Part shown: in pieces, positions 1 through 36,432 of the stretch
Layout: each line of letters begins with the position of its first letter
How positions within the stretch are numbered: position 1 is the first letter of the stretch
Origin: a virus
DNA: 36,432 nucleotides
IMG/VR virus record: IMGVR_UViG_3300036945_000926
Span: 1 to 36,432 of that record
Reading direction: 5' to 3' (one strand)
The notes under the pieces: generated by a model
What the model was told of the DNA's origin: nothing
Databases searched by the model: none
What the model saw: the letters and a program-made list of their open reading frames with translations, nothing else
Made by a program: the position numbers and the translations under genes

Positions 1-12
1 ATGCCGCACACC
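1..12. repeat. 12-bp terminal direct repeat, left end (cos overhang candidate)
   Basis: The sequence ATGCCGCACACC is identical to the last 12 bases of the window. Twelve bases is the length of the 5' overhang made by lambda-type gpA/Nu1 terminase, and this genome has a gpA-type terminase. A 5' overhang filled in at both ends would appear as a 12-bp direct repeat. An assembly overlap is the alternative. Confidence 0.7.
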
Positions 13-15
13 CGT

Positions 16-29
16 ATGGGGCACCCCAT
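16..29. repeat. Short palindrome beside the cos end
   Basis: ATGGGG and CCCCAT form a perfect 6-bp inverted repeat separated by two bases, four bases inside the left terminal repeat. On the circular map it flanks the putative nick region on the HNH side. It could be an auxiliary packaging element or chance; no function can be assigned. Confidence 0.35.
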
Positions 30-71
30 GGGAAGGACCCGGTGGCAATAATGGATGTCCTTAGTTGCCTA

Positions 72-416
72 TCAATGCCCACCGATGACCTCCCCTCTTG
101 CCACACCCTTGACCAGCGTGTCCATGCTCTGATCTCCCAGTCCTTCGACCATGCTCTCGATGAACAGCGCCATTGTCCTGGCCGCCCACTCATACTGCTG
201 CGAGTACTCCCTCTTGCTCATGCTGCGGTGCAGCTCGTCGTGGCATGTCGAGCAGAGCGGCATGGTCCAATGGTCTGGAGCCTTCAGTGCCGTGCCTGAC
301 ATGCCGCCCGTGCCCTTGAAGTGGTGCGCCTGCACGCTGCGTTCGCTCTTGCAGCGAGCGCAGGGCAGGCTCGCTACCCACCGCAGGTAGCGCGGGCAGC
401 GCCACCTGGCGTTCAC
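72..416 (-). CDS. HNH-type nuclease (DUF968/Ref-like), next to cos
   Basis: A 114-aa protein with the layout Cys19-x2-Cys22, His31-His32, Cys55-x2-Cys58-His59 and His63. This is the zinc-binding beta-beta-alpha-metal nuclease pattern of DUF968 and Ref-type phage proteins. It starts at GTG (416) in a GTGA overlap with the Acb2-like gene. It is the last gene before the genome end, and on the circular map it lies directly upstream of the small terminase gene. HNH proteins in this position often assist cos cleavage and packaging. The alternative is a recombination-associated nuclease of the Ref type. The family call is from motif spacing; the packaging role is inferred from position. Confidence 0.75.
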   Translation of the reverse strand: MNARWRCPRYLRWVASLPCARCKSERSVQAHHFKGTGGMSGTALKAPDHWTMPLCSTCHDELHRSMSKREYSQQYEWAARTMALFIESMVEGLGDQSMDTLVKGVARGEVIGGH

Positions 417-703
417 ACAGGCTCGCTGGCGATCGCAGGACGTTCGTCCACACCGCCACCGCCGCCGGTGACGTCGACCATGCTCACCTCGGGCGGCTCG
501 CGACGCGCGATCGCCGCGTTCGCCCAGAACACAGCCTGCTCCACGTAGTTGATTGCCAGTGCCTGCTCCCGGCTTTCCGCAGTGAGACCGAGAATCTCTT
601 CAACGAGGTACTTCGCCTGGTCCCTGATCTTTTGGTAGCGCTCCATCTGATCGCCATGCGGGGCATGGTACGTGAATCTGTTGATCAGTTCTTTCGCGTC
701 CAT
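413..703 (-). CDS. Acb2-like anti-CBASS cyclic-nucleotide sponge
   Basis: A 96-aa protein whose first 70 residues match my recollection of the Acb2/Tad1 hairpin family: an N-terminal block RFTYHAPHGDQ, then ERYQKIRDQAK, an SREQALA block and the signature EQAVFWANAAIAR. Known Acb2 proteins of Pseudomonas phages and T4 (Vs.4) are about 90 aa, form hexamers and sequester cyclic di- and trinucleotides, which silences CBASS and related defences. Tyr12 lies where a ligand-contacting tyrosine is expected. The tail after residue 70 has a glycine run and looks disordered. ATG at 703 follows a clear GGAGG. The gene overlaps the HNH gene and lies in the early operon, as fits an anti-defence protein. Family membership is strong; which nucleotide it binds is unknown. 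Confidence 0.85.
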   Translation of the reverse strand: MDAKELINRFTYHAPHGDQMERYQKIRDQAKYLVEEILGLTAESREQALAINYVEQAVFWANAAIARREPPEVSMVDVTGGGGGVDERPAIASEPV

Positions 704-811
704 TTACGTTCCTCCAGTTGTGTCCTCGTGGCGTTATAGGCCGGGCCCGTCCCCGATGCCATCTGCTCCCTGCAGAACAGACGACAGACGAACCCGGCCC
801 AAGTCGCTACA

Positions 812-1162
812 TCAGACTCGGCTCGGCTTCCCACACGCACCCGGCGGGCCGGGGTCGGGCAGGTACGGATCGGACACCGGCGACCAGACGCCCACCCGGC
901 TGGTGGCATCCACGGCACGCACCCGAATGATCACCGAGACCAGCACTGGCAGGGTGAGCGTGGCTGAGCCGGTCGTCACCGTGCCCACGTCGATCCACGT
1001 GGTGCCGTTGTCCGTCGACTTCTGCACCTCGTAGTGGTGTACCGGGGCGCCCGTGGTCGGGGCTGCCCAGGTATAGGACTGGGTCATGGTGGTTGTCTGG
1101 GCGATGATCGTCAGCGGCGCCAGCAGGGCCAGTGCCGCCACGATCATGAACAGTCGTTTCAC
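812..1162 (-). CDS. Secreted single fibronectin-III-domain protein
   Basis: A 116-aa protein starting at GTG (1162), preceded by AAAGGAGT at ideal spacing. Residues 1-22 are a signal peptide: basic start, a hydrophobic core rich in Ala and Leu, and a cleavage site near Ala-Gln. The rest is one FN3-like beta-sandwich (YTWAAPTTG, HHYEVQKSTDNG, IRVRAVDA, GVWSPVSD) with a Pro/Gly-rich end. FN3 domains mediate binding to proteins or glycans. A separate exported FN3 protein in the early region, away from the tail genes, is unusual; it could act on the host envelope or be released. The domain call is from the strand pattern; the role is not known. Confidence 0.75.
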   Translation of the reverse strand: MKRLFMIVAALALLAPLTIIAQTTTMTQSYTWAAPTTGAPVHHYEVQKSTDNGTTWIDVGTVTTGSATLTLPVLVSVIIRVRAVDATSRVGVWSPVSDPYLPDPGPPGACGKPSRV

Positions 1163-1191
1163 GTCGACTCCTTTCGCTCGCGGTTGCGGTG

Positions 1192-1497
1192 TCACGCGAC
1201 ACCATTCAGGGGGATCGGGTTCACCTTGTGCATCTCGAGATCGACCTCGACGTCTTCGAGGATCTCGGCCAGCTTCTGCTCGACGGCCTCGCGACCGACA
1301 ATCTGGATCAGGGACGCGCCCGCCAGCATCAGGCTGGCCGCTTCGTGTGCCAGCTGGTCGACGTCCGCGTGACTGCGGCGCGTCTAGGCGATTCCTGAGA
1401 TCGCATCGGCGCACGCCTCCTGCACGATGCTGAGTTGAGCGAGCGCACCCCACGCGCCTATCGATTGCTCCACCAGGTCCTGCAGCCGCTTCTCCAT
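1192..1497 (-). pseudogene. Reading frame interrupted by an in-frame amber codon
   Basis: One frame runs from ATG 1497 (after AGGAGG at good spacing) for 37 codons to a TAG at 1384-1386, then continues open for 63 codons to TGA at 1192-1194. The second part has ordinary helical protein character (SLMLAGASLIQIVGREAVEQKL, then an acidic stretch) but no good ribosome binding site of its own; its first ATG is about 18 codons in. The simplest reading is a single gene of about 100 codons broken by a nonsense mutation or a sequencing error. Suppressed readthrough is possible. TAG is a normal stop for the capsid and integrase genes, so the whole genome is not recoded. Confidence 0.6.
1384..1497 (-). 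CDS. 37-aa product ending at the amber codon
   Basis: This is the part of the interrupted frame that would be made without suppression: 37 residues, mostly one amphipathic helix. The start has a strong AGGAGG six bases upstream and lies two bases after the stop of the preceding gene, so it is probably translated. No family is recognised. It may be a genuine small protein rather than a fragment. Confidence 0.5.
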   Translation of the reverse strand: MEKRLQDLVEQSIGAWGALAQLSIVQEACADAISGIA

Positions 1498-1499
1498 GA

Positions 1500-1916
1500 T
1501 CAGCCTCCTGCCACGAAGCCGAAGACGGCCTCCTGCTCGGCGTCCAGGTTGATCTCGTGCTGGGCGTTCTCGAGGGCGATGACCAGGGGCACGCCGTGGG
1601 TGATCGTCGTCAGGTCGCGCACCAGAGCGTCCGAGTACGGCATGCGGGCGACGAAGCAAAAGTCGCCTTTCTTCTTCGCGCCCCACGGCGGAGCAATCGT
1701 GCAGGGCACGTCGGACAGCGTGTGATCGCGGCCGCCGCCGTCCTTCAGCGCGACACCAAGCAGGGCGGTACGCTCGAAGAGGGCGGCCACGGCCAGGGCG
1801 ATGGCGGAGTTTGCCTGGACGGCGAAGCGCACTTCGACCACGCGCTTGTCGCCGCCGTCCTCGGCGGGGTCGTTGCTGACGGTCCAGTGCTTGAGCCACC
1901 CGGTGCTGGTTCTCAT
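1500..1916 (-). CDS. Unknown 138-aa early protein
   Basis: ATG at 1916 overlaps the ParB-like stop as ATGA and follows GGAGG at good spacing; the longer frame upstream is ParB antisense or out-of-frame noise. The protein reads as a mixed alpha/beta single domain with strands around VVEVRFAVQA and GVPLVIALENA and a basic WGAKKKGDFCFVARM segment. No signal peptide or membrane segment is seen. I do not recognise the family. Tight coupling to the ParB-like gene suggests shared expression and perhaps a shared pathway. Confidence 0.75.
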   Translation of the reverse strand: MRTSTGWLKHWTVSNDPAEDGGDKRVVEVRFAVQANSAIALAVAALFERTALLGVALKDGGGRDHTLSDVPCTIAPPWGAKKKGDFCFVARMPYSDALVRDLTTITHGVPLVIALENAQHEINLDAEQEAVFGFVAGG

Positions 1917-3514
1917 ACCGTGCCTCCATCTTCGGTTTCGGCAGCGTCGCCGGCGGCGACCTTGGCCGCGGCCACTTCGCGCATTTGCGCGATCGAGAAT
2001 CCGAACGCCTTGGCGACCGCGAAGGCGCGCTCTTCGGCCGCTTCGTCGTCTTGGTAGCAGACCGCGACTTCGAGCGACGAAAACAGCGCCATATCGAGGA
2101 GCAGGCCCCATTTCTCGCGCGTGTTGAGGGTCTGCAGGTAGGCCTGAGGGGATTCGTTCTCTTCGCTGTCTTCGAGGCCCCTGAGGTTTCGGACGGGCCT
2201 CCAGCCGTCGGCCTCGTTGATGAGCATGGTCACCAGGGCGTCGCCGTCATTCAGGAGCAGGTCGTAGGCGCCCGCGTCCACGACTGCCAGGATGTCGGTG
2301 AGTGCCTGCTCGTCTACCCGGTCGTCCATCTCCGCCTGCCGCTTCCGATCAGCGGCGGTCGGAGACGCCACCGGGCCACCCTTCGCCGCCGCCTTGGCCC
2401 TGGCCTTCTCTTCCTTCGCGGCGATCAATGCCTCGACGTCCTTCTTGCGGTACAGGTGATGGATATTGCCCTGGCCGTCGACGGCGACAAATTCCTCGGG
2501 AGGCTTCTTGCCGACGAACGCGCGCCAGGTCTTGCCCTTGGTCCGGTACTGCCCGTCGGTACCGTCAGCCTCGACCCAGGGGCTCGACCATTTGAGATGG
2601 CCGGAGCCGTCGGGGAACGCCTTGGCCGCCTGCGGCGCCGTCAGGGCCGACAGGCCCTCGTCCTTCGCCGCGGCGATCAGGCGCTCGGCGGCAGCGGCCC
2701 GCTTGCCGTCGAAACAGGTGGGGTACGTGCAGACGTCGTCGCCGTCGGTCGCAACCACGTCGCCGAACAGGTCGGTCTGGTTGCCGGTGCGGTGCTGGCA
2801 GTCGCCGCAGGCGCCGGCCACGGGCACCAGCGTGCGGTCGTTGACGTCGAATGGGGCAAGCTCGAGCGCCAGCATGTAGCGGTCGTGGATCATGCGCTTC
2901 GCCTTGGCGAAGGAAAGCGGCTCGAAGCGGTCCTCGTCCCATTCGGGGTGGGCCACCTTTAGGATTTCGTCCGTCGCTTCCTCGCGCTGGCGCTGGCCGG
3001 GGATGCGGCCGATCAGCACCGCCACGGACACGTCGAGGCGGCCGCTCTTCAGGGCCTCCTGGGCGGCCTCAGGCAGGTCGAGGAGTTTCAGGCGGCCGCA
3101 GACGTGGCTGCGGTCGCGCCCGACCCTCAGGGCGATCTCCTCGACCGTCTGGCCGTGCTCCAGCCACACCCGGTACGCCTCGGCTTCGTCGATCTCGGTC
3201 AGGTCCTCCCGTTGGAGGTTCTCGGCCATGGCCATGTCGTAGGCGGTTGGTACGTCGACGTGACGCACAATCACCGGCACCGTCTCCAGGCGTGCCTCAC
3301 GGGCTGCCGACAGCCGGCGGTGGCCGCACACCACCTCGAGGCCGTCTTCGGTGTGGCGAACAACCAGCGGCTGCAGGATACCGACCGTGCGCACACTCTC
3401 GATCAGGGAGTCCAGAGCTTCCTCGTTGCGTTCGCGACGTGGATTCCACGTGGCCTCCCGAATATTACTCGGGGCGACGTTGATCTGAGCACCATCAGGG
3501 GCAATGGTCTTCAT
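1913..3514 (-). CDS. Large ParB/Spo0J-like DNA-binding protein
   Basis: A 533-aa protein. Residues 1-110 form a ParB N-terminal domain with the nucleotide-binding signatures CGHRRLSAAREA and MAENLQREDLTEIDEAEAY. A KorB/ParB helix-turn-helix follows (QTVEEIALRVGRDRSHVCGRLKLL). Around residues 230-270 there is a Cys-rich insert (CGDCQHRTGN, then VCTYPTCF) that may bind zinc, and the last 250 residues are unlike chromosomal ParB. There is no ParA ATPase gene in the window, so plasmid-style partition is unlikely; phage ParB-like proteins of this size are more often linked to replication or transcription. It heads the last part of the early operon. The ParB core is certain; the job is not known. 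Confidence 0.9.
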   Translation of the reverse strand: MKTIAPDGAQINVAPSNIREATWNPRRERNEEALDSLIESVRTVGILQPLVVRHTEDGLEVVCGHRRLSAAREARLETVPVIVRHVDVPTAYDMAMAENLQREDLTEIDEAEAYRVWLEHGQTVEEIALRVGRDRSHVCGRLKLLDLPEAAQEALKSGRLDVSVAVLIGRIPGQRQREEATDEILKVAHPEWDEDRFEPLSFAKAKRMIHDRYMLALELAPFDVNDRTLVPVAGACGDCQHRTGNQTDLFGDVVATDGDDVCTYPTCFDGKRAAAAERLIAAAKDEGLSALTAPQAAKAFPDGSGHLKWSSPWVEADGTDGQYRTKGKTWRAFVGKKPPEEFVAVDGQGNIHHLYRKKDVEALIAAKEEKARAKAAAKGGPVASPTAADRKRQAEMDDRVDEQALTDILAVVDAGAYDLLLNDGDALVTMLINEADGWRPVRNLRGLEDSEENESPQAYLQTLNTREKWGLLLDMALFSSLEVAVCYQDDEAAEERAFAVAKAFGFSIAQMREVAAAKVAAGDAAETEDGGTV

Positions 3515-3524
3515 GCTGGACCTT

Positions 3525-3806
3525 TCAGGGAAGCGCCAGGTAGCCCTGGCCGGTTTGCTTGTCGAACCTGGCCACGGGGGCCAGCCAGTACCGTTTCACC
3601 CGGCACTTCTCGCCATGCCGATTGACAACGTCGACCAGCTCGTCCGCGACCTGTAGGCGCTCGCAGCCGCGCCCGTTCTTGATGTCGTTGATGCAGCGCG
3701 CCAACCTGGTGATGCCCAGCTCGTCGTAGGCCTGGAGCGAGGTGATGTCCCCCCGCGCTCGCATCCATTCGATCACCTGCCGGTTTTGGTTCTTGTGGTC
3801 GCTCAC
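3525..3806 (-). CDS. Winged helix-turn-helix protein
   Basis: A 93-aa protein with the pattern NRQVIEWMRARGDITSLQAYDELGITRLARCINDIK, typical of the small phage winged-helix proteins in which the first helices are followed by a recognition helix at about residues 30-45. The C-terminal half is basic with a YWLAP end. GTG at 3806 overlaps the previous stop as GTGA and follows AGGAG. It probably binds DNA as an early regulator or replication accessory. Target sites cannot be read from the sequence. Confidence 0.8.
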   Translation of the reverse strand: MSDHKNQNRQVIEWMRARGDITSLQAYDELGITRLARCINDIKNGRGCERLQVADELVDVVNRHGEKCRVKRYWLAPVARFDKQTGQGYLALP

Positions 3807-4021
3807 GTCGGCTCCTCACGGGCCTGGCCGGTGAAGGCCTTCATCATGCTCCGGGTGGCGTCGATGCGAACCTGGGCGCGGCCTTTGATCACGGCGAGCA
3901 GGCGGTCGTGGGCTTCGGGGTCTGAGGGGTACTCGAGAGCCATCACGAGCAGCGCTTCCAGGTCGCGCAGGCGCTCGGAATCGCTCGGAGTCGACGGGTT
4001 GTCGTCGCGGCCGTGTGACAT
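3803..4021 (-). CDS. Small unknown protein, 72 aa
   Basis: ATG at 4021 forms a TGATG overlap with the preceding membrane-protein gene and has a GGGGG run upstream. The product is charged and helical, with an acidic/serine N-terminus (SHGRDDNPSTPSDSERLRD) and a basic second half. There is no membrane segment and no recognised family. Retention in a chain of overlapping genes supports it as real. Confidence 0.65.
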   Translation of the reverse strand: MSHGRDDNPSTPSDSERLRDLEALLVMALEYPSDPEAHDRLLAVIKGRAQVRIDATRSMMKAFTGQAREEPT

Positions 4022-4644
4022 CACAGCACCCCCGCGATGAAGGCCGGGGAGGCGACGGCGATCAGCACGCCGATGACGACCAAAGCGGCCACGACCCACA
4101 GCCAGGCCGGGAGGCTGTCGCACGGAGGTTCGTCCGCCACGAGGTTCATCAGGGACCTGGAGGCCTGCATGGCGCCCTGGTGACGCTCTCTCCAGGCTCG
4201 CATCTCCGGGTTTTCGGCGAAGGGGATGTCTTTCCACTCGTTCTCCACGGCGCGGAACGGCGCGAGTGGGTCTATTTCGGCCACCATCTTGCGCTGCCAG
4301 TCGCGAAAAGTGGCCGGCGCCAGCGCCTTGTCTGCGGCAGCCAGAAGCTCCAGGTCGCGGATGTGCCCGTAGGTGACGGCCCGGGGCGCCCCCGCGACTG
4401 TTCCACGGGGAACTGTGATCGTCTGGAACTCGAGGCCGGACGTCACGCGGTCGGTCGGGACCCACTTCCAGCGGATGCCCTTGTACTGGCCCCGCAGCGA
4501 ATCGTAGGGCCGCACGTTCTCGAGGCGCGCCAGCCGCTCCCCCAGCTTGGCCGACTCGGATTCCGAGAGGTCCCGGGACGTCAGCAGCAGGCCCACCAGG
4601 TCAGGCTTGCCGTCTTCCTGCTCGACAACGATCTGCCTGATCAT
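4021..4644 (-). CDS. Tail-anchored membrane protein, 207 aa
   Basis: The start is placed at ATG 4644 after GGGGG with a 5-base spacer, rather than 13 codons upstream. The first 175 residues are soluble, with several Trp/Arg-rich stretches (YKGIRWKWVPTDRV; ENEWKDIPFAENPEMRAWRERH). The protein ends in one hydrophobic helix of about 28 residues (LPAWLWVVAALVVIGVLIA). This topology puts the domain in the cytoplasm anchored to the inner membrane. The family is not recognised. A membrane anchor in an early operon could mean superinfection exclusion or replication tethering, but nothing in the sequence decides this. Confidence 0.75.
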   Translation of the reverse strand: MIRQIVVEQEDGKPDLVGLLLTSRDLSESESAKLGERLARLENVRPYDSLRGQYKGIRWKWVPTDRVTSGLEFQTITVPRGTVAGAPRAVTYGHIRDLELLAAADKALAPATFRDWQRKMVAEIDPLAPFRAVENEWKDIPFAENPEMRAWRERHQGAMQASRSLMNLVADEPPCDSLPAWLWVVAALVVIGVLIAVASPAFIAGVL

Positions 4645-4646
4645 CG

Positions 4647-4805
4647 CTACCCCCTCAGTCCGGTTGCGAGGTGCCAACGCCATTTGGCCGCGGTGATGGC
4701 CCCCACGACCGTGAGGACGGCTCCCACTACCCCAGCAGACCAGACGGCGGCCACCAGCGGGTCGATGCGCCTCTGGGCGGCTGGGGATCTCCAGTGGGCG
4801 GTCAC
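4647..4805 (-). CDS. Small membrane protein, 52 aa, GTG start
   Basis: The frame starts at GTG 4805, which overlaps the stop of the upstream gene as GTGA and follows GGAG with a 6-base spacer; it ends at TAG 4647. The product has one hydrophobic helix (PLVAAVWSAGVVGAVLTVV) flanked by Arg-rich ends, giving a small single-pass protein. It lies directly before the tail-anchored protein gene and has the same coupling style as its neighbours, which supports it although it is short. Function is unknown. Confidence 0.65.
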   Translation of the reverse strand: MTAHWRSPAAQRRIDPLVAAVWSAGVVGAVLTVVGAITAAKWRWHLATGLRG

Positions 4806-5104
4806 GGCCGACTCCTGATGCAGTCGATGAGCTTGACCAGCAGACGGTTGGTCTCTTCCTGCTTGGCCAACATTCGATCGAACGTCACCCAGGGTGCCCT
4901 GTTGAGGCTGAAGGCGTCCTGCTTGTGGATCGCCTGGTAGTCGACGGGGGTAGGCGCCGGTGGGGCCTCACCTACCAGGCGGCTCCCGATGATGTGAGAA
5001 TCACCCGCTGGGCAATTCAGCCAGGCCTGCATGTCGGTCCAGTTGCAGCGCGCTGCAACAAAGGCCCGTTCCATCAGCCACAGTTCGCGACGGGTGAGGT
5101 TCAT
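4802..5104 (-). CDS. Unknown 100-aa protein, shares an N-terminal motif with its neighbour
   Basis: ATG at 5104 overlaps the previous stop as ATGA. The N-terminus MNLTRRELWLMERAFVAAR resembles the internal LTAREKWLMEQAYLAG segment of the gene immediately upstream, and in both a Trp-Leu pair follows soon after (MQAWLNC; CAEWLQS). The two adjacent genes therefore look like diverged duplicates of one short helical motif. The C-terminal part is helical (RMLAKQEETNRLLVKLIDCIR). No known family is recognised. Confidence 0.7.
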   Translation of the reverse strand: MNLTRRELWLMERAFVAARCNWTDMQAWLNCPAGDSHIIGSRLVGEAPPAPTPVDYQAIHKQDAFSLNRAPWVTFDRMLAKQEETNRLLVKLIDCIRSRP

Positions 5105-5739
5105 TCCACACCGCCGTTCCACTGCAGCTCTTCCGGTTTCACTTCGACGAACGAGAGGACGCTGGATGAAGGGACCACGTAGGTGCGACATCCGTCCTCT
5201 TTGGCCGCCATCTCGGCCACTTTGCGGGCCTCGCTGTGGCTGAGATGCGGCCCCTTCACGCGACGGGCGTTGATCACGTAGTGGCCGTAGTTGACCACCC
5301 GATGACGACCGAGGAGCTCGGTGGTCCCCATGAAGGCAATCGACGAGTACTCAGCCAGGGATTGCTCGATTGAGATCGGGTGGAGTGGCTTCACGAGGTC
5401 GGGGAAAGTCGCAGCCGACTGCAGCCACTCTGCGCACGTGCGGCGCCGGGCGGATGGATGCTCCCTTGTCGGGACCCCGTTGTCGTCGCCGGCCAGGTAC
5501 GCCTGCTCCATCAGCCATTTCTCTCGGGCGGTCAGCTTGCTGGTCATCTCTCCCCCTTGGGGTGATTGGTGGTAGCCATGGTGGCCATTTGATCCTGGCC
5601 GGCGGTGGGCGTTGCCCAGGCCGCGCGAGCCGCATTCCGCCTCGACCCATGCGTCCATCTGGCGGTCCAGCCAATCCAGGCGGCTGAACAACAGGCTCGG
5701 GAGCCAGGGTGTGACTGCTTGGCGGTGCTCCGTAGTCAC
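5101..5739 (-). CDS. Unknown protein, 212 aa or 148 aa, two possible starts
   Basis: GTG at 5739 overlaps the upstream stop as GTGA and follows GGAGG, giving 212 aa. A second in-frame ATG at 5547 has its own strong GGGGGAGAG and would give 148 aa. The first 64 codons include a plausible helix (LDWLDRQMDAWVEAE) and then a His/Gly-rich low-complexity linker. The shared core starts with LTAREKWLMEQAYLAG and ends in a compact alpha/beta region (VVNYGHYVINARRVKGP; SEARKVAEMAAKEDGC). Both products may be made. No family is recognised. Confidence 0.65.
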   Translation of the reverse strand: MTTEHRQAVTPWLPSLLFSRLDWLDRQMDAWVEAECGSRGLGNAHRRPGSNGHHGYHQSPQGGEMTSKLTAREKWLMEQAYLAGDDNGVPTREHPSARRRTCAEWLQSAATFPDLVKPLHPISIEQSLAEYSSIAFMGTTELLGRHRVVNYGHYVINARRVKGPHLSHSEARKVAEMAAKEDGCRTYVVPSSSVLSFVEVKPEELQWNGGVE

Positions 5740-5987
5740 CGCATACCTCCCTGGCTGGCAGGTTTCCCCGGCTCCCCAGGTCCTTCTTCGCGCTCCCAGG
5801 GCAGCGTGTAGCCGTCCTGCTGCCACACCGACCAGTCCACGAAGCCGCCCACGCCGTGCTTGCCCTCGAGGTGCCGCAGGTTCGCCATCAGCTGGTCTTT
5901 GGTCAGGTGCCCCATCACGAACCTCGCCTGCTGCTCGATTGCCGCGCGGTGGTAGGCCTCAAGGCCCGGGTGCTTCGGATCGGTCAA
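5736..5987 (-). CDS. Unknown 83-aa protein, TTG start
   Basis: TTG at 5987 overlaps the stop of the replication-type gene as TTGA, the coupled form seen throughout this operon, with GGGAGAG upstream. The product is hydrophilic, with a helical first half (HRAAIEQQARFVMGHLTKDQL) and a Gly/Pro/Glu-rich tail that is probably disordered. No domain is recognised. It is probably real because of its position between two coupled genes. Confidence 0.6.
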   Translation of the reverse strand: MTDPKHPGLEAYHRAAIEQQARFVMGHLTKDQLMANLRHLEGKHGVGGFVDWSVWQQDGYTLPWEREEGPGEPGKPASQGGMR

Positions 5988-6958
5988 TTCGCCACTCTCC
6001 CAGTGTTCCCCGTGGAACCTCTTCGCTTCGCTGCTGCCAGGGCCGCTGCCGATGCTGCCCGGTCGGCCGGGCTCAGGTCAGGGTCGGGTTGCTCCGGCAG
6101 CTCGTGGCCGCGCGGACCCGACGGGCGCGCCACTTGGCGGCCCCCGTACAGCTCCCGGATCTCGTCGACGTGGGTGTCCAGCAGCTCGTCGTGGCCCTTG
6201 CCCTGGAGCCAGCCGGAAAGGCTCAGACCGTGGGGTTGCAGGAGGCGGGCAGCGAATTGCTGCTGCTTGCGGCTCGCGATCTGCGTCCTCCGGGTTTCCG
6301 GGGGAGCGTCAGCGACAACCGGGGGGGACTCCGGGACGGCGCCGCCGGCGGCCGCCCTGGTAGGTTCATCTACCGAAGAGGAAGAATCCCCCTCTTCTCC
6401 TAGACCTAGACCTAGACCTAGACCTACGGACGATTCCCTACCGATTCCCACAATCGTCGGGTGGTTGCCGGGGTGTTGCCCATCGGATTCCGGAATTTGA
6501 TGGGCAAGTAGTGGGTACCGCCACGACTCGCCGCCCCTCAGCGTGTTGCGGATCTCCGATTTCGTGGTCAGACGGGCCAATCCGCGGGCATATTCCGGGA
6601 ATTCCGCGAGCAGGTCAGCCGGCGGCAGCGGGTGCTGCGACCGGCGCCAGTACTTCTTGCCCGGGTTGTGCTCGAAGCGGCCCGGCAGGAACAGGTACGC
6701 CTTGCCGGCCACCACGTAGCGGGGAGCCAGGCGCACCACGTCGAGTTCTGCCAGCGCCGCCGCCACCTGGTCAACCGTTGCCGCGGCCGGGCCGAACAGG
6801 GCCGCGTGACGCATCCAGGTGAGAGGGTCGGCCAGCTCGCGGCCCTCGTGGTCGCACTCGAGGATCATGGCAGCGTAGATCTGCCTGGCCAGGCCCGAGC
6901 AGGCGAGGAACTTCGGGTTGCGCATCAGGGCGCTGTCGATCACGAATCCGTCGGTCAT
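5984..6958 (-). CDS. Probable phage replication initiator (winged-helix, O/DnaD-like)
   Basis: A 324-aa protein from ATG 6958 (AAGGGGGC upstream). Residues 1-115 have the pattern of phage replisome organisers: FVIDSALMRNPKFLACSG, RQIYAAMILECDHEGREL, a dP-x-W-x-R helix, a two-helix winged motif and LFLPGRFEHNPGKKYWRR. A long Ser/Gly/Pro-rich linker follows, including a (Gly-Leu)4 run, and the C-terminal 90 residues are charged and helical. Lambda O has this layout, with the origin inside its linker-coding region, and a hexanucleotide repeat lies at the same place here. No helicase, loader or polymerase gene is present, so host enzymes would have to be recruited. The assignment is by architecture, not certain homology. 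Confidence 0.6.
   Translation of the reverse strand: MTDGFVIDSALMRNPKFLACSGLARQIYAAMILECDHEGRELADPLTWMRHAALFGPAAATVDQVAAALAELDVVRLAPRYVVAGKAYLFLPGRFEHNPGKKYWRRSQHPLPPADLLAEFPEYARGLARLTTKSEIRNTLRGGESWRYPLLAHQIPESDGQHPGNHPTIVGIGRESSVGLGLGLGLGEEGDSSSSVDEPTRAAAGGAVPESPPVVADAPPETRRTQIASRKQQQFAARLLQPHGLSLSGWLQGKGHDELLDTHVDEIRELYGGRQVARPSGPRGHELPEQPDPDLSPADRAASAAALAAAKRRGSTGNTGRVAN
6399..6424. repeat. Tandem CCTAGA hexamers inside the initiator gene
   Basis: Four perfect CCTAGA copies and a partial fifth lie head to tail and encode the Gly-Leu run on the minus strand. They sit in the linker of the probable replication initiator, where lambda carries its origin iterons. They could be iterons, or simply slippage-generated codons. 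Confidence 0.55.
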
Positions 6959-7668
6959 GACCGAGCCCCCTTGTCTCTGAGCGCCACGCACAGCGGGCAC
7001 CCCTCCAGAAGTCCTGCGTACACGCGAGCCGACCTCGAATCGTAGACCTCGTGGTGTTCACGGCTGGGGATCGCCTGGCCGCAGAGCGTCAACTGGGAGG
7101 TTCCCGGGGCCAGGTGGTACTCCCGGGCCGCCAGCGGCCGTCCGCGGTGGTCTTTCCCGCGCTGGCGCCAGTAGACCGTCGCCATCGGGACCGGCTTTGC
7201 GGCGCCCAGCCGGCGCCACGCTTCGGCCGGGATCAGCTTGTTTTCGGCCAACTGCCGGAGCGTCATGTTTCGCAGGGCCTCGAGGCGCGCGGCCACGTCC
7301 GGACGCCACGCCGGTGCGGGCGTGCTGCCATCGGTGGCGCGGTAGGCAATGGCCCCCTCTTGGAGCTCGATCGTGACGCCCTGGCTCGTCGCCGTGCACG
7401 GCGGCAGGTCGATCCGGTCCTCCGGGTACTCCCTGCCGGTGCGCAGCGTGAGGATGCAGCTGGAGGCCTCCACGGCCAGGCGCTGGGCGAAGTCGGCGGT
7501 CAGACCGGTGCGCAGCACGAACTCGCTGCCGTCCACCGTTGACAGGCTGACCTTCCAGCCACGGGAGCCGGGGACGGATTCGCGAAGGGCGTGGGCGGCG
7601 ACGGCCTCGGAGAGGTTCTCGCGGATCAGGCTAACGGCTTCGCGCTCGAGGATGGCGGGGGCGGTCAT
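6955..7668 (-). CDS. Unknown 237-aa early protein
   Basis: ATG at 7668 is chosen over the long upstream extension, which lies antisense and out of frame with the nuclease-like gene; it overlaps that gene's stop. The first 100 residues look like an alpha/beta domain (EAVSLIRENLSEAVAAHALRE; GSEFVLRTGLTADFAQRL). A basic central region follows (YWRQRGKDHRGRPLAAREYHLAPG) and a C-terminal segment has a Cys pair (EGCPLCVALRDKG) and an upstream Cys (LTLCGQ), a possible metal site. No family is recognised. Its position beside the PD-(D/E)XK-like gene and the initiator suggests DNA metabolism, an inference only. Confidence 0.7.
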   Translation of the reverse strand: MTAPAILEREAVSLIRENLSEAVAAHALRESVPGSRGWKVSLSTVDGSEFVLRTGLTADFAQRLAVEASSCILTLRTGREYPEDRIDLPPCTATSQGVTIELQEGAIAYRATDGSTPAPAWRPDVAARLEALRNMTLRQLAENKLIPAEAWRRLGAAKPVPMATVYWRQRGKDHRGRPLAAREYHLAPGTSQLTLCGQAIPSREHHEVYDSRSARVYAGLLEGCPLCVALRDKGARS

Positions 7669-8153
7669 GACGTCACCACCGGCAGTGCGCAGTCCGCGAT
7701 GCCAATTGTTGCCCGGCTTTTCGTGGCGTAGGTGTAGCGCTTGACGCATAGGCCATCCGTGCGACGCAATGCGCTCACGAGCATCTGAATTTCCCAATCG
7801 CGGCCGTAGGCGTCGAACGGCTTTCCGTGTTGGAGAACGCGCACGCCGCTTCCGCTGGGCTTCAAGAGCCCCCACCCGGCGGGTAGTTCGTCGACGGCGA
7901 TCATGCCGTCGGGGGCTAGCATGTAACGCAGGCGACCCATGCCGAGCTGCGGCTGTTGGCGGAACCGCTTCTTGCGGTCGGCCAAGAAGTCGCCGCGACT
8001 GGCCTTGCACTCGACCAGAGTTGACTTGCCGTAGCCGGTGAACCCGATGGCATCAGGTTCCTCGCCGGCGCCGTGTGTCAACTCGGTGATGACTACAGCG
8101 TGCTTGCGGCGAAGCCATGCGGCGGCGAGCGCCACAAGGTCGGAGTGGGTCAC
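7665..8153 (-). CDS. PD-(D/E)XK nuclease-like protein
   Basis: A 162-aa protein starting at GTG 8153 with GGGGG upstream. It shows the core of a restriction-endonuclease-like fold: Glu-Pro-Asp at 32-34 (GEEPDAIGF), then a strand ending in LVECKASRGDF, the Asp...Glu-x-Lys triad spacing. A conserved-looking block follows (KKRFRQQPQLGMGRLRYML; ELPAGWGLL). Small phage proteins of this type act as DNA repair or recombination nucleases, or as resolvases. Nothing shows whether this copy is active, but the Asp, Glu and Lys residues are all present. Confidence 0.7.
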   Translation of the reverse strand: MTHSDLVALAAAWLRRKHAVVITELTHGAGEEPDAIGFTGYGKSTLVECKASRGDFLADRKKRFRQQPQLGMGRLRYMLAPDGMIAVDELPAGWGLLKPSGSGVRVLQHGKPFDAYGRDWEIQMLVSALRRTDGLCVKRYTYATKSRATIGIADCALPVVTS

Positions 8154-8335
8154 AGCGTGCCCCCGTGTGCGAAGAAGCCCTCAACGACGGCCTTCATGGC
8201 TTCGTCACTCAACATGATCCGCGTGTCCTTCTCGCCATACCTGAACACGAGTTGCCACTTGCCGGTCTCGTCGTCGTGCTGCACACACACCACGCGCTCG
8301 CGGTCGATACGCTTGGAGCCGGACATGACGGTCAT
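8150..8335 (-). CDS. Unknown 61-aa protein
   Basis: ATG at 8335 overlaps the previous stop as ATGA; the upstream ribosome site (GAAGGCGG) is weak, so translation probably depends on coupling. The product contains a small beta-rich stretch (RVVCVQHDDETGKWQLVFRY) and one helix (SDEAMKAVVEGFFAHGG). No known family is recognised. Confidence 0.6.
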   Translation of the reverse strand: MTVMSGSKRIDRERVVCVQHDDETGKWQLVFRYGEKDTRIMLSDEAMKAVVEGFFAHGGTL

Positions 8336-8805
8336 GAGCGCGCCGCCTTCGCCGCCACGCGCGCGTCGTATTCCGCCCGGCCTTCGCTGACCCATGGGTG
8401 TTCGTCGTCTTCGGTCTCTTCTCCGCTGGCTGCCCTGGTGACGGCCTGCTCGAGCGACCTGACGGCCAGGATCAGCAGGGCCTCCACGCTGTCGTGCTGG
8501 GTCTGCGGCGGGCGGTTGAGCAGGGACTCCACGGTGTGCGCCTTGGCGTCACCCATGCCGTGCATCGTGCCGTGGATCTCGCCGTGCGCCATGCCCAGGT
8601 AGGTGATGTCCACGCCGTCCAGGTTCCGGTACTGGGCGACGGCAGCGACCCGGCGGCCGTGGCGCATCCAGGTGACGCTGCAGTACCTGGTCGAGGCGTC
8701 GATGCCGGTGAGGCCGTGCCACTCGAATGCGCAGCGGCGCGTGCCGTGGTCGACGTGCTTGGGGCGGCCGCGCTTGCCCTTGGTGGCGGTGGTGGTACGC
8801 GTCAC
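8332..8805 (-). CDS. Unknown 157-aa protein with AT-hook-like N-terminus
   Basis: Starts at GTG 8805, overlapping the previous stop as GTGA. Residues 9-16 read KGKRGRPK, an AT-hook-type minor-groove binding motif (Gly-Arg-Pro core in basic context). A Trp/Tyr-rich beta region follows (FEWHGLTGIDAS; YCSVTWMRHGRRV), then a His/Met-rich loop and an acidic C-terminus. This suggests a DNA-associated early protein. AT hooks are short and can occur by chance, so the DNA-binding idea is tentative. Confidence 0.65.
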   Translation of the reverse strand: MTRTTTATKGKRGRPKHVDHGTRRCAFEWHGLTGIDASTRYCSVTWMRHGRRVAAVAQYRNLDGVDITYLGMAHGEIHGTMHGMGDAKAHTVESLLNRPPQTQHDSVEALLILAVRSLEQAVTRAASGEETEDDEHPWVSEGRAEYDARVAAKAARS

Positions 8806-9071
8806 CTCGGCGCCCCCACTTCAGCCTTCAGCAGGTGCGAAATCTGAGCGTGATCGCGCGCGAGGTTGTGGACGGCATTGGCGAGGTGCCGGATGTCGCT
8901 CAGCTGCATGTGGAGCACGAGCTCGATCTTCACCGGATCGTCATCACCCTCGCCTTCGTCATCGTTGTAGGGTCGCCTGTACTCGTAGATGTAGAATTCG
9001 ATTTCTCCCGTGTCCCGGTCGATCCTCTCGTCAGCCAGCCAATCCCTGAAATGAATGCGGCGCCGCTTCAT
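8802..9071 (-). CDS. Unknown 89-aa acidic protein
   Basis: ATG at 9071 overlaps the stop of the membrane-protein gene as ATGA and has GGGGG upstream. The N-terminus is basic (MKRRRIHFRDWLADERID), a very acidic run follows (DDEGEGDDDP), and the last 45 residues form helices (IELVLHMQLSDIRHLANAVHNLA). No domain is recognised. The acidic run may mimic DNA or only be a linker. Confidence 0.65.
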   Translation of the reverse strand: MKRRRIHFRDWLADERIDRDTGEIEFYIYEYRRPYNDDEGEGDDDPVKIELVLHMQLSDIRHLANAVHNLARDHAQISHLLKAEVGAPR

Positions 9072-9268
9072 AGCGCGCCCCCGCGAAGCACGTTCACCAG
9101 GTGCGCGATCTCGTTGATGGCGAGGATGCCGGTCAGCACCGACACGAGGTTGCCGGCCCACCACTCCGGCGACTTCCGGACTTCCTTGTCGGCGAATCTG
9201 GACAGCATGAACGAGGCGGCACCGATCACGAGGATGAACAGCAGCTTGAGAACGATCAGGTCGTGCAT
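9068..9268 (-). CDS. Small two-helix membrane protein, 66 aa
   Basis: ATG at 9268 follows GGGAGGGAG at good spacing. The product has a hydrophobic helix at residues 2-23 (LIVLKLLFILVIGAASFML) and a second at about 39-58 (NLVSVLTGILAINEIAHLV) joined by a charged loop with a Trp pair. That is a two-pass inner-membrane protein. It lies early in the left operon, far from the lysis genes, so a holin role is less likely than exclusion or signalling at the membrane. Confidence 0.7.
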   Translation of the reverse strand: MHDLIVLKLLFILVIGAASFMLSRFADKEVRKSPEWWAGNLVSVLTGILAINEIAHLVNVLRGGAL

Positions 9269-9320
9269 CACGGGCTCCCTCCCGGGGAAGAGGTTCCTTC
9301 GCAATTTTGGGGCGGGTCGG

Positions 9321-9352
9321 CCCCGGCAGGCCGCTTAGCAACCGGCCCGGGG
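9321..9352 (-). other. GC-rich hairpin in the early leader region
   Basis: CCCCGG/CCGGGG plus an inner GCCG/CGGC pair form a 10-bp interrupted stem in the 99-bp gap between two early genes. On the minus strand no U-tract follows. It may attenuate transcription or be a target for antitermination; it is too simple to call a terminator. Confidence 0.4.
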
Positions 9353-9367
9353 CGGTATGCCCAGTCC

Positions 9368-9814
9368 TCAGCCGACCCGCTCGCGCACAGTCGTTACTTG
9401 GTCGGGAGGGCAGCAGGTGGAGGTGTCGTGCGCAGTCGCGGTACCCCTGGGATGGCTCCCGCCCTCTGGCACGTCCTTCCAGGACGTCTCGCGCCTCGCC
9501 TGCTGCCCGTCCCGATCGATAGAAAGCCCGCGGCCGGACAGTTCGGGGGCCATGCCATCCCCCGCGCTATTCGCCGACCGCGGGCCCGACCGCTTCGGCT
9601 GGTTGACAGTCGGGGGAAGGGACTGGTCGTCAGCCTGGAGGGGTCGCACCTCCCTGTGACCTTGGGGCGTCGCCATCTCGATGCGCCGCTTGGCGGCCAG
9701 ACGCGTCGCCAGGTCTGCATTGATCTCAGCGCCGATGGTCATAAGGGGCGACACCTGGTGGCGGCTCGTGACCGAGTCGCTGAGCGAGGATTCCAGGTGT
9801 CGCAGAGTCGTCAT
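9368..9814 (-). CDS. Unknown 148-aa low-complexity protein
   Basis: ATG at 9814 lies three bases after the stop of the Cro-like gene, with GGTGGG upstream. Residues 1-45 could be helical (LRHLESSLSDSV; INADLATRLAAKRRIEMA); the rest is rich in Ser, Pro, Arg and Gly and looks disordered. No domain is recognised. It is the second gene of the leftward operon, where lambda-like phages keep early regulators. The biased composition leaves some doubt that the whole frame is translated. Confidence 0.5.
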   Translation of the reverse strand: MTTLRHLESSLSDSVTSRHQVSPLMTIGAEINADLATRLAAKRRIEMATPQGHREVRPLQADDQSLPPTVNQPKRSGPRSANSAGDGMAPELSGRGLSIDRDGQQARRETSWKDVPEGGSHPRGTATAHDTSTCCPPDQVTTVRERVG

Positions 9815-9817
9815 GGG

Positions 9818-10063
9818 TTACCCACCGGTCGATTCGCTGTAGTCGGAATCACGGGGTGCAGCGGTCCCGTCAGCGCCATCAGCCGGCATCAGCTGGCGGT
9901 AGTCGACACCCAGGACCTGCCCCATCAGCTGGTACGTCGCGACGCTGCCGGGCCTGCCCTTCTCGATTTTGCAGACGGTGGACGGGTCCAGCTTGGTGAG
10001 CCTGGCCAGTTCAGCCTGGCTGATCCCCCGCGCCTTCCGTGCTAGCACTACCGGGTGTTCCAT
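9818..10063 (-). CDS. Cro-like XRE-family regulator
   Basis: An 81-aa protein. ATG at 10063 is preferred over one seven codons upstream because GGAGG lies six bases before it. Residues 5-60 are a classic XRE helix-turn-helix (VVLARKARGISQAELARLTKLDPSTVCKIEKGRPGS, then TYQLMGQVLGVD). The tail is acidic and short, with no cleavage or dimerisation domain. It is the first gene of the leftward early operon, divergent from the other repressor across a 120-bp control region with palindromic sites, the position of Cro in lambda. Which of the two regulators keeps lysogeny is inferred from operon content. Confidence 0.85.
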   Translation of the reverse strand: MEHPVVLARKARGISQAELARLTKLDPSTVCKIEKGRPGSVATYQLMGQVLGVDYRQLMPADGADGTAAPRDSDYSESTGG

Positions 10064-10090
10064 CGCGCCTCCGTTCATGTTCATGGCGCA

Positions 10091-10118
10091 AGATCAATCA
10101 ATATGGATTGATCGTCAA
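10091..10118 (-). promoter_or_regulatory. Putative leftward early promoter
   Basis: On the minus strand TTGACG (complement of 10113-10118) is a good -35 hexamer. A weak -10 lies about 17 bases downstream around GATCTT or TGATCT. The palindromic operator sits between and over these elements. The -10 match is poor, so the exact start point is uncertain. Confidence 0.45.
10092..10113. promoter_or_regulatory. Palindromic operator between divergent repressor genes
   Basis: GATCAATC and GATTGATC are perfect 8-bp arms around a 6-bp AT-rich centre, giving a near-perfect 22-bp dyad with one mismatched pair. It overlaps the putative leftward promoter, so a bound regulator would block RNA polymerase. 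The size fits an XRE-family dimer. Confidence 0.75.
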
Positions 10119-10160
10119 GAGAAAAAAACAATGTCCGTGCTTTTTTTATGGAACCACCCC

Positions 10161-10183
10161 GTCAATTCGGATATCTTGATTGT
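10161..10183. promoter_or_regulatory. Second, degenerate operator next to the plus-strand repressor start
   Basis: The segment contains TCAATT and, inverted, TTGATTG, related to the arms of the strong palindrome about 70 bp away. It ends at the ATG of the rightward repressor. Such a site could serve autoregulation. The match is partial. Confidence 0.4.
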
Positions 10184-10609
10184 ATGTCAACCCCACGAAA
10201 CACCCAGATATCGCCCGAACAGTATCGAATTTCCCTGAAACAGCGGGTCCGGGACTGGTTGCTGGCCCAGCGCCTTCGCCAAAAGGACCTCGCAAAAATG
10301 ATCGGGCTCACCCCTGCCGCAGTGAGCGCGAACCTCCACCCAGAAATGACGCTTTCCGAAGGCTTCCTGGTCGCCCTGGGAACGCGGGTTGCTGACTTCA
10401 ATGACGTGATCGTCGAGTACTTTTCGCTCAAGGGGAACGCAACCCTGTCGGCGGGCATGGAGAGCTACGCTGCCGGCTCCAAACAGACCGTGGCGGTACT
10501 GCGGGAGCGCGAAGTCAAGATCGAGCGGGTTCGGAAAGCGGAAAAGGAGCTGATGGCGACCCTGCATGAACTGGTCGAGGATGCGATTAAGAGACTTGAC
10601 AGCGGTTAG
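10184..10609 (+). CDS. HTH repressor-like protein, lysogeny operon
   Basis: A 141-aa protein. Residues 14-60 carry a helix-turn-helix (LKQRVRDWLLAQRLRQKDLAKMIGLTPAAVSANLHP), and the last 45 residues form a heptad-like coiled coil (VAVLREREVKIERVRKAEKELMATLHELVEDAIK). There is no peptidase S24 domain, so SOS-driven self-cleavage is not expected. No Shine-Dalgarno precedes ATG 10184, which may reflect a leaderless transcript as with lambda cI; an in-frame ATG at 10148 also lacks one. It opens the only plus-strand operon, with the integrase at its end, which fits the lysogeny-maintaining repressor. Confidence 0.75.
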   Translation: MSTPRNTQISPEQYRISLKQRVRDWLLAQRLRQKDLAKMIGLTPAAVSANLHPEMTLSEGFLVALGTRVADFNDVIVEYFSLKGNATLSAGMESYAAGSKQTVAVLREREVKIERVRKAEKELMATLHELVEDAIKRLDSG

Positions 10610-10722
10610 GTTTCTGTCGCCCACGGATGACGGTATCGCATAGACGGATCTTCGGCTTCCTCCCATGTTCTACTACGCCGGCCTCGCTGGCGGCATTGTG
10701 CCCACTTTTCGGGAGCCATAGA

Positions 10723-10899
10723 ATGAGCCATCGCCCACTGATCGACATGATCAACTCGACGGAGAAATTTCGAATAGCCATGGACGAGCTCGTTGCCGCA
10801 CTAAATGATCTGTACGACTTCGATGCCCAGAACATGGACGATGAATTTAGTGGTGCCGCACGCATTCAAGAGCGGCAAACGCTGGAGGTAGATCGTTAA
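10723..10899 (+). CDS. Small unknown protein, 58 aa
   Basis: ATG at 10723 follows GGGAG with a 7-base spacer. The product is one or two helices (LIDMINSTEKFRIAMDELVAALNDLYDFDAQ) with an acidic end; no membrane segment. It lies between the repressor and the lipoprotein gene, and its stop abuts the next ATG. No family is recognised. Confidence 0.6.
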   Translation: MSHRPLIDMINSTEKFRIAMDELVAALNDLYDFDAQNMDDEFSGAARIQERQTLEVDR

Positions 10900-11640
10900 A
10901 TGACAACACGCAAACACGATACAGAAAAGTCGTTGGCTATCGTGACACGATGGTCAGCGGCCACGACTATTTTAGCCCTGCTGGCCGGGTGTTCGGTGTC
11001 GATGCGCTCTTTGACTGAAACGCGCTTTGTCCACGAGGCGTTCACATCTGATGCACTGCAGGCCGGTGGCATGGCCCTGCTCCCGATCACTGCTGGTTGG
11101 AAGACCGAGCCATTCAGGATTCAGACGGCCGAAGCCATGAATGCGCAGCTGCTGCAGGCCGTGCCGGGTGGGAGCACGTTGTCGTGCGAGGCCACGCTCG
11201 ACAGCCTAAACGCCCACGAACTGGTTGAGCCGCTGCAGGAGGCGCTGGCCGGGTATCGTGAGACGTCGATGTTCGACCGGAGGCGGATACAGGCTTTGCG
11301 CGAGGCCCTGGGAGTGCGTTACGCGCTGTACTGCGAGCTGCAGGACGTCGCGACGGCGTTCAAGCCAGCCGGGTTCATCGCGTCAGCCAAGGACATCGCC
11401 GACCTCACGGCACACTGCCTAGTTCTGGATTTGCAGTCCGGCGAAGTGGTCCAGGACATCTTCGGCCACGCGCGGTCCAGGGCCGACAAGGCAGTCGGCG
11501 AGATACCGTATCAGGAGTACGTCGAGACGCTCGTGACGTCGATCCTGGCTCAGCTGCCGGGCTCGGCGGTTGTCATCGTCCAGACACCGGAGGAGCCCAA
11601 CATGAGCGCGGCTCACCCGGGGAGCGTGCTCACGCAATGA
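10900..11640 (+). CDS. Lipoprotein encoded in the lysogeny operon
   Basis: A 246-aa protein with a type II signal peptide: basic N-terminus, hydrophobic core, and lipobox LLAG-Cys31. The mature part contains GGMALLPITAGWKTEPFRIQTAEAMNAQLL, a pattern seen in periplasmic lipoproteins with CsgG/TolB-N-like alpha/beta domains, then a conserved-looking YALYCELQDV strand and a Pro-rich tail. Residue +2 is Ser, which favours the outer membrane in enteric-type sorting. Because it is transcribed with the repressor and integrase it should be made in the lysogen, so it is a candidate lysogenic-conversion gene, for instance altering the envelope or blocking related phages. The lipobox is clear; the family link is weak. 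Confidence 0.75.
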   Translation: MTTRKHDTEKSLAIVTRWSAATTILALLAGCSVSMRSLTETRFVHEAFTSDALQAGGMALLPITAGWKTEPFRIQTAEAMNAQLLQAVPGGSTLSCEATLDSLNAHELVEPLQEALAGYRETSMFDRRRIQALREALGVRYALYCELQDVATAFKPAGFIASAKDIADLTAHCLVLDLQSGEVVQDIFGHARSRADKAVGEIPYQEYVETLVTSILAQLPGSAVVIVQTPEEPNMSAAHPGSVLTQ

Positions 11641-13136
11641 ACACCGCCCGCGACTGCCTCCTCTACGCCAGGTTCAGCTCCGACAAGCAGAACCCGAAGT
11701 CCTGCGACGACCAGCTGCGTGAAGCCCAGCGCTACGCTGCGACTCAAGGCTGGCGCATCAGGGGGCAGTTCCACGACGACGCAATCACTGGCGAACGCGG
11801 CAGGTCGGGGCGTGACGGATGGGACCAGCTCCTGTCCTTCGTCGAGGCCGGCGGCCTGGCAGCCGGGAGCGTCGTTCTCACCTGGGACGTCAACCGGTGG
11901 AGTCGGGAGTGGGCGGACGGGATGATCGAAGCCCTGCAGCTACACAAGCTGGGGGTGTCCCTGGCTGACACGCAGTTCGGGGTTTACGAACAGAACGGGC
12001 TCACGGGCAAGGTGATGCTCGCTTTGAAAATGGCGACGGCTGCGGAGTTCCTCACCGAGCTGCGGCGGGGCGTGATCCGCGGGCAGAAGGCGAAACGAGC
12101 CGAAGGGTATTGGTGCGGGGCCCCACCATACGGGTATCGGATTCAGCGGGAACCCGGTGGCGCCGTTCTGGTGGCCGACCCGATTGAGGCGCCGGCCGTC
12201 ATTTGGATCTTCCAGCAAATGGCCGCCGGCACGCTCCTGCCGCGCATTGCCGCCGACCTCCGCCGGCGCGAGGTGCTGACGCGCCGGGGCGGGCCCTGGA
12301 ACCCAGCGACCTTGCTGCGCATCGGACGGTCGCCCGTGTACCTTGGGGTGATCGCCCTGTACCCGGGCAGGGAACACCGCCGAACTGTCGCTGGGGAAGT
12401 TAAGCCTCCGGTGGAGGCCGTCACTATGCCGGGGCGACACCAGCCGCTCGTGAGCTGCGAGCTGTGGGACGCCGCCAACGCGCGAATCGCGAGCAAGGTT
12501 ATCCGTCCGTTCGTGCCGGGGCGCCCCCGGCCGCTCACCGGCCTGGTCGCCTGCGAGATCTGCGGAAGGTCGATGCGGGTGACAGGCGGGCCGGAACCGT
12601 ACCGCTACTACAAGTGCGGCGAGTACGGCGGCTGGGGTTACCAGTGCGTCAACAAGCGCATCGTGCGTATCGACCGCCTCGAGGCTGCGATCAGGACGCT
12701 CTCCTTGACCCTGGCCGGCGACGCGGCGGCCATCCACACCGCGGCCGCGCGCGCCGTTGAGGTCGAGTGGCGCCAGGCGGCCGCCAGCGCCGCCGCGCGC
12801 GGCCCGCTGCAGGCGGCTGTCACAGCCTGCGAGCACAAGCAGGAGCGCCTCCTGGCGGCTCTGTACGAAGGCAACGCCCCCGCGCTGGTGAATGAACGTT
12901 TGCGGCAGGTCCAGGACGAACTGGCGGCAGCCAGGGCCGCCCTCGACGCTGCTGGCACGGCTGTCGAACCGCTCAGCGTCGACGACCTGGTGGTCGATAT
13001 TCGCACCGCGCTCGAGACGTGGCAGGATGACTTCGCGTGGATCTCCCGACTGCAGGGCCGCCTGGTCGTGCCGGCCGATCCGGCGGCGCCGGTCATCCTC
13101 GAGGTGCTCGGGCAACGGCACGTGCTCGCCGTTTAG
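11637..13136 (+). CDS. Large serine recombinase / integrase
   Basis: A 499-aa protein starting at ATG 11637 in an ATGA overlap. The resolvase catalytic domain spans residues 5-150, with nucleophile Ser14 in LLYARFSSDKQN, a VNRWSRE block and an FLTELRRGVIRGQ helix-E region. A recombinase DNA-binding domain follows (GAPPYGYRIQ; NPATLLRIGRSPVYLG), then a zinc ribbon (CEICGRSM, YYKCGEYGGWGYQC) and a C-terminal coiled coil and helical region. Length and order are those of phage integrases such as phiC31 and Bxb1. It would join attP to a chromosomal attB without host factors; attP should be close by, in the non-coding stretch just downstream. No separate directionality factor is recognised. Confidence 0.95.
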   Translation: MNTARDCLLYARFSSDKQNPKSCDDQLREAQRYAATQGWRIRGQFHDDAITGERGRSGRDGWDQLLSFVEAGGLAAGSVVLTWDVNRWSREWADGMIEALQLHKLGVSLADTQFGVYEQNGLTGKVMLALKMATAAEFLTELRRGVIRGQKAKRAEGYWCGAPPYGYRIQREPGGAVLVADPIEAPAVIWIFQQMAAGTLLPRIAADLRRREVLTRRGGPWNPATLLRIGRSPVYLGVIALYPGREHRRTVAGEVKPPVEAVTMPGRHQPLVSCELWDAANARIASKVIRPFVPGRPRPLTGLVACEICGRSMRVTGGPEPYRYYKCGEYGGWGYQCVNKRIVRIDRLEAAIRTLSLTLAGDAAAIHTAAARAVEVEWRQAAASAAARGPLQAAVTACEHKQERLLAALYEGNAPALVNERLRQVQDELAAARAALDAAGTAVEPLSVDDLVVDIRTALETWQDDFAWISRLQGRLVVPADPAAPVILEVLGQRHVLAV

Positions 13137-13182
13137 AGGATCGATCAACCCTCTCAAGCGATAATCGATGCTCTAAACGCCC

Positions 13183-13209
13183 GTTCACCGTTCACCCGGG
13201 GCGTTCACC
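13183..13209. repeat. Three GTTCACC direct repeats
   Basis: GTTCACC occurs at 13183-13189, 13190-13196 and 13203-13209, with a fourth copy near 13628. The first two are directly adjacent. They lie about 50 bp after the integrase stop and could bind a protein; no family of sites is recognised. Confidence 0.5.
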
Positions 13210-13284
13210 TTTTCTCGCCGCTGCCAGTAGCGCGATGCTGGGCGTCCGCCTACCCGCAGCGAAGCGGCCCAGGAAGGACCCGTC

Positions 13285-13335
13285 AAGTGCCAACCAGGGC
13301 TGTTTTTTTGGGGGGAGATTGGCACTTTATTTTTG
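13285..13335 (+). terminator. T-rich hairpin: terminator of the lysogeny operon or attP core
   Basis: AAGTGCCAA (13285-13293) and TTGGCACTT (13319-13327) are perfect 9-bp arms around a 25-base loop, followed on the plus strand by TATTTTT. This fits a rho-independent terminator for the integrase operon. The 43-bp span with inverted arms is also the size of a serine-integrase attP, so that reading is open. Confidence 0.5.
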
Positions 13336-13340
13336 CGTAG

Positions 13341-13435
13341 TGCTGAGGGTCTGCTGAGGGTCTGCGAAAACCATCAGCAGCGGAACCCGTTGCCGCACAA
13401 AGGCCCGCCGATGGTTGCTGAGGGTTGCTGAGGGT
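13341..13435. repeat. Four TGCTGAGGGT direct repeats in two pairs
   Basis: The decamer occurs at 13341-13350, 13352-13361, 13416-13425 and 13426-13435. Spacing within pairs is 11 and 10 bp, one helical turn, so a protein bound to each copy would lie on one face of the DNA. Such pairing suggests accessory sites for recombination or replication. Confidence 0.6.
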
Positions 13436-13439
13436 GTTT

Positions 13440-13480
13440 GGGTGCAGGCTGCGGCCGCGGCGTGTCCCCAGCCTGCACCC
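13440..13480. repeat. Perfect 11-bp inverted repeat
   Basis: GGGTGCAGGCT (13440-13450) and AGCCTGCACCC (13470-13480) flank a 19-base GC-rich loop. It directly follows the last TGCTGAGGGT copy. It could be a hairpin or the two half-sites of a recombinase site. No T-tract follows. Confidence 0.5.
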
Positions 13481-13588
13481 GCTTGGCAGATTGTTTAACA
13501 GATAGGGGTTACGCGTGGGACCGTCTGCTGGGCGCCCCGCGCAGCTTGCCGAATTACGAATGCACGGTAGGCGTAATACTGTAATGAC

Positions 13589-13622
13589 ACGGCCGCCGCC
13601 CCCTCCGTGGAGCGGCGGCCGT
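13589..13622 (-). terminator. Strong hairpin at the end of the late operon
   Basis: An 11-bp perfect GC stem (13589-13599 with 13612-13622) and a 12-base loop lie 29 bp after the last late gene. There is no U-tract on either strand, so it may stop polymerase only partly, need Rho, or protect the mRNA 3' end. Confidence 0.6.
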
Positions 13623-13651
13623 CCTCGTTCACCGCCGGGTCCAGTCGACGG

Positions 13652-14092
13652 CTACTTGAGCGCCAGCAGCTTCGCCTCGAGGTCCGACTCCTCCGTCTTC
13701 GTGGCCAGATCCTGCAGCGCCACTCGGTGGGCGTTGATCAACAGGGCCAGCTCCTTGGCCTCGCCCGGGTCCACCGAATCCGGAGTCTCGGTCTGCGACA
13801 CCAGCAGGGCGTAGGCCACCCAGGCCTCGCCCGTTCGCGCGACCACCGCTAGCTCCGCGTAGAACCCCTGCATGGCCTGCAGGGTCGGCTGGTTGCGGTC
13901 CAGGAAGTCGTCGGCTTCCTCCCCACCCTCCTGCACGCGCTGCTCGACGTTGTCCAGGAACGCGTCCACCTCGGGGCTCATCTCCCGCGCCGCCTTCACG
14001 AACGGCAGGAGTTTCACGCCGATGCCGACCGCCACTTTGACGACTCCGAACGCCTTCGCGAAGATGCTGCCGATACTGCCCAGGAAATTCAT
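13652..14092 (-). CDS. Unknown late protein, last gene of the late operon
   Basis: A 146-aa protein starting at ATG 14092, in an ATGA overlap with the holin-like gene. The first 35 residues are amphipathic and hydrophobic (FLGSIGSIFAKAFGVVKVAVGIGVKLLPFV), which could insert in or lie on a membrane. The rest is acidic and helical (PEVDAFLDNVEQRVQEGGEEADDFLDR; LALLINAHRVALQDLATKTEESD). It ends the lysis cluster, so a lysis accessory role is possible; no family is recognised. Confidence 0.65.
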   Translation of the reverse strand: MNFLGSIGSIFAKAFGVVKVAVGIGVKLLPFVKAAREMSPEVDAFLDNVEQRVQEGGEEADDFLDRNQPTLQAMQGFYAELAVVARTGEAWVAYALLVSQTETPDSVDPGEAKELALLINAHRVALQDLATKTEESDLEAKLLALK

Positions 14093-14388
14093 TGGTCCTT
14101 CTCCATCTCGCTGGGGGCGCCGTCCGGGGAATCCGTCGCCTCCGTTTCAGCCGCCGGCGTGGTGCCGGGGCTCACCGGGGGAGGCGTTTGGCCTGCCCCC
14201 GAATTCGACGCCTTCAGCTTCTGCCGGTGCACGTAGCTGTTGGCCCCAATCACCAAAGTCACGATCGTGCCCTGTAGGATGAGGATCTCCTTGCGGGAGG
14301 CCTCCGATATCGCGGGCGCCCACATGAAGGCCGCCCAGGCCAGGGTGTAGGCGAGGATGCCGAACGAAACCTTGCGCCATCCGATCAC
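14089..14388 (-). CDS. Probable holin, 99 aa
   Basis: GTG at 14388 overlaps the endolysin stop as GTGA and follows GGGAGG at ideal spacing; the longer frame upstream is an endolysin shadow. Two hydrophobic helices are predicted (ILAYTLAWAAFMWAPAI; ILILQGTIVTLVIGANSYV) with a charged turn, followed by a basic segment and a Pro/Thr-rich, acidic cytoplasmic tail. Size, topology and adjacency to the endolysin fit a two-helix (class II type) holin, which opens the inner membrane at the end of infection. Holins share little sequence, so the call rests on context. Confidence 0.65.
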   Translation of the reverse strand: MIGWRKVSFGILAYTLAWAAFMWAPAISEASRKEILILQGTIVTLVIGANSYVHRQKLKASNSGAGQTPPPVSPGTTPAAETEATDSPDGAPSEMEKDQ

Positions 14389-14951
14389 GCCGTGCCTCCC
14401 TGCGTGCGCAGCTTCGCCGCCCACGCGTCCCGGGCCAGCAGGACCTTGTCCACGTACGCCTGGTTCTCGAAGCCGCCAGCGGGCCCTGGGCGCGGGCTGC
14501 CGGCGTTGTAGGCCGCTATCGCCCGGTCGACGGTGCCCCACCGGCGGAGGCACTTGGCCAGGTAGAGGCAGCCATGCCGGATGCCGGTCGCCGGGTCGAG
14601 CAGCTCGGTGTGGAATTCGCCGGCGAACCCACATTCCCGGGCCACACCACCCATGACCTGCATAAGGCCCCAACTCGCCTGCTGTCCCCACCACTCAGCG
14701 TCGCGTGGGACGTTTGGTGGCGCCGGGAAGTCATCCGGAGGGGTCTCGCTCCTGATCTCCGGCGGCGTCAACGCGCGGAACGGCCGGCCGCGCTTGACGT
14801 CCCACAGGTACCGGTACGGGGGCTCGGGATTCCAGGCGGCCGGCCGGCCCGAGGACTCGGTCTGGATCACGCCCAGGACCAGGTCGACAGGGAGGAGAGC
14901 CACAGAGGCCTCGGCTTCGGCAATCTTCTGGATCGCCGCCCAGTCAGACAT
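14385..14951 (-). CDS. Endolysin: SLT-family lytic transglycosylase
   Basis: A 188-aa protein starting at ATG 14951. It has the three soluble-lytic-transglycosylase motifs: Glu32 in VIQTESSGRP (catalytic acid), WGLMQVM, and AIAAYNAG. It cleaves the MurNAc-GlcNAc bond of peptidoglycan with formation of 1,6-anhydro-MurNAc. A 40-residue Pro-rich insert lies between motifs one and two. There is no signal peptide, so release to the periplasm needs the adjacent holin. It overlaps the upstream one-helix membrane protein and the holin. A tail-associated lysozyme is less likely because of the position in the lysis cluster. Confidence 0.9.
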   Translation of the reverse strand: MSDWAAIQKIAEAEASVALLPVDLVLGVIQTESSGRPAAWNPEPPYRYLWDVKRGRPFRALTPPEIRSETPPDDFPAPPNVPRDAEWWGQQASWGLMQVMGGVARECGFAGEFHTELLDPATGIRHGCLYLAKCLRRWGTVDRAIAAYNAGSPRPGPAGGFENQAYVDKVLLARDAWAAKLRTQGGTA

Positions 14952-15159
14952 CACGCGCCTCGTGCTCATGCACTCCAACGTGCGCAGCAACCGTCAGCTC
15001 GAACTTCCGCAACCGCTCCTCGAGCTTTTCGAGAATGCCAGACATGCGGGCGTTAGCCTCGCTGAGCTTTTCGAGGCGTGTCTGCAGGCGTAGGACGAAG
15101 ACGATCACGCCAGCGATCGTCACCAGGAAGTCCAGGCGGATGGTGGGGTCGAAGTTCAT
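14944..15159 (-). CDS. One-helix membrane protein with coiled coil, lysis cluster
   Basis: ATG at 15159 follows AAGGAGG. The 71-aa product has one N-terminal membrane helix (FLVTIAGVIVFVLRLQT) and then a heptad-rich helix (LEKLSEANARMSGILEKLEERLRKFEL), with a His-rich end. This resembles small holin-associated or spanin-like proteins next to endolysins, although an i-spanin would normally be longer. The N-in or N-out orientation is not clear. It overlaps the endolysin start. Confidence 0.6.
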   Translation of the reverse strand: MNFDPTIRLDFLVTIAGVIVFVLRLQTRLEKLSEANARMSGILEKLEERLRKFELTVAAHVGVHEHEARDV

Positions 15160-15198
15160 CGGGCCTCCTTGCAAGTTGGGCGATCCTCTCGGCTGCGG

Positions 15199-16983
15199 CT
15201 ACGGCTTCTGGACGTAAGTCCCGCACGGCGTGGTGACGCCGTATTCGAGCTGGAACCCGGCGCAGTACATCACGTTGTTTTCCGCCGGCGTGGTCGAGCA
15301 CGGGTCGAAGCGAATGCTGACCTGAGCAGTGTTCACGATCTGCGACAGGTCTTTATACATCCAGATCTGATACCACCCGTCTCCCAGGGCAATCAGCCCT
15401 GACGCGCCGACGCCGGCAGCTGCTGTGATCGTTGGCGTCGTGGTCCAGTTGATGCCGATGTCGGTGGTCGTGCCGATGTCGGTGGAGTACAGCCGCAAGT
15501 TGGTACGGTCGTTCGTAGCCAGATTGCCGTTCTTGACGAACGCAGAGATGACCACATGGTCGGCGGTGACGAGGTTGAGCGTCGAAGTGGTGCTGAGCAT
15601 ATACGCGCCAGCGATCACGTCGGCCGTGCCGGTGAAGGAGGTAGCGCTCGTACCGCCCCAGGGGTCGGCTTGCGATGCGGCCAGCGTCCAGTAGACTGGC
15701 GCCGCGCTCTTGTACCAGTAGGTGTTGTTGGTGAACCGGTACGAATCGACCAGGTTGTTACCGCAGTCGCTCAGCGTGTAGGTGTATTTCAGGTGCGAGA
15801 AAATCGCGTCGGCAACCTGATGGCTGCCCCACAGGTACGGGTGCAGGAAGTTCGTGCCTTGGATCTCGTTGATCGACGCAGTACGGACCGAACTCGCGTT
15901 CGACGTGTCATTGGGGTACGCCAGTACAGGGTCCATCCACAGCCCGCCATAGCAGATGTCGACGTGCCGGTCATAGGCTCCGCCGTCGAACTCGCGGATC
16001 ATGGCCTTGGCAATCGCCCGCATCGACTTCTGATAATTGACGTAGGCGCCGTTGTCCGCCCCGCCATAGTTATTTCCATAGGCAGACATCAGTGCCGACG
16101 GGGCGGGCATGATGTTGAACACGATGTGTGCGTTGGGGAATCCGTAGGTGGCATTCTGGAGCGTGTCGACGAACGCCTTGGCAAGCTGCACGACGGCTGT
16201 GTCCACGTCGGCGGCAGACATCGCCCGGTCTTTCGTGCCGGTAGCGAATCCGAAGGCCGTGTTTCCGCCAAGGTTGACCACGACCATCTCGATAGGGCCA
16301 TAGATCGAATTGCGCGTCAGGTACGATTTGAAGTTGAGCCGCCCGGTGTCCCAGAACGGTCCGCTCGGGTTGGTAACAAAGAAATTCCAGTCCTTGCCAG
16401 CGTGCGATTCGTGGTTGTATCCGTCCGTCGATTGCGTACCGATCGGGACGATGTTCCCTCCGCCCTGAGTCGAGAACAGCGAATCGACCTCGGCGATGAT
16501 CGTGGTCCCCGACGCATCGAAGAACGAGTCGCCGACGAACAGCACCTTCTGCCGACCGATGCCGCTGGTAATGGTGATGGGCTTGATAATGGTCGATACC
16601 GACTCGACGGCCTTGCCGCTGTAGTCGTAGGCCGTGATCGCCAGTGACGATGTAGAGTCCGCGCTCGCCGGAGTCCAGCGATACCCACGGTTACGCAGCA
16701 CGCCAATGCGGCTCTGGAAATCGTAGACCCACGGGAACCCGCCGGCAATCGCCGTCGCCGTCGTTGCCGTGTTGCTGCTGAGCGCAGGCGGGACCAGTGT
16801 TGACAGGTGTTCGGCGTAGATGTTCAACTGCCGCGTGGTGGCCACGTAGATCGTGTCGGGCAGGACCATGCCGGGCTTGGCTCCGGCGCCGCCAGCCCCA
16901 CCAGTGAAGAGTCCGTCAGCCGCGGCAACCCCAGCCACGGCCATGAATGCCGCGATCGCCGCGACCAGGATCATCTTTTTCAT
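15199..16983 (-). CDS. Secreted SGNH/GDSL esterase with glycan-binding-like C-terminal domain
   Basis: A 594-aa protein; ATG 16983 follows AAAGGAAT. Residues 1-22 are a clear signal peptide. Residues 38-140 form a beta domain common before phage GDSL esterases (MVLPDTIYVATTRQLNIYAEHL). The SGNH domain spans about 145-400: nucleophile Ser153 (FVGDSFF), HESHAGKDW, Asn241 (NLGGNTAFG) and His381 (NFLHPYLWGS); the usual Asp three before the His is Asn378. Residues 410-590 form a jelly-roll-like domain with DGWYQIWM, also present twice in the Dit-like tail protein. These enzymes remove acetyl groups from surface polysaccharides. An export signal is unusual for a tail gene neighbour and suggests action in the host envelope or outside. 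Confidence 0.8.
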   Translation of the reverse strand: MKKMILVAAIAAFMAVAGVAAADGLFTGGAGGAGAKPGMVLPDTIYVATTRQLNIYAEHLSTLVPPALSSNTATTATAIAGGFPWVYDFQSRIGVLRNRGYRWTPASADSTSSLAITAYDYSGKAVESVSTIIKPITITSGIGRQKVLFVGDSFFDASGTTIIAEVDSLFSTQGGGNIVPIGTQSTDGYNHESHAGKDWNFFVTNPSGPFWDTGRLNFKSYLTRNSIYGPIEMVVVNLGGNTAFGFATGTKDRAMSAADVDTAVVQLAKAFVDTLQNATYGFPNAHIVFNIMPAPSALMSAYGNNYGGADNGAYVNYQKSMRAIAKAMIREFDGGAYDRHVDICYGGLWMDPVLAYPNDTSNASSVRTASINEIQGTNFLHPYLWGSHQVADAIFSHLKYTYTLSDCGNNLVDSYRFTNNTYWYKSAAPVYWTLAASQADPWGGTSATSFTGTADVIAGAYMLSTTSTLNLVTADHVVISAFVKNGNLATNDRTNLRLYSTDIGTTTDIGINWTTTPTITAAAGVGASGLIALGDGWYQIWMYKDLSQIVNTAQVSIRFDPCSTTPAENNVMYCAGFQLEYGVTTPCGTYVQKP

Positions 16984-17019
16984 CGTCGTATTCCTTTCGT
17001 GTCAGTGGGCGCCCACCGT

Positions 17020-17382
17020 CTAGTCTTCGGGGCGAATGATAAGTTCGGAACCGCTCTCCCAGGTCACCGAGGTCGAGTCGTAGTTGGCCGCGCGCGGAAT
17101 CCAGAACGATCCAGCCGTCAGCCGGTAGACCCGGGTTTCGCTCGCACGAACGGCTCCCCGCGGATAACCGCCAGCGTTCTCCGCGCGGCGGTAGATGGTC
17201 ATCCAACCCGTGCCGTCGCACTGGCAGCTGTAGCTCGCCGGGCCACGCCCGGCCTTTTCCAGGTGCAGGCGGGTGCCACCGTCAGCGGTGATCACGATGT
17301 CGGACCCGGGGACGGCCGACGCCACCGGCGGCAAGCAGATCGCCACCAGCACCAGAATGATCAGAATCTTGGCCAGTTTCAT
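17020..17382 (-). CDS. Small secreted protein, 120 aa
   Basis: ATG at 17382 follows AAGGAGAG; the longer frame upstream is a shadow of the neighbour. Residues 1-24 are a signal peptide (KILIILVLVAICLPPVASA, cleavage after Ala). The mature part is a beta-rich domain of about 95 residues with two close cysteines (SYSCQCDGTGW) and two segments, RAENAGGYPRGAVRASE and SFWIPRAANYDSTSVTWESGSEL, that look like a compact sandwich. Family unknown. It sits between the tail fibre genes and the secreted esterase and is probably exported with it. Confidence 0.7.
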   Translation of the reverse strand: MKLAKILIILVLVAICLPPVASAVPGSDIVITADGGTRLHLEKAGRGPASYSCQCDGTGWMTIYRRAENAGGYPRGAVRASETRVYRLTAGSFWIPRAANYDSTSVTWESGSELIIRPED

Positions 17383-17396
17383 TTCGACTCTCCTTG

Positions 17397-17741
17397 TCAG
17401 GGTGAAACCATCGGGTACTCGGCAACCACCTGGCCGCGGATCACCTGCAGGGCGTCCGCAGCCGTCGAATCGCTCTCCATCGTCTTCTGCCACAGCGCCT
17501 CGATCATGGCCTCAGGAGTGACGCCTCGCTCGGCATTCACGATCTTGCGCAGCTCGACCGTGACCGAAGAGGCGATCTCAGCCTCAATCACCGCGATCTC
17601 GGCTTCGATCTGCGGGTCCGTGGGCTGCACCAGGACCTCGTCCAACCAGGTCAGGCCGGACAGCTCGTCGCCTTCCTGGGTGAACGCCGCGCCCGGCCGC
17701 AGCCGCAGGACGGCCTGGGTGATCAGGATGCAGTTCATCAT
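17397..17741 (-). CDS. XkdW-like tail protein, 114 aa
   Basis: ATG at 17741 or the next codon (17738) follows GGAGG; the second has better spacing. The N-terminal pattern LRPGAAFTQEGDELSGLTWLDEVLVQPTDPQIEAEI matches the small proteins related to XkdW that follow tail fibre genes in many phages (a Trp-x4 stretch then QPT-x3-hydrophobic). The second half is helical. It overlaps the fibre gene, suggesting a fibre-assembly or attachment role. The family call rests on a short pattern. Confidence 0.6.
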   Translation of the reverse strand: MMNCILITQAVLRLRPGAAFTQEGDELSGLTWLDEVLVQPTDPQIEAEIAVIEAEIASSVTVELRKIVNAERGVTPEAMIEALWQKTMESDSTAADALQVIRGQVVAEYPMVSP

Positions 17742-18724
17742 GCACCTCCGATTTCGAGAGCGACCAGCGAGCACACACCCAGCATGTCATAGGTGGCCCC
17801 GAGGTATGAGTACCCGGAGTTAAGGATCACCGGGTAGGTTCCGGAATCAGCCCGCAGCGCGATCTGGTACGTGACCGTGGCACCTGGCGTGCCCGCGTCG
17901 TAGATCGCCATGGACTGCGTGAGGGGAACCCGAGAGTTGTAGGCGTAGAGGTTCCCGTGGGCCTTTTCGTAGGCTCCGGCCGTCAGTCCAAGAGGCGAGC
18001 CCTCGCGATGGATGCGCCAGAAACCATGTCCCTGGCACGAGCCGCACATGCTCGCGATGACAAGGAACCGGCTGGACGCACGCTGCGGGGTGATCACCAA
18101 CCTGAGCGTCGCCGTGAGCACCCCCCACGATGTCGAGGCGTACGTTGCCCCCGCGTTGTGCTCGGTGTGGTGCACACCGATGATCCCCGCCGTGTCCAGC
18201 AGGGAACCGTCGGGGCATGTGAACCCATGCAGCAGGGCCTTGAGGCCGCCATTGACCTTCAGGTGGTCGGCCGCCCCCGCGGTGGCGCTCGTCCCGACTT
18301 CGATAGCGCCCGTGGTGCGGTTGATCGTCATGCCCAGGTCGGGGCGGAACGTGCTGGCCACCTCTGGGCCCACCCGCAGCGTCGCGCCCGATCCGGCGGC
18401 CGCCGGGTCCAGCTGCCACTCGCCACCGCTGGCCCCCAGCCGCAGCAGCTTCCGGCCGGCCACGTTCTCGAGGACCGTCAGCACGTCCGGGATCGTCGTG
18501 TCCGCCGTCAGCGACATCGGCAGCGTGATCCACGCGGTGTCCGCCTGGTTGCGGATCTTCAGCCGGTTGGTCGTCAGGTCCGCCCAGATCATGAATGGCG
18601 AGGTGTCGGTGGGCGCCGTCGCTCCAGAGTTCGCCGAGAACAGGGCCGCCAGCAGCGCGTTCATGTCGGCTCGCACCACCGCACCGGCCGCGTTCTGGAC
18701 CTCGAGATTCGTTACCTGGCTCAT
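17738..18724 (-). CDS. Tail fibre protein
   Basis: A 328-aa protein starting at ATG 18724 after GGGAGG, overlapping the gpJ-like stop. The first 75 residues carry the attachment-type pattern AVVRADMNALLAALFSANSGATAP, then WADLTTNRLKIRNQADTAWITL, typical of siphovirus fibres. The middle is Gly/Ala-rich and suited to a trimeric shaft (NRTTGAIEVGTSA). The last 140 residues form a beta-rich head with strands such as TATLRLVITPQRASSRFLVIASMCG and ends in SLVALEIGGA, like C1q/TNF-type or jelly-roll tips. It probably binds a host surface receptor. The receptor cannot be inferred. Confidence 0.8.
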   Translation of the reverse strand: MSQVTNLEVQNAAGAVVRADMNALLAALFSANSGATAPTDTSPFMIWADLTTNRLKIRNQADTAWITLPMSLTADTTIPDVLTVLENVAGRKLLRLGASGGEWQLDPAAAGSGATLRVGPEVASTFRPDLGMTINRTTGAIEVGTSATAGAADHLKVNGGLKALLHGFTCPDGSLLDTAGIIGVHHTEHNAGATYASTSWGVLTATLRLVITPQRASSRFLVIASMCGSCQGHGFWRIHREGSPLGLTAGAYEKAHGNLYAYNSRVPLTQSMAIYDAGTPGATVTYQIALRADSGTYPVILNSGYSYLGATYDMLGVCSLVALEIGGA

Positions 18725-21633
18725 GCCACCTCCCGGGCGGTGACCGTCAGTTGGGCCACGCCGATGTTGTAGGCCGCCCCCGTGCTATGCAGCACGAGCT
18801 TGAACTTGAATTGCTGGGCGACGAAGTCCGCCGCCGTCAGCCGGACCCAGGGGCGCCACGCGGCAGCCACCGAGTCGTAGGCAGACACCCAGACGACCGC
18901 GCCGGCCGCTCCGTTCACCGCGCCGTCGAAGTCCGGCCAGCTGTCGATCAGCTCGACCCGGGCGTCGATTTCGTCCTGGGCGTTATAGGCCGTGGCGTCC
19001 AGTTCGGCGACCAGCTGCACCCGCTTCTCGCTGGCCAGGGTGAGGCCGCCGGTGGATTCCCAGACGCCGTCGAGCTCAACGACCGACCCTGAGACCTGCT
19101 CGAGACGCAGGACGCCCTCGGAGACCTCGGTACCCGTGTGAGTGCCGGTCCATGCGGCGCCGCCGGTCCAGGTACCGACCGACACGAGTTCCCACAGGCC
19201 GGGGGCGTCGGTCTCGATGCTGGCCGCGGTGGTCGACTCGATTCCGGAAGAGTCGACAGCCTTCACCATGTAGGTGCCGGCCAGAAGCGGCAGGAAAACG
19301 TGGGTGGCTATGCCTGGCACGGACGGGCCGATGTCGGTCCCGTCGTCCCAGGTGGGCGTAGGGTTGCTGGCTGGCACGTAGCGCACGCGGAAGCTGCCGC
19401 CCGACCGAACGTCGAGATCGGGGCTCGGGTCCCACGTGAGCAGCGCCAGGAACGTGTGGGCCGTCAGGGCGAGGTTACCGGGCACCGCCGGCGGCGTCAG
19501 AAGACCCTGGATCTCGATGCTGGCCACCGGGGAGTACGTCGACTTGACCCCCAGCGAGTTGACCGCCTGGACCCGGAGCAGCCACTGGCCGGGCTGGATG
19601 TCCAGGATCTCAGCCTCAGGAGCGGCCGTGCGCGCAATGATCATCCAGTCGGGCGCCGTGGGGCTCTGGGCCTCGAGGCGGTATTCGACGACGTACGGGT
19701 CGGACGGCGCGTCCCAGGTCACCAGGGCCCGGGCCTTCACGCCGGCGCCGTTGCGGGTCGAGTACAGCTCCTCGAGCACCTGCGGCACGCCAGGTGTCAG
19801 GACCACCCCCGCGCTGGGCAGGTTGGTGTTGGGCGCGGTGTCGTACGTGGGGATCGTTCCCCAGTCGTAGACGCTGTCCGCGTACTCACGCACCGACACC
19901 GCCACGTCGCCCTGCTGGCGCATGGCCATGGACATCACGCGGAACTTCTTGGCCGACCAGCCCGGCCTGCCGTGGGTGATCGTGACCACGTCACCGGGGA
20001 GCACCCTGAACCCCTCTGGCATGGCGGCGAACTGGGCGGTGATCGGCTGGCGGCTCTGATTCAGGGCGATCGCCGCGTGCCGGTAGGCCTCGGGCTTGGA
20101 ATTCGTGAACTCCAGGGGAATGGTCTGCTCGAGCAGCAGGCCCCGGTCCAGGGCGCGCAGATCCTCGCTGTCGGCAACCGCGAAGTCGCTGCGGTAGTCC
20201 TGGGCGGGGTCGAAGAACTGCCCCTTCACCCGATTGGCGTACGTCTTCTTGTCGCCCAGACTGATGGACCAGGCGCCCGTGATGTTGTCCTCGTTGAACT
20301 CGAAAGCGGCCGTCGCCGGGGCGTCGAGGATCAGCCGGTACTTCCCGCCGGCGAACAGCAGCCAGCCGCGGCAGGCGGTCAGCAGCAGCCGCATGTTGTC
20401 CAGGGCCGTGCGGTCGGTGGAAACGGCCCCGTTCGCCGTCCAGCGGACTTCCCCGGTCTCCGCGTCGATGACCTGGTCACAGTAGTTGGCGGCCGTGACG
20501 AAGCTGTCCTCATGGACCTCAGCCGCCGGCACGCCGCGGCCGTACCGCGCGTTGGTCAGGTAGTCATAGACGGCCAGTGCCGGATTGGTGCTGTACCCGG
20601 TGGTATCGTCGCGCACATCGAAGAGCTTGCGGCCCTTGACGTCGAAGGTGGCCACGGGCACCCCGCGCGGGAAGATGCTCTCGCTATACGCGTACCGGAT
20701 ATAGGCATAGGCTACCCCGGCCAGACGGTGGTCTGCCGACCACTGGTCTGAGTTGGCCACGAGATCGGGATCGGCGACCTGGTCATCGGCGCCGGTGTGC
20801 CGGTGGATCTCGACCAGACCGGCGTACTGGGCGGCGCCCGACTCGAGAACGCGCGCGGTGGCAGTCGAAGTGAACGGGCTGGTACCTTCGCCAGTCAACA
20901 TGAGGTGGATCTTATAGATCAGCTCCCAGCCGTTCTCCTCCGTCGGCTCCTGCTCAACGTCTTCGGTCACCCGATAATCGCCCTCGTCGGCGACGATGTG
21001 GGTGTCCATCATCATGGCCCGCGCTGACGCGTAGCTGCTCAGGTTGTAGGGCGCGCAGGTGACCGTCCAACTCTCAGAGCCAGCAGGCTCCCCGTTGTCG
21101 CGCGTGAGCTCGAGCGTGCCCCCATAGGTGGCGTTAGCCCATGTGACCAGATCGGCCCAGCTGCCTGTGTAGGTCCCGGAGACGCTGCCTGATTCTGCCA
21201 CGTTCACCCGGACGCGTACCCACCGGGCTCCGTTTCCGGAAAGCTCGAACGGCGTCAGCGTCTCGCCCACCTTCTCGGCGACCAGCTCGTTGTCCAGGTA
21301 GACGTTCCCGATCTCCTCGATCTCGCCCTCGCAGATCGCGTAGACCACGTCGAGGTACTTGTTCTCGGAGCCGTTGACCTCGGCGAAAACGACGGTGCCA
21401 CCCATGCGGCGGGCGCCGTAGACCACAGGGATCGGGGCGGTATTGCTGGGCTCGTTGGTAAGCCATGAGTCTGGCTTTTCGAGGCGCGGCGAGGCGCTCG
21501 CTCCACCGAGAATGAGCGAACCAAGCTGGGCAACGCCCCAGGCAACAATCGCAGACACAAGAGCCGTCGCCCCAAGTTGCGTGGCGCCCCAAGCCGCAGC
21601 CGCTGCCGCCGCTGAGATGATCACCGGGGGCAT
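18721..21633 (-). CDS. J: Central tail tip protein, lambda gpJ-like host-specificity protein
   Basis: A 970-aa protein. ATG 21633 forms a TGATG overlap with the gpK-like gene; the 120 codons upstream in frame are its shadow. The N-terminus is a hydrophobic Ala-rich stretch, then the gpJ signature (PIPVVYGARRMGGTVVFAEV; YLDVVYAICEGEIEEIGNVYLDN), tail hub segments (LVEIHRH; YPRGVP-type region; KGRKLFDVRDDTTGYSTNPALAVYDYLTNARYGRG), a beta-rich barrel region and two FN3 domains at about 620-810. A C-terminal sandwich follows. It closes the tail tube and determines adsorption. The order L-K-J matches lambda, without an identifiable I gene. Confidence 0.9.
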   Translation of the reverse strand: MPPVIISAAAAAAAWGATQLGATALVSAIVAWGVAQLGSLILGGASASPRLEKPDSWLTNEPSNTAPIPVVYGARRMGGTVVFAEVNGSENKYLDVVYAICEGEIEEIGNVYLDNELVAEKVGETLTPFELSGNGARWVRVRVNVAESGSVSGTYTGSWADLVTWANATYGGTLELTRDNGEPAGSESWTVTCAPYNLSSYASARAMMMDTHIVADEGDYRVTEDVEQEPTEENGWELIYKIHLMLTGEGTSPFTSTATARVLESGAAQYAGLVEIHRHTGADDQVADPDLVANSDQWSADHRLAGVAYAYIRYAYSESIFPRGVPVATFDVKGRKLFDVRDDTTGYSTNPALAVYDYLTNARYGRGVPAAEVHEDSFVTAANYCDQVIDAETGEVRWTANGAVSTDRTALDNMRLLLTACRGWLLFAGGKYRLILDAPATAAFEFNEDNITGAWSISLGDKKTYANRVKGQFFDPAQDYRSDFAVADSEDLRALDRGLLLEQTIPLEFTNSKPEAYRHAAIALNQSRQPITAQFAAMPEGFRVLPGDVVTITHGRPGWSAKKFRVMSMAMRQQGDVAVSVREYADSVYDWGTIPTYDTAPNTNLPSAGVVLTPGVPQVLEELYSTRNGAGVKARALVTWDAPSDPYVVEYRLEAQSPTAPDWMIIARTAAPEAEILDIQPGQWLLRVQAVNSLGVKSTYSPVASIEIQGLLTPPAVPGNLALTAHTFLALLTWDPSPDLDVRSGGSFRVRYVPASNPTPTWDDGTDIGPSVPGIATHVFLPLLAGTYMVKAVDSSGIESTTAASIETDAPGLWELVSVGTWTGGAAWTGTHTGTEVSEGVLRLEQVSGSVVELDGVWESTGGLTLASEKRVQLVAELDATAYNAQDEIDARVELIDSWPDFDGAVNGAAGAVVWVSAYDSVAAAWRPWVRLTAADFVAQQFKFKLVLHSTGAAYNIGVAQLTVTAREVA

Positions 21634-22073
21634 CAGCAGTACCTCATGGTCAGCGCCGTCTTCGGCATGTACATCATCGGCCGCACGTCGAGGCCTCGAC
21701 CCGGCCAGATCGACGCGAAGTTGGTGCCGCCGCAGACGTGACCGCGCCTCCACGGCTCGCCGGGGTCGTCGACCAGGAGCACGTCTCCAGGCTGGGCGAA
21801 GCGTGCACCGCCGGGAACTTCCATCAGGCCGGCATCGAGGCACACCCGAAACAGCGTCCGGCCATGTGTCTCCTGGAACGCGCGGGCCGACTCCAAGTCG
21901 GAGTACTTGCCCTGGTACTGGCTCAGGTAATCGGTGCCAGCCATGCGGTCGAGCCACGCCAGGACGAAGGTGTTGCAGTCCCACGAGCCCCAACCGAAGC
22001 GCACGTTGGCGGCCTGCAGCTCGTTGCAGAACTGCACGAAGGCCACGGCCCTGTCACGTTCGCGGATCGTCAT
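21633..22073 (-). CDS. gpK-like tail tip cysteine peptidase (DUF6950/NlpC-P60-like)
   Basis: A 146-aa protein; ATG 22073 overlaps the gpL-like stop as TGATG after GGGGGAGG. Near residue 34 it has FGWGSWDCNTFVLAWLDRM, the Asp-Cys nucleophile motif of NlpC/P60-type peptidases of phage tails, then a PGDVLLVDD strand and RRGHVCGGTNF carrying the probable catalytic His. It would cut peptide cross-links of peptidoglycan during DNA entry. Lambda gpK is longer because it carries an extra metalloprotease domain, absent here. Position between L and J supports the call. Confidence 0.8.
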   Translation of the reverse strand: MTIRERDRAVAFVQFCNELQAANVRFGWGSWDCNTFVLAWLDRMAGTDYLSQYQGKYSDLESARAFQETHGRTLFRVCLDAGLMEVPGGARFAQPGDVLLVDDPGEPWRRGHVCGGTNFASIWPGRGLDVRPMMYMPKTALTMRYC

Positions 22074-22642
22074 CACGACCTCCCCCACGGAAGGGCGTCG
22101 AAGATCTGGCCGGCGAACTCAAATCCACGGTCACCCGGAAACCACAGTTGTTGGGTCTCGTGGTTGGTCAGCCGGCCCGGGCTGCGCTCGAAGTCAACCC
22201 AGATGCTCGTGACGGAGACTGAGATCGTGCTGGTGCCCTGGTCGGGGTCCTCCGAGATGACCGGCAAGTTCATGCGGCCCTCGAAATAGGGCTCCACGCT
22301 CGAGATCAGGCCGGTCGTGCCATTCAGGTACGCGCGGCGCACGATCAGCGTGCGGTCGAGGTAGTTCTCCTGCAGCAGCAGCGACGTCATGGCCTGGTCG
22401 ACACCCGAGAAGGCAATGGTCATCTCGGGCACCAGCAGCGACGCGTGCTCTTCGATGTCGCCGATCTGCAGCAGATTGCCGCCCCGCAGGTACGTGATCC
22501 CGTTGTAGACCAGGTCGCGGAAGGCGTCGGTCAGGTACAGCGTGCCGGTGGGCGCGTCGAACTGCACTTCGACCAGGTGCGCCTGGTGAATGGCATCGGC
22601 GGCCAGCGAGAATGCCGTGGCCGACTGCACGCCCCTGGTCAT
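22073..22642 (-). CDS. gpL-like minor tail protein (DUF2163-like)
   Basis: A 189-aa protein with ATG 22642 after GGAGG, overlapping the previous stop as ATGA; the ATG 17 codons further up is a shadow start. It contains LVEVQFDAPTGTLYLTDAFRDLVYNGITYLRGGNLLQIGDIEE, then a SLLLQENYLDRTLIVRRAYLN block and a WVDFERSPGRLTNHETQQLWFPGDRGFEFAGQI end, the pattern of the gpL/DUF2163 tail-hub proteins. No iron-sulphur cysteine cluster of the lambda gpL type is seen. It forms part of the tail tip between Dit and gpJ. Confidence 0.8.
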   Translation of the reverse strand: MTRGVQSATAFSLAADAIHQAHLVEVQFDAPTGTLYLTDAFRDLVYNGITYLRGGNLLQIGDIEEHASLLVPEMTIAFSGVDQAMTSLLLQENYLDRTLIVRRAYLNGTTGLISSVEPYFEGRMNLPVISEDPDQGTSTISVSVTSIWVDFERSPGRLTNHETQQLWFPGDRGFEFAGQIFDALPWGRS

Positions 22643-24417
22643 AGGACCTCCAGCAGGCGCACGGTGGGCCGCACCCAGATGTTCTCGTCCCACTCCATGG
22701 CCATCTCTTCGTCGACCAGCGTGACCAGGAAGGGAACGTCTTCGACCTGCACGACCTCCGCCGGCGTGGGGACCACGAGCAGGCCCGGCTCGATCGTCAG
22801 CTTCGTCAGCCCGAACCCGTCAGACGACGCGTCTTCGACGACGGTGTAGACCTTCGAATGGCCCGCGAACTTGATGAAGTCGCCGGCGCGCAGGACAGAT
22901 GCCTGGCTGGCCAGCCACCCCTCGAGGTGCACCGTGGTTCCGCTTTCGAAGACGACTGACGGGGAGGCCTCGGCCGTGCGTGCCAGATAGTGACCCGGCT
23001 TCGTGCGGAGGGTCTCCAGATGGGCGCCCCACATGAACGTGCCCTCGGCTGGCGGAGGCGGGCCCTCGGTTTCGGCGTGCGGGTACAGATACACCGACAG
23101 GTTATGACCAGTCAGGCCGCGGCTTGCTACATCGAGCATGACCCACATGCGATACCAGCCGTCAACGTCGGGCTCGACGCCCTTGTCATCTCCGGTTCCG
23201 GAGACGACGGTGGCGACCCCGGCAGCATCGAAGTTGGCATAGCAGGTGTAGCTGATGTTGTCCGTCGCGTCGTGAATGTTGATGCCGATCTTGGACGCGG
23301 TGTCCTTCTTCACGAACATCGAGAACACGTACTGAGTCGCCGTGGCCACGATGTAGGGAGATCTGAGCGCGCCCGCGTACGTCAGGTTTCCGGCCGGTGT
23401 CCCCCAGCTTTGCGCTGAGCTCCCGTCGGGCGCCGTGCCGTACTTCATGATGGCAAGCGGGAGGTCCGGAGCCACGTAGGACGACTTCACCCACCACGAA
23501 GAGAAGTTTGAACTGTATGCGATCGCGTTCGTGCGCAGTGATACACGAGGACCTGCCGCGCGGATGGCGGCCGCCGACCAGGTGCGCAGGTAGCCGGGCA
23601 CCGTCAGTGACCCGAGAGCTGTCTGAGCTCCCCAGACATGTACCCCCGCGGTCACTCCCGGCTGGTTGATGCGCGGGAAGACGTGGAGATAGAACAGGTG
23701 GCTCGCTGGGTCCCAGTACGACGACAGGTCGATCGCAATCGAGAGGCGGTACCAACCGCCGCCGACGCTCTCGATGGCGTAGGAACTCAGCAGCGCCTGG
23801 CTGGCCATCGTCGGCACACCAGCGGCCCAATTGACGGAGAGGATATGCGAGGTTGCTGTCGTCTCGTTGTAGAGCCTGAGCCCACTGCGCGTCGCCGCAC
23901 CCGAACTCGGCGCCTTCATGTAGACCGAGGCCGAGACAGTTCCCGTCAGCTGGCCCGTCGTGAACGCCTGCCTGATGTACGGCCACGACTCGACACTGGC
24001 CGACGTCATGCTCCACAGCTGCCCGGTGGTCTTCCCGTCAGGCGCCACCACTGCAGTACCCAGGGCCGTATTGGCGGCCTCGGAGTACGCCCACGGGCTG
24101 AGGTCGAGCCGCTCCGACCACTTCACCAGGTTGCTGGACGCAAGCTCAGCCGCGTCAAGCCCAAGCCCCATTGGGACCGCGTGCGTATGCGGAACATAGT
24201 CGAATTGCCCAACCGGCCCCTTCTGCTTCATCAGGAAGCCGTGGATGGGCGAAAACTCCTGCCTGGTCTGCGGCGGGTACTGCAGCTCGAGCTCGAAGAA
24301 CTGCGCGTTCTGGGTGACAGCCTTCCGGTGCCGGCTATGCGCCGCCATCACGAAAGCCGGAGCCGTGCTCTTGATGGCGATCGACGCGGGCTTCGGCGTT
24401 GCCGGAAACGTGGCCAT
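22639..24417 (-). CDS. Dit-like tail protein with two inserted carbohydrate-binding-like domains
   Basis: A 592-aa protein. Residues 1-95 (FELELQYPPQTRQEFSPIHGFLMKQKGPVGQFDYVP) and 500-592 (LRAGDFIKFAGHSKVYTVVEDASSDGFGLTKLTIEP) match the two halves of a family of roughly 200-aa siphovirus distal tail proteins. Between them, about 400 residues form two tandem jelly-roll-like domains, each with an S-W/Y start, a GGGWYRLSI or VDGWYRMWV motif and a WGAQ or WGAH-L-E end. Related insertions in 'evolved Dit' proteins bind cell-wall or surface glycans. The same domain type ends the secreted esterase at 15199-16983. It sits right after the tape measure gene, the expected place for Dit. Confidence 0.75.
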   Translation of the reverse strand: MATFPATPKPASIAIKSTAPAFVMAAHSRHRKAVTQNAQFFELELQYPPQTRQEFSPIHGFLMKQKGPVGQFDYVPHTHAVPMGLGLDAAELASSNLVKWSERLDLSPWAYSEAANTALGTAVVAPDGKTTGQLWSMTSASVESWPYIRQAFTTGQLTGTVSASVYMKAPSSGAATRSGLRLYNETTATSHILSVNWAAGVPTMASQALLSSYAIESVGGGWYRLSIAIDLSSYWDPASHLFYLHVFPRINQPGVTAGVHVWGAQTALGSLTVPGYLRTWSAAAIRAAGPRVSLRTNAIAYSSNFSSWWVKSSYVAPDLPLAIMKYGTAPDGSSAQSWGTPAGNLTYAGALRSPYIVATATQYVFSMFVKKDTASKIGINIHDATDNISYTCYANFDAAGVATVVSGTGDDKGVEPDVDGWYRMWVMLDVASRGLTGHNLSVYLYPHAETEGPPPPAEGTFMWGAHLETLRTKPGHYLARTAEASPSVVFESGTTVHLEGWLASQASVLRAGDFIKFAGHSKVYTVVEDASSDGFGLTKLTIEPGLLVVPTPAEVVQVEDVPFLVTLVDEEMAMEWDENIWVRPTVRLLEVL

Positions 24418-24419
24418 TG

Positions 24420-26405
24420 CTACCCCAGCGGGCCGGAGCGGCCGGCGCGGTTATAGGCCTTCTGCACCAGACCCAGGATCGTCGCCTCGTTGTTACGGAT
24501 CACCTTCACGGCGCCCGCCGTATCGATGGCGTTGATGTTGATCGTGACCCCAACAGCCGCGCTCTTGTTCGGAGACGGCGGGCCAAGCGGGCCTCCGGGG
24601 CTGCCAGCGGCCGGTGTGGTCGAACCGGAAGCGCCGGCGCTGATCGACGCAATCAGCGGGTCGATCACGGCGTACTGCAGGATCGCGTCAGCAATGCGGT
24701 CGGCGACCTGTTCCGCGTAGGCGGCCAGGCCCTCGAGGTCGGACTTCGCGCCAGATACCATGGAGCCAAGCGCCTGGCCGAAGCTCCGCGCGGCCTCGCT
24801 GCCCACCTGGTCGATGAGCGACAGGCTGCTTTCGGTGGCGCCGGAAGCCTCACGAACCTGCTGCTGGTAATCGTCCCAGTACTGAGCCTGGGCCCTGGCG
24901 TAGGTCTCCATGGAGATCGCCGTGGCGGCCAGCATCTCGTCGAGTCTGGCCACCGAGGCCTGGTACTGCTGCAGGGGGCTCTGCATCTCGGTGGTGATGG
25001 CCCGGCCCTGCTCCATCAGCTCATTGAGGCGCTGCTGCTCCGGGGACGCGGCGACGATGGCCGCCTTCAGCTTGGTCATCGCCTTGGCGTGCTCGTCGGT
25101 CGTCAGGAGGCCGGCCGACAGCAGCTCGTTGTACAGGACCTCTTCGGCGTTGAAGCGGTCGGTGGCCGTCATCAAGCTCTCACGCACCCGGGTCGCTTCA
25201 CGCTCGGCGTCCGTCAGCTGCTCCCGGCGGGCCGGCGCCGTGCCGCCCTTGCCCGTTTTGCCGCCGTCACCGTCAGGGTCGTCTCCGTCACCCGTGTAGA
25301 AATTGCGTATGGCCTCGGAGCGGGCGATGTCGGCCTTGGTGCGCTCGATCTCCTTGCGCAGGGCGGCCAGCTCGGTGCGGGCGTCGTTGGCCGCGGCGCC
25401 GGCCTGCATCAGATCGTCGTGCTCCGGAGGGGTCCACGCGCGGCCGCCCATGATGCCGCTGTCCATGACCGGCCGGCTGGCTGCTGCCGTGCGGCGCTGC
25501 TCGAGTTCCGCATTCGTGGCAGCAACGGCCGCCAGCAGCTCCTGTTCCTTGCGCGCCATCTCCTCAAGAGCCAGCCCAGCGGGCAGCGTGCGCATGTTGC
25601 CAAGGAACATGCGGAATTCCTCGTCGAGCCCTGTGATCGCGCGCATGACGTGGCCCGACATAGCCTCTGCGAGAAGCGTCAGCCCAGGGAGAGCCTCGGC
25701 GGCGATGGCGTCCTTCGTCGACCGGAGCGATCGATTCAGCCTATCCTGGGCGTCCTTGTACCTGTCGCCGAGGACGGTCATTTCTTCGTAGCGCGCACCC
25801 AGTGCATAGCCCTCGGCGATGTTCTCGCGGAAGCCGTCCGAGCCGTCCTTCAGCATGTTGATCATGGTGTGCCCGGACTTGCCGAACAGACCTCTCGACA
25901 CGGCCACGGCCTGCTCAGCAGACCCCAGCCGCCCCATGCCGTCGGCAATCTCCGCCATGACCGTGGTGGCCGACTTCATGCGGCCGGAGGTGTCATTGAT
26001 CTCGACGCCGAGAGTCTTGAACAGTTCGGCAGCCGGGCTGGTTTTATCCTGGGCGGCCGTCATCTGCGTCATCAGCGTCTTCAGGGAGACGGAAAGCTCC
26101 TCCGTCGATACCCCGGTCTTGCCGGCCGCGTACTCGAGCGTGTCGAGTTCCTCGGATAACATGCCGAAGTTCCCCGCGCGCTCCCGCAGGTCGTCGAACG
26201 ACGCGGCCGTTTCATTCACTTCGCGGGTAATCATCGCCGCCGTGGCACCCAGGCCCACGGCACCAAGAGCCGCGCCGAGCCCACCACGCCGCGTGATGTC
26301 GTTGATCACCCGGTCAAAGCCGCGTGCGTTCTGGGTGGCGGTGGCAAATGCGGCCTTCGTGCGGTCGTCCGCCTCGATGGTCCACTTGCTCTTAACGTTG
26401 GCCAC
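24420..26405 (-). CDS. H: Tail tape measure protein, lambda gpH type
   Basis: A 661-aa protein. GTG 26405 after GGGAGG is preferred to an upstream in-frame start. The N-terminus is typical (VKSKWTIEADDRTKAAFATATQNARGFDRVI), followed by a hydrophobic segment and the TP901/lambda core (GMGRLGSAEQAVAVSRGLFGKSG), long helical heptad regions, and a lambda-type C-terminal domain (GQALGSMVSGAKSDLEGLAAYAEQVADRIADAILQYAVIDPLIASI). It sets tail length; at the usual 1.5 angstrom per residue this suggests about 100 nm. It starts inside the end of the GT extension, as in lambda. Confidence 0.9.
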   Translation of the reverse strand: MANVKSKWTIEADDRTKAAFATATQNARGFDRVINDITRRGGLGAALGAVGLGATAAMITREVNETAASFDDLRERAGNFGMLSEELDTLEYAAGKTGVSTEELSVSLKTLMTQMTAAQDKTSPAAELFKTLGVEINDTSGRMKSATTVMAEIADGMGRLGSAEQAVAVSRGLFGKSGHTMINMLKDGSDGFRENIAEGYALGARYEEMTVLGDRYKDAQDRLNRSLRSTKDAIAAEALPGLTLLAEAMSGHVMRAITGLDEEFRMFLGNMRTLPAGLALEEMARKEQELLAAVAATNAELEQRRTAAASRPVMDSGIMGGRAWTPPEHDDLMQAGAAANDARTELAALRKEIERTKADIARSEAIRNFYTGDGDDPDGDGGKTGKGGTAPARREQLTDAEREATRVRESLMTATDRFNAEEVLYNELLSAGLLTTDEHAKAMTKLKAAIVAASPEQQRLNELMEQGRAITTEMQSPLQQYQASVARLDEMLAATAISMETYARAQAQYWDDYQQQVREASGATESSLSLIDQVGSEAARSFGQALGSMVSGAKSDLEGLAAYAEQVADRIADAILQYAVIDPLIASISAGASGSTTPAAGSPGGPLGPPSPNKSAAVGVTININAIDTAGAVKVIRNNEATILGLVQKAYNRAGRSGPLG

Positions 26406-26912
26406 CGAGCCCTCCCTTGATGAACGCAACCCAGCCCATGAACTCCGCTGCCGGCATCCGGCCGATCTCCTTCAACGGCAGCCTCAGGTACCCCGCTACG
26501 AGGAACCTCAGTTGTTGCCCACCACCCCCCCTTAGCGTTTTAACGCGGACTCGTAATCCATCGACGGCGGCGGCAGCGCGCGCGTGATCAGGTTCGAGAG
26601 ATCCACCAGGTCGTCGGAGCACGTCTCCTTGCGGATGCGCGCTCGGTGGCCGGCCTGGAAGATCCGCTTGCCCTCCGCCGTCTTGGCGCGCTGGATCAGA
26701 AGCTCGATGTGACCCGAAAGGCCACCGGCCGCCGAGGCCCGCGCAATCGCGTCCTGCTCTTCGACGCTGACCGGGAACACGTAGAACGTGAACGGCTCCC
26801 CGGTATCGGGGCTCTTCCAGCGGTCGAAGGTGACCTGCTGGGGCTTCTGGGCCATGGCATCGGCGAACGATGCCACGGCCCAGTCGAGCGGGTGACTGGC
26901 GGGCGTGCTCAC
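26392..26912 (-). CDS. gpGT-like tail assembly chaperone made by -1 frameshifting
   Basis: The G frame ends at 26532, but the -1 frame stays open to 26392 and encodes LRFLVAGYLRLPLKEIG and AAEFMGWVAFIKGG, typical T-extension features. A shift at 26538-26544 (GTTAAAA on the coding strand) would join 125 residues of G to 48 of T, giving about 173 aa. The site is a weak relative of X-XXY-YYZ: the lysine codon re-pairs perfectly, the leucine codon does not. In lambda the G:GT ratio controls tail assembly around the tape measure. The G/GT arrangement is well supported; the exact slip site is not. Confidence 0.7.
26532..26912 (-). CDS. G: gpG-like tail assembly chaperone
   Basis: A 126-aa protein; GTG 26912 overlaps the tail tube stop as GTGA. 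It is mostly helical with a short beta region (VTFDRWKSPDTGEPFTFYVFPVSVEEQDAIARA) and a basic middle (IQRAKTAEGKRIFQAGHRARIRKE). Length and position between the tail tube and tape measure genes match lambda gpG. It coats the tape measure during tail assembly and is absent from virions. The frame stops just before a run of seven G on the coding strand. Confidence 0.8.
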   Translation of the reverse strand: MSTPASHPLDWAVASFADAMAQKPQQVTFDRWKSPDTGEPFTFYVFPVSVEEQDAIARASAAGGLSGHIELLIQRAKTAEGKRIFQAGHRARIRKETCSDDLVDLSNLITRALPPPSMDYESALKR

Positions 26913-27298
26913 GGCGCCACCACACCCTCAGTCAGGAAATTCTTGTAGGTGATCGCGCGACCGCAGATGTCGTCCTGGTCCATCGTGACCTGGACGGACT
27001 CCACGAAGATCGAACCCGTCAGCTTTCCCTTGCCGGACGTGATGCCGCTCGGGTACAGCACAACGGCCAGCTCGGAGCCGACCGCGAGGGCCACCTGGCC
27101 ATTGGTGTCGCTCGGGTCCCAGTGGAATTCCATCTGGCCCTGGCCGTCTTTCTTCCCGGCCTTCCGCGTCCGGTACTCGTCGCCAGCAGCGCTGTCGTCG
27201 GCCGACTCCGCGCTGTTCGTGTGCTGGAAGCTCTTCACTTCAGCGACAGTGTTGGCGCCGAGGTGGACTTCCCCCTCATTTCCGTGAAACGTACCCAT
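26909..27298 (-). CDS. V: Major tail protein (tail tube, gpV-like)
   Basis: A 129-aa protein; ATG 27298 follows AGGAGG. The pattern FHGNEGEVHLGANTVAEVKSFQH, then MEFHWDPSDTNGQVALAVGSELAVVLYPSG and an FVESVQVTMDQDDI strand is typical of the single-domain tail tube proteins of lambda-like and related phages. It lacks the extra Ig-like domain of lambda gpV (246 aa). It polymerises as hexameric rings around the tape measure. Placement between gpU and gpG agrees. Confidence 0.85.
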   Translation of the reverse strand: MGTFHGNEGEVHLGANTVAEVKSFQHTNSAESADDSAAGDEYRTRKAGKKDGQGQMEFHWDPSDTNGQVALAVGSELAVVLYPSGITSGKGKLTGSIFVESVQVTMDQDDICGRAITYKNFLTEGVVAP

Positions 27299-27307
27299 GC
27301 GGTCCTC

Positions 27308-27751
27308 CTAATCGACCAGTGTGGTCGGGTTCGTGGCGTTCACCCGGTACAGGATCAGCCACGTCTGGGTGAGCACGCCGACGGCGAGGTCCAGCTCGTC
27401 GCGCGCGTACTCCATTGGCAGCAATCGCGTCAGCTTCGCCGTGCCGTTGAGCGTCGGATCGGCGGCCAGCGCCGCCTCGATGTCGCCGGCCAGGTCATCC
27501 AGGGTGTTCGAGACCCCGATCGAGGGGCATCGCACCTGAATCTTGATCGTCAGCTCGTGCTCTCGGAACTGCACCGGCCAGCTGCCGGTGTCGATACCTG
27601 ACGGGGCGTCCGTGGTGGTCTCGATGTCCACGGCCGGCACGGAGGCCTCGTCGACCGGGATAGCGGGCGAGATGCGGACCGTCGCCGTCGTGGCCGCGTC
27701 GATCAGCGCGGCGATCCGCTTCCGTTGCTTGGTGCGCAGGTGCTCCGCCAT
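27308..27751 (-). CDS. Tail terminator, gpU-like
   Basis: A 147-aa protein starting at ATG 27751 in a TGATG overlap with gpZ. It begins with a helix (RTKQRKRIAALIDAATTATV) and then alternating strands (HELTIKIQVRCPS; AKLTRLLPMEYARDELDLAVGVLTQTWLILYRVN), the alpha/beta pattern of lambda gpU. It caps the completed tail tube and joins it to the head. Position between gpZ and the tail tube gene matches lambda. Confidence 0.8.
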   Translation of the reverse strand: MAEHLRTKQRKRIAALIDAATTATVRISPAIPVDEASVPAVDIETTTDAPSGIDTGSWPVQFREHELTIKIQVRCPSIGVSNTLDDLAGDIEAALAADPTLNGTAKLTRLLPMEYARDELDLAVGVLTQTWLILYRVNATNPTTLVD

Positions 27752-28425
27752 CACTTGCCCCCCAATACCTGGCGAGTGGTCATCGCCCTGATGCGCCACG
27801 CCACCTGCTGCTCGAAGCGCCGCAGCATGAATCCGCGGGCGAAGTGCTGATAGAGCGAGCCCAACTGGTGGGTCTCCTTCAGATGCACCTTGAGGATCTT
27901 CAGCGGGTACCGCTCTTTGCTGGTGCGCCGGAACCCATGCTCTCTGTCGTTCATCGACGAGCTGGCCAGAAAGCCCCCCGGGAAGAAGTGGGCGCCTGCC
28001 CGGATGCCCTTCTGCGTGACCATGCGGCCGGTGCGCGTCCGGCCCTTTCCGGTCATGCCCTTCAGATAGTTCTCGCGCACTTTCTTGGCCCCGAGCCGCG
28101 GCAGCGACACGCCGCGGTGGTAGTAGGACAGCGACGCCCGCAGGCGCCCGACCCGCGCCGCTGCCGGCGAGGAGTAGACCTGCTCGTTGACGACCTTGAC
28201 CGGGACTCTGGACGCCACCGAGATCCGCCGCTTCCCCTGCGTCCGCGCGCGCGCCGCCGTCCGGTTGAGGGCGTCGGCCGCGGCCGGGTAGATCACACGC
28301 TTCGGGATCGCCTTCAGCTGCGAGTTGACGTAGTCGCCGAAGGACCGGCCGCTGCCATCGGGCGCACGCGTCGTGATCCTCACGGATACGAAACCACTCG
28401 ATGCCGGGGCCCCGGTGTACCTCAT
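27751..28425 (-). CDS. Minor tail protein Z-like (tail completion)
   Basis: A 224-aa strongly basic protein starting at ATG 28425 in an ATGA overlap. It contains the gpZ-type segment LKAIPKRVIYPAAADALNRTAARARTQGKRRISVASRVPVKVVNEQVY and a C-terminal HFARGFMLRRFEQQVAWRIRAM. Lambda gpZ acts late in tail maturation, preparing the tail to accept DNA and join the head. It is flanked by the gpFII-like connector and gpU as in lambda. Confidence 0.85.
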   Translation of the reverse strand: MRYTGAPASSGFVSVRITTRAPDGSGRSFGDYVNSQLKAIPKRVIYPAAADALNRTAARARTQGKRRISVASRVPVKVVNEQVYSSPAAARVGRLRASLSYYHRGVSLPRLGAKKVRENYLKGMTGKGRTRTGRMVTQKGIRAGAHFFPGGFLASSSMNDREHGFRRTSKERYPLKILKVHLKETHQLGSLYQHFARGFMLRRFEQQVAWRIRAMTTRQVLGGK

Positions 28426-28706
28426 GCCCTCTCCAGAATGATGCGCGAGACCCCGGAGCTGTCCGGTTGCTCGTCGATCACCTTGAAACTGCCGTGCACG
28501 GGGACCACGACCGTGGTACCACGTGCGAGGCCCGAGACGTCAGCCGACCGGCAGCACAGCGTCGGCCTGGTGCCGGGCACGCCCAGCGCCTCGGCGTAGC
28601 CACCGTCGAAGATCCCGTTGACCGTCGCGGCGCCGATGGTCACGGCAACCCCGAAGTCGGCGGGATCGAAGAACGCGGCCAGGTCGTCTGACGTCTCGAT
28701 GGCCAT
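28422..28706 (-). CDS. gpFII-like head-tail connector
   Basis: A 94-aa protein; ATG 28706 follows the upstream stop directly. The pattern FFDPADFGVAVTIGAATVNGIFDGGYAEALG, then RGTTVVVPVHGSFKVIDEQPDSSGVSRIILER is that of the gpFII family: an N-terminal Asp-Phe-Gly strand, a mid-loop, and a final strand pair. The protein binds the head side of the portal ring and provides the tail attachment surface. Upstream of gpZ, as expected. Confidence 0.85.
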   Translation of the reverse strand: MAIETSDDLAAFFDPADFGVAVTIGAATVNGIFDGGYAEALGVPGTRPTLCCRSADVSGLARGTTVVVPVHGSFKVIDEQPDSSGVSRIILERA

Positions 28707-29090
28707 CTACTTGCCGGCCTTCTTGCCGCCTTCGCCGCCGACTTCACTCGGTTCGGCCCTCGCGCTCAACAGCGCGATGACGTTCTTGTTCATCTCCAGG
28801 ATGGCGTTCAGAACCTCGCGGTTGCTGACCGGCTTCAGCTGCTCGCGTCTCGCCGCACGCGCCGACTTGACTGCCTTGTGATCGGCGACCGCCTTCGCGA
28901 CGTACTCGGCTGCGTTTCCGCTGCCGTCGCCAATGATCGCGTACCCGCGCTGCACCAGGCGATGGGCGTCGCTCTCGGGCAAGTCACCCGGGACAGAAAG
29001 CTGTTCGCCGGGCTCCTTGTCGACGCCGGTCACCTTGGCCTGCTTGACCAGGGTGACCATCGTGATCTTCTCGCGCTTCGTCTGAATCAT
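28707..29090 (-). CDS. Small head-region protein, 127 aa
   Basis: ATG 29090 is chosen because GGAGGAGGC precedes it; an ATG 24 codons upstream would put a strong hairpin inside the gene. The first 65 residues form a small beta domain ending in LPESDAHRLVQRGYAII, a pattern common in short proteins between capsid and connector genes (compare lambda gpFI position). The rest is helical with a Lys/Gly-rich end. A head completion or DNA-packaging accessory role is possible; no firm family. Confidence 0.65.
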   Translation of the reverse strand: MIQTKREKITMVTLVKQAKVTGVDKEPGEQLSVPGDLPESDAHRLVQRGYAIIGDGSGNAAEYVAKAVADHKAVKSARAARREQLKPVSNREVLNAILEMNKNVIALLSARAEPSEVGGEGGKKAGK

Positions 29091-29129
29091 CTCTGCCTCC
29101 TCCGGACAGGCCGGATCAATTGGGTTGTT

Positions 29130-29154
29130 GGGGCCGCCCCCGCAGGGCGGCCCC
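29130..29154 (-). terminator. Perfect GC hairpin just after the capsid gene
   Basis: GGGGCCGCCC (29130-29139) and GGGCGGCCCC (29145-29154) form a perfect 10-bp stem with a 5-base loop, 17 bp after the capsid stop. No U-tract follows on the coding strand. Such hairpins behind capsid genes can lower transcription into later genes or stabilise the capsid mRNA. Confidence 0.55.
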
Positions 29155-29171
29155 ATGATCACGCCACCTGA

Positions 29172-30461
29172 CTAGCAGAGGGCGTCGAGCATGGCCGAGA
29201 AGCTCTCGGCGTGCCGGACCGCGAACCACATGTCCTGCATCGCGTACAGGCGGATGCCGCCGGACGCGCCGTTCGTGACCTCGTCGACCTTGATATCCAG
29301 CCCGCCCCACAGGAACAGGATGGAGTCGGCGCAGTTGCCGAACAGCAGACCGGAGCAGACACCGTTCGACGTGCCCTTCGTGAGCGTGTTCGGCATCTGG
29401 GTCGTGGTGCGCACCGGATAGCCATTGAGCTCGTTGCCCTCGCCCATGATGAACTGCGCCGTGCCCGAGGCCTTCTCGGTCGTCTTCAGGAAGCCCTTCA
29501 CCTTCGGCGAGAAGATGTAGGCCGGCCCGCCGAGCAGCGCGTTGTCCTGGTCAACCTCGGTCTCGAGGTCGACGACGTCCGTCCAGTCCGGAGCCGCGCC
29601 GTTGTCGCCGCCGACCACCGAGCCGATGCCGGTGGTGTACAGCAGACCGTACAGGCCGGTGACCGGAGCATTGGCCGCCAGGCCGATCGCGTCGAACTTC
29701 GAGCCCATGCCCAGCACGAGATCCTGGCGCGTCAGGCCCTCGACCGCGGGGCTGCTCTGCATGAGCATCCGCCGCGTGATGTCGACCATGGCGCCGACGG
29801 TCGTCGGGCTGGCCGTGATGTTGTCGAACGTCGGCGTCGACTCGGTCACGGTGCCGGACTCGTTGTTGAACACGTAGAACGTCGCCCCGGTCGCCCGGCG
29901 CGGGATCTCGACGTTTCCGGTCAGACCGTCCAGGACCGTCATGCCCAGGCCGGCCAGCACCGAGGCCGGGCGCAGCATCTCGATGAAGCTGCCGGCCAGG
30001 TGGTCCGTGCCGACGAGCTTAGCGCCCGAGGCGTTGATCACGCCGCCGGCGGCGACGCCGATGTCGCGCTTGTACGCCAGCACGTCGTACGGGACCATGA
30101 AGCCCTGCGCCGAGCGACCGGAGTGCTTCACCGCGGCGGCATGCACCTCGCGCTCGAAGCCGGCCTTCGACCAGTCCTTGTTGACCGAGGCCTCGATGGC
30201 GCGGAAGATCGAGTACTTCTCGATGTCCCCGGTCGTCATGCCGATCTTGGTCTCCTCGCGCATCTCCTCGTGGGTGACCTTGCGAGCCTTGCCCATCTCG
30301 ACCAGCAGCTCGTTCCGGAACGTCCCGAGATCGGTACCGTCCTCGACGTGCCGCTGCGCGAACGCCTCCTGGCCGAACTCCTTGCCCATCTTCCGGATCT
30401 CGGTAGCGCGGCTGCGCTCCTCGGCGAGGATTTCTTCGCGGTCCTTCGTTTCCACGCTCAT
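29172..30461 (-). CDS. Major capsid protein from an internal start
   Basis: Inside the fusion gene, ATG 30461 (codon 347) is preceded by AAGGAGG with an 8-base spacer, one of the best ribosome sites in the window. It begins MSVETKDREEILAEE, exactly at the start of the scaffold region and after the protease domain. Translation here gives a 429-aa scaffold-plus-capsid protein, the normal size for an HK97-type precursor. This would supply many capsid subunits per protease-bearing chain. The start is inferred from sequence only. Confidence 0.7.
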   Translation of the reverse strand: MSVETKDREEILAEERSRATEIRKMGKEFGQEAFAQRHVEDGTDLGTFRNELLVEMGKARKVTHEEMREETKIGMTTGDIEKYSIFRAIEASVNKDWSKAGFEREVHAAAVKHSGRSAQGFMVPYDVLAYKRDIGVAAGGVINASGAKLVGTDHLAGSFIEMLRPASVLAGLGMTVLDGLTGNVEIPRRATGATFYVFNNESGTVTESTPTFDNITASPTTVGAMVDITRRMLMQSSPAVEGLTRQDLVLGMGSKFDAIGLAANAPVTGLYGLLYTTGIGSVVGGDNGAAPDWTDVVDLETEVDQDNALLGGPAYIFSPKVKGFLKTTEKASGTAQFIMGEGNELNGYPVRTTTQMPNTLTKGTSNGVCSGLLFGNCADSILFLWGGLDIKVDEVTNGASGGIRLYAMQDMWFAVRHAESFSAMLDALC

Positions 30462-31499
30462 GCGTCTCTCCTCCTTGAGGGGTACTTCGGCCGGCAGTTC
30501 AGTGCCGAACGAGCGGTTGACTCCGACCTTTTCGTTTGCGTCCGCAGCAATCGGGACGATCGAGTTTTCGAGCGGTTCCCAGTCGACGACGCGCAGCTCG
30601 AGCCCGCCTCCCGGCAGGTGCGACTCTTTCGCGTCGTAGATCCGGTATCCGACCGACACGTGCCGACGGATGTCGTCCAGCACGTCCTGGAAAATCTCCT
30701 GAGCGTACGCGCTTCTCCCGAAGCGCACCCACGACCGGCCCAGCCTGTCGGTGGAGATCTCCGCTTGCTCGACGACGCCGATCTGCTTGTCAGGATCATG
30801 CCCAACAAGCAGCGGGGCCCCGTCCTGCATCCTGCCCATCCGTACGCATCCGGGCGAATGGTCGAGAATTTCTTGGCACCAGCCGCGGTCTACCGGCGCC
30901 TCGCTGGAAAAGACGATCGGTACCCGGCGGTTCTCGATGTCGATCTCACGCCGGTTCACCCGGAAGTTGCGGTAGACGACGTCGCCCGCACGCACCTCGT
31001 GCACCTTGCCCAGGTGGGTGCCGCGATAGAGCAGCTTTCCCTCGTGGGACTGCACCCCGATCTTTGGTCCATCGTGCGGACCGGGCACGGGTGGCGGCGC
31101 ATCGCCATCGTCAGCTACGTCGTCGGCACCCTCAGCATCCTCCGCTGGATTCTTTGGTGCTCCGATACGCCCGTACGCTTGGCTGGCCGCCTCTCCGATC
31201 TCCAGCACGCCAGAGGAGGCGCAGTCATCCACGATGCGCTCGAGCGCCGAAGCGTTTACCAGCACCTGGTCGCCGACAACGCGGGCGAACGGGTAGACGT
31301 AGCGTTCCAACGTCTCGGGCTCCGCGTCCTCGTCGACACCGAGAAAGTTGCGGCCGAAGTTGGGCCAGTCGGCGGGATCTCCCAGCAGTGCGCGCGCCTC
31401 GGGCTCGCCGAACTCCCAATCCGCAGATTCGTCGACGGCGCCGGACTCGACCAGCACGCTCAGGCGGGCCACTCCCGCACTATTGAGGGCGATCTTCAT
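29172..31499 (-). CDS. Prohead protease-scaffold-major capsid fusion protein
   Basis: A 775-aa protein from ATG 31499 (GGGAG upstream), overlapping the portal gene by 20 bp. Residues 155-325 form an HK97-type prohead protease (S78/U35-like) with His234 in LLVGHDPDKQIG and probable nucleophile Ser282 in HVSVGYRI. Residues 345-440 are a charged coiled-coil delta/scaffold region. Residues 470-775 are an HK97-fold capsid with MTVLDGLTGNVEIPRRATGATFYVFNNE, SVVGGDNGAAPDW and the C-terminal WFAVRHAESFSAML. The first 150 residues are an unknown acidic domain. An internal start gives capsid alone (see the next entry). The protease should cut itself and the scaffold away during maturation. Confidence 0.9.
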   Translation of the reverse strand: MKIALNSAGVARLSVLVESGAVDESADWEFGEPEARALLGDPADWPNFGRNFLGVDEDAEPETLERYVYPFARVVGDQVLVNASALERIVDDCASSGVLEIGEAASQAYGRIGAPKNPAEDAEGADDVADDGDAPPPVPGPHDGPKIGVQSHEGKLLYRGTHLGKVHEVRAGDVVYRNFRVNRREIDIENRRVPIVFSSEAPVDRGWCQEILDHSPGCVRMGRMQDGAPLLVGHDPDKQIGVVEQAEISTDRLGRSWVRFGRSAYAQEIFQDVLDDIRRHVSVGYRIYDAKESHLPGGGLELRVVDWEPLENSIVPIAADANEKVGVNRSFGTELPAEVPLKEERRMSVETKDREEILAEERSRATEIRKMGKEFGQEAFAQRHVEDGTDLGTFRNELLVEMGKARKVTHEEMREETKIGMTTGDIEKYSIFRAIEASVNKDWSKAGFEREVHAAAVKHSGRSAQGFMVPYDVLAYKRDIGVAAGGVINASGAKLVGTDHLAGSFIEMLRPASVLAGLGMTVLDGLTGNVEIPRRATGATFYVFNNESGTVTESTPTFDNITASPTTVGAMVDITRRMLMQSSPAVEGLTRQDLVLGMGSKFDAIGLAANAPVTGLYGLLYTTGIGSVVGGDNGAAPDWTDVVDLETEVDQDNALLGGPAYIFSPKVKGFLKTTEKASGTAQFIMGEGNELNGYPVRTTTQMPNTLTKGTSNGVCSGLLFGNCADSILFLWGGLDIKVDEVTNGASGGIRLYAMQDMWFAVRHAESFSAMLDALC

Positions 31500-33216
31500 T
31501 GCCACTCCCTTGGCTCTCGTGGTCCTTCGCCAGCATCGCAAGTAGCTGCTCGTTGAGAGCAGGGCTCTGCGGGATGCCGGCCGCATTCATTGCAGCGATC
31601 TCTCGCTCGCGCTCCTTGAGCACCTCGAGGAAATCGCGCCCGTTCCGCTTGCGAATGACATCCGTCAGCGTTGTCTGCATCGATTCAACGGCGAGAACGT
31701 CGGCCATCACTTCCTTGTGCCGATCCGCGCCCTCCCATGTGCGCGCCTGGAAGCGCACGCTGCGGAACTTCTCGAGCTTCGCCCACGGAACCTCGGTATT
31801 GCGGCCCGGGAACTTCAGACGGCCCCTCACCAAAGCGGACTCCAGCCAAATATTGAACAGGGGCCAGCAGAGACCGTCGATCACGTACCGCTGATGCTTC
31901 TGGAAGGTGTCGTGTTCGCTCATCTGGCCGATCTTGGCCGACGAGTAGTTCACGCCCTCAAGGTCGTTCCCGAGCTCGAAGTACGGCAGGTCCATGCCTG
32001 AACCGAGGTTCTGCAGGAGCCGCTTCTGGAATGGCGCGTACTCGTTATTCGGGTACTGCGGGTCCCAGCTCTTGACGTCCCACCCGGGGGGCAGCTCGCC
32101 CATGGAACCGATATCGGCGTCGACGATCCGGTGAACCGGTCCGTCGATGTTGCCAATCGTATCGATGCCCTGATCCTCACCCAGATACCTGCCGCCCGTA
32201 CCGTCATTCTTCAGCCACGCGATTTTCGAGGCGCCGATTCGCAGCGCAACGAGTGCAGCGTCTTCGGCTCCCTCGAGGTGCGCCAGGCGCAGCAGACAGT
32301 TGGCGAGGCGCGGCGTGCCCCGCGTCTCGCCGATCTTCTCGCGGATGAAGCGGTGGAGCATGCCGGCCGCCGGAACCCGCAGGCCAGAACGGCGGCCGGT
32401 GTACCCGTACGACAGCAGGCCCTGGTGCGGGTCCGGTTGCGTGATCCAGTAGGCGACCGGGCGCCTGAGCGCGTCGTATTCGATGCCCAGGCGCACATAA
32501 TTGCCGTTGGCAAACGTGCGGTTGTCCTCGACCTCGAGCAGTTCCGGATCTATCAATTCGACCTGGAACCCCCACGGGCCGAACTCGGGCCCTTGGTGCA
32601 GCCGCACCAGGACCTCGCCGTCGCCGATCGTGGCAAGCTCGTACAGGCGAGCCACATCCCAGAACGACATCCCGGTGATTTCGCAGTTTCCTGGCTTGCA
32701 CCAGTCGCGCCAGCCATGCTCGATCGCTTTATTCGCCTCTTCGTCGGGCTTGCCGTTGTCGTCGACGATCTGGCCGTGCAGGTTGATGCCCTGGCCGATC
32801 ACGCCCGTGTCGTACAGGGACATGGCGCGCCTGGCGATATCGTTGTTGGCAATCTCGAATCGCGAGCGCGCGCGCAGCGTCCGCAGAGTGCGCAGCGAGA
32901 TCTGGTCCGGGCTCATCGACACAGACGGCAGTCCAGTGGTCAGGCGGCTCGATTCGGCCGCCTTGTAGAGGCGCACTGCCGCCACCGGTGCCGGGTGCAT
33001 CGAGGCGCCAGGCGACTTGAAGCCTGGGAGCACTAGCGTCGACCGCATGCTCGCCGACCGCGCCCCTTCGACAACGATGGGAGCGGAAACGGCGTCCGCC
33101 GCCCGCGCCTCCGTCGGCGCCACCACGGTAGTGAACGACGCGGGTATCTCTGCGGTGGTCGCGGTTACCGCGCGCTGCTGGCCTAACATCCCAGAAATGC
33201 GATCGCGCAGCGCCAT
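31480..33216 (-). CDS. B: Portal protein, lambda gpB family
   Basis: A 578-aa protein; ATG 33216 overlaps the gpW-like stop as TGATG with GGGGG upstream. Characteristic segments are RARSRFEIANNDIARRAMSLYDTGVIGQGINL, DWCKPGNCEITGMSFWDVARL, GMLHRFIREKIGETRGTPRLA and LEGVNYSSAKIGQMSEHDTFQKHQRYVIDGLCWPLFNIWL, as in lambda-family portals. Dodecamers form the DNA channel at one capsid vertex and dock the terminase. The N-terminal 90 residues, Ala/Thr/Val-rich, are probably disordered. No separate protease gene C is present; that function is in the downstream fusion. Confidence 0.95.
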   Translation of the reverse strand: MALRDRISGMLGQQRAVTATTAEIPASFTTVVAPTEARAADAVSAPIVVEGARSASMRSTLVLPGFKSPGASMHPAPVAAVRLYKAAESSRLTTGLPSVSMSPDQISLRTLRTLRARSRFEIANNDIARRAMSLYDTGVIGQGINLHGQIVDDNGKPDEEANKAIEHGWRDWCKPGNCEITGMSFWDVARLYELATIGDGEVLVRLHQGPEFGPWGFQVELIDPELLEVEDNRTFANGNYVRLGIEYDALRRPVAYWITQPDPHQGLLSYGYTGRRSGLRVPAAGMLHRFIREKIGETRGTPRLANCLLRLAHLEGAEDAALVALRIGASKIAWLKNDGTGGRYLGEDQGIDTIGNIDGPVHRIVDADIGSMGELPPGWDVKSWDPQYPNNEYAPFQKRLLQNLGSGMDLPYFELGNDLEGVNYSSAKIGQMSEHDTFQKHQRYVIDGLCWPLFNIWLESALVRGRLKFPGRNTEVPWAKLEKFRSVRFQARTWEGADRHKEVMADVLAVESMQTTLTDVIRKRNGRDFLEVLKEREREIAAMNAAGIPQSPALNEQLLAMLAKDHESQGSGNEDRPQ

Positions 33217-33788
33217 CACGCCCCCGTCGTTCGGAAGAGGATCTTCGGTGCGCCCATACCCTTGGCTATCAGCTCGGCGGTCTTCTCGTTGTCGACCATC
33301 GCCTGGTAGCGATCGCGCATCACCATCAGCTGCGCCGGCAGCATGCGGCCGACTGCTCGCGAGCCGTTCCCGGTGTCGATCGAGAAGTTGAGGTGGTCTG
33401 TGCTGGCACGGCGCTCGAGCGTCGCCTCGATGGCCTCAAGGGCGCGCACGGCATGCGAGCGGCCGTCATACCCGGCCGTCTGCGCCGCGAAGTTGGTGTC
33501 GACAATGATCTCGCCCGTCGCGACCGTGACGCGCTGGGTGAGCTTCGTGGCGTACTTCTGCCAGCGGTAGGTACCCGGAGACCAGTTCGAATCGTCGGCC
33601 GCGATCGCGGCCAGGTGCGTGCCGTCGGCCTGGCTGGTGGCCGTGACCACCTTCTGCGTGCCAGCCTTGACGAAAGCGTATGAGACAGCCCACCCGTCGG
33701 TCGACAGGTAGTCGGCGAGTGACACGGACCAGGACACGGAATCGCCCGCAGTAAACCTGGTCGGTTCTGATGTGGCTACATCGCTCAG
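33216..33788 (-). CDS. gpW-position head-tail joining protein, probable CTG start
   Basis: The frame is open from the terminase stop. The first ATG/GTG/TTG is GTG 33737, but upstream codons read SDVATSEPTRFTAGDSV, joining smoothly to SWSVSLADYLSTDGW; small phage proteins of this type usually begin with such a P-x-F-T-A-G-D stretch. CTG at 33788 lies in a CTGA overlap with the TerL stop and has GGAGGGG eight bases upstream, giving 190 aa. The N-terminal half is a beta-sandwich; the C-terminal 80 residues are helical with a SRAVGRMLPAQLMVMRDRY segment reminiscent of gpW. It lies between A and B as lambda W does. The W homology is inferred. Confidence 0.7.
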   Translation of the reverse strand: MSDVATSEPTRFTAGDSVSWSVSLADYLSTDGWAVSYAFVKAGTQKVVTATSQADGTHLAAIAADDSNWSPGTYRWQKYATKLTQRVTVATGEIIVDTNFAAQTAGYDGRSHAVRALEAIEATLERRASTDHLNFSIDTGNGSRAVGRMLPAQLMVMRDRYQAMVDNEKTAELIAKGMGAPKILFRTTGA

Positions 33789-35716
33789 CTCCTGCCCCTC
33801 CGGTACCGGTTGACGAAGGACGTTTGTCCTTGTGCCGTCACTCGGCGGGGCCCTGGATCTGTCACCACCTTCGGCTGCTGTTCGCCACCGGAATACCGGG
33901 CCTTGATTTCAGCCCGGCGCTTTTCCAGTGCGGCCCATACGGGGTTGAGCAGTAGCATCGCGCCGTAGGCATAAACGGTGGCGTCAAGCGCCTCGTTTCT
34001 GCCCCCGGGTCGGGTTACCACCCATTCCAGTACGGGGAAGCCTTTTCGAAATCGCAGGAGTCTCTTCTCCGCGCAGAGCTGGGAGAAGTACTCCGTGTCG
34101 AAGGCCTCGGTCGCCGGGAAATGGCAGAATCCGGGGCCCCGCTCAAGCAGTCGCAGCCGTGAATAAATCAGCGCCTTAATCGAGTCAACGCCGAGGATGT
34201 GCACATTCACTTTGCGCGGATCATCGCCCCTGCGCTTACGTTGTGGTGGCTCAAGCATTTGCACGCTCGAACCGCCCCTTCCCTTAATTGCGAAAATATT
34301 CCGCGCGGTGCGGCGCTCTACGTAGCCGTAAACCTGCCGGGCGGCATAGCCCGAGTCGATGGCCGCCGCAGAGATTGGCATAAGGTCACCGTGGATATGG
34401 CGATAGCGCTGCGTGAGCAGGGCCTCGTCGAGCTGCTTCCAGATATCGTGCTCGAGCGGATTACCATACAGGATACGGCGATCGATGCGCCACGACTCCT
34501 CGTTGATCCCATACCCGTCGACGACCAGCTCGCAGCGGTCCTGCTGAACGTCAACGCCAGCGACCAGCACCAGGACGCCCTCGGGAACTTCGGCCTCATA
34601 TACCTCGCGCCTAGCCATCAGCGGGTCTGGCTCAGCGCCGTCGGCCGCGGCGTTGCTGACCTCACCCAGGATGGTGTTGACCCACACCTTCATAGCTTCG
34701 GCTCCGCGGCGCTTTGCCCGCAGGAACCGGCGCACGCAGTCCTCCCAGGACAGCCAGTCGGGAGGGCTGTAGAGCGCGCTGGTGTGGTACCCCTCCACCA
34801 GTGACAGCTTGCTTTCGGCAGTGGCGATCCAGCGGCCGGCGGCGCAGATCTTGGTCTTGTGGTACTCCTCGAACTCATGGTCGCAGCTTGGGCAGCGGTA
34901 CCGGACGCTGCTGGGGTCGCCGTCGTCCCATACCAGGTTGCGCCAGAGAATCGGGTGGTACGCGCCGCAGCGGATACAGGGCACGTGCCAGTACTTCTGG
35001 TTCGTGTCGTTGAACTGCTTCGCAATCTGGCTGTAGCCGGAGATGGTTGGGGTTCCGTTGCCGTAGAGCTTCGCCGACTTGCCGAAGGTCGTGAGGCGGG
35101 CGCGCAGCAGCTCTACCACGTCGCCCTGGCCGCCGACGTCCCAGGGCATGTCGTCCATCTCATCGAGCAGGCCGTTCTTGATGCTGCTCGACTTCAGTGG
35201 CGACGGAACGTTTGCGCCGACCACGCGCAGAAACCCGCCCACGAAATCCTTGTAGAGCTGCGCATTGCCGCCGTCGCGGGACCGCTGCTCCGCGACCTTG
35301 CCGACGAAGCAGGGGCACTCATCGAACATCGGCTGGATGCGCTCGCGGGCCCACTCCTTGGCCTTATCGAGCGTCGGCCTGACAGCGAGGGTCGGCCCGC
35401 CGGCGTTGTCAGCCAGGTAGCCGATCCAGTTCTCGGCAACGGTCGAGCCGCCGATCTGGTGACCCTTCTGCCACCACACCTCTCGCGTCGGGTCGTCGGG
35501 GGACAGCTTCTCGAGGATCTCCCTCACCCAGGGCGTCTTCTCGATGCGGTACTGCCCACCGATCGCGCTGGTCTTAGTGGGCAGCAAGCGGTTCTTTTCG
35601 GCCCACTCGGCGACGGAGATGATGGGGTCCGGCATGAGCCCGGCCATGAACGTCGATCGTACGACCGCGGCGCCGTCGGCCAGGTCGCTGACCACGTCCT
35701 CGGTCAGGCTATACAT
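33785..35716 (-). CDS. A: Terminase large subunit, gpA family
   Basis: A 643-aa protein. The ATPase part has a variant Walker A at 84-92 (KGHQIGGST), Walker B LLDEMD at 183-188, and a four-Cys zinc site (Cys247, 250, 275, 278) as in gpA-type terminases. The nuclease part has Asp389 in VAGVDVQQD, Asp454 in AAIDSGYAA and ALDATVYAYG near residue 600. It cuts concatemers at cos and drives DNA into the prohead. ATG 35716 overlaps the TerS end by 8 bp without a good ribosome site, so translation is probably coupled. gpA enzymes make 12-base 5' overhangs, matching the terminal repeats. Confidence 0.95.
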   Translation of the reverse strand: MYSLTEDVVSDLADGAAVVRSTFMAGLMPDPIISVAEWAEKNRLLPTKTSAIGGQYRIEKTPWVREILEKLSPDDPTREVWWQKGHQIGGSTVAENWIGYLADNAGGPTLAVRPTLDKAKEWARERIQPMFDECPCFVGKVAEQRSRDGGNAQLYKDFVGGFLRVVGANVPSPLKSSSIKNGLLDEMDDMPWDVGGQGDVVELLRARLTTFGKSAKLYGNGTPTISGYSQIAKQFNDTNQKYWHVPCIRCGAYHPILWRNLVWDDGDPSSVRYRCPSCDHEFEEYHKTKICAAGRWIATAESKLSLVEGYHTSALYSPPDWLSWEDCVRRFLRAKRRGAEAMKVWVNTILGEVSNAAADGAEPDPLMARREVYEAEVPEGVLVLVAGVDVQQDRCELVVDGYGINEESWRIDRRILYGNPLEHDIWKQLDEALLTQRYRHIHGDLMPISAAAIDSGYAARQVYGYVERRTARNIFAIKGRGGSSVQMLEPPQRKRRGDDPRKVNVHILGVDSIKALIYSRLRLLERGPGFCHFPATEAFDTEYFSQLCAEKRLLRFRKGFPVLEWVVTRPGGRNEALDATVYAYGAMLLLNPVWAALEKRRAEIKARYSGGEQQPKVVTDPGPRRVTAQGQTSFVNRYRRGRS

Positions 35717-36320
35717 CGGCGAGGCCGGCCAAAGCCTTGCGAATCTCTTCCCGCAATAGACGCTGGATCTCGGACAGGTCCGTCAACCCAACGAGCTGCG
35801 GCGCGGCCTTGGCCGGCACGGCCTCGAGTGCTGCCCGCGTCAATCGGCACAGGCGGAAGTACTCGGCCTTGACGTCCTCGACCCGCGTGAGCAGGCGCGC
35901 CTCTTCGGCGTACTCGAGTTCGGCTGTCTTGCGGAGGAAATACTCGCGTTCGGCACGGTTCCGCTGGTAGTCGGATGAGATCTCCGACGGCGCTGCGGCC
36001 GCGTGCTCGGCTGGCGCCTGGCTGGCGCGAGGTGTGGTGTGCTCGGCCCAGGCAGCGTCGGCGGCCACCGGGTCGATCTTGCCGGATGCGGTGCGCAATA
36101 TTCGCTGAGCCGCCAGTGCCTTCTCGACGGCTGCCTTCGTTCCACCAGGCAGTCCCAGCCCCCGGCGGTGCTCGGCGTAAGCCCGGATCGACAGTTCACG
36201 GCGCGCGGCACCGGCCTCCGCCCTCTTGGTTCGAAGTGCGTTTTGGGGCGCTGGGGTACCCGTTCTCACCGTAGACTTGACCAATCGTGCGCCGTCGGTT
36301 GTCCGTGTCTGGTAGGACAC
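35709..36320 (-). CDS. Terminase small subunit, Nu1-like
   Basis: A 203-aa protein. GTG 36320 has no clear Shine-Dalgarno; a start a few codons inside is possible. The first 75 residues are basic and helical, with LSIRAYAEHRRGLGLPGGTKAAVEKALAAQ as a likely winged-helix DNA-binding region. The second half has NRAEREYFLRKTAELEYAEEARLLTRVEDVKAEYFRLCRLTRAALEAVP, a hallmark of Nu1-like small terminases (Y-lysed dimer helix then R-x-L-x-A). It should bind repeats next to cos and hand the DNA to gpA. It lies directly inside the right end. Confidence 0.85.
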   Translation of the reverse strand: MSYQTRTTDGARLVKSTVRTGTPAPQNALRTKRAEAGAARRELSIRAYAEHRRGLGLPGGTKAAVEKALAAQRILRTASGKIDPVAADAAWAEHTTPRASQAPAEHAAAAPSEISSDYQRNRAEREYFLRKTAELEYAEEARLLTRVEDVKAEYFRLCRLTRAALEAVPAKAAPQLVGLTDLSEIQRLLREEIRKALAGLADV

Positions 36321-36383
36321 CGGAGGCGGACACCGAAGGACATTGCTATTGCATCACTTACGAGTGTCGTGTCCTACCTGTCC
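36300..36383. promoter_or_regulatory. cosB-like cluster of TGTCC/GGACA repeats
   Basis: Six TGTCC or GGACA copies lie at 36300, 36315, 36328, 36338, 36370 and 36379, and GGTAGGACAC (36311-36320) pairs perfectly with GTGTCCTACC (36369-36378). The cluster sits between the genome end and the small terminase gene, where lambda has the R sites of cosB. It is therefore a candidate terminase-binding region. It overlaps the TerS start. Confidence 0.5.
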
Positions 36384-36420
36384 AACCTGTTAAAAACCTA
36401 CACACTGGGGGCGAATCGGG

Positions 36421-36432
36421 ATGCCGCACACC
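36421..36432. repeat. 12-bp terminal direct repeat, right end (cos overhang candidate)
   Basis: Identical to positions 1-12. It lies 100 bp upstream of the small terminase start. On a circle the two copies coincide, placing one 12-base cos site between the HNH nuclease and TerS genes, the standard cos position. Confidence 0.7.

Follow-up and report, generated by a model that had tools for sequence, protein, structure and literature searches.

The gene at positions 413-703 of this virus record encodes a helical-hairpin protein of the Acb2/Tad1 superfamily. It clearly belongs to a very common family that has already been named, and it is an ordinary example of that family. Our preferred explanation, to which we assign a probability of roughly 0.72, is that the protein would oligomerise (characterised relatives form a hexamer) and bind nucleotide second messengers produced by host defences, with cyclic di-, trinucleotide or gcADPR-like molecules as the candidate ligand classes. 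The bound messenger would be left uncleaved, and its sequestration would keep the defence effectors from being triggered. We infer the hexamer, the nucleotide binding and the anti-defence function of this protein, and the gene extends, by one phage, a large family whose members probably act as sponges for immune signals.

The gene and its place in the record

The window, that is, the whole stretch of DNA analysed, is the complete virus record of 36,432 bp (65.6% GC), in which nearly every gene lies on the minus strand. The features used below are as follows.

1-12: first copy of a 12-bp direct terminal repeat, ATGCCGCACACC, a probable cos overhang, filled in
72-416, minus strand: DUF968/HNH endonuclease gene, at the extreme end of the record
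413-703, minus strand: Acb2/Tad1 hairpin-domain gene (96-aa ORF; PF24729 and PHROG 1454 matches, AlphaFold2 model)
503-673, minus strand: hairpin domain, residues 11-67 of the Acb2-like protein
711-715, minus strand: Shine-Dalgarno GGAGG, seven bases 5' of the ATG (CTGGAGGAACGTAA followed by ATG)
3514-1913, minus strand: ParB-like protein
11637-13136, plus strand: serine integrase
36320-33785, minus strand: terminase small and large subunits (lambda-type TerS/TerL)
36421-36432: second copy of the 12-bp terminal repeat; a further contig (L006) has its end at this same base

The open reading frame runs on the minus strand from an ATG at 703 to a stop at 415-413, so that the coordinates given by the sequence-only reading were right, and all four motifs that it quoted (RFTYHAPHGDQ, ERYQKIRDQ and SREQALA among them) are found in the product. 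The frame is intact and its codons are GC3-biased on the minus strand. The stop codon of the Acb2-like gene shares bases with the GTG that starts the DUF968/HNH gene (GTGA), and co-translation of the two is therefore probable. Across the hairpin family this neighbour is not conserved, and DUF968/HNH was rejected as a functional partner, as it scored over the cut-off in just 1 of 48 homologue-bearing viral records. Just upstream of the Acb2-like gene, positions 812-1162 (minus strand) encode a small protein whose start is signal-like and which includes a stretch resembling fibronectin; it weakly matches tail fibre J (phrog_31), and the location is unusual for a tail-like protein. The early-region genes at 4021-4683, 5101-5826 and 5984-7000 (minus) and 10900-11640 (plus) had no family match in Pfam and PADLOC, nor, for three of them, in PHROGs.

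The earlier placement of the gene next to cos holds by inference. The 12-bp repeat is confined to the two record ends (a single comparison would give such a match by chance with a probability of about 2e-7), a second IMG/VR contig is 100% identical to the window across the 8645 bp compared and starts at exactly the same base, and the lambda-type TerS/TerL genes lie at the opposite end. Together, the unique repeat, the shared end point and the terminase type make a cos-type end likely, a caution being that end points can coincide between related assemblies.

Family assignment and predicted fold

The Acb2-like protein matches Pfam PF24729, a model that covers the Acb2 and Tad1 hairpins alike, at E = 2.6e-14 (53.6 bits against a cut-off of 27), with residues 11-67 spanning model positions 1-58, the entire 58-position model, which bears out the proposed membership in the Acb2/Tad1 hairpin family. 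The same model found no match in 14 control genomes, and therefore the match in the window does not arise by chance and chance resemblance to PF24729 is refuted. PHROG 1454, a family without a function label, was matched at 2.8e-20, and searches of NCBIfam and PADLOC with the protein returned no relevant match. A PDB search with the single sequence gave nothing significant, so a profile was required; built from 93 relatives and run against the PDB, it recovered 9PTQ, an entry of six chains deposited as 'Acb2 homolog 43' (1.9e-9), and Tad1 entries (about 8.5e-4), and did not reach the T4 and PaMx33 Acb2 structures. T4 Acb2 (Vs.4), which has been characterised experimentally, matches PF24729 end to end (7.1e-20). 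Compared with Vs.4 directly, the profile gave a weak match (71.6% probability) of just 21 columns, confined to the last helix, so that the connection to T4 Acb2 depends chiefly on the common Pfam model and the fold.

An AlphaFold2 monomer model computed on the 93-member alignment (mean pLDDT 87, about 98 over the core) places helices at residues 3-9, 19-40 and 45-68, a short N-terminal helix followed by two long antiparallel ones. This predicted arrangement of helices is the one described for the Acb2 protomer (PMC10419184, PMC12043709). Foldseek against BFVD returned six matches at E<=1e-3, all six of them Acb2/Tad1 hairpin proteins. Against the PDB the monomer had no significant match (top, Tad1 7UAW at E 1.7 and TM 0.28), and this search was discarded as support, being uninformative for a two-helix monomer. 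As for the N-terminal antiparallel beta-sheet domain of the Tad1 type, the model contains no strands and only 10 residues precede the hairpin domain.

The Gly-rich C-terminal tail, modelled at pLDDT 63-69, comprises 29 residues after R67, set against a median of 2 residues among the 137 aligned sequences, only 7 of which have 15 or more; the sequence-only reading was thus correct to regard it as an addition.

Distribution of relatives

Relatives are numerous in phage records (96 at E 1e-5 and 302 at E 1), at IMG/VR loci (at least 553 in one scan) and in bacterial genomes (69 loci). The closest of them form a compact subfamily (FxYH...R27...SRE...WANAAIAR) that is unlike T4 and PaMx33 Acb2 at some contact positions, and this branch, whose fixed residues are its own, occurs commonly in environmental phages and is, as far as we checked, without a stated ligand. 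It is strikingly uniform across phages and the genome loci of Bacillota, Actinomycetota, Deltaproteobacteria and Planctomycetota, a uniformity that, judged from the aligned sequences, exceeds what is expected of an arms-race protein. The genes that adjoin the relatives differ between phages, and none is a constant partner.

Two further observations concern annotation. Cyanophage S-2L (MW334946.1, about 35192-35414; L002:2976-3198) has an apparently unannotated hairpin-family gene (MSITNDELHTRFTYHPVKEGQ...WANAGVARRT) whose product is 53% identical to the window protein and which overlaps the start of an annotated 'tail assembly protein'. In Paenibacillus and Brevibacillus phage records (for example L004:2983-3189 and L021:1483-1698), family members carry the label 'phosphomannomutase', apparently a wrong annotation that has been passed from record to record.

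Contact residues and the nature of the signal

Residue roles were drawn from two Panoptes papers (PMC12657218, PMC12657230) and reviews, and residue counts were taken over the 137-sequence alignment. In T4 Acb2 the Y8A substitution disrupts cyclic dinucleotide binding (PMC12657218, PMC12657230). T4 Y8 aligns with Y12 of the window protein (Tyr/Phe in 125/137), a correspondence with which Pfam coordinates agree for the Tyr; T4 K23 and a PaMx33 Lys align with R27 (Arg in 135/137), and a PaMx33 Arg and a Tad1 Arg with R45 (Arg in 130/137). Residues K26 and R67 of PaMx33 are presumably ligand contacts. Other T4 positions are replaced, F82, which stacks on the base, by A66 and R79 by the invariant A63. 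At position 52 the window protein carries Asn (N52), where Thr stands in 122 of the 137 sequences and in T4, PaMx33 and 9PTQ, and its departures from the consensus are A34V, P42A and T52N. Mutations at T4 F82 and T68 (T68M at the latter) lower binding; PaMx33 too has Ala at the position of F82, and it retains Thr at that of T68. Residues H13, N62, A63 and R67 are near-fixed in the subfamily and absent from T4 and PaMx33 Acb2.

These replaced contacts bear on the name 'Acb2-family anti-CBASS gene' given in the sequence-only reading, of which the hairpin family stands and 'anti-CBASS' goes beyond the data, because PF24729 spans the Tad1 hairpin too, some of the contacts are replaced and the Vs.4 alignment covers 21 residues. 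A narrower form of our preferred explanation is that the protein is a hairpin sponge for a non-CBASS signal, such as a gcADPR-type or undescribed molecule, and that the fixed residues of the subfamily shape a different pocket. We regard this as possible and hold it tentatively: near-invariance of the four subfamily-specific residues across many phyla, the loss of R79 and of the F82 contact of T4 and a conserved helix closer to that of Tad1 than to T4 Vs.4 speak for it, whereas retention of Y12, which corresponds to a known cyclic dinucleotide contact, and of R27, which corresponds to an aligned Lys, and the deposition of the related small protein 9PTQ as an Acb2 homolog speak against it. The stronger proposal that the whole widespread WANAAIAR subfamily, this gene included, sequesters one conserved signal outside the known CBASS and Thoeris signals seems quite improbable to us; if true, it would suggest a common, undescribed nucleotide defence.

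Host defences and a possible role outside defence

No near phage was found by DNA with the first 25 kb of the record, and TerL is about 40% identical at best to proteins of phages and of samples of two bacterial phyla. We compared 50 mixed genomes carrying homologues with 100 genomes of a single bacterial family, and surveyed two systems, CBASS with the SMODS nucleotidyltransferase as marker and Thoeris with ThsB. In this comparison of a mixed with a single-family sample, SMODS was not enriched (3/50 carriers versus 10/100 reference genomes; Fisher p 0.55) and ThsB showed no significant excess (12/50 versus 15/100; Fisher p 0.18). The proposal of a probable cyclic-nucleotide defence in the host thus found no backing here, in a test that is weak because the reference is one bacterial family and the carriers are mixed. 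T4 Acb2 also triggers Panoptes (PMC12657218, PMC12657230), and therefore an Acb2-type gene can be a cost.

That carriers lack an excess of CBASS and ThsB would also suit a phage role outside defence, in nucleotide metabolism or as a regulatory adaptor, with the hairpin fold reused, as would the unusually strong conservation and the thyX, recA, SSB or ribonucleotide reductase genes that adjoin relatives in several phages. We nevertheless consider such a role unlikely, since the variable neighbours are as expected for a free-standing anti-defence gene and, to our knowledge, every characterised PF24729 member is a nucleotide sponge. Chance resemblance or a decayed gene, to which the consensus departures and the odd Gly tail might point, is highly implausible given the Pfam E-value, the confident fold, the intact GC3-biased minus-strand frame and the strong ribosome-binding site.

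Comparison with known systems

The sponge that we favour most resembles the small hairpin proteins of PF24729/PHROG 1454, with which it shares the full-length domain, size, predicted fold and FxYH...SRE...WANAAIAR signature; examples are 9PTQ, Mycobacterium phage StellaBean gp101 ('cyclic nucleotide sequestering protein') and Paenibacillus phage Bob gp74. Identity to the nearest viral relatives is up to 60%, and the window protein differs in its 29-residue Gly-rich tail and in having V34, A42 and N52 in place of the near-universal A, P and T.

Compared with Acb2 of T4 (Vs.4, 7UQ2) and PaMx33 (p26, 8H2J/8IXZ), it has the same Pfam domain and protomer fold and retains the ligand-contact Tyr and the aligned Lys/Arg, whereas the inter-helix insert is missing, T4 F82, R79 and T68 become A66, A63 and N52, and there is little direct sequence similarity. 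Acb2 assembles as a homohexamer that offers three sites for dinucleotides and two for trinucleotides. A 2024 Acb2 paper reportedly counted over 2,000 homologues, most of them expected to bind cyclic di- and trinucleotides alike; if that set takes in the WANAAIAR subfamily, the gene is fully ordinary. Tad1 (7UAV/7UAW, 8KBx) has a C-terminal hairpin helix, SRENACALTHVEEALMWMN, that aligns with SREQALAINYVEQAVFWAN of the window protein, and it is about 125 aa long with an N-terminal beta-sheet part, whereas the window protein is a 96-aa hairpin free of that part.
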